Shown here in pieces: positions 1 to 57,603 of a stretch of DNA of 57,603 nucleotides. Position 1 is the stretch's first letter. Each line of letters starts with the position of its first letter. The stretch spans positions 1-57,603 of the forward strand of contig SLQV01000077.1 in the NCBI GenBank assembly GCA_007131285.1, written 5' to 3'. The notes under the pieces are model-generated. The model was not told where the DNA came from. It did not search any database and saw only the letters and a program-made list of their open reading frames with translations. Position numbers and translations under genes: made by a program. Source of the DNA: Myxococcales bacterium (GTDB lineage Bacteria; Myxococcota_A; Polyangia; Polyangiales; SLQV01).

Positions 1-132
1 GCTTTCTTTTACCAACCGAACCGCTCGCTCACGTACCTCCGATGAAAACCTGCTCCCTTTCATTCTCATGTCTCCTAGACTCCCTCTTTTCGGAGCCTCC
101 AGGAAACCCGGGGGGATTCAGATTGCTTTGAG

Positions 133-993
133 CTAGCGACGAGGCACGGGAAAGAATCTTGTCCAAGTTTGTGGAGGTATGCTAGAATCCCACGGAGTAA
201 TGGTCGTGGTCACGGTCACCACGCCAGGCTTGCATGTGTGGGTCTTGGGTTCCCCCAAGCTGGGCCCCTCAACAAAGTTGCAGCCGTGCTCTCCATCGAC
301 CTTCAATCTGACGGCGTGACCCCCAGCGAATAACGCGCAGGTCCTATTCGCAACGTCAGTGATGTACTCGTCATTGTCAGTTGAGCTTGTTAACAGCGAA
401 GCTTCTACACTCCATTTAGACCCACCCTCCCAGATCTCTCCATTTTCCAGCGCCAGAGACGTCTTTTTAGCGGGGAAATTGACCTTCGCGAGTCGACAGT
501 GCTCATTCTGCTGAAACGCTTGGGTATCGACTACGAGTTGCTCAGGCGACTCCTCCCCTAGCGGTAGCGGGCGGCCGTTGACGAGCGAGGTCCGAATTCT
601 ACGAATGTTGTTGTTCATCTCTTCTCTTGAAGAAACGGGAGTCGACCGAAGCCGATTCACGTTCAAGCGTTTACCAACCAGAGCTAGGAGTTCAAAGGCG
701 CTAGGATTGCGGAAAACGTGAAGCCTTTGATCCGGATCGTAAGCAAATACGACAAGCACCACGCTTGCTGTAAATACGAAAGCTACAACCAGAGCAACAT
801 CCATAAAAAGAAGCGCCGTCTTACCCTCGTCGGCATGCACAAGCGACGCGTCGCTTGGGGGTAGCGCATCGGCCGGATCAACCGCACAACCAAGCAGCAC
901 GCAGAGCGCTGCGCTGACCACCCGCGAACCTAGTTTCTTTGAATCCGACACGCGTATTTTCGATTTCACACAGCTGATTAGCGCGGATAACAA
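133..993 (-). CDS. Hypothetical exported/membrane protein (N-terminal lipobox-like LLGC, one TM segment)
   Basis: 286 aa ORF; LCVLLGC then TM stretch ALLFMDVALVVAFVFTASVVLVVFAY; no family recognised. Confidence 0.55.
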   Translation of the reverse strand: MLSALISCVKSKIRVSDSKKLGSRVVSAALCVLLGCAVDPADALPPSDASLVHADEGKTALLFMDVALVVAFVFTASVVLVVFAYDPDQRLHVFRNPSAFELLALVGKRLNVNRLRSTPVSSREEMNNNIRRIRTSLVNGRPLPLGEESPEQLVVDTQAFQQNEHCRLAKVNFPAKKTSLALENGEIWEGGSKWSVEASLLTSSTDNDEYITDVANRTCALFAGGHAVRLKVDGEHGCNFVEGPSLGEPKTHTCKPGVVTVTTTITPWDSSIPPQTWTRFFPVPRR

Positions 994-1525
994 TCCATGC
1001 CGAGATTAATGCTGTAAATAGAATGTAAACTTCTTTGTTTAAAACATGTTCACTGATGCCCGCACTCGGGCCGCACGTGCGACGCATGCAGCCCTTGACT
1101 GAGCCAGCGCTCCTCCGAGGCAAGCGCTCCGGGAGGAGGGTAGCGCGCGCAAAAAGGCAAGCGGGTGTTGGGGCCCTGGGCGCAGCTTTAGCTGGCATTT
1201 TAGACAACCAGCGAGGGACTCACGCCCTAAGACGCGGGGGCATGCGCGAAACATGCCCCCTTGAACAGTGGCTCTCGGAGAGGCACGAGTCTCAGCTTGG
1301 GGACCTGAGCAAGACCTCCCATGGCCACGCAAACTGAGTCAACATAGCGAATATCAAGCACAGACGTGGGCTTTCTGGCGAGGCTTCGCGGACGACTCGG
1401 CCCCTTAACCGAACACGGATGGCCTGAGCCCTGATCGTAAACGAACCAGCGCCCGGCGCCCTTGCACTGTTTCATTAGCTAAATACGTTAGGACTAGGGG
1501 TGAATGTTTACGGCATCGGCACGAA

Positions 1526-3319
1526 ATGATAGCGTTGGCGAACAGGCGTGGGGAACGGCGATCATGCAGCCGGCATTGTGGGGACCTCGTGTGCAGTCAC
1601 TTCATATTTTCGGGCAGCGCGCGAACAAGTCCTAGAGGATTGAAGCCGAGGGCACTCGGTGACCGATACGGAAGCCAGGGAGGCGAGCGCCTCCGATCGA
1701 TAGCGGCGGCGTTCGTCGTCGCTGCGTGGGCTTTAGGCGCGACGGGCGCACTGGCTCAGAACCACTCAGACGAGCGCGCTGACATACATTCATCCGAGCG
1801 CATCGGGGTAAACGGGGAGCAGCCGCGGGGTTCACGATTCAGTGTTGGCGGAGCGCTCTTTGCGGCGCTCCCGCTTGCGCGACCGGAGCGTGACCTTTTT
1901 CGGCCGGGTCCCGGGGGCGAGCTCAGCGTGCGCTACGCTTGGACCCATTGGATCATGCCGGAAATCGTTTTGGGGACGCTGCTGCTTTCGGATGGTTCAC
2001 CACCTGCGGATATTAACCGAGAGCCCCCTGGCGTCGGCACATGGACCGCACTCAACATCGGTATGCGCGTTCTACCTTTTTCCGATCGAAGGACGCCCGC
2101 ACGCATGCGCGGGCTCTGGCTTAGCGGCGGAGGAGGTGCTGGCCTCACAGGGCGCTCGGTCCGTCCGTCCGCTACAGCAGCGGTGGGCTACGCCTTCTCC
2201 CTGAATGCCTTCGCGCTCAGCCCGGTGGTGCGGTACGCGCATATCTTTCAACAGGATAACCCCGTGAGTTCTAGCGATGCGCGATTGTTGCTCGCCGGTG
2301 TTGAGCTGGCGTGGACCGCCCAAAAACCACCCGTGAAACCTGTGGTTTCGTCGCCTCCTCCGCCTAGTGATCGCGATGGTGATGGCATCGTTGACGAGGA
2401 CGATGCGTGCCCGGATGATGCCGAAGATTACGACGGCTTCGAAGATGCAGACGGCTGTCCCGACCCGGATAACGACGGAGATGGTATTCCGGATACCGAA
2501 GATGCCTGCCCTAATGCCCCAGAAGATTTCGACGGGTTTGAGGATGAAGACGGGTGCCCCGACCCGGACAACGACGGAGATGGTATTCTTGATGTCGATG
2601 ACCAATGCCCAGACGAGCCTGAGGTCTACAATGGCATCGAAGACGAAGATGGCTGTCCCGATGCTGGCGTTATCGAACTCAAGGATGAGCGCATTATCCT
2701 CGAGGAGCGCGTGCTATTCGATTTCGAGCGCGCGCGGGTCAAGCACAGCGCTCGCCCGATTATCGAAGCTATCGTGAAGCTTTACCGTCGACAACGAAAC
2801 TGGGAAAAGCTCCGCGTCGAGGGCCACGCAGACGTGCGCGGGTCCGAGTCGTTCAACGTAACACTAAGCGAGCGACGCGCGGAGCAAGTGCGCCTGGCGC
2901 TCGTTGAGGCAGGTATTCCCGCTGAGATCATCGACTTTGTGGGCTACGGCCGAGGCCGACCCCGCGTTCTCGGCGACACCGAAGACGCGCATCAGCGCAA
3001 CCGCCGCGTCGAGTTTGTGATCCTAAGCAGAACGCCAATAGACGCGCCTGACTTCTCTCAGGACACCCGCGCACCCGACACTGACACCGACACCGACACG
3101 CCAGCGGCGGGTGCGCGCGACGAGCCGGCAGCACCGCGCCCCTCTGTCAAAACACCCCCCACGCCAGCCAGTGAACCACGCCCCCAGCCCGATCGAATAG
3201 AGCACACGCCTGACACAGATGCGCGAATTCCATCGCCCACGGCACCGCAAGAGCGGGACGGCGAAACCGCCGCTACGCCGAATGTGGAGACGCTGGACAC
3301 GAAAGGCAACGTCCCGTGA
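1526..3319 (+). CDS. OmpA-family outer membrane protein with thrombospondin type-3 (TSP3) Ca-binding repeats
   Basis: DRDGDGIVDEDDACPDDAEDYDGFEDADGCPDPDNDGDGIPD repeats followed by OmpA C-terminal domain (VEGHADVRGSESFNVTLSERRAEQVRLALVEAGI...NRRVEFVI). Start may be further downstream. Confidence 0.9.
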   Translation: MIALANRRGERRSCSRHCGDLVCSHFIFSGSARTSPRGLKPRALGDRYGSQGGERLRSIAAAFVVAAWALGATGALAQNHSDERADIHSSERIGVNGEQPRGSRFSVGGALFAALPLARPERDLFRPGPGGELSVRYAWTHWIMPEIVLGTLLLSDGSPPADINREPPGVGTWTALNIGMRVLPFSDRRTPARMRGLWLSGGGGAGLTGRSVRPSATAAVGYAFSLNAFALSPVVRYAHIFQQDNPVSSSDARLLLAGVELAWTAQKPPVKPVVSSPPPPSDRDGDGIVDEDDACPDDAEDYDGFEDADGCPDPDNDGDGIPDTEDACPNAPEDFDGFEDEDGCPDPDNDGDGILDVDDQCPDEPEVYNGIEDEDGCPDAGVIELKDERIILEERVLFDFERARVKHSARPIIEAIVKLYRRQRNWEKLRVEGHADVRGSESFNVTLSERRAEQVRLALVEAGIPAEIIDFVGYGRGRPRVLGDTEDAHQRNRRVEFVILSRTPIDAPDFSQDTRAPDTDTDTDTPAAGARDEPAAPRPSVKTPPTPASEPRPQPDRIEHTPDTDARIPSPTAPQERDGETAATPNVETLDTKGNVP

Positions 3320-5136
3320 AGCGCGCGTTTCTCCAGCGTTTGCGAGCCAACTTCGGCCGGGGTCACATACTGGACCTCCGGCATAGGCATACCCTGCGCG
3401 CGCTGGAGTACGCCGGTCGACCTACCGCACTGCTCTCAAGCGCCTGGCTAACGAGATGCGGATCAGCTCTCCGCGGCGCGTGCTTTGCGTGGTTGCTGGC
3501 GGCGATCAGCCTGGGAGGCTGCGACTGCCGCACAGAGCTGGTCGGTGGAACCTGCAAGCGCGGGTTCACGCCGTGTGCGGGGCAATGCGTCAATCTACGC
3601 AGCGATAACGCGCACTGCGGGGCCTGCTTTAATGCGTGTGAAGCCGACGAAACGTGTCACCGCGCCCAATGTGGAGCCCCCGACCCAGAGCCCGGTCCGG
3701 ATCCCTGCGGTTCCAATCAGCGCCTTTGTGAAGACACGTGCCGCACCATTACCGCGGATGTGAATCATTGCGGGGCCTGTGGGCTGCGCTGTCCCGCAAG
3801 CACTTACTGCGCCGAGGGGTTCTGTATTGGCGACGGCCTCGACGCTTTCTGTGGCTTTCCTGGCCTCCTCTGCGACGGGGTCTGCATCAACCCCAATATC
3901 AATCCCGCACATTGCGGCGGTTGCGGTCTTCGCTGTCCGGAGGAGAGCGCGTGCAATGGCGGCGTCTGCCGCATAGAACCCGGCGACGCCGGCTGTACGC
4001 CCCGTGAAACGCTCTGTGAATCAACTTGCATCGATACGAGTATCGATCCCAATAATTGCGGCTCTTGTGGCAATGCATGCCCGAGCGGGCAGCCATGTAT
4101 CGAGGGCGCGTGTAGTGAGACGGGCCAGCCCTGCCAGCCACCGCTGCTCGCGTGCGGCGGACGATGCGTCGATCCAGCCACCGACAACTCCCACTGTGGC
4201 GGCTGTTTCAACGTCTGCGAAGACGCAAGTATCTGCGGTGGTGGCAGCTGCAACATCGCTTGCACAGCACCGCTCGAGCGGTGCTTGGATACCTGTGTCA
4301 ACTTGGCGTCGGACAACAACAATTGCGGGGCCTGCGGCGACGCCTGCGACCCCAGCAATACCTGCGTACAAGGCATCTGCCTGCCACCCTGCTCCTTGGG
4401 CACGTCGCGCTGTGGTGCAAGCTGCGTAGACACGCAAAGCGACCCAGACCACTGCGGCATCTGTGGTGTCGCGTGCGATACCGCTATCTGTATCGACGGC
4501 CTGTGCAGCGGCAAGCGCACCGGGCAACTCGTACTGATCGGACACGACTACCAAGTCACGCGCGTGAACATGAATCGCATCGTGGGCAACAGTATCTTTC
4601 TGGCGCCTGGCAATCCGGTGCGGGTTGTCAGCTACATCGGCGCCGCACACAACAGCGTCGTGAACGGGACACGCGTCGCCCTGAATCAGGTCGCCGCGGA
4701 ACGCGGGCGCAGCTTCGCCGAAACCGTCGCCACGGCCGACGTGTTGGAAGATAGGCTTGCCGACGCAGATGTACTGCTGATCTACGCTCAAGGCGGCGCT
4801 AGTGATACCGCTTTGGCCAACCTGGGCCTTACGCTGGGCGCGGCCATGGAGGCGTTTCTCGGCAACGGCGGTGTGATTGTGGTGCTCGACGGATACTCAA
4901 CAAGCAATGCAGGCACCTGGCAACTACTGGCGACCAGCAACTTGCTTGCCGTGACTGACGCGAACGAGATCACCGGGTCGATTGTCAGTGTCATTCATCC
5001 CGGCAGTAGCATCGCGCTCGGCTCCGCTTTAAACTACCGGGCCGAACCGACGAGCGTCAGCTTCAGCGCCAGTGACGGCCAGACCGTCGTCCAGGCAGGG
5101 GACGACCCAGTCGTGATACATAAGCTCTTTTTCTAA
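3316..5136 (+). CDS. Exported Cys-rich repeat protein with C-terminal Rossmann/ThuA-like domain
   Basis: About 7 copies of a C..C(V/R)...D..HCG.CG..C repeat; C-terminal part (GQLVLIGHDY...DVLLIYAQGGASD...GGVIVVLDGY) looks like an alpha/beta domain; start overlaps upstream stop (GTGA). Confidence 0.85.
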   Translation: MKRAFLQRLRANFGRGHILDLRHRHTLRALEYAGRPTALLSSAWLTRCGSALRGACFAWLLAAISLGGCDCRTELVGGTCKRGFTPCAGQCVNLRSDNAHCGACFNACEADETCHRAQCGAPDPEPGPDPCGSNQRLCEDTCRTITADVNHCGACGLRCPASTYCAEGFCIGDGLDAFCGFPGLLCDGVCINPNINPAHCGGCGLRCPEESACNGGVCRIEPGDAGCTPRETLCESTCIDTSIDPNNCGSCGNACPSGQPCIEGACSETGQPCQPPLLACGGRCVDPATDNSHCGGCFNVCEDASICGGGSCNIACTAPLERCLDTCVNLASDNNNCGACGDACDPSNTCVQGICLPPCSLGTSRCGASCVDTQSDPDHCGICGVACDTAICIDGLCSGKRTGQLVLIGHDYQVTRVNMNRIVGNSIFLAPGNPVRVVSYIGAAHNSVVNGTRVALNQVAAERGRSFAETVATADVLEDRLADADVLLIYAQGGASDTALANLGLTLGAAMEAFLGNGGVIVVLDGYSTSNAGTWQLLATSNLLAVTDANEITGSIVSVIHPGSSIALGSALNYRAEPTSVSFSASDGQTVVQAGDDPVVIHKLFF

Positions 5137-5213
5137 TACGCTTCAGCCCTACATTCACGGCTCGCGCATCTAGCCTATCTAGGCGGGGATCGGCCGCTTG
5201 AGTTGACGCCGAA

Positions 5214-5259
5214 ACTAAGGCTTGCATTGCTTGCCCTAGCTAGCCCTCGAAGCCTTAGT
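5214..5259 (+). promoter_or_regulatory. 10-bp perfect inverted repeat (ACTAAGGCTT...AAGCCTTAGT), 5' of glycosyltransferase gene
   Basis: 5214-5223 and 5250-5259 are exact reverse complements, 19 nt before the ATG at 5279. Confidence 0.5.
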
Positions 5260-5278
5260 GTGAAAGAACCTCTGCCTC

Positions 5279-6451
5279 ATGGGGAATCGCAAAGCGCTGC
5301 TCTTTGTCAACGACTTAGGTTTTTTCTTCAGCCATAGGTTTCCCATCGCACTCGCCGGCCAGGCGCGAGGGTTCGATATGGCCGTGGCAGCGCCCGAAAG
5401 CAGCGCCAGCGCAGCGCACCTGGCGCAGTTGGCAGATCACAACATAAAGTGGCTGCCAGTGCCCGTACGGCGCCACGGCCTTAACCCATTGCGAGACTTA
5501 AGGACCCTAGAGACGCTTGCCCGTATTCTCCTCCGGGAACGTCCAGATATTCTGCATAACGTGACAGCAAAATGCATCTTGCACGGCTCGCTTGCGGCCC
5601 GCCTACTCTCGCTCCCCGGCCTGCCCCCGCTGCGCGTCGTCAATGCAGTGAGCGGTCTCGGCTTCGCCTTTATTCGCCAAAGCGCTGACGCGCGAGTCGC
5701 CCGTAGTGTGATTCGCGCGGGCTATCGCCTGCTGCCGCCGGCGCAGCGTACATGGTTTATCTTCCAGAATATTGACGACCAAGAGCTGTTTGAGCGAGAG
5801 GGCATGGTCAGGCCAGGCCGATCGGTAATTGTGCGAGGGTCGGGCGTAGACCTCAAATACTTCCAACCCGCCTCAAGCGCACCCGCTGCGCCCAGACGCG
5901 TCGTACTACCCGCGAGACTGCTCTGGGACAAAGGCGTGCGCGAGTTCACTGAGGCAGCGCGTTTACTGAGGTCGAGCCATCCTGAGGTGCACTTCTGCCT
6001 AGCGGGCGGCTTGGATACTACCTATCGGCAGCATGTCCCCGAAGCTCAGGTGCGCGCTTGGGAGTCCGAAGGATTGGTGCATTGGCTCGGCCATCAATCG
6101 GACATGCGCGCTTGCCTGCAAGCTGCTTCTATCGCTTGCCTACCATCCTATCGCGAAGGCTTGCCCAAAGCTTTGCTTGAGGCTGCGGCCTGTGGATTGC
6201 CCATTGTGACGACGGACGTGCCCGGCTGTCGCGAGGTGGTCACCGACGGCGTCAATGGCCTGCTGGTACCGGCGCGCGACGCTGCCGCCCTTGCTGCCGC
6301 CCTAGGGCGCCTGCTGACAGACCGCGACCTGGCCAACCGTCTCGGTGCGGCCAGCCGTCAACGCGCCACCGCCCACTTTTGCGCTCGAGCTCTCGCCAAC
6401 CAAACCATTAACCTCTGGCAGCAGGCGCTCGAAGCCGATTCAGCGCGCTAG
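5279..6451 (+). CDS. Glycosyltransferase family 4 (GT-B)
   Basis: 390 aa; VVLPARLLWDKGVREFTEAARLL, CLPSYREGLPKALLEAAACGLPIVTTDVPGCREVV (E-x7-E motif). Confidence 0.92.
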   Translation: MGNRKALLFVNDLGFFFSHRFPIALAGQARGFDMAVAAPESSASAAHLAQLADHNIKWLPVPVRRHGLNPLRDLRTLETLARILLRERPDILHNVTAKCILHGSLAARLLSLPGLPPLRVVNAVSGLGFAFIRQSADARVARSVIRAGYRLLPPAQRTWFIFQNIDDQELFEREGMVRPGRSVIVRGSGVDLKYFQPASSAPAAPRRVVLPARLLWDKGVREFTEAARLLRSSHPEVHFCLAGGLDTTYRQHVPEAQVRAWESEGLVHWLGHQSDMRACLQAASIACLPSYREGLPKALLEAAACGLPIVTTDVPGCREVVTDGVNGLLVPARDAAALAAALGRLLTDRDLANRLGAASRQRATAHFCARALANQTINLWQQALEADSAR

Positions 6452-6720
6452 GAGCGCGGCGTGCAATGGCGCCGCCAAAGGCGATAGCCCACGAACCGTC
6501 GGAGTCTCGGATGAGCCCCAAGTAGGATACGCAACTGCGTGCGGTTCCCTGTTTTTTGACTGCCGTGTGAGGCACGCGAGCGCACCCACGCACCCACCGA
6601 TTCCGTGGCGCCGAACCCTCGACGAGAGATTTCCCCCCAGCACGGACCTCGTATCAGCCAAGTGGTGCGCGCGCTCCTGACCTTGGGTGAAACGCGGTGA
6701 CGTGCCATGCTGTGCCCGAG

Positions 6721-7911
6721 ATGAGCGACAAACCCTCCTATGAGGCGCGGGGCGTCTCCGCCAGCAAGTCCGAAGTACACGCTGCGATAGCGAACCTACA
6801 CAAGGGCGTTTTTCCTGGTGCTTTCTGCAAGATTTTGCCCGACTTGCTGCTCGGTGACCGTGATTTTTGCACGGTGATGCACGCAGACGGCGCCGGCACA
6901 AAATCGGTGCTTGCCTACCTGCACTATCAAAATACGGGTGACCCTTCGGTGTTCGCGGGCATTGCCCAGGATAGCCTGGTGATGAACCTCGACGATCTAC
7001 TTTGCGTCGGAGCCGATGGCCCCTTTCTGCTTTCGAATACCATCGGTCGTAACGCGAAGCGCGTGCCTGGCGAGGTCATCTCCGCATTGATCCACGGATA
7101 CGAAGCCGTCTGCGCGCAACTCGCAGACTTCGGCGTCGAGGTATACGGCTGTGGTGGCGAAACTGCCGACGTTGGCGATGTTGTGCGCACGGTGATCGCC
7201 GACTCCACACTGATGACGCGCATGCGCCGCAGCGACGTCGTCGATGCGTCTCAGGCCAAACCAGGTCACGTATTGGTGGGATTGGCGTCTTTCGGGCAGG
7301 CTAAGTACGAGCCGCGCTACAACTCGGGCATCGGCTCGAACGGCCTGACGCAAGCCCGCCACGATGTATTCGGCGGCGACATGAAAGTTGCGTTTCCCGA
7401 GAGCTTCGCGCCGGAAATCAGCGACGTAGCCTACACCGGTTACGCCGACTTGAACACACGCCTTGAAGGCACACCGTTGACACTGCTGGAGGCGCTGCTG
7501 TCACCTACCCGGACGTATGCGCCCGTGCTGATACCGCTGCTACGCGATATTCGCAGCATGTCGGCGAGACCCATCTCCGCCATCTTCCACATCACCGGTG
7601 GCGGTCAGCTCAAGCCGCTGAGCTTCGGTCAGGGCGTGCGCTACGTGAAAGACAACCTCTTTCCGCTCCCCCCCCTCTTTCGCTACCTCCAAACCACACA
7701 AGGCTTGAGTCTCGAGGAAATGGCGCGGGTCTACAACTTGGGACATCGGCTAGAGGTGGCCTGTGAACCCGACTTCGCCCCTGAGGTTATCGAACGTGCA
7801 GCGGATCTAGGCGTTGAAGCGCGCATCGTAGGGCATATCGGAGCGTACTACGATGGTCGCAGCAGCATGCGGCTAGAGCACGCGGGCGAGGTCGTTGAGC
7901 GTTCGGCTTAG
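6721..7911 (+). CDS. purM: Phosphoribosylformylglycinamidine cyclo-ligase (AIR synthase)
   Basis: HADGAGTKS, MNLDDLLCVGADGPFLLSNTIG, YGCGGETADVGD, HITGGG; ATG at 6721 (ORF track start 6697). Confidence 0.8.
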   Translation: MSDKPSYEARGVSASKSEVHAAIANLHKGVFPGAFCKILPDLLLGDRDFCTVMHADGAGTKSVLAYLHYQNTGDPSVFAGIAQDSLVMNLDDLLCVGADGPFLLSNTIGRNAKRVPGEVISALIHGYEAVCAQLADFGVEVYGCGGETADVGDVVRTVIADSTLMTRMRRSDVVDASQAKPGHVLVGLASFGQAKYEPRYNSGIGSNGLTQARHDVFGGDMKVAFPESFAPEISDVAYTGYADLNTRLEGTPLTLLEALLSPTRTYAPVLIPLLRDIRSMSARPISAIFHITGGGQLKPLSFGQGVRYVKDNLFPLPPLFRYLQTTQGLSLEEMARVYNLGHRLEVACEPDFAPEVIERAADLGVEARIVGHIGAYYDGRSSMRLEHAGEVVERSA

Positions 7912-7950
7912 TCCTTGCTCCGACACCTAAGCGCCCCTAGCGACATCCGC

Positions 7951-8000
7951 TCAAAAGTAAAAAGCCACACGCTGCCAGAGATTCTCTGCAGACGTGTGGC
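7951..8000 (-). terminator. Rho-independent terminator of desaturase gene
   Basis: Inverted repeat GCCACACG.CTG.CAGAG-ATT-CTCTG.CAG.CGTGTGGC (7964-8000); on minus strand it is followed by TTTTTACTTTT. Confidence 0.8.
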
Positions 8001-8037
8001 GAATGTTGACCGGCCCGCAGAGAGGCCGCGTCTCAGC

Positions 8038-8859
8038 TCAGACTATGGGTCTAACACCCGCCCCGGGCATTGCGGCCTGCGCCGGCGCTCGGTAAGGGTA
8101 TCGTCCTTTCTGAACACGTTCCGGCATCTCGATGATGCCCAAACGCTTGAAAAGCCGAATCATAAGGTAGCCAGGGTCTACTTCGAACCAACGCACGGCA
8201 AAGTTGGGTGCCATGCCGAAGCGATGGTGATTGTTCTGAAAAAGTTCGCCGAACGTTACAAAGTCGAAGAAGAGGGAGTTGCGCGATTGGTCGCCATTGT
8301 TGTAGTTAGCATAGCCGTAACGATGGCCGCACCAGTTCACGATAGCGCCATGAACCGGACCCATCACAAAGTGAATAGGCAACAGCAACCACAGCCACCA
8401 CTTATCCGCAAACGCGGCGTACACACCAGCATAGAGTACACACCAAAGAATACGCATCGTCCAGCTTTGTCCAAGGCGGTCGAGCATGGGCCACGAGGGA
8501 TATCCGCCGTCAAAACGCGCCTCGGGAGACCGACGATTGTAGGCGTAATCGTCGTAGCGCGCTTTTGTTGAAAGCATCATCGACATCGGATTGGAATAAC
8601 CCACGGGTGAATGCGGATCTTGCTCCGTGTCAATGAACGCGTGGTGTTCGCGATGAAGGATGGCGTACCCCCTAGGATTAAGGAACGAGGAACCCTGGGT
8701 TACGTAGGTGACTAAGTAAAAAAAACGCTCCCACCCCTTGGACATCGAAAACATGCGGTGCGCGCCGTATCGATGCAGAAAGAAAGTCTGCGAAAACACT
8801 GACCCTAGCCAGTGTGCCGCAAAGAACGTTAGAATGATGATGGTTCCCGTTGTCCACAT
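8038..8859 (-). CDS. Acyl-CoA/fatty acid desaturase
   Basis: Histidine boxes HRYGAH, HREHHAF, NNHHRFG, plus HRYGYANY; hydrophobic segments. Confidence 0.92.
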   Translation of the reverse strand: MWTTGTIIILTFFAAHWLGSVFSQTFFLHRYGAHRMFSMSKGWERFFYLVTYVTQGSSFLNPRGYAILHREHHAFIDTEQDPHSPVGYSNPMSMMLSTKARYDDYAYNRRSPEARFDGGYPSWPMLDRLGQSWTMRILWCVLYAGVYAAFADKWWLWLLLPIHFVMGPVHGAIVNWCGHRYGYANYNNGDQSRNSLFFDFVTFGELFQNNHHRFGMAPNFAVRWFEVDPGYLMIRLFKRLGIIEMPERVQKGRYPYRAPAQAAMPGAGVRPIV

Positions 8860-9065
8860 AGTTACTTGTTCCTTATCTCGAGGCGTAGGGCCATCGCAAC
8901 CCTAAGCAAGTGCTACGCTTACCTTCTGCCAAGTTGTGACGCGGGTGTCACTTGGTACAAGTTACTCATGCTTCCCGGCGGCCCGCGCCTCATTCTTTGA
9001 CGAGCTATCCACTGGCGTCAAAGATACCGCCTCCATCTCCCCACGACAGTATCGCACGATATGAC

Positions 9066-9647
9066 CTACTGCGCTTCGTCCGGGGGCAACGAAACCGCGG
9101 AAAGCGTATGGATCACCCCATTGGTGCAAGGAAGGTCCGTCGCGACCACCGGTGCCCCACCCACGGTGACCGACGTCTCCGTCGTGGACACGGGCAAGAC
9201 AGTGCCTGCAACGGTCGTAAAAGATTTCTCCGTCGCGACCTTCACGCTCGTGTAGGTGCCCTCAACGACATGATGCTTAAGGATGCGCTGAAGCGTCGGC
9301 CGACTTTCCGGAAGCAATAGTGCGTTCAGGGTGCCCTCGGGAAGCGCGGCGAAGGCCTCGTCGTTAGGCGCGAAAATCGTAAATGGTCCGGGGGCCCGCA
9401 GCGTATCCGCCATAAGTGCGGCCTGGATCAGACCCGCCAGCGTGGAAAACTTCCCATCAGCAATCACCGTATCGACGCAATCCGCGCTCGCCTCGGGCAG
9501 TTCGATATTCTCTACTTCAACAGGCACCTCGGCCTTGTCCGGAACATAAACGGGCTCTGGGGCCTTCTTTTCACCACACGCTACGAGCGAGAAAGCAGCG
9601 CCGAGTATCAAGCTCGTACGCATCATTAAGTTCTTCTGAATCAACAT
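9066..9647 (-). CDS. Fasciclin (FAS1) domain lipoprotein
   Basis: LVACGEKK lipobox; FTIFAPNDEAFAALPEGTL...HHVVEGTYTS...NGVIHTLSAVSLP; ATG 9647 preceded by GGAGAT. Confidence 0.9.
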   Translation of the reverse strand: MLIQKNLMMRTSLILGAAFSLVACGEKKAPEPVYVPDKAEVPVEVENIELPEASADCVDTVIADGKFSTLAGLIQAALMADTLRAPGPFTIFAPNDEAFAALPEGTLNALLLPESRPTLQRILKHHVVEGTYTSVKVATEKSFTTVAGTVLPVSTTETSVTVGGAPVVATDLPCTNGVIHTLSAVSLPPDEAQ

Positions 9648-9881
9648 GATATCTCCAAAACCGCACCAGCGCGAAACGCCGTTGCTCAGGTTCTCCATAA
9701 CTCGCCGCGACTTTAACTCAACCGAGGGGCATCAGGCCAGAACCAATGGCCCCGACCCCATAGAAAGCAACTGAGTCTTGTGTCGGCTAACCGCCGAACT
9801 AGAGCGCGAAGCCCGCGGGTTCGGTCGACGACCGGCGTTGGCGCAACGTTTCGCGTCTTAGACCTCTTTAAGCACGTGCGT

Positions 9882-11075
9882 TCAGGCGCCTTGCCGGCCA
9901 CACGTGGCTAGTAGCGACTGCAGGGCCGGCACTAATGCAAGACCACTCCTGAGTGCGCCTCCGCCCGTTCCATCGTCCAGCCAGTCTCCACACACACCCA
10001 ATCGGGAAACGCTTTCCCAGAGCGCGCCCCGCATTAACGGCTCGGTGGTGAACGCGTAGCGCCAACGGTGCAGCGGACGCGCCGCCCCCGCGACGGGCGC
10101 TAGAGTTCGGGAATTAGCTGCGATCACGTCGCTATAGTGCCCGTCGGGAACCACGGGCTTGTGCCCGAATGCTTGCTGCTGGTGCCAGGCCGATGCGATC
10201 GATTCCAGGACTGTCGCGGCATCTTGGCCAAAATGCACTTGGCTCCAGTGGGGCGGGGCGTGAATCACGAAACCATCATCGGCGTTTAGGCGCGTTCCAA
10301 GCGTTAAGCGCTGCGGCTTGTCAGCAGTTGCGACGGAACCCGCGGCATGAACGGCTTGGTCGGGAGGCCGCTGCGCCAGGAGCGCTGTTAGCACTGGCTG
10401 CCAGGTGGATGCGCGAGCCGGCCATGCATCCAGCCATGTTTGCAGCGCGCCCAAGCCAGCACGTTTCACGGCAGTTGCGCCTGCGGCGAAGAGAGGCGCC
10501 CGCTCAGCGGGCGCCAGCAAGGCAACCGCCTGGGGTTCCGGAAGGGCCAGTATCAGTGCGTCGAAAGGACCCGCCCGTTCAACGTGGGCTTCGTCGCCAG
10601 TCGAACGCAGCGTAAGATACCATCGGCTATCGATGTCGCGCTCAATGGCCTCGACGCGTCGCTGATACCGGACATCGAGATCCGCCGCCAGAACATCGAT
10701 GAACCCGGCCAAGTGACCATCAGCCGCCCCGTAGGCCCGCGCATCCTGCGCTGCTGGCGACTGACTCTCTGGCGCAAGCATCCGCAACGGGCCCGAATCG
10801 GCTTCTACGTTGAGCCCCGCGACGATGCCGAGCTGGGACTCGACAGCGCGCCAAAGGGCGGCATTTCCCAAGAGACTCGGCGCGCCGATGGCGACACGGC
10901 GTCCGGTATAAAGTGATCTCAGCGCGCAGCGGCCTCCCGGCCCACGGCTTTTCTCAAACACCGTGACCTCGCAAACCGACTGTCGACTCAGCCAACGCGC
11001 GCAAGCAAGTCCGGCGAGCCCCGCGCCGACAACGGCCACCCTGACGCTTTCAAACTTATCTAGCGGTTGAATCAT
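9882..11075 (-). CDS. NAD/FAD-dependent oxidoreductase (renalase/amine oxidase-like)
   Basis: VAVVGAGLAGLACARWLSRQ...VTVFEKSRGPGGRC Rossmann FAD motif; C-terminal GVCGDWLDDGTGGGALRSG; start trimmed from 11264 to ATG 11075. Confidence 0.85.
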   Translation of the reverse strand: MIQPLDKFESVRVAVVGAGLAGLACARWLSRQSVCEVTVFEKSRGPGGRCALRSLYTGRRVAIGAPSLLGNAALWRAVESQLGIVAGLNVEADSGPLRMLAPESQSPAAQDARAYGAADGHLAGFIDVLAADLDVRYQRRVEAIERDIDSRWYLTLRSTGDEAHVERAGPFDALILALPEPQAVALLAPAERAPLFAAGATAVKRAGLGALQTWLDAWPARASTWQPVLTALLAQRPPDQAVHAAGSVATADKPQRLTLGTRLNADDGFVIHAPPHWSQVHFGQDAATVLESIASAWHQQQAFGHKPVVPDGHYSDVIAANSRTLAPVAGAARPLHRWRYAFTTEPLMRGALWESVSRLGVCGDWLDDGTGGGALRSGLALVPALQSLLATCGRQGA

Positions 11076-11266
11076 AGGTAAGCGTTTAGGAGGTCCGGCG
11101 GACGCTAAAAGTCTACTCCAGAGTGCTAGCGGGGGTTGGGGTCCGACGCGCAGCCCTAGGCCATCTTTCCGAAGTGCCGTGGGGGAGCCGTGCTCGGGAT
11201 TCACGCCCGAACACTGAGCGGCTTTGATACAAAACCCCTCTGAACCGTTACAATCATAGGGCACTA

Positions 11267-11298
11267 TTGTCGATCTAGTCGTCTTGTCGATCTAGTCG
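11267..11298. repeat. Two exact copies of TTGTCGATCTAGTCG (17-bp period)
   Basis: 11267-11281 and 11284-11298. Confidence 0.85.
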
Positions 11299-11592
11299 GT
11301 GGCGTGGGCGCCGAACTTACGGAAGACCTCCCACGCACGGGACGTTCTTGGACGGAATGCCTACGCGCGGCAATATCGAGAGCGACCTCTCGCACGCCAA
11401 GGGCGTGCACGCTCGCGGCGATGACTTAGCGTAGACCCCCACTCACGCAGACGCGGCGACAGATACCGCCAAACATGAAGCGGCTCGACGATCGGCAGAT
11501 ACGGCACCGAGACGCCTAGCGCAGAGACCCTCCCTTCGCTTCAGGAGGCGTGACCATCAAGCCAACGCTACCTTACAGGGCCACAAAACATC

Positions 11593-12738
11593 ATGCAGAA
11601 TAAAGTCCCAGCTAGGCATCTTTTGCCATCGCTTTTTTCCCGGAACTCTTGGGGCGTGAAAGCCAGGTACGTTGTGCGTTCGACACCCCCTGCGCGGAGA
11701 ATACGCTTAAAGCCAGCGGAAGATGCGTCTCAGGCGTTGCGTAGCGTCGCGCCCGAGACCCACCTAGCGCGCCTGCTCAAACGCATCGCACTGAAGGCAG
11801 CGCTGCTCTTGCTTGGCTTACTCAGCGGCAGTTTACAACCCCGCACCACCTCAGCGACGCCCGTCGCAAGCGCCTATCGGGCGCCGGATGTTGGCGGCCC
11901 GCAGCGTTTTCGCTTTAGCGAACGCCCGATCAAAGTTGTGGTGGTCGCTGGGTCAATAGGAGCGTTTCGAGGCGCATCCTATGCGCGGCACATCGCCCGG
12001 CGCTGTCATGCGGTTGAGGTCGCGAACTTGTCCGCGACCGGCCTAGGAGCAAGCGCGCTTCGACAACGCTTTGTGGCCTTCGATCGGAAACTCTACGGGG
12101 CTGCGCGCGAACCTGAGCGCTGGCTTCTGTTCGCAGGGGGACTGAACTCCATCAGCAATGCGCCCAAGACGATCCTAGACGCGGTTAATCTTTTTCACTA
12201 CGCCCACGAACGCGGCTACCAGGTGGCGGCGATGACACCCACGCCCTGGGGCTCTCTTCGCGACCCACGCTTCCGAGGCAAGTCCGGGGCCGACTATGTT
12301 GCATCCACCCAGGCCATCGTTGATTTTTACCGCGGCAAGCATACCCCCGCGGAAGCACTCGGCACCTACCTCGACCGACGCACCTGCCAGGCTGAAGTTT
12401 CAAGCTTTGCCCCCACCGAACTCCCCGACTTGACGATTGACTTGTGGCATTCGCCCCTGCGTGCCCAGGAGGCGGAAGATGTCACGGACCGTTGGCTCTG
12501 GGGGCGCTTGCTTGCGGACCGCCAAATACGTTCAGATCTCAAGGCAGCCACAGATCGAGCCGCGTTTCGCGAAAAGGTGCTCAAGGCTCACCGACAACGC
12601 TCTCTGAACTTCATGGAGGCACGCTACCGCGGCTTCGACCATATCCATCCGAATGCCGATGGGCATCAGGTGATTTTCCAGCAGGCGTGCAAAACCCTGC
12701 CTAAAGATTGGCGGTGTGATTGCCTCACTCCCTTCTAG
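11593..12738 (+). CDS. SGNH/GDSL-hydrolase-like exported protein
   Basis: VVVVAGSIGAF (divergent block I), FAGGLNS (GxN block), FDHIHPNADGHQ (DxxH block). Confidence 0.65.
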   Translation: MQNKVPARHLLPSLFSRNSWGVKARYVVRSTPPARRIRLKPAEDASQALRSVAPETHLARLLKRIALKAALLLLGLLSGSLQPRTTSATPVASAYRAPDVGGPQRFRFSERPIKVVVVAGSIGAFRGASYARHIARRCHAVEVANLSATGLGASALRQRFVAFDRKLYGAAREPERWLLFAGGLNSISNAPKTILDAVNLFHYAHERGYQVAAMTPTPWGSLRDPRFRGKSGADYVASTQAIVDFYRGKHTPAEALGTYLDRRTCQAEVSSFAPTELPDLTIDLWHSPLRAQEAEDVTDRWLWGRLLADRQIRSDLKAATDRAAFREKVLKAHRQRSLNFMEARYRGFDHIHPNADGHQVIFQQACKTLPKDWRCDCLTPF

Positions 12739-12807
12739 GGCCCATCCTTCCGAACGATCAGGCCTTCGCAGAAAAGCGGACTGCGCCCATTCCCCCTGTG
12801 ACTCACC

Positions 12808-13893
12808 ATGCGCCTTCTCGAAACAACCGCCGACCCAAAACGGGCGACTGACCTGACCCTACTTCTCGAGGCGGCGGGCGTCGAAACGTTTTACGAAACG
12901 TCGCAAGACGGTACTACGCATCGCGTTTATTACCTCAACGAGTTGCAAAAAGATCTTGCCCGGGACGTGTTCACAGCGTTTCAGAATGATCCGAAGGCAC
13001 CTGAGATTCGGTCCGCTATCCGCGAGCAACGGCGTAGGACGCGCGGGAATCGGGGAGGCGAAACCGGTTCAGGCGAACCACCGATCGAAGCGCAGAAGCG
13101 TAAACGCAACCCCAGCATTCGGCCTATCGCACCTGAAAGCTCACCGATACGAATGCCGGGCTCACTCAGACCTGCCCCGACATCCGAGCCGCCGAATCCG
13201 GACCGGTCTGGTCTCGACCGTTCAAATCCCGATCTGCCGAACAAGGCGTCTCGGCGCGCACCGCCTGCCCCGCGGCGCGGAATGCCTCGCATCGTAATGA
13301 TTCGCCTGGGCCCCCTGACAATCGCGCTCATTGCTCTATGCTTGGCCGTAGGTTTCTGGACGAGTTTCGGCAGCGAACTCGGGTCAGTAGCGCCTCTACT
13401 ACTCAGCGCTCCGGCGGCTGAAGGTGGGAGCTTTAACTCCCTTGGTGAGGTTTTGACGAGCGGCGAGGTCTGGCGCCTGTTGACGCCCATTCTGGTTCAC
13501 TTTGGCATCCTCCACCTCCTGCTCAATATGCTCTGGCTTAAAGACTTAGGCAGTTTAGTGGAGAGCGTGCGTGGACCGGTCACGTTGGCCGTCCTGGTGA
13601 TTTCGATTGGAGTCATTTCCAACGTAGTGCAGTTTCTGACAAGTGGCAGCGCCAACTTTGGCGGCATGTCTGGCGTCATCTACGGCCTGCTCGGCTTTGC
13701 TTGGATATCGGGCCGCATCCACCCCAAAGGCGGCCTTTTTGTGCCCAAGTTCATCATGATCTTCATGATGCTCTGGTTTGTTGTCTGTTTTACAGGTCTC
13801 GTTGGCAATGTAGCCAACGCAGCTCATGCAGCGGGCCTACTCTCGGGCCTGGCCTTCGGGGCAGCGAACGCGCTACGCCTGCGCTGGGCCTAA
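12808..13893 (+). CDS. Rhomboid family intramembrane serine protease (GlpG-like, with N-terminal cytosolic domain)
   Basis: EVWRLLTPILVHFGILHLLLNMLWL, catalytic GMSGVIYGLLG and AAHAAGLLSGLAFG. Confidence 0.9.
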   Translation: MRLLETTADPKRATDLTLLLEAAGVETFYETSQDGTTHRVYYLNELQKDLARDVFTAFQNDPKAPEIRSAIREQRRRTRGNRGGETGSGEPPIEAQKRKRNPSIRPIAPESSPIRMPGSLRPAPTSEPPNPDRSGLDRSNPDLPNKASRRAPPAPRRGMPRIVMIRLGPLTIALIALCLAVGFWTSFGSELGSVAPLLLSAPAAEGGSFNSLGEVLTSGEVWRLLTPILVHFGILHLLLNMLWLKDLGSLVESVRGPVTLAVLVISIGVISNVVQFLTSGSANFGGMSGVIYGLLGFAWISGRIHPKGGLFVPKFIMIFMMLWFVVCFTGLVGNVANAAHAAGLLSGLAFGAANALRLRWA

Positions 13894-13894
13894 A

Positions 13895-13920
13895 CGCACT
13901 CGAGACACCTCTTGAGTGCG
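13895..13920 (+). terminator. Hairpin immediately after rhomboid stop codon (possible bidirectional terminator, no U-tract)
   Basis: CGCACTCGAG-ACAC-CTC-TT-GAGTGCG. Confidence 0.45.
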
Positions 13921-14153
13921 CCCGTCGGCGACCGAAAGCCCCCTAAGTGAAGGGCGGCGTCTGACCCAGGCGCTCGGCGCTTAGTACGCCGAGGAAAGAC
14001 TCTGAGTCTGGCCGCCAACCGGGCGCGACGGAGAGAAGGCGTGGGAAGCGGCAAAGCCCGCGCCCATCAGGATCTTCCTGCCTGAGCAAAAACCAGATGT
14101 TTCGCGGACAGCGCACTTAGGACGGCAGAGCAGCAACCTGAAGCTGGAGTGCA

Positions 14154-15287
14154 TTAGAGGCGAGCGGCACGGGCGCGGAGCGCGTGGTCTGCGAGAACGA
14201 GGGCCACCATCGCTTCAGCCATCGGGACGAAACGTGGAAGCAGGCAGGGGTCGTGGCGGCCTTTGGTCTGCACCTCCGCCTCTCGGCCTGCTGAATCAAT
14301 CGTGGGTTGCGCGCGTGGCAATGAACTGGTCGGCTTCACCGCCGCCCGCAGTACGATCGGCTCGCCGCTGGAGATGCCGCCGAGCATCCCGCCGTGGCGA
14401 TTACTTGCAAAGTGGACGGCGGGCGCCCCGGCGCGCCTCGGCAAGGCATGTGCCGCAGAAACATCTGGATACATGAGGTCATTGTTTTCCGAACCGCGCA
14501 ACCGCGCGCAATCAAAGCCGATACCATACTCAACGCCCAATACTGCAGGCAGTGAAAATAGTGCTTTTGCGAGATCAGCTTTGAGTTTGTCGAAAACCGG
14601 CTCGCCAAGGCCGGCGGGAACCGCGCGCGCCGTCACTTCTGCAACGCCACCGATCGAATCCTGCGCCTTGCGCATCGCCTGAATCAGGTCGATCATTTTC
14701 GGCACAAGCGCGTGATCCGGGCAGCGCACTATATTTGGCGACCCATCAGGGAGGCTTTCGACGTCTTCTAAGCGCACCGGTCCATGGATCGCCGCGCGGA
14801 GGTCACCAATTTGAACAACGTAACCCACGACGTCCGTGCCAAATAACGCCGATAAAAGCTTTTTCGCGATGGCACCCGCAGCGACGCGCGCTGTCGTCTC
14901 GCGGGCACTGGAGCGGCCTCCGCCGCGGTGGTCGCGAAAGCCGAAGCGCGCGTCCAGCGTATAGTCCGCATGCCCCGGACGGTAGACGCTTTCGAGATTA
15001 CCGTAGTCTTTGCTCTTCGCATCGGCATTCCGAATGAGCACCGCGATAGGCGCGCCGGTCGTCTTCCCACCAAAAACCCCGGAAAGAATCTCCGGCACAT
15101 CTGACTCCTGGCGCTGAGTGACAACCTTGCTTTGCCCGGGCCTGCGGCGCTCAAGATCTACGCTTAGGTCTGCTTCGCTAAGCTCAAGCCCCGACGGACA
15201 GCCGTCGACGATCACAACGTTGCCTGGTCCGTGGCTCTCGCCAGCGGTGGTAACGCGAAATAACGTGCCGAAAGTACTACCCGCCAT
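14154..15287 (-). CDS. aroC: Chorismate synthase
   Basis: GTLFRVTTAGESHGPGNVVIVDGCPSGLEL, FGFRDHRGGGRSSARETTARVAAGA. Confidence 0.97.
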   Translation of the reverse strand: MAGSTFGTLFRVTTAGESHGPGNVVIVDGCPSGLELSEADLSVDLERRRPGQSKVVTQRQESDVPEILSGVFGGKTTGAPIAVLIRNADAKSKDYGNLESVYRPGHADYTLDARFGFRDHRGGGRSSARETTARVAAGAIAKKLLSALFGTDVVGYVVQIGDLRAAIHGPVRLEDVESLPDGSPNIVRCPDHALVPKMIDLIQAMRKAQDSIGGVAEVTARAVPAGLGEPVFDKLKADLAKALFSLPAVLGVEYGIGFDCARLRGSENNDLMYPDVSAAHALPRRAGAPAVHFASNRHGGMLGGISSGEPIVLRAAVKPTSSLPRAQPTIDSAGREAEVQTKGRHDPCLLPRFVPMAEAMVALVLADHALRARAARL

Positions 15288-15316
15288 CAGGACGCCTCGC
15301 CCGAAGGCAGGATGTC

Positions 15317-16051
15317 TCAGCTTCCGGCGGAGCGCCAGCGCACATAGCCGACGAAGAACGGCCCCATCTGTGCGATGAACTCGGAAGTCTGACGGGTGTG
15401 GCGCATGGTCTGCACGACATGAGACAGCGGATGCAGATCTTTGCCGATAAGCCCGATCACGAACTCGTTATCTCTCGCGTCAATTCCGTGACACGCTAGG
15501 CGAACGTCGGTCGCCAGGTTTTGTGCGCCGTAGGCTCGGCCAATAATGCCGTGTTCCATCAAGATTTTGCCCTGCTCCGCCTTATCTAGCTTTTCGAAAG
15601 CCCCGTGCCTGCGAAGCGGATACCAGACAGCCCAGGGCGCCTCCTCCTTGAGCACAGTCTCGATGGGCCGGTCGAGAATCGTCCAGGGCAAGTTCGGCTC
15701 GTGACCCGAACCGTAACTGCGGCCGATCATCGTGAAATCTGGTCGCAACCTGGCTTTCGTGCCGAGTGCCTGCCGGACGCAAGGCCGAACTTGACGAACG
15801 AAGTGGCTCGGGTCGAGCGACCAGGTCAGAACCGCAAAGCTCTCCGGATCATTGACATCGTCGTACACAACGCCCGCTAGACCGGCGTCCTCAAAGGCGG
15901 ACGCAAGGTCAGCAGCGCAACTGTGTGTGCCTGGCGCCTGCTCGCGGAATACGAGCAGCTGCATGAACAGCCGTTGGTTGATGGACTGGCGCTCGCCATC
16001 GCGGCTGGCGCCGTGCTCCAATACATCGATGGTCGGCAGCTCATGGTGCAT
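15317..16051 (-). CDS. Chlorite dismutase/HemQ-family protein
   Basis: AWYPLRRHGAFEKLDKAEQGKILMEHGIIGRAYG...GIDARDNEFVIGLIGKDLHPLSHVVQTMRHTRQTSEFIAQMGPFFVGYV. Confidence 0.8.
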   Translation of the reverse strand: MHHELPTIDVLEHGASRDGERQSINQRLFMQLLVFREQAPGTHSCAADLASAFEDAGLAGVVYDDVNDPESFAVLTWSLDPSHFVRQVRPCVRQALGTKARLRPDFTMIGRSYGSGHEPNLPWTILDRPIETVLKEEAPWAVWYPLRRHGAFEKLDKAEQGKILMEHGIIGRAYGAQNLATDVRLACHGIDARDNEFVIGLIGKDLHPLSHVVQTMRHTRQTSEFIAQMGPFFVGYVRWRSAGS

Positions 16052-16167
16052 GCGGACGATGATACCGACTTCACTCGTCGACCGCCACCCCCCCTTTTCA
16101 GGGTCCGAACGCGCCGACCTGCCATCACGCCACCCGAGGGATGGATGCGCTGTCTAACGCCCGTCGC

Positions 16168-17388
16168 CTAAGCGATGACTTTAAAGGCTTTGCCGTATTG
16201 AATCAGTAGCTTGACTGCACGATCGATATCTTCCTCGCTATGCCCCAGGGTCACATTGAGACGCAGCCGTTCTTCGCCCTGCTTAACGCCAGGGTAGGTA
16301 ATCGGCACCATCATGATGCCGTGTTCGAGCAAAGCTACGTGCAAGAAAAGCGCCTTACGCTCATCACGCACCATGATCGGCATGATGTGCGTATTGCTCT
16401 GAGCAAGGTCAAATCCCGCAGCGAGTAGTCGGCTGCGCATGTAATCCGCACGCGATTGAAGCGCATTCACCAAAGCTGGCCCCTCTGCTTCAAGCATGCC
16501 CAAGATCGTATCGGCGGCGGCAATTAGCGGGGCCGGCAAGCTAGCGCTGAAGAGAAAGGAGCGAGCGCTATGCTTGACGTGGTCAACCACCTGCTCGGAA
16601 CCGAGCAAGATACCGCCTATTCCACCGAACGTCTTTGAGAAGGTGGAGATAACGACGGGCACGCGGCCTTGCAGACCGTACTTTTCAAGAATGCCTCGCC
16701 CACCATGCCCCAGCGTGCCCGTTCCGTGAGCGTCGTCGCAAAGCACAGCTGCGCCGTATGCGTCGCAAACATCGAGTAGCTCCTCGAGGTTAGCTTCATC
16801 GCCGTCTAGCGAGTAGATGCCTTCCAGCAGAACCAAGGCATTTTTGCGCTCTTTTGTGCGCAGGCAGCGCGCGAGCGACTTGGGGCTGTTGTGGTTAAAA
16901 AAACGCAGTTCTGCTTGAGAACCCGGCGTGCCTGCGGCCATAAATGAACCGTCGAGAATGCACGCGTGACTGTAACTATCCAGTATAAGCGAGGTGTCTC
17001 GGTCGGCGAGCGCCATGATGGTTCCCACCATGGCTTGATAGCCCGTCGTAAATACGAGACAGCGCTCGAAACCAAACCACGCAGCCAAGCGCCGCTCCAG
17101 GGCAACGTGGGCATCGGTCGTGGCCTGCACCCGTGACGAACCCAGACCCGTACCATATCGGTCAATAGCCGACTTAGCCGCTTCTCGGACAGCAGGGTGA
17201 TTGGTTAGCCCGAGGTAGTCATTTGAGGAGAAATTGACGACGGGCTTGCCCGCAATCGTGGTGTGGAGCCCTCCGCTCTCAAACTCGCGAAAATAGGGGT
17301 AGACTTGGCGACTTTGAGCCTCACGGACCCGCTCGAGAGCCGATTGCGCTTTCTCCTCAATCCACAACATCGGCGCGCAGCCTAGCAC
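16168..17388 (-). CDS. Alpha-oxoamine synthase, PLP-dependent (SPT/KBL/BioF family)
   Basis: NFSSNDYLGLTNHP, GTGLGSSRVQATTDAHVALERRLA, VLLEGIYSLDGD, DDAHGTGTLG, STFSKTFGGIGG (PLP lysine). Confidence 0.92.
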   Translation of the reverse strand: MLGCAPMLWIEEKAQSALERVREAQSRQVYPYFREFESGGLHTTIAGKPVVNFSSNDYLGLTNHPAVREAAKSAIDRYGTGLGSSRVQATTDAHVALERRLAAWFGFERCLVFTTGYQAMVGTIMALADRDTSLILDSYSHACILDGSFMAAGTPGSQAELRFFNHNSPKSLARCLRTKERKNALVLLEGIYSLDGDEANLEELLDVCDAYGAAVLCDDAHGTGTLGHGGRGILEKYGLQGRVPVVISTFSKTFGGIGGILLGSEQVVDHVKHSARSFLFSASLPAPLIAAADTILGMLEAEGPALVNALQSRADYMRSRLLAAGFDLAQSNTHIMPIMVRDERKALFLHVALLEHGIMMVPITYPGVKQGEERLRLNVTLGHSEEDIDRAVKLLIQYGKAFKVIA

Positions 17389-17514
17389 GCAACGCGGCGC
17401 GCACGGCTTTTGAATGACGTGATGGCGAGCGCTCCGGCTGTCGACAGGTAGAAACAGGGGTGAGTGCGGCGGGGCACAGGCGCAGGAAGTGCCTACTTTG
17501 AGCTGAGCTAATCG

Positions 17515-18870
17515 CTAGGTTGCCCCCGGAGAACGCAAAAGCGTTGCCGCCGCCAAGCCCTGAATATCCATTGAGACGATCAGGATGACATCGGGCGCGT
17601 CCCGCTCAACGCTACCGCGCCCCGCCCCACCGGTTTCAGCGCCCCCCTCTCGCGGCACGCTCGCTTCAGAGAGAGGCGGCGCCTGCCAGCTGCCGCCCGC
17701 AAACAAAGAGAGCGCTACGAGCCAGTTAAATCCGGCGCTGACCGCAAAGCATTCACCCCACACGGCACCGGGGACACACACCCGGGCACCGCGACCTAGA
17801 ACCGCGCGCACCGCACGCAGCTCCGCGGCGAAGACCGCCCCTTCGGTGAGACTACCACCGAGCAGCACGACATCGACGTCATGAGGCGCGATCGCAGCCT
17901 CGGCCAACGCTGCGGCAATGGCTCGTTCCAACGCCCGTTCCGGGTACACCATACGCCGCGAATGGCCTGGGCTTTCGAAACGCAGCGCCGTAGCCAAATG
18001 AAAACCGAGCGCTGGAACCTCGGCGCCGCATACGCGTGCGCCCGCCTCAGGGCCTTCGTCTTGGCTTAGCGCTAAAAAGACCGAACCTTCGCCGTAGCGC
18101 TCGGGAAACCCCGAAAGACTCAGTGCTTTAGCGCGTGCGGCTTGTGCATCCAGCGCCTGGCACATGCCAAGCGATAGGGTCTCGGAAACGCCGACGAGCA
18201 TGCAATCCGCCTCGCCGGCGCTGAGCTTGCGCGCCGCATGCGTCAATGCACTTGCGCCCGAGCAGCGGCCATCGACGGCAGTAATGTTCGGACCGCTCAA
18301 ACCATACCAAATGGCGACTTGACCCGCGGCAGCATTGGCAACCGTATTCGGAAAGCGATTCGGATTAATGAACCGGGGCTCCTCCATTTCGGCTACCCGA
18401 TGAAGCTCTTCTATCGATTCGAGCGCGCCAAAGGCACTACCCCAGGCCACACCGAACCGGTCTGGATAACGCGCCGCCAGCTCGCCCAGCCCGGACTCCT
18501 GCAGCGCACCCTGCACAGCGACAAGCGTCAGGCGGGTCAGACGATCGAATGTGCGCAAGCCCTTGGATCCAAGGAAAGGTTCGGCGCGAAAGCCCCAAAG
18601 CAAGTGCGGCTCAATATGCTCAAATAGTGCACCCGCGAAGGCGCGGACGTCCCCCAAGGGGGGTGGCGTGGGCGTGATGGCACCCGCCCCATCAGGGACC
18701 AGACCTGGCCATACGCTCTCGCGAGCCGCCAACGCGGGCTCCCCCCCGTCAGGAGCGATCTCTACCGAGAACAGCGGCGCATATTGCCGTTGACTGTCAC
18801 TTAGCCACTGGCTCGGCCGCATACCGGCCCACCCCACCACTCCGAAGCCCAGGATACGCTGCGCGGTCAT
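17515..18870 (-). CDS. Beta-ketoacyl synthase-like protein, degenerate (KS-beta/chain-length-factor-like)
   Basis: Thiolase fold with TAVDGRCSGASALTHAARKLSAGEADCMLVGVSETL; both catalytic His motifs replaced (LLGGSLTEG; VPGAVWGECFAVSAG). Confidence 0.8.
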   Translation of the reverse strand: MTAQRILGFGVVGWAGMRPSQWLSDSQRQYAPLFSVEIAPDGGEPALAARESVWPGLVPDGAGAITPTPPPLGDVRAFAGALFEHIEPHLLWGFRAEPFLGSKGLRTFDRLTRLTLVAVQGALQESGLGELAARYPDRFGVAWGSAFGALESIEELHRVAEMEEPRFINPNRFPNTVANAAAGQVAIWYGLSGPNITAVDGRCSGASALTHAARKLSAGEADCMLVGVSETLSLGMCQALDAQAARAKALSLSGFPERYGEGSVFLALSQDEGPEAGARVCGAEVPALGFHLATALRFESPGHSRRMVYPERALERAIAAALAEAAIAPHDVDVVLLGGSLTEGAVFAAELRAVRAVLGRGARVCVPGAVWGECFAVSAGFNWLVALSLFAGGSWQAPPLSEASVPREGGAETGGAGRGSVERDAPDVILIVSMDIQGLAAATLLRSPGAT

Positions 18871-20201
18871 GGCCTCAGCCCCCCTGAGACGCCCTCGGGC
18901 GCATCGTCCTCGCGAGCACCTTCAGGAACCGCGATGCCAGCCGACGCACTATACCTTCCAGAGGCAGGCGCATCCGGCTGAAGCACGACATCTTCGGCAT
19001 TTATCAGAGGCAAGACCGCATTGTAGCCGCCAAATGCGAGCGAGTTGTTCAGCACGACCCGCAGCCGTGTTGAGTGTGCAGTGCGCTTCAATACGTCGAT
19101 CTCCAAAGCGGGATCCGTTTCTTCGAGGTTCACAGTGCCGGGAACAACACCGGTGCGCAACGCCTGCACGCATGCCACCGCCTCGATCGCGCTGGCAGCG
19201 CCCATGGCGTGTCCAATAGCGCCCTTAAGTGAGGAGACCAGGGGCACATGCGTTCCGAAAACAGCGCGCAAGACCTGCGCCTCGACTGCATCGTTGGCCT
19301 CGGTACCGGTGCCGTGTGCGCAAAAATAATCGACGGCGTCCGGCGCGAGGCCGGTTGCACTCAGAGCACGTAGAAGCGCCGCCCGGCTACCGGCGCCTTC
19401 GGGATGGGGACGCGTAATGTGAAACGCGTCGCATGTGAGCCCAAGCACGCCAAGCTGAGCCAAGGGTTGCCCACCACGACGTACCACGCTCGCGGCGGAT
19501 TCGAGCACAAAGAACGCGGCCCCCTCGCCAATCATTAAGCCTTTGCGCTGGGCATCGAAGGGCTGGCAGCGCTGCGGGGCGATCGCACCTAAACGAGCAA
19601 AGCCTGCATACTGGAGGCGCTCTATGACCTCGCTTGCCCCCGCAATGACAAGGTCAGCGTGCCCCGTGCGTATCAACTCCGCTCCCAGCCCGAGCGCATA
19701 GTTCCCCGCAGCGCAAGCGCCCGGAACGGTATGAATGGGTCCCTCGCACCCCGCGGACCGAGCGACGAGGGCGGGGAGCGTGACCGACCCAAACGGGACG
19801 ACCGCCCCGGGCGCCACGCCGGCTGCGTTCCCGTGGAACCAAGCCCGATGCACTGCACCTAAGCGGTCGCCCTCGCCCATCGACGTGCCCACGACGACCG
19901 CACGACGTTCCGGCGCCGGCGTCTGCGCGTTGGGGTGCCCGGCTTGTTCAAGCGCCTGGCGCGTCGCCGCAAGCGCATAACCCGCGGCCCTTCCGACCTG
20001 CCGTTGCTCACTTCGTGTGAGCCAAGGCTCCCAGGGCACCCCCTTGACCTCGCAGGCCTGATCCCGCTCAATGCCATCGGTCGAAAATCGGGTGACCTGG
20101 CCCTGACCACTTTCGCCTCGGCACAAAGCCTGCCACCAGCTCTCGACATCGCTTCCGAGTGCGCTGACAATCCCCATCCCGGTCACGTAGACCGCTTCCA
20201 T
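18867..20201 (-). CDS. Beta-ketoacyl-ACP synthase (FabF-like) with intact C-H-H triad
   Basis: VPGACAAGNYALGLGAELIRTGHADLVIAG, CAHGTGTEANDAVEA, SLKGAIGHAMGAASAIEA; stop overlaps next start (ATGA). Confidence 0.93.
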   Translation of the reverse strand: MEAVYVTGMGIVSALGSDVESWWQALCRGESGQGQVTRFSTDGIERDQACEVKGVPWEPWLTRSEQRQVGRAAGYALAATRQALEQAGHPNAQTPAPERRAVVVGTSMGEGDRLGAVHRAWFHGNAAGVAPGAVVPFGSVTLPALVARSAGCEGPIHTVPGACAAGNYALGLGAELIRTGHADLVIAGASEVIERLQYAGFARLGAIAPQRCQPFDAQRKGLMIGEGAAFFVLESAASVVRRGGQPLAQLGVLGLTCDAFHITRPHPEGAGSRAALLRALSATGLAPDAVDYFCAHGTGTEANDAVEAQVLRAVFGTHVPLVSSLKGAIGHAMGAASAIEAVACVQALRTGVVPGTVNLEETDPALEIDVLKRTAHSTRLRVVLNNSLAFGGYNAVLPLINAEDVVLQPDAPASGRYSASAGIAVPEGAREDDAPEGVSGGLRP

Positions 20202-20299
20202 CGCACGCCGCTCCTAGTCCGAGCGACCCCAAAAGGCAAGAGCGTGGTCGCGGCTCGCGCCTTGACACTTCACCCTACGGAAACGTAAAGAGCGGCCTC

Positions 20300-22108
20300 A
20301 TGGCGGAAAATCTCGCGACAACGCTGGTGACCGCCCTCCTCGACTTACCCGAGCGGGAGGGGCGAGGCTTTACGTGCGTGAGGCGAGATGGCAGCGAGAA
20401 GTCTCTTTCCTGGCGTGAACTGAAGGCCGCCGCGCGCGCCACCGGAAAAATACTCAAGACGTCACTTGGCGTGGTGCCAGGTGACCGAGTGGTGGTGGTT
20501 CTACCCGAGCCTGATGACTTCGTAGTCGCGTTTTTTGGCTGCGTCCTCGCGGGCGCGGTCCCCGTGCCGCTCGCCAACAAAGCGCCTTTTCGCGCAGCGG
20601 CGGCCTACCGCGATCATCTCGCACATATCTTGCGAGCATCCGGGGCTAAGCTGATCCTTACGGACCGTCAGTGCGCCGAGGCCGCGGAGCTATCGCTTCT
20701 TGACGCGGAACTCGGGCGCGACACGTCTGAGCCGACTTCCCGGTCACCCATGAGCACCGCAGCAACGGCACGCGTGACCGTTGCTGATGTAGACACGCTC
20801 GGCGCACAGTTGGGCCAGATATCCGCTGCGGGCGACTTCGACCAGCCTGCGCTGCCTAGCCCAGACGACCTGTGCTTCCTTCAGTTTACGTCCGGCAGCA
20901 CGTCTGAGCCGAAGGGCGTGAGGGTGTTGCATCGCAATCTCGTCGCGAACGCGCGGGCTTTTTTGGGCCCCGCTGGCCTCGACCGCACCGATGCAGACCT
21001 GGGCTTGAGCTGGCTGCCGCTCTACCACGACATGGGACTGATTGGCTTTGTCCTGGGCCCTGTCATCTGTGATATCTCGGTTGTCTTGATTGCGACCGAA
21101 CGTTTTGCAAAGCTCCCGCGATCCTGGCTGGAGGAGATCAGTGCTCGCGGCGCTACGATCACATTTGCGCCCAACTTTGCGTACCGACTGGTCACGCGGC
21201 GCGTGCGCGAACGAGATCTAGAGCGACTTAACCTCCGCAGCTTGCGCATCGCAGGCTGCGGTGCCGAACCGATTCAGGCTGAAACGCTTGTAAGTTTCGC
21301 TGAACGCTTTGCTCCGTGTGGCTTCAACCCGATAGCATTCGCCCCCTGCTACGGCATGGCCGAAAGCACTCTGGCAATATCGTTCACTCGGCCAAACGAT
21401 CCATTGGCGTTCGAATGGGTTGACACCAAGCAGCTGGCCCAAGGTCAAGCCGTTGTGTCGCAGTCTGCGCAAAGACCCGAAGCAACAACTCCAGGCACCC
21501 ATGTGCAGCCAGTCCAGTCGCAGATCGTCGATTGCGGTCAGCCGTTCCCGGGGCATGAGGTGCATGTCGTGCGAGAGGACGGTGCAGTGGCCGATGAGCG
21601 AGAGGTTGGCGAAGTCTGGGTGCGCGGCCCAAGCGTAGCGGACGGCTACGAGGGGCTCAGTAGCCCGGACACATTCGATCCAGACGGCTGGCTACACACC
21701 GGTGACCTTGGCTATTTCGCTGAGAATCATCTTTTTATCTGTGGACGCCTGAAGGACATGATTATCGTCAATGGATCCAATCATTTCCCTCAAGATATCG
21801 AATGGTTGGTGGCGGGCGTAGAGGGCGTACGGGAAGGCGGCGTCGTGGCCTTCGGGTTGCCGGGAACCCAGGGCGATGAAATCGTTGTGGTTGCCGAAAC
21901 ACGCGCCAGCGACGCCGGGCGCGTGCGCGACGAAGCCGCACGACGTGTGGCTGCGGAGATGGGCGTTCAGCCCTCCGTGGTAGCGGCCGTGCCTCCCGGC
22001 ACAATACCCAAGACATCTAGCGGAAAAATACAACGCAGGCGGACCCGCCAGCTCTATCAAAACGGTGCGCTCTCCGAGCATGGTACCGCGACCGAAACGC
22101 CGAGCTAG
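20300..22108 (+). CDS. Fatty acyl-AMP ligase / acyl-ACP synthetase (FAAL-type)
   Basis: LQFTSGSTSEPKGVRVLHRNLVANARA, SWLPLYHDMGLIGFVLGP, FAPNFAYRLVTRRV, GAEPIQAETL, FAPCYGMAESTL, KTSSGKIQRR. Confidence 0.92.
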   Translation: MAENLATTLVTALLDLPEREGRGFTCVRRDGSEKSLSWRELKAAARATGKILKTSLGVVPGDRVVVVLPEPDDFVVAFFGCVLAGAVPVPLANKAPFRAAAAYRDHLAHILRASGAKLILTDRQCAEAAELSLLDAELGRDTSEPTSRSPMSTAATARVTVADVDTLGAQLGQISAAGDFDQPALPSPDDLCFLQFTSGSTSEPKGVRVLHRNLVANARAFLGPAGLDRTDADLGLSWLPLYHDMGLIGFVLGPVICDISVVLIATERFAKLPRSWLEEISARGATITFAPNFAYRLVTRRVRERDLERLNLRSLRIAGCGAEPIQAETLVSFAERFAPCGFNPIAFAPCYGMAESTLAISFTRPNDPLAFEWVDTKQLAQGQAVVSQSAQRPEATTPGTHVQPVQSQIVDCGQPFPGHEVHVVREDGAVADEREVGEVWVRGPSVADGYEGLSSPDTFDPDGWLHTGDLGYFAENHLFICGRLKDMIIVNGSNHFPQDIEWLVAGVEGVREGGVVAFGLPGTQGDEIVVVAETRASDAGRVRDEAARRVAAEMGVQPSVVAAVPPGTIPKTSSGKIQRRRTRQLYQNGALSEHGTATETPS

Positions 22109-22163
22109 CCGGCCGCGCACCCTCCCTGCGCGCTCACTTTTAGGAGTTATACGCACCGGCCTT

Positions 22164-22494
22164 CCTCAGATAGCTGAGGGTGAATCCGAATCATACTTCG
22201 GCGCCAAAGCCGCCCGATGCCAGCGTGAGAAGCGCTCACGGGTCTCGGCCTAAAGCGAGTCTACCTGCCTCTTGGGGCTCCCCGACCCGTGTATCAAAAC
22301 CCGTCTGACCAGAGGCGCGTTTGACCTGGGTCTGGGCTTAGCGTCAGGCTGGGCTATAGTCGGCGCGCTCGCAGAGGTAAGCCCGGACCATAGACGAAAC
22401 CTCCGCGCTAGGAGGCCTTCCCTTAGGGAACGCGCGAAAGCGCGGTCTGTGGCTTCGACGGGAACGACGTGCCTGGTTTTTACACCAGCCACAG
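22164..22494 (+). ncRNA. Candidate structured RNA / leader upstream of first ACP gene
   Basis: Consecutive stems: 22164-22179, 22186-22201, 22224-22240, 22267-22316, 22329-22389 (12 bp incl. one G.U), 22400-22415, 22418-22430, 22431-22444 (GAAA loop), 22447-22494 (8 bp). Confidence 0.4.
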
Positions 22495-22599
22495 GATACC
22501 CCCTTATCGAGCAACCTAGTAAACGGCCTCGACGAACGACCGCCGTACCCCGACAGAACGCAAACGCCCGAGCGCTGATCCGGGCGCCGCAGGAGGCCG

Positions 22600-22854
22600 A
22601 TGGACACCGACGAACTTTTGATACTCTTCCGAGAACTCGCCAGCGAGATCGCCGAAAAGGACTGCTCGAGCATTCCGGCCGACGCGCAGGTAACGCAGCT
22701 GGGGATCGACTCCCTCGGTTTGATGGAACTTGTGGGTACGCTTGAGCGTGAGCTTGCGATCCGGCTTCCGGAGGCGGAGCTTGCGGAAGTTCGCACCGTC
22801 AACGACCTTTTGCGCGTCGCGGCACAGCAACTTAAGGAGCGCCGCACGGGCTAA
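22600..22854 (+). CDS. Acyl carrier protein
   Basis: 84 aa; TQLGIDSLGLMELVGTLERELAIRLPEAEL phosphopantetheine Ser motif. Confidence 0.9.
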   Translation: MDTDELLILFRELASEIAEKDCSSIPADAQVTQLGIDSLGLMELVGTLERELAIRLPEAELAEVRTVNDLLRVAAQQLKERRTG

Positions 22855-22961
22855 ACGCCAGAGGCTTCGAGCGCTACCCGAAAAACCGTTAAGCATTTGA
22901 CATAAAACGTCTTTCCTGCGATTTACAGGCAAGCTGACTCCGAGCGGAGGCCGACGTAAAT

Positions 22962-23157
22962 GGGCGCGAGACTGGCGCCCTCGAGTCTATACCCGTACCC
23001 TTAGAGCCGGCGAGACCGAAGCCGACAGGCCGATGACGGGTCGACTTGCAACGGTGTGGCCGCCAGCGGCGTAGAACCTGCAAGGGAGTCCTTGAGGCCC
23101 GGTGGCGAAGGAGCAGGTCGTCACCGAGCGAACGTAGCCGCAGGCTCTTGCCAGCGG
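22962..23157 (+). ncRNA. Candidate structured RNA / leader upstream of second ACP gene
   Basis: Stems: 22962-22980 (GGGCGC/GCGCCC), 22991-22996/23036-23041, 23045-23084 (CTTGCA/TGCAAG with inner GCCG/CGGC), 23100-23126 (8 bp, one G.U), 23138-23157. Confidence 0.3.
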
Positions 23158-23209
23158 GGTGACTTTTAGATTGAAGGCCGTGGTCAAGCCGAAGTGACGA
23201 GGATACAGA

Positions 23210-23446
23210 ATGGATATCAACGAGCTTCGCGAAGAAATCCGTCAGATTATCGCTGAGGTAAGCGAGGTGGACATCATTCCCGACGCCACCTCGTTCGGCG
23301 AGCTTGGAATCGACAGCATGATGGCGATTGAGATCGTTGCCGAGGTGGAGCGCAAGTACAAGCTTTCTATCCCCGAAGACGAGCTTCAAGAGCTCACGGA
23401 TCTGGACCGCGTCGTCGAAAAGGTAACCTCGCGCATCGCAGCCTAG
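23210..23446 (+). CDS. Acyl carrier protein
   Basis: 78 aa; SFGELGIDSMMAIEIVAEVERKYKLSIPEDEL. Confidence 0.93.
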   Translation: MDINELREEIRQIIAEVSEVDIIPDATSFGELGIDSMMAIEIVAEVERKYKLSIPEDELQELTDLDRVVEKVTSRIAA

Positions 23447-23503
23447 ACTCGGGCCTGCCGTGTGCTTGGTGGGTCGAGCGCATGTGGTTGAGGCGCCGCA
23501 GGC

Positions 23504-24259
23504 TTAGCGTTCGATACGCACCGCTTCGACGCGGCGCAGCTCGACCGCTTGTTCACGCGTTAAGGCCACGTAAACAGGCAAACCCGTATCTTCTACGGCT
23601 AAACGGAGGAAGCGCCGCTCGTGACGACAGGCAGCAAGATACCGGTTGAGGGTTGCGATAAGCTGGATGAGAGACACCTCATAATCTTCGGGCTGTTTAG
23701 CTGAATCGGACGTTCGGGGAACGGTCGCATGCCAGCTATCGGCCAACAAAACGACCTGCCCCCCTGGTTCGATCCAAGCGACATCTAGCCCAGCCAGAGG
23801 CATTGCAAATCCCCTGAGGTGATTGATGCACTGCGCTAGAGTTCCGCAGGCCGCTTCTTTCTCGATAACCAGCGCCCGGTCCGCTAGTTGGCGCGTCAAC
23901 GCCACGCTTGCACCAGGGTCATCCTCGGCCAGGTAATAGGTGCGCAGCAGATCGTCCTGCGTGTCCTCCGCGCCGGGATTTGCAAGGGCCGCGCACAGCG
24001 CGTCAAACCGTTCGTCAGGCAGCGCCGCCAGGAGTCCCGCGGCGCGCAGCGCGCGCGCGTACACCACGCGCCGACTTAACCTTTCCGAGAAGCCATCGGC
24101 CGGGTAATCGTCCACCGAATGCCGCGCGGCCTCCAACTGATCATGCGACGAGAGCACGGCCGATGCCGGTGGATCGGGTGGCTGGGAAGCCTCGGACGGT
24201 GGCGACGGAAAAGACACGGCGTTGCCTACAGGATGCCTGACCTTGTGACGTCGACGCAA
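23504..24259 (-). CDS. Hypothetical protein
   Basis: 251 aa ORF with coding-like composition; no recognised motif; N-terminus overlaps divergent hflX ORF so start uncertain. Confidence 0.55.
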   Translation of the reverse strand: MRRRHKVRHPVGNAVSFPSPPSEASQPPDPPASAVLSSHDQLEAARHSVDDYPADGFSERLSRRVVYARALRAAGLLAALPDERFDALCAALANPGAEDTQDDLLRTYYLAEDDPGASVALTRQLADRALVIEKEAACGTLAQCINHLRGFAMPLAGLDVAWIEPGGQVVLLADSWHATVPRTSDSAKQPEDYEVSLIQLIATLNRYLAACRHERRFLRLAVEDTGLPVYVALTREQAVELRRVEAVRIER

Positions 24260-26080
24260 CGAGGGAGTTCAACCGCAGCGCTGAGCCTCCGTCCCGTCGC
24301 CGACGCAGCCTTGCTTTGCCGCAGACAAGGCACCATCCTGCGGGATCACGTGACGTTACATGGTCATCTTCAGGGACTGGCTCCTTCCGAAACGAAGCTC
24401 CTTGAGCGGCTCTATCGGCGGAAGGTGCCCACCCAATCGCTTTTCCCGACGGAGCTTGCGCGACCGCTCTGCGATATTTCTCACCAAATACGGCGTCAGG
24501 TCGGACTCTTGGTAGACCGTAGCGGAACGGTTACCCACGTCATCGTCGGTGACAGCACCAAACTTTTCATCCCGGATCTCGGCCGCGTCCGCGCGGGTGC
24601 CAGCCGCTTTCGCGGCCTTCGTCTGCTCCACACCCATCTCCATCAAGAGCCGATCAGCCGAGACGATCTTGTCGACCTGACCCGGCTTCGCCTTGACTTA
24701 GTAGCGGCGCTGCTTGTCGCAACCGATGGATTGCCCTTTCGCGTCTACTACGCGCACAACGTCCCCAATCGCGAGGGCCTTCCGTACGTTACTGTCGGCC
24801 CGATACCCTTCAGCCACCTCGACCTCGATGTTGGCCTTCTGATTCGGGAGCTCGAGACGGACTTTGCGCGTGAGGCAAAGCGCTATCCCCGCAGGACGCC
24901 GGAGGGCCGGGCGATTCTCGTCCACGTGTCGAATAAGCGCGATGCACATGAGACCGAGGCGTCTCTCATCGAACTTAAGGAACTGGCGCGGACAGCCGGC
25001 CTGGAAGTCGTGGACACTATCACACAGGTGCGACCACAGGTTGACCCTCGTTATGTGGTCGGCCGAGGCAAGCTAGATGACATTACCCTGCGCGCAATGC
25101 AGCTCGACGCTGATGTCCTGGTCATTGATCGTGAAGTCAGCGCGGCCCAGAGCACTGCTCTCGCCGAGGTTTCCGAACTCAAAATAATTGACCGTACCCA
25201 GCTCATTCTCGACATCTTTGCCATGCGCGCCGAGAGTCGCGTCGGCAAGGTCCAGGTCGAGCTCGCCCAGATGAAGTACCTGCTTCCGCGCCTCGGAACG
25301 CGGGATGACGCGCTTTCGCGACTGACCGGCGGCATTGGCGGGCGCGGCCCAGGCGAAACCAAGCTAGAGATAGGGCGGCGGAGGGCGCGCGAACGGGTAC
25401 ATCGGCTCGAAGCCGAGCTGAAAACTCTCGCCAAGACGCGACGACAAATGCGGGGGCGGCGCCGGCGACGCGAGGTGCCCCACATTGCCATCGTGGGCTA
25501 CACAAACGCGGGCAAGAGCACGTTGCTCAATACGCTTACGCAGGCAGATGTGTTGGCAGAAGACAAACTCTTTGCAACGCTGGACCCACGTTCGAAACGC
25601 CTCAGACTACCAAGAGAGCGCGAGGTCGTTATTTCAGATACCGTGGGCTTCATTCGACACTTGCCGAAAGACTTATTCGGGGCTTTTCGGTCCACCTTTG
25701 AAGCTGCTCAGGAAGCTACTTTATTGCTGGAGGTGATCGACGCCTCTGATCCGGAGCTTGAGACCTACGTCACGACCACCGCCAAGTTATTGACCGAGCT
25801 TGAACTCGACCACGTTGAAAAACTGACCGTCTACAACAAAGCGGACAAACTGAGCGAGGCTCAGCGCGAAGGACTGCGCACGCGGGGACTGGTTGTCTCA
25901 GCGCCCGACCCGGCGACCCTGAGACCCCTGCTCGAAGCCATGGAAGCCTGCCTAGACATCGCGTTGACCGCCAGCGATGCCTCTGCGAACAGCACTGCTA
26001 TCGCGGAGGAGGATGCCATTGACCGCGAGCCGCCAGACTACGGCACGCGAGACAACGCAGCCGCAGATGGCTTAGGGTAA
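24233..26080 (+). CDS. hflX: GTPase HflX (with long N-terminal extension)
   Basis: [71 protein letters not shown] 24233 used rather than 24119. Confidence 0.93.
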
Positions 26081-26381
26081 AGCGGACATGGGATAAACAG
26101 GCGCGGTTCTTGGGCATGGACCGCTGACTGGGCCCGCGGAATTTGCGGGGTGCGCGGGGATCATGGCACGCCGGCGCGCGGCGCTAGATCGCCCCCCCCC
26201 GCAACCCTCCGCCCGACGGGCTCCTGCCTGAATGAAAGCAATATATTCGCAAGAATCTAACATAGTACTGTCGAGGAACGACCTTAAGCCAAAGCCGAGT
26301 ACCCCCGATTCCCCGATCCCGCGCGGTCGATTTACACGCCCAGGGTTGTCATCTGCGATCCCTGCCTTGGTTCACCCGGCG

Positions 26382-27143
26382 CTAGCGCTGTCGAGGTTTG
26401 ATAGCGATAGATCCGGTTTCGTCTACCACTGCAAGTACGTAGTTCCCGGCACCGTATTTAGCGTCTAGGCGCGCTAGCCGGGGGGCGAGCCGTGCGCGCA
26501 TACCCTCCGGCGTCAGTCGAACGGGCGCAAGCCCTGCAGCCTTTCGCGCCGCTTGAACTTGTCGATATACATCGATAACAGGATCGGGAGGCGAGGCCGG
26601 GTACGAAGGCTCGATGACATCAATATCGAGCTCAATCCCTTGCTCCGTGTCGCGTGCTCTCTCCCCCGGCTCGCTCCGGGAGTCCGCACCTGCCCTGCGT
26701 CCCGCGGTGCCTCCGGTCGGGGCGAGGCGCTTTCGCGCGCGCTTGACGTCGCGCTCGAAGGTGCCGTCTTCAATTTGGCGGCTGATGCGGCTCCACTTGG
26801 AAAATAGCGTCTGATAGCGGCGCGCGAGCTGCCGGATGCGAAAATTGACCGCCGTGTTGGTGACGCGACGATCAAGCAAGTGCTGCAAGAGTCGCTCGAA
26901 CTGCTGGCGTGGCACCGCGGGCTCCAGCCGCTCCACGCCTTGAAAGTACATGTCGTAACGCGCCGTCAATGCCTTGAGCTGTAGCTCGCCGCGCTTGAGT
27001 AACGCCTCCGCCGTCTCGGGAGCATTCTCCACAACTCTTAAAGTTAACCGATTTTTCGCAAGCGAACCAAGCGCTGAGACGCTCGACTCGCGCTGCTTGC
27101 CTAAGTCTTCGGCAAGCATACTGCGTGCTTGGACAAGGCCCAT
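26382..27143 (-). CDS. Conserved hypothetical protein resembling MXAN_5187 C-terminal-domain family
   Basis: TNTAVNFRIRQLARRYQTLFSKWSRISRQIEDGTFERDVKRARKR; family call from memory, not searched. Confidence 0.5.
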   Translation of the reverse strand: MGLVQARSMLAEDLGKQRESSVSALGSLAKNRLTLRVVENAPETAEALLKRGELQLKALTARYDMYFQGVERLEPAVPRQQFERLLQHLLDRRVTNTAVNFRIRQLARRYQTLFSKWSRISRQIEDGTFERDVKRARKRLAPTGGTAGRRAGADSRSEPGERARDTEQGIELDIDVIEPSYPASPPDPVIDVYRQVQAARKAAGLAPVRLTPEGMRARLAPRLARLDAKYGAGNYVLAVVDETGSIAIKPRQR

Positions 27144-27172
27144 GCGTCAGGAACGATTCAAGAGTTCGTACT

Positions 27173-28699
27173 TTATCGAACCTTGGAAGGCGCGCCTACG
27201 GCCGCATCCTTGCTCTCAAGAACCGCGTTGGTCTTCGGGCCGTCTGGGTCTAACGTGTCCTCCGGCGGGGGCGCGGGCTCACCGGCACGCGCGCCTAGTG
27301 CCGGACTCTCGTGGAGAACCGGGGTTCCGTCTTCTGAGATATCCGTCTCCGTGTCGTCACCGAGTTCTTCGGATGGCGCGTCATCCACCGCATTCGTGCC
27401 GGACACACCTTCAGCGGCCGGAGCCGGTGCCAACGCATCCGGCGCGGCATTCAGGTCGGACGCCGGTTCATCGTCGTCGCTAAAGAAATCATCGTCGAAC
27501 ACGGAACCTTCATCGACATCAGGACAGCCGTCGTCATCCTCGACGCCATCGAAGTCTTCCGGGAGCATCGGGCAACGGTCCAAATGATCGGGAATGCCGT
27601 CTCCATCCTGATCACGCGTCTTCGGCTGGTAGGTCACCTGCATCAGCCCTTGAAGCGCCGGCACTCCCGGTGCGACGGAAAGCCCCGTACCGAAGCCCGC
27701 GCCAAATAGCCAGTCTCCTTTTTCCGCGCGCAGCGCAAAAAACACCTCAAGCGGTGTTCTGTCTGACCTTGCAAAGGGCGCGCCCGCGTCCACGGACCCC
27801 CGAAGCTCGGCGATGGCGCGCAACCAAGACACCTCCATACCGCGGTGCGCCAGCGCTAGGACGTAACGCAGCTCATCACGAAAGCGCAGACCCGCAAAGG
27901 TAGTTGGTTCGTAGCGGTGCAGCCAGCTCAGCTCAAGCGCCGCCTCCAGAACCAACAAGTTGTACTCCTGAACCAGCCCAAGCTCGCTCTGCACCGAACC
28001 CGCCGACGCGAAGTCCGCATCGAAGCCTGTCGGCAGCCACAGTCGTGAACTTAACGCCAGTGCGTATCCTGCTGCCTTGGTATCGGGCGAAGTCGCCGCC
28101 TGAGCCTGATAAAGCAGCGTGGTTACCCCCAACTGCGTATCGCCCAACGCAAATGCGCGTGGGTCGCGCATACCTGACGTTCCCGGCGCCGCAAACGGCT
28201 CCAGTGCGGCGAAACCCGCGCCCGTACTCTGCCCAAGCACCCCCGTCACCCGAAGACTCACGCTGGTACGGGCCCCTAAACCGAAAGCACCCCCCATCGT
28301 CGTTGTATGGCGCCAATCGAGCAGATTGCGGCGTACACCGTCCACTGCGACGCGAATGGGCGCCTTGGCCCAGGCATCGGTGAGTTCAAGCCGATAGTTT
28401 CCGTGGCCAAGCGGTCGGCTACCGGGAGTTGTCAAGTAGCCGAAGCGGCCGCCCTGCCAGTCGACAGGGCCGGGGTTCAGGCGCGTTGTCACGACCAAAG
28501 GCGCACCGGCGCCTTGCGCCTGTGCCGCATGCAGCGGCACCCCGGCCCCCAGCAACGAAAGCGTCAAATGCCACGCGGCAAGTGCGTATGGACGCCGGGT
28601 GCGGCGCATACGACCACGACTAACGCGGTAGAATGGTGCCAATCGAGGCCTGGGCGCGCCGCCCGATGCCGGCCAGCCATGTGCGTTTTCGTGAACCAC
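27173..28699 (-). CDS. Outer-membrane beta-barrel-type protein with one TSP3-like repeat, no OmpA C-terminal domain
   Basis: AQAQGAG signal region; repetitive beta-strand segments; DQDGDGIPDHLDRCPMLPEDFDGVEDDDGCPD; acidic tail. Confidence 0.75.
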   Translation of the reverse strand: MVHENAHGWPASGGAPRPRLAPFYRVSRGRMRRTRRPYALAAWHLTLSLLGAGVPLHAAQAQGAGAPLVVTTRLNPGPVDWQGGRFGYLTTPGSRPLGHGNYRLELTDAWAKAPIRVAVDGVRRNLLDWRHTTTMGGAFGLGARTSVSLRVTGVLGQSTGAGFAALEPFAAPGTSGMRDPRAFALGDTQLGVTTLLYQAQAATSPDTKAAGYALALSSRLWLPTGFDADFASAGSVQSELGLVQEYNLLVLEAALELSWLHRYEPTTFAGLRFRDELRYVLALAHRGMEVSWLRAIAELRGSVDAGAPFARSDRTPLEVFFALRAEKGDWLFGAGFGTGLSVAPGVPALQGLMQVTYQPKTRDQDGDGIPDHLDRCPMLPEDFDGVEDDDGCPDVDEGSVFDDDFFSDDDEPASDLNAAPDALAPAPAAEGVSGTNAVDDAPSEELGDDTETDISEDGTPVLHESPALGARAGEPAPPPEDTLDPDGPKTNAVLESKDAAVGAPSKVR

Positions 28700-28880
28700 C
28701 TGGCGCGGACCTTAGCGCAAAGTCAGGGGCTGGGATACCGACGGCACACACACGGGCGTGCACCAGCCACCAGCGCTTCGCCCGCGGACACTCGAGCGAA
28801 GGGTGACGAGGAAACGTCGACTTCTTAACCCACGTCACGACGCCGACTCGGCTGCCGAACCAGACATTGGCAACGGCGCA

Positions 28881-30413
28881 TCAGCGCTTCAACAGCTCAA
28901 GCGCAACATCGTGGTCACTAAAAGGCAGCTCGGCTGAGCCGATGAGTTGAATGGTTTCGTGACCCTTTCCCGCAATGAGAATGGCGTCTTGAGCGTGCGC
29001 GTTCCCGATAGCCCAAGCGATGGCCGCGGCGCGGTCAGGCTCGCGGCGCACAGACTTGGGCCTTTCGGGAGCTTTGGCAATACCGGCGAAAATCTCAGAT
29101 ATAATGACGTCCGGATGCTCGCTACGGGGATTATCACTGGTGAGCACGACCTCATCTGCCAGCTCCGCGGCAATGGCACCCATCTGCGGCCGCTTACCGC
29201 GATCACGATCACCACCGCATCCGAAAACCAGCCACACGCGCCCGCGCGTGCTTTCGCGTACGGCCTGGAGAGCCGCCGCAAGCGCGTCTGGCGTGTGTGC
29301 ATAGTCCACAAATACAGCAGGCCCGCTCGCGACGTCCGCCGCTATATCTGCGCCGACACGCTGAAGCCGACCAGGCGGCAAAACTGGCCCCTGAGCGCGA
29401 GAACAAGCGCTGATGACCGCACTGGCGAGTTCGGACCATGGCGTGCCAAGTGTCAGGTGAGCGCCGATTGCGACGCCCCAGTTGGCCAGATTGTGGCGAC
29501 CCAAAGGCGCGGCCTCAACGGTCAGGGTGTTGCCGAACGCGCTTAAGTTGGCCCGGGCGCTACCGGGCACTCTGCCGAACGTAAGCGTAGCCTGCAAGGC
29601 GGGGTCGGTGCTCACGGTTAGCGCGTCTGGATGCTTCTTTGCGAGAAGCCGGCCATGTTCCGTGTCGATACAAATCACGCGGGCGGTGGGCGCAAGCTCG
29701 GAAAAAAGCCGCGCTTTCGCCGCGAAGTAGGCATCAACGGTCTTGTGATAGTCGAGATGGTCGCGGCCAAGCCCCGTGAAGCCGGCTACCGCAAAACGCA
29801 GCCCGTCTACCCGGTGTTGGCCAAGGCCGTGACTCGAAACTTCCATCGCAAGGTGCTGCGCACCGGCTGCCACGGCTCCCGCCGCAAAGCGGCTTATTGC
29901 GGGCGCCTCCGGGGTCGTGAAGGGCGATGCCTGCGGGGCGCAACCCGGCACGTGATGGGCAATCGTAGACCACGTCGCACAAGCATGTCCGAGCGCTCGC
30001 GCGAGCACCGCATAAGCCCACACCGTAGTCGTTTTACCGTTCGTGCCCGTCACGCCGAAAAGCGTGAGGGCTTGGCTAGGCGCACCGTAGACCGTTTCGG
30101 CCAGAGGGCCAATGGCGCGCCGTGGCGCACTCAGTTCAAGCCAGGGCATACCCGCTGCACACGCCGGCAACGGAGGCGCGCATGCCACGGCGACCGCACC
30201 GCGAGCAATCGCCTCGACCACGAAGTCACGACCGTCGCGCGTGCCCGGCAACGCGACGAAAAGCATGCCCGGTAGCACTGCCCGAGAATCACTTTCCACC
30301 CCAGAGACGCGAACATCGCGAAGCGAATGATGCGCCACGACCCCGGGCAGGGACAGGAGACTTCCAAGCGACACCCCTTGCCCTACGCCCTCAGTGCTTT
30401 GCTGCTCGCCCAT
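28881..30413 (-). CDS. murE: UDP-MurNAc-L-Ala-D-Glu:meso-DAP ligase
   Basis: VTGTNGKTTTVWAYAVLA, DYAHTPDALAAAL, TSDNPRSEHPDVIISEI (DNPR meso-DAP motif). Confidence 0.95.
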   Translation of the reverse strand: MGEQQSTEGVGQGVSLGSLLSLPGVVAHHSLRDVRVSGVESDSRAVLPGMLFVALPGTRDGRDFVVEAIARGAVAVACAPPLPACAAGMPWLELSAPRRAIGPLAETVYGAPSQALTLFGVTGTNGKTTTVWAYAVLARALGHACATWSTIAHHVPGCAPQASPFTTPEAPAISRFAAGAVAAGAQHLAMEVSSHGLGQHRVDGLRFAVAGFTGLGRDHLDYHKTVDAYFAAKARLFSELAPTARVICIDTEHGRLLAKKHPDALTVSTDPALQATLTFGRVPGSARANLSAFGNTLTVEAAPLGRHNLANWGVAIGAHLTLGTPWSELASAVISACSRAQGPVLPPGRLQRVGADIAADVASGPAVFVDYAHTPDALAAALQAVRESTRGRVWLVFGCGGDRDRGKRPQMGAIAAELADEVVLTSDNPRSEHPDVIISEIFAGIAKAPERPKSVRREPDRAAAIAWAIGNAHAQDAILIAGKGHETIQLIGSAELPFSDHDVALELLKR

Positions 30414-30428
30414 AGGCCCTCATCTACT

Positions 30429-32684
30429 TCATTGCGGCGCCACCGGTGCCGCAGCCGGACTAACCGGCACACGCCCTAAACTTGAGACCACCTCGGATGT
30501 GGACGCGTCGGAGGGGTCAATGCCACGCGCGCCCCCTAGGGCCCCGGACCGATGCGCGTGGCGCGCCACCACGCCGTAGGGCTCCAGCGTCAGGCGGACG
30601 CGATCGCCTTTTTCCACGATAGTGTGAGCCTCCGGGTCTTGCTGAATAACGATACCGCTACCTTCAACTTGAGGCAGCAACCCTGCCCGCGCGAGCCGCG
30701 TCACCGCGTCTTTGACCCCAAGTGCTGTCAGCGACGGCACTCGGGCCGCGCCTGCGGGCACGGGCTCGGCAGATCGCGGCGTTTCCCTGGGTTGGCCCTC
30801 CGCTTTTACCCGCGAGCGCACCTCACTGAGCTTCGCAATCAGCGAGCGCGTCCCGGTCGCTGGCACCCCAAGGCGCCGCAGTGCGGCATCCGTGACGCGA
30901 CGAAATACAGGGGCCGCGAGCACGCCGCCAGCGTGCACCGCCATGGGCTCGTCGATCACGACTGCCATGGCGATGCGCGGTGATTCGAGAGGTGCAAACC
31001 CAACGAACGAGGCTATCCACTTGTCACGCTCGTAGCCACGGCCGGTGAGTTTCGCCTTCTGGGCCGTGCCGGTCTTGCCGGCTGCTAGGTGATGCTCAAG
31101 CGAGGCCTCAGAACCCGTTCCCGAAGCGCCGGTCACCGCCGTCAACATCTCGGCGACAAGGCGCGCACTACGACTCGGCAGAACGCTGCGGCGTACTGTG
31201 GGCGCGAAGGTCTTGACTTCACGACCAGAAGCGCTTGTGATGCGCTTGACAAGTCGAGGCTCCATGAGGTTCCCGCCATTGGCTAAGGCTGCAGTGGCGA
31301 GCGCCAGTTGCAGCACAGTCACGCTCATGCCTTGGCCAAAGGCTATCGTCGCTGCGTCCATCTCGAACCACCCGTCGTAGTGGGTGAGCTGGCCTTCTGT
31401 CTCTGCGGGCAGCGGAACCCCCGTCAGCGCGCCGAAACCAAAGCGCCTAAGCGCGTTGTAGAGCTTATCTTTTCCGAGCAGGCGCCCAACCTTGGCGGTA
31501 CCTATATTGCTTGAGTAGGTGAGAATTTCCGCGGGCTTAAGCAAGCCATGTGGGTGGGTGTCGTGAATCTGCTGGTCCGCCACCACCATGCGCCCGCCCT
31601 CACAGTCGATAAGGTCCGAGGGCCGCAGCACGCGCGCGGCGAGCGCGGCAGCCACGGTAAAGGGCTTCAAGGTCGATCCCGGCTCAAAGCGGTCGGTGAC
31701 CGCTCGATTGCGCCGCGACTCCGCCGCGGCGTGGCCGGGTTCATTGGGATTGAAGGTAGGATAATTGGCTAGGGCTAGGATCTCACCGGTGGCGGGATCT
31801 ATCGCAACCAGCGATCCCGCGCGCGCTTCCGACGCCCGAACCGTCCGGAACAGTTCCTGTTCGGCACGGTGTTGGATTGCGCGGTCGAGGGTCAACATAA
31901 GGTCGTCTCCTTCCGCCGCTCGGTCATCGAGCAAGCGCTCGGAGAACACAACGTTGCCATCGCGGTCACGAATAGCTGGCGCGGCCAAAATCGATCCGCG
32001 CAGCGATGCTTCGAAGTGCCGCTCCAAGCCTTCTTTGCCTACACCGTCAATATCCGCAAAACCGAGCACGTGGGAGGCGAGCTCTCGATGTGGGTAGAAG
32101 CGTCGCGCTTCTCGCGTTAGGTAAACACCAGGCAGATCGAGTGCTTGAAGTGCCTCTGCCTCCTTGGGTTGAATATGCCGCTTGATCCACACGAAGAGCT
32201 TGTCACGGTTAAGTCGGTTACTTACGAGATCGGGCGCCAACCCGAGTAGCGCGGCAAGTGGCTCACCGACGCTTGCCAATGGCACTTCCCGCCGCTTGAG
32301 CTCCCTGGGATTTGCCCAGACGCTGTAGATCTCGACAGACACAGCGAGTTCAACGCCGTGGCGGTCGCGAATGGTTCCGCGCTTTGGCGCCAGTTGCAGG
32401 TGCTTCAAGTACTGCGCCTCCGCGAGTTCGGCAAGCATGGGGGAGCGCACCTGCTGAAGCACGTAGGCGCGATAGATCAGGAGCGCCGCGGCACATGCAA
32501 CTACGCCCCCGAGCAATAGAAGCCGGAACCGCATCCAGCGTTGACGCGCCGCGGCGCGTGCCGCGGCGGCAGCTTTCGTCGGCCGTGACGCCGCACCAGC
32601 ATCCCTAGAGACCGTTTCAGGCGCCCCGGATACCGCTGCAGATCTCGTCGTGTAGCCCTTATTAGGCCGCGGCGTCTGCCTCAT
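30429..32684 (-). CDS. ftsI: Division transpeptidase PBP3/FtsI with C-terminal PASTA domain
   Basis: FEPGSTLKPFT (SxxK), YSSNIG (SxN), AGKTGTAQK (KTG); C-terminal LGVKDAVTRLARAGLLPQVEGSGIV PASTA-like. Confidence 0.95.
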   Translation of the reverse strand: MRQTPRPNKGYTTRSAAVSGAPETVSRDAGAASRPTKAAAAARAAARQRWMRFRLLLLGGVVACAAALLIYRAYVLQQVRSPMLAELAEAQYLKHLQLAPKRGTIRDRHGVELAVSVEIYSVWANPRELKRREVPLASVGEPLAALLGLAPDLVSNRLNRDKLFVWIKRHIQPKEAEALQALDLPGVYLTREARRFYPHRELASHVLGFADIDGVGKEGLERHFEASLRGSILAAPAIRDRDGNVVFSERLLDDRAAEGDDLMLTLDRAIQHRAEQELFRTVRASEARAGSLVAIDPATGEILALANYPTFNPNEPGHAAAESRRNRAVTDRFEPGSTLKPFTVAAALAARVLRPSDLIDCEGGRMVVADQQIHDTHPHGLLKPAEILTYSSNIGTAKVGRLLGKDKLYNALRRFGFGALTGVPLPAETEGQLTHYDGWFEMDAATIAFGQGMSVTVLQLALATAALANGGNLMEPRLVKRITSASGREVKTFAPTVRRSVLPSRSARLVAEMLTAVTGASGTGSEASLEHHLAAGKTGTAQKAKLTGRGYERDKWIASFVGFAPLESPRIAMAVVIDEPMAVHAGGVLAAPVFRRVTDAALRRLGVPATGTRSLIAKLSEVRSRVKAEGQPRETPRSAEPVPAGAARVPSLTALGVKDAVTRLARAGLLPQVEGSGIVIQQDPEAHTIVEKGDRVRLTLEPYGVVARHAHRSGALGGARGIDPSDASTSEVVSSLGRVPVSPAAAPVAPQ

Positions 32685-32992
32685 CTCACCCCGCCAGCCC
32701 GACTCGCGAAACGCGTTTCGCGGTCGAGGGTCACTAGCTGATCGTGGCTGGGGTGCACGAGGCGCAGCCGTTGCTCGGCTAAACGTTCGATGCGTTCAGC
32801 TTGACGCAAGACTCCCGCTTCTACGCTGAGCAAACGCAACTCCTCGAGCAGTTCACGTTGCTCTTTGCGGGCAGCGCCGACCTCGTAACCAAGCCGAATG
32901 GTTTCGAAGCGCACTGTCAAGTGCACGATGAAAGCGAGGGCTGCCGCCACCACCGCGAAGGTCCACAAGACAACGAAACGCGAACGTAACAT
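32681..32992 (-). CDS. ftsL: FtsL-like bitopic division protein
   Basis: 103 aa; TM helix plus coiled coil RKEQRELLEELRLLSVEAGVLRQAERIERLAEQRL; between rsmH and ftsI; 4-bp overlap with ftsI. Confidence 0.8.
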   Translation of the reverse strand: MLRSRFVVLWTFAVVAAALAFIVHLTVRFETIRLGYEVGAARKEQRELLEELRLLSVEAGVLRQAERIERLAEQRLRLVHPSHDQLVTLDRETRFASRAGGVR

Positions 32993-33994
32993 CTAGAGGT
33001 CCTCCTCTCTTTTCTCAACCTGATTGAGCAATGCTGCACCCGTCGTGCGCGCGCTCACATCCGCCGTGCGCGTCGCCACGCGCAGCTTGGCGCTACGGGC
33101 GCGCGGGTTTTCCAAGCGCTCCGCATCACTGGCCACCACGGGCCGCCGCGTCAGCGCTTGCCACAAGGTGACATTGCGAAACGTCCACTTCACCATGCGG
33201 TCCTCAAGCGAGTGAAACGTGATGACCGCCAGTCGACCATCGGGCGCGAGCAGCGCGCGCACGTCCGCCAACATGCGTTGCAGGGCGCCTAGCTCATCGT
33301 TGACGGCGATGCGTAGCGCTTGAAAGGTGCGTGTCGCAGGGTCGATGCGCGAGTGTCCCCAACCTCCGATGGACATGACAGCTTCGCGCAAGTCGAGCGT
33401 TGTCCGCAGGCGACCAGCGGCGAGCGCTTCAAGAATGGCCCGCGCAATGCGCCGGGAGCGCCGTTCTTCGCCGTAGTGATAGATGACGTCGGCCAACGTT
33501 GTCTCGTCCTGACGGCGAAGCCAGTCTGCGAGGGTATCGCTAGTGCGATCCATGCGCATATCGAGGGGGCCCGCATGGCGAAAGCTGAAACCCCGCTCGG
33601 GCGAATCGAGTTGCGGGGACGAGACACCAACATCTGCAAGCACGCCGTGGAAAGGCCCGCCCAGTTCAGCCGTCAGTGCGGACAGTTCACCAAAATTGCC
33701 TTCGACAACACGAAGGCGTCCTCCCTGTTGCGCTGCCAACAACTGGCCGGCAAGCACAGCTTCGGGGTCGCGGTCGAGCGCCACCACGCTCACGTTTGGC
33801 GCACTCGCCAACAACGCCCGCGTGTGGCCCCCGCGCCCAAAGGTAAGGTCAAGAAAGCGCCCCCCTGCTGCAACGTCTAACCCACGCATGCATTCATTGA
33901 GCAAGACAGGGGCGTGCCCACGATTGACCGCACCCGTCGCGGCCTTGCGCGGCTGAGACGGGTGCGCTCCCGCATCGCGATCGTCCATCGTCAT
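32993..33994 (-). CDS. rsmH: 16S rRNA m4C1402 methyltransferase
   Basis: HAPVLLNECMRGL, FLDLTFGRGGHTRALL, VLADVGVSSPQLD, RTFQALRIAVNDELG; start trimmed to ATG 33994 (ATGA overlap with mraZ). Confidence 0.96.
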   Translation of the reverse strand: MTMDDRDAGAHPSQPRKAATGAVNRGHAPVLLNECMRGLDVAAGGRFLDLTFGRGGHTRALLASAPNVSVVALDRDPEAVLAGQLLAAQQGGRLRVVEGNFGELSALTAELGGPFHGVLADVGVSSPQLDSPERGFSFRHAGPLDMRMDRTSDTLADWLRRQDETTLADVIYHYGEERRSRRIARAILEALAAGRLRTTLDLREAVMSIGGWGHSRIDPATRTFQALRIAVNDELGALQRMLADVRALLAPDGRLAVITFHSLEDRMVKWTFRNVTLWQALTRRPVVASDAERLENPRARSAKLRVATRTADVSARTTGAALLNQVEKREEDL

Positions 33995-34587
33995 ACGCCA
34001 AGCTCCGCGAGGCGGGCAAGTAGCCTGGCTTTGCGCTCGGGCTCGTCGATTACTGCTTGCGTCAGCGCCGAGAAGCGCTCCGGCGACCACAGCTCGATAA
34101 AACGCCCCATGCCGGCGAAGAGGATTTCGCCATCGATGCCCGCATGCGCGCGCATGGTTGCCGGCAACACCAGCCTCCCGTGACGGTCCGGCGCAAACTC
34201 CATTGCACCCGACACAATGCAGCGCTGTAGCAGTCGCACATCTGGATCGAGGTGTGGCAAGGCAGCCAGTCGCGCTTCGAAGCGGCGCCACTCTGCCACC
34301 GGATAAGCGACCAAGCAGGGATCGAGCGCTGTTGTGATGACAATGGAGCACGCGTCGGGCGCCGTGCTCAGTGCGGTGGTGGCTGCGTCGCCGGGTGCTT
34401 GCGGACTGTGCTTGGGCGAGACCTTCCGGCTCGCAGCACTTGGTGCCAAGGCGGCTTCGGAGTCCCGTGGGGTAAAAGTGCCGCTCTCCGCGGCGCTCAC
34501 GTGTCCGTAGAGCGTTTCGCGAAAGCGTGCCGGCAAGGAGGTGCGCCCCTTGCTGTCGATGCTGTGCTGAAACCGGCCGCAAAACAC
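33991..34587 (-). CDS. mraZ: Transcriptional regulator MraZ (with internal linker insertion)
   Basis: GTG start; CGRFQHSIDSKGRTSLPARFRE, RHGRLVLPATMRAHAGIDGEILFAGMGRFIELWSPERF. Confidence 0.92.
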   Translation of the reverse strand: MFCGRFQHSIDSKGRTSLPARFRETLYGHVSAAESGTFTPRDSEAALAPSAASRKVSPKHSPQAPGDAATTALSTAPDACSIVITTALDPCLVAYPVAEWRRFEARLAALPHLDPDVRLLQRCIVSGAMEFAPDRHGRLVLPATMRAHAGIDGEILFAGMGRFIELWSPERFSALTQAVIDEPERKARLLARLAELGV

Positions 34588-34600
34588 CCATTGCTCCCCA
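34586..34600 (-). promoter_or_regulatory. Putative MraZ box: TGGGG-N5-TGGGT overlapping RBS and GTG start of mraZ
   Basis: Minus strand reads TGGGGAGCAATGGGT; matches TGGGN-N5-TGGGN pattern known for E. coli MraZ. Confidence 0.5.
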
Positions 34601-35075
34601 CTCGAGACCGTAGCGTCGCCGGGCTCACCCCGTACTGGGCCGCAGCGCCCGGATGCCGGGAGCGCGCGCGACTCGCGGTCCCCGCACGGCGCAGTCTCTC
34701 TGTGGATTGCGCCCGACGCAGCTCACTCGAGTGATCCACTGCTTACCACGAAATGCCACCAATCTTCCCCTTTGATCCACGGATAAGTCATTAGCGTCCG
34801 CTCACACGTCCGAACGTCCCAGCCCCCGACGAGCCGGCTGCACACCGTGCCCATGGTGCAACATATTGACTTCAGTGAAATTTGACCGTGTCACTCGGCG
34901 ATATCGCGAGGAACTTGGCCTTTCCGGGCAGCCTGCCGGATAGAAGATCTCTTTTCTCAGATAGGCACCGGCGCTGGCCGTTTTCTTGGCTCCGTACCAA
35001 CCGAAGACCCACGTGCCTAACATGATGCCGGGGCCTCCCTCGGCACGTGTGCAGATAAACGAAGGGACCTCGGTC

Positions 35076-36917
35076 CTAGTGCGATGGACAGGCCTGCAGC
35101 TGAGGGAGGCTCAGCAGCAGCGCCGGGGCCCCAGCCCGTGCCCAGGCCGCAAGAGCAGGAGCGTCGAAATCTCGGGCGGCACGCAAATCCACCAGTGCGA
35201 CGCTCGGCGCAGCCGCGAGTGCCGCCGGGTCGGCAGCCGAAGGCGGCACTAGGACCGGCAAACGTTCGCCTCCCGTAATGGCCGTCGAAACGAGCGCGAG
35301 CTGGCTCGCCTCCGCGAGTACGGGCAAGGCGAAACCCGCAAGTCGGCGCTGAACAGCAGGCGACGGTGGCGCACCGGGTGCGAGATAGAGCGCGCTCACA
35401 GCGGGTGCGGCCTGGCGGCCTTCGTCCTCACCGAGCTCAAGCACTAAACTGTAGGCTCGGGCACGTGCTTCAGCGGCGATTGCTTTAGGCGAAACCGTCG
35501 CAGCGCCGGCAGGTGCTGCAAGCACCCAGCCAGCCACATCGAAACGCTCGCTCGCTTCGATGGCGGCGCGCAGCGCGGTCCCCGAGGTGTAGGCTGGCAG
35601 CGCCAAAAGCAGCAGGGGCCGCGCGGAGGCCCGGTCAACACCGAGCACGTGCCAGAATGCTAAAGCGGGATCCGAAAGGGGCGCTGTCGGACGCATCTCC
35701 TCCCCCTTGACCCCTGAATCAACATCCGCCGCCACATCTCGCAACCGAGCACGAAACATACGCGGCTCTTGCTGCAGAGATGGCTGGGCGGGGTATGTAC
35801 CGAGCCAGCGCACGAAGACGGACATCTCGGCAATCGCCTTTAGGACCGATGACGCTTCGGGGTCCGTGCCGAGACTCCCCTCAAAGTCCGCGTAAAAAAC
35901 GTATTCCCAGGGCCGGTGGCGACGCGGACGGGACTCGAGCTTGGTTAAGCTCAAGTTGGCTTCTGAGAATACCTCAAGGGCTCCAAGCAACGCCGCCGGC
36001 TTGTGCTTAAGCGCAAAAACGATAGACGTTTTTGGGGCTGCCCCCTCAGGCGGCGGCATCGGCTCCCGCGCGACAAGCACCATGCGCGTGGTGTTGTTGC
36101 GCGTGTCGGCAATGTCCGTCTCGCGAATCGCCAACCCGTGGAGGTCTGCGGCACTCGCGCTGGCGATAGCCGCAACGCTCGGGTCGCCAAGCGCGCGGAC
36201 CTTCTCTGCCGCGAGAGCCGTATCCACGAACGATTCGGCGGCAGCATAGGGCAAACTGGCCTCCAGGTACTTGGCACATTGGGCTAGCGCTTGCGGGTGA
36301 GACAGGATTCGGCGCACCTGGGATAGGTCGACGCTTTCATCCAGCGTCAGCAGGCAATGGCTCACCGGTTGTAATACCTCGCCAATAACGAAAAGCTTGG
36401 ATTCGAGCAGCAGATCGTAGGCTTCGTTGATGGAACCTGCGGTAGAGTTTTCGATTGGCAAAAGGGCCGCATCGGCATCACCCGCTTCGACCGCTTGGAG
36501 CATCGCGCCAAAACTCGCCGAAGCCTGCACCTTGGGCGGCAAGGCAAAACCCGCCGCGATACGACTTGCGGCAATGTAGCTGTACGCACCAGGAGCGCCC
36601 TGATAGAGCAGCACACGAGGCGCGAAGGTATCACCCAGCGCGACGCGAAAGTGATGACTTTGGACGAGGAGCGAGTGCTCAATGATGCGCGAGACCAAGT
36701 CTTTCACATAGTGAGCGGGCAGACCCTGCTGCGCCGCGCGCTCGAGCAAGCGTGCGAGCAGGCGCGCTTCACGTTTCCGGTCTCGCAGCATCCAACCGCT
36801 CTGGCGCTTGAGCGCCCCGATTTGGGCCACGACCTGGTCTCGCCGCGCAAGCAAGTCGACGAGCTGGTCATCCAGCCTGTCGAGTTCCGCCCGATAGTCT
36901 TCCAGTCCTTCCGCCAC
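35076..36917 (-). CDS. pheA: Bifunctional chorismate mutase/prephenate dehydratase with ACT domain and long C-terminal extension
   Basis: YRAELDRLDDQLVDLLARRDQVVAQIG (CM); YQGAPGAYSYIAASRI, LPIENSTAGSINEAYDLL, NNTTRMVLV (PDT); LESRPRRHRPWEYVFYADFEG (ACT ESRP). Confidence 0.95.
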   Translation of the reverse strand: MAEGLEDYRAELDRLDDQLVDLLARRDQVVAQIGALKRQSGWMLRDRKREARLLARLLERAAQQGLPAHYVKDLVSRIIEHSLLVQSHHFRVALGDTFAPRVLLYQGAPGAYSYIAASRIAAGFALPPKVQASASFGAMLQAVEAGDADAALLPIENSTAGSINEAYDLLLESKLFVIGEVLQPVSHCLLTLDESVDLSQVRRILSHPQALAQCAKYLEASLPYAAAESFVDTALAAEKVRALGDPSVAAIASASAADLHGLAIRETDIADTRNNTTRMVLVAREPMPPPEGAAPKTSIVFALKHKPAALLGALEVFSEANLSLTKLESRPRRHRPWEYVFYADFEGSLGTDPEASSVLKAIAEMSVFVRWLGTYPAQPSLQQEPRMFRARLRDVAADVDSGVKGEEMRPTAPLSDPALAFWHVLGVDRASARPLLLLALPAYTSGTALRAAIEASERFDVAGWVLAAPAGAATVSPKAIAAEARARAYSLVLELGEDEGRQAAPAVSALYLAPGAPPSPAVQRRLAGFALPVLAEASQLALVSTAITGGERLPVLVPPSAADPAALAAAPSVALVDLRAARDFDAPALAAWARAGAPALLLSLPQLQACPSH

Positions 36918-37133
36918 ACTCCTCCAGCCTTACCACCACCGACCCCTCGCCCACAGGTGGAGCAGCATAGACCGCTTCGCCGGCCTCGGAAAGGTGACGC
37001 TCCTTCGATTAACGTCGCAACCCGTATGCCCCCTCCCGTAGCGATGAATGCTCGGCGGCTCCGGCTACTACTCGGTGGGCGCAGACCGTGCGAAGAAAAA
37101 GCGCTTGCGCCGTTAGGGCGCTAGGCTTGACAC

Positions 37134-38300
37134 GTGGCAAGTGAGCGTGAGCGATTAAACTGGCTCGAGCAGACCTACGGGGAGAATGGCCCGGGGCTCG
37201 TGGGCATTGGCGACGATGGCGCCTACCTCACCCTCGACGCGCCGCATCTAGTGGCGAGCGTCGATGCAGCGATTGAAAGCGTCCACTTTCGGCAAACCTG
37301 GCTGGACTGGGACGCGGTAGCTTTTCGCGCAGTACAAGCTGCTCTCTCCGATTTGGCGGCTATGGGCGCATCGCCCGCGGCCATTTTGAGTTCTGCGTCA
37401 CTTCCGCCGAACTTCAGCGAGGCTGCGTTCGCAGCGCTGGCACGTGGTACCGCCAGAAGCGCAAAACACAGCGGAGCCCGCCTCATCGGTGGCAACTTAA
37501 GTTCGGGCCCTCACGTGGAACTGCACACAACGGTTATTGGGCATGTGCCCAAGGCAGAAGCGCTTCTGACGCGACGCGGCGCTAGCCCCGGCGACACGGT
37601 CTGGGTCACGGGCCCCCTCGGCGCCGCGGCCCTCGGGTTGCGCGTGCTGGAGCACCTGCTGCCATCGCGGCATGCCGATGAAGATCCTTTTTGCCACCAC
37701 CCTCAACCGCAGCGCGGAGAACAATCGGACTCTGCCGCCATTCCCGAAGTGCCGCACGGACAGGCGCGCGTACCCATCCCCAACGATGGGTATGCCAGAT
37801 CACAAATAGAGACCTGCCTCGCGTCGAGCGGCATACCTGAACGTTTGCGGTGGCTCGCGCGCGCGTGCGTCGCGCGCTGGCAAACGCCTTCGGCACGCAT
37901 CGAGGCAGGTCTCGCGCTGCGACTCTGCGCCAGCGCTGCCATCGATCTCTCTGACGGCCTGTCTTCGGATGCAGCGGCTCTCGCGCGAGCGAGCGGGATC
38001 ATGCTCCTCGTCGATCAACCACTGCCCGCACCGACCTTTGCTCGCACGACAGGGGCTTCAGTCCGGACCGCGACCGCCGGACTTTGTGCGTCATTGGCAG
38101 CCGAACTGGGGGCCGATTGGACTCACCTTCAGGCACACGGTGGCGAAGACTACGAGCTTTTATTTACCCTGCCGCCGGATACGGAACCGCCGTGCGCCGC
38201 GTTTCGCATCGGCCGGTGCTTACCCGGCCCCGCCACCGTCAACTTTATCGAACCACGACTGAGACAAACTCGTCCGTTAGGTTTCGACCACTTCCTCTGA
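37134..38300 (+). CDS. thiL: Thiamine-monophosphate kinase
   Basis: VGIGDDGAYL, AVQAALSDLAAMGASPAAIL, GGNLSSGPHVELHTTVIG, AIDLSDGLSSDAAALARASG, GGEDYELLFTLPP. Confidence 0.93.
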   Translation: MASERERLNWLEQTYGENGPGLVGIGDDGAYLTLDAPHLVASVDAAIESVHFRQTWLDWDAVAFRAVQAALSDLAAMGASPAAILSSASLPPNFSEAAFAALARGTARSAKHSGARLIGGNLSSGPHVELHTTVIGHVPKAEALLTRRGASPGDTVWVTGPLGAAALGLRVLEHLLPSRHADEDPFCHHPQPQRGEQSDSAAIPEVPHGQARVPIPNDGYARSQIETCLASSGIPERLRWLARACVARWQTPSARIEAGLALRLCASAAIDLSDGLSSDAAALARASGIMLLVDQPLPAPTFARTTGASVRTATAGLCASLAAELGADWTHLQAHGGEDYELLFTLPPDTEPPCAAFRIGRCLPGPATVNFIEPRLRQTRPLGFDHFL

Positions 38301-38689
38301 GCAGGCCTCCTCGCTCCAAGACAACGACCTTTTCGTTCCTTTTATACGATTCACCGGACCTTCGGGGCGTGGAATCTCACCATGGAAAGTGCGTGGGGGG
38401 TGCGGGGAACAGGTAGAGACACAACAATAAGGGTTTGGTTTCCCCCGGTGGAATCTTAGGCCACCTTGTGACGGATAGCTGGGAGGGGCTTTGCGGACTT
38501 CACCCTGCAGACTTCACCCTGGGAAAGACCGCCGTATGCTCCGCCTCACTTACGTGAGTGAGGTGCGCGACGCGCACATCGAAAAAAAGCCGCTACGCTT
38601 CTACCGTAAGCGTGCATTCGACTTTCACAACTTCATGTTCATAGTCTCTCTATCATGAGTCTGGAACCAAAAAACAAACGCCGGCCAAA

Positions 38690-39265
38690 ATGCTTTTTTT
38701 CCCTAACCTCCCCGGGAGCTGCCGTGAGCCATCGACACGGATTCTGGGCTTGTGCGCGATGACGCCGCTTTGTGCCTGCACTATTGCGTGCACACAAGAA
38801 GTCGAATCCGGCGGCGAACCTGACCTAAAGACCAGCCAAGGCATGGACACACAGGACACGGTCGTTGTCCTCGATGGTTGGCCAGAAGGCGATGTCGCTT
38901 GCGAGGCTCAGAGCGATGAGGGTTGGCGCTATGGCCTTAAGGTTGTGAGCGCTACCGCTCGGAAGCGGCCGAATCAGCGCCACCTCTACATGCAAAATCC
39001 AGAGACTGGCGACGTATGGCAACTGATAGCTTCCCGCGTAAAAAAACCACAAAATTCGATCGTTTACAATGTGGATTTCTCACCGATTGGGAGGCCGCGC
39101 TCGACGCGACGCATTGACGTGTATCGTGCTTCCATTTGGAAGCCTTTTTCTGGATTTACGCGCGGCATCAAGTACGTCCAATCAGACACGTCTACTACCT
39201 CACCCAGGGTTGTACATACGGTGTTATCACAAGCAGACGAGCATTGCTTTCTTCCTCGTTTATGA
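38690..39265 (+). CDS. Unknown small exported protein, paralogue 1
   Basis: MTPLCACTIACTQEVESGGEPDLKT...LDGWPEGDVACEAQSDEGWRYGLKV; similar to ORFs at 39544 and 43131. Confidence 0.6.
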   Translation: MLFFPNLPGSCREPSTRILGLCAMTPLCACTIACTQEVESGGEPDLKTSQGMDTQDTVVVLDGWPEGDVACEAQSDEGWRYGLKVVSATARKRPNQRHLYMQNPETGDVWQLIASRVKKPQNSIVYNVDFSPIGRPRSTRRIDVYRASIWKPFSGFTRGIKYVQSDTSTTSPRVVHTVLSQADEHCFLPRL

Positions 39266-39543
39266 GAACCCTTGGTTGCCATTTTCCAGGGAAACATGTT
39301 TGACGCACATACCCAATATTTTTCGGGCATGAACCCCGCACCCTCTCCCCCACTGTACCGTCAGAAAAGTGGTCTAAAGCTGCGCGCGGGGCCCCAACGC
39401 CCACTTGCTTCTTTCCGCAGCGTTTTTGCTTTATGGACCCCCTGAACGGTTACGCGACTGCTTGCTCGCCCCAACGCCTTTGTCTTAAAAATTTCTAACG
39501 CACGCACTCGACATTTCGACATCCGCGTTCACACTTTACTTCC

Positions 39544-40095
39544 ATGACCATTTACGCACCTGTACGCGCTTCGGTCCAATCGATTTCGCGGATCATGCGA
39601 AGTCACACCAGCCAGATAAATACAAAGACGCGATACAGCTTATGGACCATGATGGCCCTTTGCGCCTGCACCTTCTCATGTGCTCAAGATATCGAAACCC
39701 ATCCTGAAACCTTCCTAAAGACAACCCTATCTAATGTCACCGAGATAGACAAATGGCCAGCAGGCCAAGTTACGGATGTTGGAGTTAGCGATGACGGTTG
39801 GCGTTTCGGCCTTAAGCCCCTAGTACAGTGGAGAACATTGTTCAATCGAGCACCAAGATAACGCATAGTCTACATACAACCCAACCCCCCTGATGGCAAA
39901 ACGCTGGCGATTAAAGCGGTTCGATTTTTAGAGACAATGCGCTACGGTGGAGAACTAGATTCCACGCGCGACATCGTCGTAGAGCCTATCAAAGTTTTTG
40001 GTTATTCATGTATCGGATACCAGGTCCTAATTGGACCTGCTGAAGGAGAGCGCCTGGCAATAGAGCGCCAGGCACAGGGGGGATGCTTCTTGTGA
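39544..40095 (+). pseudogene. Unknown small exported protein, paralogue 2, interrupted by in-frame TAA (39859-39861)
   Basis: MMALCACTFSCAQDIETHPETFLKT...IDKWPAGQVTDVGVSDDGWRFGLKP...APR*RIVYIQPNPPDGKTLAIKAVRFLETMRYGGELDSTRDIVVEPIKVFGYSCIGYQVLIGPAEGERLAIERQAQGGCFL* in the same frame. Confidence 0.65.
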
Positions 40096-40169
40096 TCACG
40101 CCTACGCTCCCTGTCTCTTGGCGCAACCCTGCGGGCACAGCCGAATCAATTGTCCTCGGCCACGACAGC

Positions 40170-40193
40170 CCCCACTATCCTCCCCACTATCCT
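40170..40193. repeat. 12-bp perfect tandem duplication CCCCACTATCCT x2
   Basis: 40170-40181 and 40182-40193. Confidence 0.85.
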
Positions 40194-40237
40194 AGGGAGC
40201 TTTTGGTTGGCTCGTACCTCGCCGACCTTAACAGCCA

Positions 40238-40423
40238 CTGACGCGCTCAACGAGTCCGCTCAAGTCGATAGGTGTTACCCGACGATACCCCCCTGCCCGC
40301 TCTCGCTTTGCGATCCGCTGGCCTCCCACGAGGCTCTAGACACTCCAAGCGCGCACGCTCGCCACTGCGGCCGCTGGGCCGCCGAACCATAGGTCACGCC
40401 ACAAGGTGGCTGACGCGCTCAAC
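40238..40423. repeat. 14-bp direct repeat CTGACGCGCTCAAC (40238-40251, 40410-40423) at 3' side of transposase
   Basis: Exact copies; second covers transposase stop codon. Confidence 0.75.
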
Positions 40424-41489
40424 CCAGCGAGAGACACAACGCGACTGGGTCGGCGCCTTGTGGGACCGTCTCGCACTGCGCTAGTCGCTGCTCTTTTAGC
40501 CACCAGGTGCCAGCCGGGAGACAGACGCCCTTGAGTCCCCGCTGCATTTCAGATCGAGCTTTCCTATAGGCGGTGCGCCAGGCATTGAGGACGGCGGACG
40601 CCGTACGCATCAGGTCCTTGCACCTCGCGACCAACGCAGGCTTGATGCGCTGAAAAGTGTCGTAGCGACTCGGCGCTAACGTTTTGGATTGCGAAGTTCC
40701 GAGCTGCTGTGCGCATTGCTGGCTCAGTTCAGGGCTACGGGGCCGCTCCAAGTGTGACTGGCGGGCAAGCCGGGCTCGCCCAAGCACTTTGCAGCCGCTG
40801 AAGCGGCGCGCCTCCGCCAACGCCGACTCCTGTGCCTCCACTTCGTCTAGTGCGCCTTTTAGAATCTCCCCCATAAAGCGCGCAGCCTCGTTTCGGTGTT
40901 CCGCTCCGTATAAGGAATGAGGCCGATAGAGCGTGATGCGATAGGTCGCCTGAGGGGGCAGCGTGCGCAAAGTCTTAACGGGCCTCGGCACAGTTTCCTC
41001 CACGCCCCCACGCGCCAGAACTTCGGCAAGCATCGCTCCCGTGGTGATGAGACCGGGCCACTCATCGTGGCGCTCGACAAGGCGTGCCTTCACAGGATTT
41101 GCAAGCAGATAGGCTAGCTCCGCGGTGGCAGCCGCCTGGCCGAGAATCATCAGGGCATTGTAGGGCTGGCGGTCGAACACCTCTCCCTCAATGTCGGGAT
41201 AGTGAGACTTTACCACACGGGCTAGATTACGGTTTAGCGTATGCATAAACTTCGGCAGCAGCCCAGAGGTATCGGTGAGCCACAGGTGGTAATGGTTTGA
41301 CATGAAAACTACGGCGTGAAGTTCGATATCAAAGGTGTCGGCTGCACACGCAAGGACGTACTTGAAGTCACGTACCAGCGCGGCCGTGGGGGTGAAGTGG
41401 AAGCGCCGCTCGGTGCAACGCCGCGCCACCACATACGATGTTCCAGGAAGGATGCGCCTCGGAAGAGTCATGTCGCCTCCTTCGGCCAC
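40419..41489 (-). mobile_element. REP-associated tyrosine transposase (RAYT/Y1 HUH family)
   Basis: LPRRILPGTSYVVARRCTERRFHF, HAVVFMSNHYHLWLT (HUH), AELAYLLANPVKARLV (Y1-type NPV motif). Confidence 0.88.
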
Positions 41490-41530
41490 CTCCCGTTACC
41501 GGTTGCGGGGCTTGAAGCTCCTAGGGAGCG

Positions 41531-41554
41531 TTGGGTTCTTGGGTTCTTGGGTCC
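41531..41554. repeat. 8-bp tandem repeat TTGGGTTC x2 plus TTGGGTCC
   Basis: 41531-41554, just 5' of transposase gene. Confidence 0.75.
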
Positions 41555-41984
41555 ATCATCTTGATACAGCGCACTTCAAATTGAGCTTCGTTTCCTCGCG
41601 CATCGCCGCAGGGTTCATGCCCACGCCTCCGAGCTTCGGCGCTTGCGCGTCGTCCAGTACACGGTCGCGGACGCGCTCACACAACCCGCCTCGGTTGAAG
41701 GCAGAGCCTTGCAACACTTTGCATGTTTCCTAGACGCAGCGGGGTTTTAGGGCTCCGAGCAGCGCCAGCTGGGGTCGACGGATACCGCTCTGCGCGCCCC
41801 GCCAAACACGCGCGCTGCGCGTCACGCTAGTCCATGCGTCGCAGCCGAGAATCCAACGATTCGGAAGGTAGGCAGCCTTGGCTCACTCCTTGCGGTGCCC
41901 TTAAGCGCGGAGCGAAAGGAGACGAGCAGCTTCGCCTCCTCTTCACGCACTAGACCCCGGTTGTTTCGGGAGCAGGAGATTATC

Positions 41985-42134
41985 ATGGGCACCCTTCTTT
42001 TTTCACTATTCGGCCTCGTGACCGGAGTCATTGTCATCGTGTTTGTTGCCGGAGCTCTGCGCCGTCGGCGCGCAAACAATAGGCAAGCAACGCAATCTGA
42101 CAGCACGTCCGGACCATCAACAGCTACGCCCTAA
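41985..42134 (+). CDS. 49-aa small membrane protein
   Basis: AGCAGGAGATTATCATG RBS; MGTLLFSLFGLVTGVIVIVFVAGALRRRRANN; ORF trimmed from 41895. Confidence 0.55.
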   Translation: MGTLLFSLFGLVTGVIVIVFVAGALRRRRANNRQATQSDSTSGPSTATP

Positions 42135-42313
42135 ATCCGCAGCAGCACGCACTGCGCTTGGCTAGGGCGGCACCCACTGGCGGCGCCAAAAACCGCGCAT
42201 TCACGGATCTCTGAGGGAGCAAGGCCCACGGCCGCCGCCTCCGCCGGAGCAGTATCGTTCGAGCGGACACCATCCAATCGGACTCGACAAAGGAAAGCAC
42301 AGAAGGAACAGTT

Positions 42314-42871
42314 ATGGCATCGAACACATCGGTTATCTCGCTCGCGTCGTCCGAGGCACAGGCGGCAGGCATCGTCACAGACCTGCAGAACGCGGGCTTC
42401 TCCAACAGTGATATCTCTGCTTTGCTACCGGATAAGCGAGCAACACGGGACTTCGCTCACGAAAACAGTACCAAAGCCCCAGAGGGCGCTATCGGTGGTG
42501 TGGGCGCGGGCGGCGCAGTCGGCGGTACGCTCGGGCTTCTCGCAGGGGTTGGAGCACTGGCCATTCCTGGCGTAGGCCCCTTTATCGCCGCAGGGCCTAT
42601 CATGGCGGCGCTCAGCGGTGCCGCCGCGGGTGCAGCCGTCGGCGGCATCGCGGGCGCCCTCATCGGGATGGGGATTCCTGAAATCGAAGCTAAACAATAT
42701 GAGGAGAAGGTCAAAGGTGGCCGCATCCTGCTCTCTGTTCACGTCGACGACAGCGATAAGCGGTCTCAGGCTAAGAAGATTCTAGCGAACGCGGGCGCCG
42801 ATGATGTGGTGACTGTCGGCGAACAGGGCGTACCCGAAGCGCCACACGCCCAACACGCTGCGTCCCGTTAG
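42314..42871 (+). CDS. General stress protein-like (YflT/Gsp17M-type) with Gly/Ala-rich hydrophobic core
   Basis: SSEAQAAGIVTDLQNAGFSNSDISALLPD...GAIGGVGAGGAVGGTLGLLAGVGALAIPGVGPFIAAGPI...ILLSVHVDDSDKRSQAKKILANAGADDV. Confidence 0.7.
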   Translation: MASNTSVISLASSEAQAAGIVTDLQNAGFSNSDISALLPDKRATRDFAHENSTKAPEGAIGGVGAGGAVGGTLGLLAGVGALAIPGVGPFIAAGPIMAALSGAAAGAAVGGIAGALIGMGIPEIEAKQYEEKVKGGRILLSVHVDDSDKRSQAKKILANAGADDVVTVGEQGVPEAPHAQHAASR

Positions 42872-43130
42872 CGCAGAGCTGGGGTCGGTTGGCGCGAAAG
42901 AGGATCGACGGTGGGTGGCGTTCTCGGGATCACGCAGTGCTGCTCGTGAAACCCACCTTCCATCTCAGCCCAAGCCCACCTCTCCGTCCCATATCTACGC
43001 CCTATCTTTCAGATTTAATGCTCACATGCTGGAAAACACGTTGCTGCGCAGCTACCGCGATCGCAGCGCGTCTTAAAGTATTACTACTGCGCGCACTGGA
43101 CTTACTAATCTCTTCTCATAAACTCCAAGC

Positions 43131-43754
43131 GTGAATAGCACCTACTTTGCGACCATGCGCCATTTAGCTACACAATCTGCAACCGCGCAACGAGCTAACC
43201 ACTCAACACCTTTATCTAGACAGATTTACCTGTGGTTAATGGCCGTTCTTTGCGTTTGCAACTTCTCCTGTGTGCAAGGCATCGAATCCGGCGATGATCC
43301 GGAGTTTCACGGCAAAAGCGATGACTCAATCTGGCTATTAACACCTGAAGCAGAGCCACACGAGACTCGGCCACTCTCACCTTACATCATAGATGAATTT
43401 GAAGGATGGCCCAATGGCTTCACCTGTGTAGCCGTTGCCGAAAATGGTTGGTGGTACGCACTTGAAGCCCCAAGTTTGTCAAACCTCTCTGGTTTACGGT
43501 TCTCTTTGAGTCGTGATTTAATTATGTTCGACCCATTAACATCGACAGGATATAGGATCCAAGTCCCGAGGGTGGGCCTTTCAACATTTGCTACTTATCT
43601 ATATTCTAAGCGAAAGGTTAAGGTCACGCTGGGCGCCCTGAACTATATTGGTCGGGCTTCAGCTAGCAAGCGGTATGTTTGGTACGAGCACGAAATGGAT
43701 ACTCCGAGCGGTGACATCGTTTTAAACAGAGCTGTCGCCGAATGCCAAAGGTAG
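43131..43754 (+). CDS. Unknown small exported protein, paralogue 3
   Basis: LMAVLCVCNFSCVQGIESGDDPEF...FEGWPNGFTCVAVAENGWWYALEA; GTG start. Confidence 0.65.
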   Translation: MNSTYFATMRHLATQSATAQRANHSTPLSRQIYLWLMAVLCVCNFSCVQGIESGDDPEFHGKSDDSIWLLTPEAEPHETRPLSPYIIDEFEGWPNGFTCVAVAENGWWYALEAPSLSNLSGLRFSLSRDLIMFDPLTSTGYRIQVPRVGLSTFATYLYSKRKVKVTLGALNYIGRASASKRYVWYEHEMDTPSGDIVLNRAVAECQR

Positions 43755-43855
43755 TTAGGGGGCTCAAGGGTGTACACAGTTAAGCGAGCTGCATGCGCGG
43801 CTTAAGGGTCTGTGCTCGTGCACCCACGTAGGCAAGAACCTAGTCGTGCACCCTC

Positions 43856-43919
43856 TTTTGACAAGGCCGCTTTTTGACGAGGCCGCTTTTTGACAAGGCC
43901 GCTTTTTGACAAGGCCGCG
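43856..43919. repeat. 16-bp tandem repeat TTTTGACAAGGCCGCT, 4 copies
   Basis: 43856-43871, 43872-43887 (A to G variant), 43888-43903, 43904-43919 (last base differs). Confidence 0.9.
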
Positions 43920-44046
43920 CAGCCGGCTCAAGTGCTTCATCGAATACGCATGCGTGGACCCGAAGCGCACAACGCCTGCGCTTTGGGCATGGGCGTATTG
44001 GAGTCGTGCCCGACGCAGACCGATTCCGGACAGGACTTATTCCGAG

Positions 44047-45219
44047 TCAGTTAAGGGTAAGGGCTACGCGAGCAGGGTGACGACGGTTGTCAAGACGCAC
44101 GGTGCGCAGAGCGCCCATGTCCTTGCTAGCCGCACTCTGCACGCGCTTGAAGCGGCGCAGTTTGTCTAAGTAGGGCGGCTCGCCTAGCTCCACTTGTACC
44201 GGAGGATCACTCACCAAGAGCCGTACACTGTGACCGTGGATGTGAATCTCTTGCAGGGGTGTGGAGCGGCGCAAGCCGACACGCGCATAGTCTGCCAGTA
44301 GCGCGGCAAGGCGGTCAGCGAATGCCTGGCGGGCCTCTTGTAACGGAACCGCGGAGCCACTGGCACGTCCCGATGCGGCAAGGGGCGACGTTCCAGCCGC
44401 AACGAGCGATGTCGTGCCGGTTCGCTCTGCGGCGCCCCTTGAATCGGCCCGAGGCTCAGCCGATGGATCTTCTAAACCTGAGTCTAGCTCGAAGAGGCCA
44501 TCGGGAGCACCGGTGACGAAGGGAATATCGAAGCGCTCGTCCAAGCTGAAACCAGCCAGCAATGCGCCATCGTCAGCCATGAGCTGCGGTAGACCTTGAA
44601 CAACGAGGTAGGCAAGTGGGGTACGCTCCTCGATAATGATATCGAGACCGTTTGGCAGGCGTCGCCGTGCCTGCGCCTTACGAATCCAAGGGTGCTGCAG
44701 TACGGCCTCCTCCACCACTGCGCCGTCAATCGCGAAGAGGTTCTGGCCAAGCGCGACGCCGCCCGCCTGCACTACCGTGGCTTCGCTCAGGCGTTCACAG
44801 CCCTCGACCCTTATGTCGGAGAGCGCGAATACGGGAGCGCGCCGCATAAAGCCTTCTAGCCATTCGCCCGCTTGCCACAGGCCAACGCCCAGTCCTATCA
44901 CCGCCGCAGCGCATCCAGCGATAAGCGCAAGCTTCACACCAAAACCAACCGGCCAGCGGCGCCCCTCTCGTTCCTGCGCACCTGAAGCCTGCGGTTGTCT
45001 CGCTGCCTGGCTTGCGCGCCGGGCATTCACGCCTGACGGTGCAATCATCCTCGACCCAATCCCCAGCTGCGGCGCCGTTGTCAAAGGCGGTGCGGTACGA
45101 TCCGCCGTCGACCGAGCAACCGAACGTGGCCGGTGCACGACGCTAGGGCCGCGTGCGTGATCTAAGCGCGCACGCGTTGCCTGCTTAACGTTACGCCTGG
45201 GTTTCGCTCTGCTTAACAC
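44047..45219 (-). CDS. ftsQ: Cell division protein FtsQ (POTRA domain)
   Basis: LSDIRVEGCERLSEATVVQAGGVALGQNLFAIDGAVVEEAVLQHPWIRKAQARRRLPNGLDIIIEERTPLAYL. Confidence 0.9.
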   Translation of the reverse strand: MLSRAKPRRNVKQATRARLDHARGPSVVHRPRSVARSTADRTAPPLTTAPQLGIGSRMIAPSGVNARRASQAARQPQASGAQEREGRRWPVGFGVKLALIAGCAAAVIGLGVGLWQAGEWLEGFMRRAPVFALSDIRVEGCERLSEATVVQAGGVALGQNLFAIDGAVVEEAVLQHPWIRKAQARRRLPNGLDIIIEERTPLAYLVVQGLPQLMADDGALLAGFSLDERFDIPFVTGAPDGLFELDSGLEDPSAEPRADSRGAAERTGTTSLVAAGTSPLAASGRASGSAVPLQEARQAFADRLAALLADYARVGLRRSTPLQEIHIHGHSVRLLVSDPPVQVELGEPPYLDKLRRFKRVQSAASKDMGALRTVRLDNRRHPARVALTLN

Positions 45220-45281
45220 CGAGCCTTAACTTCCTCTGTGGCCGCCTCAACCAAACCCTCACGCGGCCTCACTCGCGCCCC

Positions 45282-46697
45282 TCAGCGCGGCAGCCTAGCA
45301 GGATGCGAGGGCATCCTGTCACATAACGCCGAGGCGAGTTCGCGTGCAACCTTGGAGATTGAACCCGCGCCTAAGCACACCAATACCTCACCCGGTGCCA
45401 CTTTGGCCAGCACATGTTCTGTTAAATGTTCAATGGGGCCGACGTGCTGCACATCACGATGACCACTACGGCTAATCCGGGCAGCAAGCGCGCTTGCGTC
45501 AATACCGGGCATAGGCGCTTCGCCCGCGGGGTAGATGTCCGTCAGCAGCAAGCTATCCGCCCCATCAAATGCCACCGCGAAGGCATCGAAAAGGGCAGCC
45601 GTGCGCGTGTAACGGTGGGGCTGAAAAGCGGCAACGATGCGCTGACCGGGGAAGGCCGCCCGAGCGGCGCGTAGCGTGTGCTCAATCTCAGTCGGATGAT
45701 GACCGTAGTCGTCTACGACCGCGACGGGCGCGTCCGGCGGCGTCAGCAGTGTAAACCGCCGGGCCACGCCGCCGAAGTTTGCAAGCGCCGTGAGCGCGAC
45801 CTCGCGGTCGATATTCAGCTCCCGCGCGACCGCGAGCGCAGCCAGGGCATTAAGGACCTGGTGGCGTCCGGGCATCGCCACCTGGCCGGACATCCGCTCA
45901 CCATCCACCTCAAATTCAAAGTGCGAGCTGAGCCCGCGCGCTTCCACGTCGCAGAGGCGAATATCCGCCTGCGGGCTTTCGCCGTAGGTGACCAGGCGCC
46001 GCTGAATCTGCGGCATGATCTCGCGCAGAGGCGGGTTGTCGCTGCAAGCGATGATGGTGCCGAAGAAAGGCACACGGTTGCAAAAGGTGACGAAGGCTTC
46101 TTTCAGCGCGGCATAGGAGCCGTAGTGCTCCAGGTGCTCTTCGTCGATATTGGTCACAACGGCGATGCACGGCGTCAAACGCAAGAACGAGCCGTCAGAC
46201 TCGTCTGCTTCCGCAACGAGCCAACCGCTCTCTCCCCGCACCCCGCCACTACCGAGCGCATTGAGACGCCCACCGATGACCACCGTCGGATCGAACTTGG
46301 CTTCACGGAGGATGGTTGCCACCAGCGAGGTTGTGCTCGTTTTCCCATGGGCTCCGGCAATTGCGATGCCGTCCTTTAGGCGCATCAACTGCGCCAGCAT
46401 TTCCGCTCGGGGAATCACGGGAACGCCCGCCTGCCGCGCCGTTTCAAGTTCGACGTTGTCTGACGCGATCGCCGACGAGTAGACCACCACATCTGCGCCC
46501 GTCACCTGCGCAGCCGCATGGCCCGCGAAACAGTGCACGCCCCGGCTTTCGAGATTCGCGGTGACATCGCTGAGTGCCCTATCTGAGCCGCTGACGCGAA
46601 AGCCGTCCGCCGCCAACACCTCGGCGATACCGCTCATCCCCGAACCGCCGACGCCAACAAAATGGATGTGCTTAATTTTCGAGCGGAACACGAGCAA
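45282..46697 (-). CDS. murC: UDP-N-acetylmuramate-L-alanine ligase
   Basis: IHFVGVGGSGMSGIAEVL, GAHGKTSTTSLVATIL, VVDDYGHHPTEIEHTLRAAR, FQPHRYTRTAALFDAF. Confidence 0.97.
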   Translation of the reverse strand: MLVFRSKIKHIHFVGVGGSGMSGIAEVLAADGFRVSGSDRALSDVTANLESRGVHCFAGHAAAQVTGADVVVYSSAIASDNVELETARQAGVPVIPRAEMLAQLMRLKDGIAIAGAHGKTSTTSLVATILREAKFDPTVVIGGRLNALGSGGVRGESGWLVAEADESDGSFLRLTPCIAVVTNIDEEHLEHYGSYAALKEAFVTFCNRVPFFGTIIACSDNPPLREIMPQIQRRLVTYGESPQADIRLCDVEARGLSSHFEFEVDGERMSGQVAMPGRHQVLNALAALAVARELNIDREVALTALANFGGVARRFTLLTPPDAPVAVVDDYGHHPTEIEHTLRAARAAFPGQRIVAAFQPHRYTRTAALFDAFAVAFDGADSLLLTDIYPAGEAPMPGIDASALAARISRSGHRDVQHVGPIEHLTEHVLAKVAPGEVLVCLGAGSISKVARELASALCDRMPSHPARLPR

Positions 46698-47021
46698 GAG
46701 CCTAGCCGCAATCGCGCAGCTATGCCCAGAACCCTGCGACTCAATCTCGTGTCCGTCGACCTAGGCTCGGCCCGATGCAGCTCTCAGCTCGGTTCGCGCC
46801 GACGATCCCGCATGCATTCAAGGACGGGTCCGGCTCTAACCATCTCAGCCTTACACAGCCAGGCTTATCCCGGGCCCCCACCGGACGAATACGATCCGAT
46901 TCGCAACAGACCTACGTTCGCTTCTCGCACATCTTGCGCGCACTTCATCCAGGCCGGGTCCCGCCGGGCGCCGTCTCTCCGTCGTGCCGGGCTTCCGGTC
47001 AGATTCCGCCTATTTCTTCCG

Positions 47022-48161
47022 CTACTTGTGGTCGGCGGCGTAAACCTTGTAAAGGATGTCGGCAATCGTTGCAGCCGCGTGCGGGCGAGCGAGCACGCGC
47101 ATCTGGTGGGCGCGCCTGTCGAGCGTTTGCGCACTAGGGGTGCGGCCACTGCCCGCGCCTAAAAGCTCGGCGAAGGCGTGTACCGCCACCGGGGTCGCGA
47201 GGTCTGAATCGGATATCATCAGCGCTGCGCCATCGCGGCCGTAGTGCGCTGCGTTGGCGCGCTGATGGTCCGACGCGGCGTGGGGGTAAGGTACCACGAG
47301 GGCAGGAATGCCCAGGGCCGACAGTTCCGCCAACGTCAGCGCGCCGCCGCGACACAGCGCAACGTCCACGTCGTCGTACAAAGCGCCGGGCTCGCCGACG
47401 AAACCAAAGACATCCGCGTGCAGCCCCGCTTCAGCATAAGCACGCGTTACTGCATCAACCTCGCCTCGCCCTACTTGATGGCGAACCTCGACATCGAAGC
47501 GGCGCAGCACTTCTGGCGCATGCCGGTTGAGCGAGCGAGCGCCCTGGGAACCCCCGAGCACCAGCACACGGGGGCGCCGTACGCCCGGAATCCGGTTTGA
47601 GAATGGCGCCTGCGACTCACGTGCTGCCTCACGGGCAAACGCGTTGGAAAAGTAGGCACGCAAGGGGCTTCCCAGAATCCGCGCCCGTCGCCTCAGACGC
47701 AGCGGCAGCTCCAGGGGCAGCCCGGCAAAAAGCGCATCAGCATTGAGCGACAACAGGCGATTGCCTGCTCCGAGCACTGCGTTCTGTTCGAGCAGCACAC
47801 TGGGAATGCCTTCGAGCGCGGCGGCGCAGAGCAGCGGCACGGCCGAGTAGCCCCCGAGCCCGACGACCACCGCGGGACGGTCTTGACCACGCAACAACGT
47901 GCGCGCTTCGCTAACGCCCGACCGAAGCGCACGCGCGGCACGCACAGCACCGCCGACGCCAGCGCCGCGAAAAGGAAGGACCGCAAACGTCGTGAGCTCT
48001 TCACCGAGTTCGGGCAGCAGCCGGGCTTCGATGCCGCGTTCCGCGCCCGCGAAGACAACCCTCAATCCGCATTTGCTCCGCAACCGCTCAGCCAGCGCAA
48101 GACCAGGGAAAAGATGGCCGCCCGTGCCACCACCGGTCAGCAGTATCGTTGTCACGCTCAC
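47022..48161 (-). CDS. murG: Undecaprenyl-PP-MurNAc-pentapeptide GlcNAc transferase
   Basis: LLTGGGTGGHLFPGLALAERL, VLGGSQGARSLN, CRGGALTLAELSALGIPALVVPYPHAASDHQRANA. Confidence 0.97.
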   Translation of the reverse strand: MSVTTILLTGGGTGGHLFPGLALAERLRSKCGLRVVFAGAERGIEARLLPELGEELTTFAVLPFRGAGVGGAVRAARALRSGVSEARTLLRGQDRPAVVVGLGGYSAVPLLCAAALEGIPSVLLEQNAVLGAGNRLLSLNADALFAGLPLELPLRLRRRARILGSPLRAYFSNAFAREAARESQAPFSNRIPGVRRPRVLVLGGSQGARSLNRHAPEVLRRFDVEVRHQVGRGEVDAVTRAYAEAGLHADVFGFVGEPGALYDDVDVALCRGGALTLAELSALGIPALVVPYPHAASDHQRANAAHYGRDGAALMISDSDLATPVAVHAFAELLGAGSGRTPSAQTLDRRAHQMRVLARPHAAATIADILYKVYAADHK

Positions 48162-49501
48162 GAACGCGCGCTTCCTCGCAGAGGTGCCAAAGATGTCGAT
48201 AGTGCGCTCTGTTCAATGCGCGCGGTTGCGCGCGGCGCGCTTGCCGTGCGGTGGGCTTGCAACGCGCCGCTGCGCGTGTGTGCGCGGGAGACCGCGAGGA
48301 TGATCCCAACCGCTACACAGTCAACAAGCAGTGCCGAACCACCGTAGGATACGAAGGGCAGAACCAACCCCTTGGTCGGCAGGACCCCCATGGCGACCGC
48401 GAGGTTCGTCATGCCCTGGGCCGTCAGCAGGAAGGTCGCCCCGGCAGCAAGCAGGAGCGCAAACTCGGACGGCGCGAAGTAAGCGACACGCAGCCCGCGC
48501 CAGAGAATGACTAAGTAGGCCCCGATGAGTAGGATAATCCCGATCAAGCCCAGCTCTTCGCCAATAATGGCGCTGATAAAATCCGTGTGCGCTTCGGGGA
48601 GAAACAGAAGCTTTTGCTTGCTATCGCCGAGACCAACGCCGGTGACACCACCCGCACCGAACGACATCAGCGATTCGGCAATTTGATAGCCCGTGCCGTA
48701 GCGATGCTCGAAGGGTTCAAGAAACGCCTCAATCCGCCGCATACGGTAGGGCGAAAAGGCCACGAGCGCCCAAGCGATAGGCACCAGCGCCGCGGCACCA
48801 CCGAGAAGGTAAGCCGGTCTGCCGCCCGCCACCAGTAAGAGCACGAAAGCTAAGAGCCCAAGAATGACGGCGGAGCCAAAATCCGGCTGCTTAAGACACA
48901 AGAGCATCAGCAGGCCCGTGACAAGCATGTGTGGCAGAAAACCTACACTAAAGGTGCGAATCTTGAGCCGCTTCTGTGAGAGCGATGTCGCAAGCCACAG
49001 CACGAGCGCGAGCTTAGTCGCTTCTGCGGGCTGCACGTTAACTGGTCCGAGTGAAATCCAGCGAGCCGCGCCGCCCGCCGAACGACCAAAGCCCAATATA
49101 ACCGCCAGCAAAAGAAGCGCAGACCCGATAACGGCCGGCCAAGCGAGCCTGCGATACCAGCTTAGTGGCACCTGTGCTGCCGCGAGCATCAGGGTCAGCC
49201 CCGCGCCGGCGAAAAGCCCCTGGCGGATAAGGTAAAAGCGACTATCGCCGAAGTTCTTTTGCGCCCAGATGGCGCTCGCGCTGTAGACCATCACCACACC
49301 AAAGGTCACCAACGCAATGACGGTCGCCGCGAGCACTGAGTCGAAACCGAACGTGTTTCTACGCTCTGTGCCAAGTGCCCCCCCGTCGCGCACGTCAGCG
49401 TCGTGTACGTGAGCACTGGGACCCGCGGGCGGGCTCTGCTGCGCGTCGGCCGCGGGGCGATCGAAGGCGTGCGGCGCCACTGCGTGCTGCCTTAGCGACA
49501 T
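48158..49501 (-). CDS. ftsW: Lipid II polymerase FtsW (SEDS)
   Basis: VMVYSASAIWAQKNFGDSRFYLIRQ, WISLGPVNVQPAEATKLALVLW, LPEAHTDFISAIIGEELGLIG, GVLPTKGLVLPFVSYGGSALL; start trimmed to ATG 49501. Confidence 0.96.
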   Translation of the reverse strand: MSLRQHAVAPHAFDRPAADAQQSPPAGPSAHVHDADVRDGGALGTERRNTFGFDSVLAATVIALVTFGVVMVYSASAIWAQKNFGDSRFYLIRQGLFAGAGLTLMLAAAQVPLSWYRRLAWPAVIGSALLLLAVILGFGRSAGGAARWISLGPVNVQPAEATKLALVLWLATSLSQKRLKIRTFSVGFLPHMLVTGLLMLLCLKQPDFGSAVILGLLAFVLLLVAGGRPAYLLGGAAALVPIAWALVAFSPYRMRRIEAFLEPFEHRYGTGYQIAESLMSFGAGGVTGVGLGDSKQKLLFLPEAHTDFISAIIGEELGLIGIILLIGAYLVILWRGLRVAYFAPSEFALLLAAGATFLLTAQGMTNLAVAMGVLPTKGLVLPFVSYGGSALLVDCVAVGIILAVSRAHTRSGALQAHRTASAPRATARIEQSALSTSLAPLRGSARS

Positions 49502-49569
49502 GATGACCCAGCCTAGCTGAAAACGATCGCGCTGTCCCAAAAACCCCGGGCTCGACGCGCATCCGGGCC

Positions 49570-49606
49570 CCGCGTGTGCGGCTCGGAGCCTGAGCCGCAC
49601 ACGCGG
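49570..49606 (-). promoter_or_regulatory. 15-bp perfect hairpin between murD and ftsW
   Basis: CCGCGTGTGCGGCTC-GGAGCCT-GAGCCGCACACGCGG. Confidence 0.7.
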
Positions 49607-49630
49607 CGACGCCAAGACCCCTCACGCGTC

Positions 49631-51313
49631 TTAGAGCGACTGACTCCGGTGCATGTCGAGCCACGCGTGGGCAGCCGCCTCGAAAGCGCTACCTCGTGCT
49701 TCAAAAGTGTTGAACGCGTCGAAACTAGCGCAGGCAGGTGCCAGCAGCACAGTCGCAGACGAAATCGTCGCAAGCGAAGCATCCTCTGCCGCAGCCTCGG
49801 CGGCCTCAACCGTGGCTGTTGCCAGGTCGGAGGCGCGCAGAAACGGCAGCGCATTCGCCTCAAGTGCGGCGGCTAGGCGCGGTGCCGCGTTTCCCACGAG
49901 GACAGTGCGTTGGGCATGTGCCCTAAGCGCGGCGATGAGCGGAGCGTAACTGCCGCCCTTCTCGCTGCCGCCTACGAGCACCGTGAGCGCGCCCCTACCG
50001 GCCACCGCTTGGATGGCCGCCACCGCAGCGCCTACGTTTGTGGCCTTTGAATCGTTGATGAAACGCACGCTCGCAGCCTCACCCACGGTTGCTAAGCGAT
50101 GTGGCAGCGGCCGAAAGGCAGCAATGCCTGCACGAATCGCCTCAACGCTGAGACCGAAGTGCCGCGCGACCCGAACGGCGCACGCCGCGTTGATGCGGTC
50201 ATGGCCTACAAAGAAGCATCCGTGACCCGTTTCAAGCGCATCGAGGTCACGGCCCGAGGCCGTATGCAAGGGACGCCCAGACGCACGCGCCAACGCAACC
50301 GCCGCGGGATCAGCCCCGCTCACAACGGCTTCTACCCCGCTCGGCAGCGCGAGCAGTGCCTGAAGCTTGGCTCGACCGTAGCCGGAAAGCGTGTGATGGC
50401 GCGCGAGGTGGTCCTCACTGAAGCTTGTCAGCACCGCAGCGTCAGCGCGCACGGCCGGTGCGTATTCGAGTTGGTAGGACGATGCTTCTATCACCGCGAC
50501 GGCGGCCGGGTCTTCCCGGTGCGCAAAGGACCACAGGGCCATCGTAGGTATGCCCAAATTGCCGCCGACAAAGGCTGGTGTGGCGCCAGCCTTAACTATC
50601 GCGCCGAGCAATGCGGTGACCGTACTCTTTCCGTTGGTGCCAGTGACAAGCGCCACACGACCGAAAAAGGCGGCAAGTCCTAGCTCTAGGTCCGTGCTTA
50701 AGCGTGCCCCGCTCGCCATCACAGCCCGCATGCAGTGCGTCAGACTGACGCCCGGTGAAACCACCAGCAGCGTTTTCGCATTAAGGGCATCGAGCAGCTC
50801 ACGTTCGGAGGCCAATGACCGCACAGCTAGCTGTGAACCGGATTCCGAACGCGTGTCGCTAGGCACGAAGGACGCCAGCACCTCCGCTCGGCTATCGAAT
50901 GCCGCAAGCTCGATTAACCCCGCGTTTATCCGGGCACGCACGCGCTCAAAAAGGCTTACCTTGCCGTCGCTTGGGCCGGGCGCCACGACTGCGGTCGGCA
51001 CATGCAAGCGTACCGAAGACCCGCCCGGCCGACTCTTTGGCACGCGCACTCCAAGGGCGTTGTCACGGTTTACGGCGGCGTGCTCGGGCAGCGCGACCTC
51101 GGGCCGCATGGGTAAAGCAGCGGGAAATCCGCCGAGGGCACCGAGCACCGCCCGTCCACTCAGGCCAATGCCCCAGACCACCACGCGCTCCGCCTGGGCG
51201 AGAAACGCCAGCACGTCGGACTCGTGCACGTCACCGGCGTGCCTGGAGCGCGGCAGTGCGGGCGAATGTACGGGCGGCAAGGAGCGAGGTTTCATCATGG
51301 GCACGCATGTCAA
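49631..51313 (-). CDS. murD: UDP-MurNAc-L-Ala:D-Glu ligase
   Basis: VWGIGLSGRAVLGAL, VTGTNGKSTVTALLGAI, FINDSKATNVGAAVAAI, LVGGSEKGGSYAPL. Confidence 0.95.
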   Translation of the reverse strand: MTCVPMMKPRSLPPVHSPALPRSRHAGDVHESDVLAFLAQAERVVVWGIGLSGRAVLGALGGFPAALPMRPEVALPEHAAVNRDNALGVRVPKSRPGGSSVRLHVPTAVVAPGPSDGKVSLFERVRARINAGLIELAAFDSRAEVLASFVPSDTRSESGSQLAVRSLASERELLDALNAKTLLVVSPGVSLTHCMRAVMASGARLSTDLELGLAAFFGRVALVTGTNGKSTVTALLGAIVKAGATPAFVGGNLGIPTMALWSFAHREDPAAVAVIEASSYQLEYAPAVRADAAVLTSFSEDHLARHHTLSGYGRAKLQALLALPSGVEAVVSGADPAAVALARASGRPLHTASGRDLDALETGHGCFFVGHDRINAACAVRVARHFGLSVEAIRAGIAAFRPLPHRLATVGEAASVRFINDSKATNVGAAVAAIQAVAGRGALTVLVGGSEKGGSYAPLIAALRAHAQRTVLVGNAAPRLAAALEANALPFLRASDLATATVEAAEAAAEDASLATISSATVLLAPACASFDAFNTFEARGSAFEAAAHAWLDMHRSQSL

Positions 51314-52437
51314 CGAATCTTCAACGTCGCGAGCGCGCCAATGCCTAGCATGATGCTCACGATCCAGAAACGGACGATGACTTTAGGCTCAGCCCATCCC
51401 TTCTTTTCAAAGTGATGATGAATAGGTGCCATCAGCAGAATGCGCTTCCCGAACACGCGGTAGGAAAATACCTGCCCGATAACCGAAACGCTTTCGATGA
51501 CAAAGATGCCGCCCAAGAAGATAGAAAGAACCTCGTTTTTGGTTGTGAGCGCCAAGGCACCGAGCCCGCCGCCGAGTGCGAGCGAACCCACGTCACCCAT
51601 GAAAATTTGAGCCGGATAAGTATTGTACCAAAGAAAACCGAAACCCGCGCCGACCAGCGCCGCAGCAAAAATGGTCAGCTCGCTGGCGCTATCGATTGAA
51701 GGAATGTCCAGGTAGCGCGCCACATCGTTGCCGAAGATGGTGACACCAGCGAGGTAGGCTAGAACAAGGTACACCGCCGCGTTGATCATGACAGGGCCAA
51801 TGGCGAGTCCGTCGAGACCATCGGTTAAATTAACTGCGTTGGAAGTCGCCACAAGCACTAGCGCGGCGAAGGCGACGTAGAGCGGCGGCGCAAGCGAGAT
51901 GGGGTAGCGCTCGAAAGCCACAAATGGCAGCGCGAGCCGATGGCGCACGAGCAACCAATCCGCTGGCAGCCAGTCCGTATTCATGTAGGCGAAGGCGCCA
52001 ATGCCGATGCCGAGCAAGCACTGCGCCGCCAGCTTTTGGAAAAAGCTGAGTCCGCCAGACGATTTGCGGCTCAGCTTGAGCGCGTCGTCCACAAAACCGA
52101 TCGCACCAAATCCTAACGTGGCAGCCAACACGATCCAGACCAGCGCGTTCTCCGGGCGCGCCCAGAGCGCGGTGGTGAGCACGACCACGAAGAGCAGCAG
52201 CGCCCCCCCCATAGTGGGCGTCCCGCTTTTACTAAAGTGACTCTCCGGACCATCGCTGCGCACAACCTGACCGATTTGACGCGCCTGCAGTCGCCGAATG
52301 AACGCCGGGTAAAAAAGAAAGGTGAGCAGTAGCGCCGAGAGCGCCGCCGCCAGCGCCCGAAATGAGACGTAGCGAATGACGTTGAGGAAGGAAAACGGGC
52401 CTTGCCCTGCAAGCGGAAATAGGAATGCGTAGATCAC
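51310..52437 (-). CDS. mraY: Phospho-MurNAc-pentapeptide transferase
   Basis: SKSGTPTMGGALLL, NAVNLTDGLDGLAIG, FMGDVGSLALGGGLG, PIHHHFEKKGWAEPKVI. Confidence 0.98.
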   Translation of the reverse strand: MIYAFLFPLAGQGPFSFLNVIRYVSFRALAAALSALLLTFLFYPAFIRRLQARQIGQVVRSDGPESHFSKSGTPTMGGALLLFVVVLTTALWARPENALVWIVLAATLGFGAIGFVDDALKLSRKSSGGLSFFQKLAAQCLLGIGIGAFAYMNTDWLPADWLLVRHRLALPFVAFERYPISLAPPLYVAFAALVLVATSNAVNLTDGLDGLAIGPVMINAAVYLVLAYLAGVTIFGNDVARYLDIPSIDSASELTIFAAALVGAGFGFLWYNTYPAQIFMGDVGSLALGGGLGALALTTKNEVLSIFLGGIFVIESVSVIGQVFSYRVFGKRILLMAPIHHHFEKKGWAEPKVIVRFWIVSIMLGIGALATLKIR

Positions 52438-52557
52438 TCGTTCATCGTCCCCATGAATCCCAGAGCCTGGCTGCCTACCGCGACTACCGCCACCCCGATG
52501 CCGCGGGTCGCAGGGATCCGCGGCTCGCGGGCAGACTAAAAAGGCAATGCCGAAGCA

Positions 52558-54105
52558 TCATCCGGCAGGCTGACGCATTACGTCAACTAAGGCCTCAAGA
52601 CCGTACGCACGGGCGCCTTGCACCAAAACGACCTCGGAACGTGCTGGGTCCGCGGCGCGTCGCTCAAGAAGTGCATGCGTCATGGAATTAAGGCTAGTAA
52701 AAATACGGTCTGCGGGCCGGGCAACCGCCGCAAAAGGCTCGCCAAGCAGCCAAGTTTCGCCGATTCTATGTGCGTCAAGGGTCGCGACGACACGCTGATG
52801 CAGCGTTTCGCTAGCCTCTCCGAGTTCCCCCATCGCCCCGAGCAACGCCAAGGTGGGCGCGCTCCGCGCTTCGCCAAGCTGAGCGAGTGCCTTAATGTTC
52901 GCACCGACTGCCAGCGGGCTTGCATTGTAGGTCGCATCAAGAATGAGCGAATGCCCACAAGTGATTAGCTCCATTCGCCCAGCACCCGGGGTGAAGTTCC
53001 GGCCCATACGCTCGAGCGCGAGCGGAAGGTCGAGGCCAAGGTAGGCACAAGCCAGTGCAGCGGCGGCAGTCGGCATGGCTACCGCCGCGTTGGGGTGACC
53101 CAGCTTGACCGCAAGACAACGGCCCCTAGCTGCGGTCTGCTGGTCGTGGAGTTCAATGAGGAGGGAGCCGTCCGGCCGAAGGACCGTGCTGGCCACGCGC
53201 ATATCGCTGTGGCTGTCTGAGCCAAAGCTTGCGCTGGGCACCCGCAAAGAGCTGAGCCTGGGCCAAAGCCGCGCATCGTCCCTTGGCCCCAACGCAATCC
53301 CATCTGGTCCGAGCGAGTTCCACAAGCTGGCCTTTTCAAGCGTGAGCGCCAAATCCGAGGCGAACGCGCCACGATGTGCACCGAAAGCATTAAGCACGAT
53401 GGCGATATCCGGCCGCGCCAGACGCCCGAGGCTTTCGATCTCGCCGGGACGATTCATGCCGATCTCAACCACCGCATAGCTGTGCTGGGGGTTGAGTCCG
53501 AGTAGGGTTAGAGGCACACCGAGGTGATTGTTGTAGTTGCCCTGGGCACCCCAGACTTGGGGGACCGAGCCGCTCTGCCCCTGCGCCTGCTCTCCGAGCA
53601 CTGCAAGCGCAGGCTTAGGCGAAACACCGCCGCCCGCCGTCGCGTCCTCGTTCTCTGCAGACAAAGCAGCCACCATGAGGCGCGCCAAGGTCGTCTTGCC
53701 TGTCGAGGCGGTCAGCGCGATGAGCTTGCCCGGCCAACGCAAGCGATGCGCGGCGGCAAGTTGCCCCAGCGCTTGCACCACATCTTCAACGGCCAGCAAA
53801 GGCAGCCCGCCCGCACGGCCCTCCACCTCGGCGCTAGGCAGCGCCGCAACGGCAGCGGCGTCGACCATGATCGCGATGGCACCCCGCGAGCGAGCCTGCG
53901 CTGCGAAGGCCAGGCCATGGGCTCTTGTGCCGGGCAGCGCGACAAATAGCTGACCCGGCGCCACCGCGCGGGAGTCGATGTTGATGCCCGCAACGCGCTC
54001 TGGACCTGGGGGTGCGAGCCACTGGCCGCCGGTCAGCAACGCGAGTTCTTGGTTGCTGAATGAGGCCGTATTTGGCAGCAACTCCGCGACTGACCCGTGA
54101 GTCAT
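52558..54105 (-). CDS. murF: UDP-MurNAc-tripeptide:D-Ala-D-Ala ligase
   Basis: GINIDSRAVAPGQLFVALPG, LTASTGKTTLARLMVAAL, YNNHLGVPLTLLGL, VVEIGMNRPGEIESL, ILDATYNASPLAV. Confidence 0.95.
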   Translation of the reverse strand: MTHGSVAELLPNTASFSNQELALLTGGQWLAPPGPERVAGINIDSRAVAPGQLFVALPGTRAHGLAFAAQARSRGAIAIMVDAAAVAALPSAEVEGRAGGLPLLAVEDVVQALGQLAAAHRLRWPGKLIALTASTGKTTLARLMVAALSAENEDATAGGGVSPKPALAVLGEQAQGQSGSVPQVWGAQGNYNNHLGVPLTLLGLNPQHSYAVVEIGMNRPGEIESLGRLARPDIAIVLNAFGAHRGAFASDLALTLEKASLWNSLGPDGIALGPRDDARLWPRLSSLRVPSASFGSDSHSDMRVASTVLRPDGSLLIELHDQQTAARGRCLAVKLGHPNAAVAMPTAAAALACAYLGLDLPLALERMGRNFTPGAGRMELITCGHSLILDATYNASPLAVGANIKALAQLGEARSAPTLALLGAMGELGEASETLHQRVVATLDAHRIGETWLLGEPFAAVARPADRIFTSLNSMTHALLERRAADPARSEVVLVQGARAYGLEALVDVMRQPAG

Positions 54106-54552
54106 CCGGCAAAGCGTAGATGCCGAGGGCCCCGCGCGCTAGCAAGCACTCACGATCCACTCCGCGCTACGTCACTCGCGGCCGCCCTGAGTCCTGCGAT
54201 CCCACACACCCTGGGAGAAGGGCACTCAATACCCCGTTGGAACCGTGAAGCGTCGTGATAGCCCGTTGGCCGTCCGAAGCCCCGGCGAGGGAATGGCGTG
54301 AATTGCCGCGGCGTCCATGGACCGGAGGATGTCGCAGCGATGCCCGCCCCGCGAGCTCCCCGGGAGGCGTGCGAGGCGTGCGGTGACGGGCATCGGGAGA
54401 TACGCATGCGCCGGCGGCATGTCGGCGCGCAACCTCGTCGTCTCGAGCGCTATCGAACCGAACAAGAGCGGGGCATCGTACATCGAAAGCGGGCACGCAA
54501 GACGGAAGGCCCCGCCTAACAACGCCGATGAGCGGCATTACACACCACGCAC

Positions 54553-55722
54553 TTAATAGCGGATTGTAGCGGCCAGGCCTGTCTTTGTGGGCATGGCCTC
54601 GGGAGGAACAACGAGAACGCGACCTCCCTTCGCGGAAACGATCTCGCCGAGGTCATCAAGCAGATCATCCACATCCGGGGCGTCTAGTTGGGCCAACGCT
54701 ATCGCTCCGGTAGCGAGGTCTAGCCGACCGGGATAGGCACGTCCGGATTCGAGCAGCAACGTATCGATACGCCCTTCAACTCCAGCACGCGCAGCCTCTG
54801 CGAGGTCTGAGATGCCTCGACCCTGCGACTGCGCATGGCCGAAACGCTCCGCATGCTCTGCTAGACTTGCCGCGTAGGCGGGTGCGAACGTCTCCCAGGC
54901 GCGCACTTCCAGATCTTTGTGCGAAAGCGCCTCGGGGTCGATACTAAGGCCAGGAGCGACCAGAAGACTATTCTGGCTCAGGCCACGAAAGTGACCCTGA
55001 TACTCACCGAGACAGCAGAGCAGTAGAGGAAGCCCCGACGGCTTGCTAACGTGCTCAATGACGGCGCGGTCGACAGCGCGGAAAAACCGCTCGCGGTCGT
55101 TGTCTACTTCGTCCGCCTTGCCACCATGGCCATGGCGCATGGACGAACCCAGGCCCACGCCACCGTGGGAGGTCACGGTTTGGTGCTTCTCCGTCAGCTC
55201 ATGACCGAGAGCTGCCGGGAGGTCTGTCGGGACGCTGCCTTCGAGGTCGAGCTCGTCGAGGTGGTGACGGTTGCCTTCGAAGACGCGCACCTTTCCCAAG
55301 GACAACGCCAAGACCTGATAGCGCCCCGTCGACTGAAAATAGCGCCGAAGCGGCTTGACGTGAAACGTATCGGCGACCACCGACAGGTCGGGCAGGCCGG
55401 TTGGCAGACGGAGCGCTTTGAACACGCCGGGCGCGCTAAATACAGCGAGACCATCAAGAGTGTGGTTCCAAAAGTCAGCGTCATCCGCTAGTTTCTGCAT
55501 GGGCGCCAGCAACGTCTGGGCGTTTTCCGCCGAGACGCTTTGCGCCAGCGACGCCTGCAACGAGCCTAGCAGGTTACGAAAACGAATGGGATCCTGCTGG
55601 TTATCTGGGTGATGACGATGAGTCGCCTGGTAAAGAGACACGCAAGGGCCCGTTTGACCCGTGAGTTCCCCACGGATGATATCTTCTGTGACCAGCCTAA
55701 AGCTTCGAACCTGTTCGACCAT
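54553..55722 (-). CDS. Release-factor-like (baeRF superfamily) hypothetical protein
   Basis: GPCVSLYQATHRHHPDNQQDPIRFRNLL, DGLAVFSAPG, FHVKPLRRYFQSTGRYQVLALSLGKVRVFEGN, baeRF3-like layout; start trimmed to ATG 55722. Confidence 0.7.
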   Translation of the reverse strand: MVEQVRSFRLVTEDIIRGELTGQTGPCVSLYQATHRHHPDNQQDPIRFRNLLGSLQASLAQSVSAENAQTLLAPMQKLADDADFWNHTLDGLAVFSAPGVFKALRLPTGLPDLSVVADTFHVKPLRRYFQSTGRYQVLALSLGKVRVFEGNRHHLDELDLEGSVPTDLPAALGHELTEKHQTVTSHGGVGLGSSMRHGHGGKADEVDNDRERFFRAVDRAVIEHVSKPSGLPLLLCCLGEYQGHFRGLSQNSLLVAPGLSIDPEALSHKDLEVRAWETFAPAYAASLAEHAERFGHAQSQGRGISDLAEAARAGVEGRIDTLLLESGRAYPGRLDLATGAIALAQLDAPDVDDLLDDLGEIVSAKGGRVLVVPPEAMPTKTGLAATIRY

Positions 55723-55975
55723 ACCTTCGGTGTGAGCGCTAAGCCGCCGTTCCGCAAGTCCTGACTCGTCTGGACTTGCGACTGCATGGACTTGCTTTGC
55801 GCATTTTCGAGCCTTGCGAGCGTATGACCCGCCAAGTCTCGCCGGTCGTCTTTGTGCAAGCGACCGGATGCAAGCGACCGGGGCCGACCTCAAGCCAAAG
55901 CCCGAGTCTCTACAGCTCATGGTCGCCCGCTGGCCGTACCGAGCATGCTGTGGACCTGCTCACTTACGTGAAGTG

Positions 55976-57603
55976 ATGCCGTTCCGGCAAGTACGCAACC
56001 CAGTGCAATTAGCTAGTCAAAACAAACTGCTCTGGCTTAGTTTCGTAGCTTGGTGGATGGGGGTGTCTGCACGGCGAAGCCTGGAGCGTGAATATCAAAG
56101 CGAGCGGGCCGCAGCGGGAGAAGTTCGCGCGCGTCGCCCGCGCCAGCGAGACACAGCGCACCTCCGTTTCGTTGGCGCCGTGCTGGCGTGCGCTCTGGGG
56201 ACGGGCGTAGCGTCTTCCGCGCAAGCGCAGTACGCCGCCACCGTCGAGGCTACGCCGCCAGCGGAAGTAGAAAGCGCAGGGTCTCGCGTCACCCGCCGCG
56301 ATCTTGACGAACGGCTCCCTAAATCGGCACCGGAAGCGTTGCGCTTCGAGCCCGGCGTCGCGGTGCAGCAGACCGCCCACGGACAGGCATCGCCCTACGT
56401 GCGCGGCATGACCGGGCAGCAACTCATGCACCTCTTCGACGGGATTCGCCTCAACAACGGCATCTACCGTCGCGGCCCCAACCAGTACTTCTTCACGGTG
56501 GACAGCTATTCGCTGCAAAGCCTCGAAGTGCAGCGGGGGGCTGCCTCCACGCGCTGGGGCTCGGATGCTCTCGGCGGCGCCATTCTGGCCACGCCGCGAC
56601 AGCCAGACTTCGCGCTGCAGCGCAGGGATGGCGCCCCCCCACTCGTGCCGCGCCTCTATCTACGCACCGGCAGCGCCGACAACGAGTACGGCGGGCGTAT
56701 GGAAGTCGAGGCGGCCCCCACCAAGAACTTGGCGCTGCTCGGTGGCGGCGGCTACCGCGAGCTTGGCCTGCTGCGGGGTGGCGGCCTCGTCAGCAACGCG
56801 GGCAGGCCTACGCCGGACGTGCCTCGCTTGGCGGAGGACGGCAAGACCCAGCTCGGTACGGGCTTTCGGGAAGCCACCTACGACTTGCGCCTCGAAGGCC
56901 GCGTCAATGCGCGCCTGAGCTGGGCACTCGCCACCTACGGCTACATGCAGTTCGACTCACCGCGCACCGACCAATGCCCACCGACCGAGGCACCCGAGAG
57001 CGAGTGCCTCTCGACGGACCTGCTCTACCGCGCCCTCACCTACGGCGCGCTCACCGGGCGCAACCTAAACGCGGCGGTCGCACGCCTCGATGTGCGGCTC
57101 TCCTGGCAGCGCCACGAAGAAACGCAGACGCGAGACCGGCCGCGCTCCTTCGTACGCCTCGACTGGCAGGACGAAGTCGACACCTTTGGCATCAGCGCTG
57201 TCGCGGAAACGGCAAAGTTACCCGCCGCCCATGGCGCGCTGTGGGTGGAGTACGGCGCGGACCTCTACGTTGACCAGGTGCGCTCGAGCTCGGGTCGGAG
57301 GTTTACGGACATCGAGAATCGGCGCACCTTCTCCCGGGACCAGTATATCGATGGATCGAGCTACCTTAGCTCTGGGCTGTTTGCGAATGTGAACTACCGG
57401 CCGCGCCCCGACCTCACCTTCAGCGCGGGCGGTCGGGGCGCGCTGGTGCATGCGGCCGCCCCCGGCGACCCGGCCTCGGGTAGCGTGAGCGTTGCAGAGG
57501 TGTTCGGCGCAGCGGTTGGGCGGGCGGGCGTGACCTATCGCGCGCTCGCACCCTGGCAGCTCCACCTCAACGTCGACCAGGGCTTTCGCGCGCCTAACCT
57601 CGA
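55976..57603 (+). CDS. TonB-dependent receptor, 5' part (runs off window end)
   Basis: Hand translation in frame of 56210: signal region VGAVLACALGTGVASSAQAQ; plug PEALRFEPGVAVQQTAHGQASPYVRGMTGQQLMHLFDGIRLNNGIYRRGPNQYFFTVDSYSLQSLEVQRGAASTRWGSDALGGAILATP. Alternative start ATG 56057. Confidence 0.88.
   Translation, partial: MPFRQVRNPVQLASQNKLLWLSFVAWWMGVSARRSLEREYQSERAAAGEVRARRPRQRDTAHLRFVGAVLACALGTGVASSAQAQYAATVEATPPAEVESAGSRVTRRDLDERLPKSAPEALRFEPGVAVQQTAHGQASPYVRGMTGQQLMHLFDGIRLNNGIYRRGPNQYFFTVDSYSLQSLEVQRGAASTRWGSDALGGAILATPRQPDFALQRRDGAPPLVPRLYLRTGSADNEYGGRMEVEAAPTKNLALLGGGGYRELGLLRGGGLVSNAGRPTPDVPRLAEDGKTQLGTGFREATYDLRLEGRVNARLSWALATYGYMQFDSPRTDQCPPTEAPESECLSTDLLYRALTYGALTGRNLNAAVARLDVRLSWQRHEETQTRDRPRSFVRLDWQDEVDTFGISAVAETAKLPAAHGALWVEYGADLYVDQVRSSSGRRFTDIENRRTFSRDQYIDGSSYLSSGLFANVNYRPRPDLTFSAGGRGALVHAAAPGDPASGSVSVAEVFGAAVGRAGVTYRALAPWQLHLNVDQGFRAPNL

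Follow-up and report, generated by a model that had tools for sequence, protein, structure and literature searches.

A fatty acyl-AMP ligase (FAAL), an acyl carrier protein (ACP), and a serine palmitoyltransferase (SPT) work together as functional partners in both Caulobacter and E. coli BL21 (PMC9386255). The ACP-dependent SPT system of Rhodobacteria is encoded by CC_1162-1165/CC_1154 in Caulobacter and by spt-acpR-cerR-aasR together with yghO in E. coli BL21 (PMC9386255, PMC11324152). Operons of acpR-aasR, which pair an ACP with a FAAL and were described as AcpR/AasR homologues, have also been reported in Myxococcus, Stigmatella, and Sorangium, in a genomic context that differs from that of Rhodobacteria (PMC9386255). 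In Pseudomonas fluorescens MYb115, sphingolipids are made by PfSgaAB, a type I polyketide synthase (PKS) with an alpha-oxoamine synthase (AOS) (PMC12134224). In our estimation, the locus described here probably serves as the front end of a pathway to ceramide-type sphingolipids, and its AOS would stand in for canonical SPT in most of one Myxococcota order.

The window, that is, the whole stretch of 57,603 nucleotides that was analyzed, is an entire contig from a draft genome of 3.1 Mb with a completeness of 91%. All six genes that an earlier note on this DNA had described were present on the strands it gave and at nearly the same coordinates (Table 1). They include the ketosynthase (KS) gene and the gene of its KS-like, chain-length-factor-like partner (CLF), which share 4 bases (tcat on the plus strand, the ATGA overlap of the note), and the divergent FAAL and two ACPs with GIDS(L/M) sites, of which the carrier Ser is conserved in the alignment. 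A gap of 126 bp separates the KS-like gene from the AOS gene downstream, which had been placed at 16168-17388; alignment with 22 orthologues puts its first codon at the ATG of position 17370 (M-x-W-I) and not at the GTG of position 17388. The AOS is not accompanied by a multidomain type I PKS; the cluster is composed only of discrete KS, CLF, ACPs, and FAAL and contains no KR, DH, or ER gene. An Rfam search of the window returned zero RNA families.

Table 1. Positions and characteristics of the six cluster genes in the window
Gene product	Position	Strand	Characteristics
AOS, PLP-dependent alpha-oxoamine synthase, 400 aa	16168..17370	-	SPT-like sister clade; SSR-VQATT loop; PLP Lys in STFSK
KS-like partner, chain-length-factor-like (CLF)	17515..18870	-	catalytic Cys/His gone: Cys->Arg, His->Glu
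FabF-like ketosynthase (KS)	18867..20201	-	C163/H296/K326/H331 intact
Fatty acyl-AMP ligase (FAAL), 602 aa	20300..22108	+	37% identity to E. coli BL21 AasR; catalytic Lys576
Acyl carrier protein ACP1	22600..22854	+	GIDSL; co-travels with KS/CLF
Acyl carrier protein ACP2	23210..23446	+	GIDSM; occurs with KS/CLF, also with AOS alone

With the NCBIfam models, the AOS scored 327 bits for bioF, 320 bits for SPT, and 293 bits for Kbl, each under its cut-off (426 bits for bioF and 640 bits for the SPT equivalog, a value that the Polyangiaceae SPT-like genes also miss with 450-458 bits). The top score for bioF, slightly above that for SPT, would fit an enzyme of biotin (BioF) or threonine (Kbl) metabolism that happens to lie beside unrelated lipid genes. 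However, AU tests rejected the grouping of the AOS with BioF (p = 3.6e-47) and with Kbl (p = 4e-6), a BioF-like gene is found at a separate site in the window's genome (C107), and the relatives have Kbl as a distinct gene, located next to tdh in those inspected. Both assignments were rejected on these grounds, and this explanation has next to no probability. In the phylogenetic analysis that the earlier note had called for, which excluded the BioF row L106 (implausibly long and probably a wrong reading), the AOS formed its own clade with a support of 100/100, grouped with a homologue of 41% identity (L132) and with the AOS of the PKS-like locus L089. Together they were sister to the clade of known SPTs (96/89) rather than inside it, and outside Kbl, BioF, and ALAS. 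The PKS-AOS proteins from a Pseudomonas plasmid and from an S. meliloti locus, which we take to be RkpG-like, branch outside the window's AOS clade. Neither of the two outcomes that the note had named as speaking against its reading, an AOS within BioF or Kbl and a lack of conserved linkage of the KS, FAAL, and ACP genes, was obtained.

The AOS is 34% identical to E. coli SPT. Residues K252, H141, D218/D219, H221, and R376 (P0001 numbering) are invariant in 23 sequences and, as in SPT, make up the active-site set of an alpha-oxoamine synthase, with the PLP Lys, the stacking His, the DDAH, and the Arg. The best Foldseek match of the predicted structure is the Sphingobacterium SPT (TM 0.94), in a fold common to all AOS. 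Judged by sequence, the AOS is a divergent SPT-like lineage, sister to canonical SPT. In its clade, the loop SSR-VQATT replaces NGT with the loss of one residue, a change private to the clade, and the C-terminal motif YPGVKxGEERLR is nearer to Kbl and ALAS than to SPT. This loop and this motif leave room for other amino-acid and acyl specificities than those of SPT and so count against the reading that we prefer; the most likely amino-acid substrate is serine.

The neighborhood was compared in 40 loci of relatives, all picked by CLF match, two of them from outside the order and without the cluster. An AOS-CLF-KS set diverging from ACP1-ACP2 is kept in most of the 40 loci, with the FAAL between them in about half, and this divergent layout is found in several families within a single order of Myxococcota, apparently Polyangiales, in keeping with the linkage that the note had asked to be checked. 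Since the layout recurs in most of these loci, the arrangement of the cluster is far beyond chance. Identity among the relatives is 62-73% for the AOS and only about 30-44% for the CLF. The relatives that were found through the AOS are mostly Myxococcota-type records (Myxococcales, Sandaracinaceae, and Polyangiaceae). Among the matches listed (80 loci), AOS orthologues of at least 63% identity come from Myxococcota-type or unassigned records only, and none of the next matches, at 41% or below, has KS/CLF/ACP neighbors, so an occurrence of the cluster outside Myxococcota was rejected for the matches listed. A second cluster type was observed in the same order at L089 (G393:C139:22500-33500) and L205, where the AOS shares 47% identity with that of the window. 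Near it are a gene of ACP size and one resembling HMG-CoA synthase (beta-branching), and a homologue of bCerS lies at a distance of about 11 kb; this cluster has the look of a PKS-type pathway to a sphingoid or amino-ketone.

The other flanking genes were rejected as members of the pathway, as those identified, among them a class I tRNA synthetase, ThiG, ThiE, aroC, a HemQ-like protein, and kinases, are mostly housekeeping or regulatory and differ between families. The rest of the window, where annotated, is likewise largely housekeeping, including a split division/cell-wall cluster, aroC, and HflX. The HflX GTPase (24119-26080) is extended at its N-terminus by about 260 residues, and the HemQ/chlorite-dismutase-like protein (15317-16051) matches only in its C-terminal half; three relatives (L050, L068, and L075) likewise have the HemQ-like gene and aroC at the flank of their cluster. 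The protein at 3316-5136 matches Stig1 (PF04885), a family named after a plant stigma protein.

The KS has the residues expected of a condensing enzyme: in the alignment, His296, Lys326, and His331 are invariant in 33/33 rows and Cys163 is present in 32 of the 33, the remaining row having a gap. In the KS-like partner, substitutions affect the active-site Cys as well as both His; the Cys position is occupied by N, R, P, or H and the second His is always Glu (38 aligned rows), the window's protein having Arg at the Cys position when aligned against the FabF C163Q structure. With the Cys replaced and the second His always Glu, this partner is therefore very likely non-catalytic. A catalytic Cys-His-His KS next to a partner without Cys is the arrangement of a type II KS/CLF, and on these residues the pair is predicted to be one catalytic KS with a chain-length-factor-like partner and not two condensing enzymes. 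The KS/KS-like pair of the note thus stands, but its second member cannot be counted as a condensing enzyme. The partner's predicted structure (mean pLDDT 70) matches both the folds of FabF-type KS and the CLFs of actinorhodin and ishigamide synthesis. PDB 9s5h, which with 9s5i represents a solved KS complex, provides the best sequence match to the KS with chain B and the best match to the CLF profile with chain C.

The FAAL is locally the least fixed member of the cluster: about half of the clusters lack it beside their ACPs. Several genomes without a local FAAL encode a homologue elsewhere, and the carrier Ser of the ACPs and the catalytic Lys of the FAAL are conserved among the relatives. 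As in the ACP-dependent ceramide pathway, a dedicated ACP and a FAAL-type ligase are linked here. The loading of the ACPs by the FAAL that the note had put forward is supported, with the change that the FAAL is not fixed at the locus. A 4HBT thioesterase family adjoins ACP2 in about 10 clusters (e.g., L054:5142-5510; one member was tested against Pfam), possibly for proofreading or release, and none was identified within the window. At L063 (f5 genome), a fatty acid desaturase gene (PF03405; 12442-13269) lies between ACP1 and ACP2, and L072 has a similarly sized gene at the same spot.

It could also be that the KS/CLF, FAAL, and ACPs make a separate lipid and that the AOS is only a stable neighbor, acting as an independent SPT on ordinary acyl-ACP or acyl-CoA. 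This would agree with four minimal loci (L114, L117, L128, and L206), in which the AOS is divergent from ACP2, with an SDR nearby and no KS/CLF, and with genomes in which the AOS and KS/CLF are on different contigs (G261, G275, G161, G237, and G328), the KS/CLF/ACPs being kept as a unit in some relatives. (The SDR was rejected as CerR proper at L114 and L206, with only 26-28% identity.) However, the linkage recurs over several families while the neighboring genes change, a FAAL homologue is present in most AOS-carrying genomes and in few SPT-type genomes, and ACP2 is the element common to both kinds of split locus, AOS without KS/CLF and KS/CLF without AOS. We infer from the last observation that ACP2 would deliver the acyl chain to the AOS, and we consider a separate lipid quite improbable. 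For the front-end reading that we prefer, the same split loci imply that the KS/CLF may be a modifier or a neighbor. Whether it would extend the chain, build it de novo, or set its length is the step of which we are least sure, because the AOS persists without KS/CLF in some lineages.

The distribution of the AOS was compared with that of SPT in 67 genomes of the order. The AOS is present at an identity of at least 62% in 53 of them, a 37-40% homologue is found instead in 11, and none has both; the three genomes outside this count are two incomplete ones and G001, in which the AOS is cut by the contig end yet clearly present. Four of the 11 homologues were placed in the tree, all four inside the SPT clade, and two, scored with the NCBIfam SPT model, gave 450 and 458 bits. 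No more than a few events in the history of the lineages may lie behind this exclusivity.

The earlier note had pointed to the lack of a ceramide synthase (bCerS) and a CerR-like reductase beside the cluster and suggested that the product may differ from ordinary ceramide. We used the annotated genes of E. coli BL21 (yghO, FAAL, epimerase, ACP, and spt; roles according to PMC9386255) as the reference. Neither a bCerS nor a CerR homologue lies anywhere in the window, but the window's genome encodes both, a YghO/bCerS homologue at C187:581-1699 (E 2e-138) and one clear CerR at C41:1276-2253 (381 bits vs 92 for the next SDR), the latter on a contig different from that of the cluster and thus outside the operon. 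The absence noted beside the cluster is correct, and the non-ceramide product drawn from it does not follow; an ordinary ceramide-type end product is therefore the likelier reading. The bCerS family is found in 64 of the 67 genomes, including the window's, with 39-41% identity to E. coli YghO in its Polyangiaceae members, and bCerS is near a CerR in four cluster-bearing genomes. Since canonical-SPT genomes also carry bCerS, bCerS alone is no proof of the AOS product. On homology, the genome encodes candidate parts for the whole route from acyl-ACP via a 3-keto-base to ceramide.

A different amino-ketone lipid or signaling molecule, made with alanine, glycine, or cysteate or from a chain left beta-oxidised by the KS/CLF, and no ceramide precursor, would be compatible with the private loop and the Kbl/ALAS-like motif of the AOS, with a cluster that lacks bCerS and CerR, with the desaturase or thioesterase genes by some clusters, and with the resemblance of the related L089/L205 locus to secondary metabolism. 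We regard such a product as unlikely, considering that bCerS and CerR are encoded in the window's genome and most relatives, that bCerS adjoins the AOS in G261 (L204), and that an AOS widespread in the order and exclusive with SPT is unlike a typical accessory metabolite gene.

In the ceramide-type pathway that we favor, the dedicated ACPs would carry the acyl chain, and the FAAL could charge an ACP with a free fatty acid. The KS/CLF heterodimer would extend or build the chain via decarboxylative condensation, with beta-carbon processing presumably by housekeeping FAS enzymes, because there is no KR, DH, or ER in the cluster. From ACP2, the completed acyl thioester would then pass to the AOS, to be condensed with an amino acid under release of CO2 to a 3-keto-sphingoid base. 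Ceramide would be made by an N-acyltransferase of the bCerS (YghO) type and a reductase of the CerR type, whose genes are at other sites of the genome. We infer every chemical step, the ACP2-AOS pairing, serine, and the chain structure from gene content and homology. The amino-ketone (sphingoid-type) pathway of the note is supported, including an AOS close to SPT, the loading of ACPs by the FAAL, and a KS pair; the interpretation of the note as a whole is supported in part. The further idea that the KS/CLF is a dedicated sphingoid chain builder acting on ACP1, then ACP2, then a third SPT-like lineage, and that this hybrid replaced canonical SPT across most of the order, is plausible, and we would lean slightly against it.

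Genome surveys recognize producers of sphingolipids by SPT similarity cut-offs, and a divergent SPT-like clade that has a carrier and a KS/CLF front end of its own could therefore be missed or called BioF or Kbl, so that the sphingolipid capacity in Myxococcota may be under-counted. If our interpretation is true, the locus would represent the type II equivalent of a sphingolipid route by type I PKS that was described recently (PMC12134224), a possible home for ACP-FAAL pairs such as those reported from myxobacteria (PMC9386255), and a case, open to testing, in which one lipid pathway replaces another inside one order.

Like the ACP-dependent SPT system of Rhodobacteria, the window's genome combines an SPT-like AOS with a dedicated ACP, a FAAL-type acyl-ACP synthetase, and genomic bCerS and CerR; unlike it, the locus has a KS/CLF and a second ACP, its AOS is in a sister clade, and cerR is outside the operon. 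The myxobacterial acpR-aasR operons come from the same phylum and share the ACP and FAAL pair, whereas here the pair is in one locus with a KS/CLF and a different AOS. A ketosynthase-built chain passed to an AOS, as proposed here, is also a feature of PfSgaAB and of the rhizobial RkpA/RkpG-like PKS-AOS, but in contrast to PfSgaAB, the window locus encodes separate type II proteins and not a multidomain type I PKS. A catalytic KS with an adjacently encoded inactive partner is shared with the type II KS/CLF pairs (actinorhodin, 1tqy; ishigamide, 6kxd; PDB 9s5h B/C), which differ from the present one, with its N/R/P/H at the Cys position of the CLF, its AOS partner, and its lack of KR/DH/ARO genes. 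We did not find a cluster of type II KS/CLF, FAAL, and two ACPs around a separate SPT-like clade in the open-licence papers that were searched. ACP-dependent SPT and type I PKS-AOS systems are already known, and what seems new is the type II KS/CLF, FAAL, and two-ACP front end on a divergent SPT.
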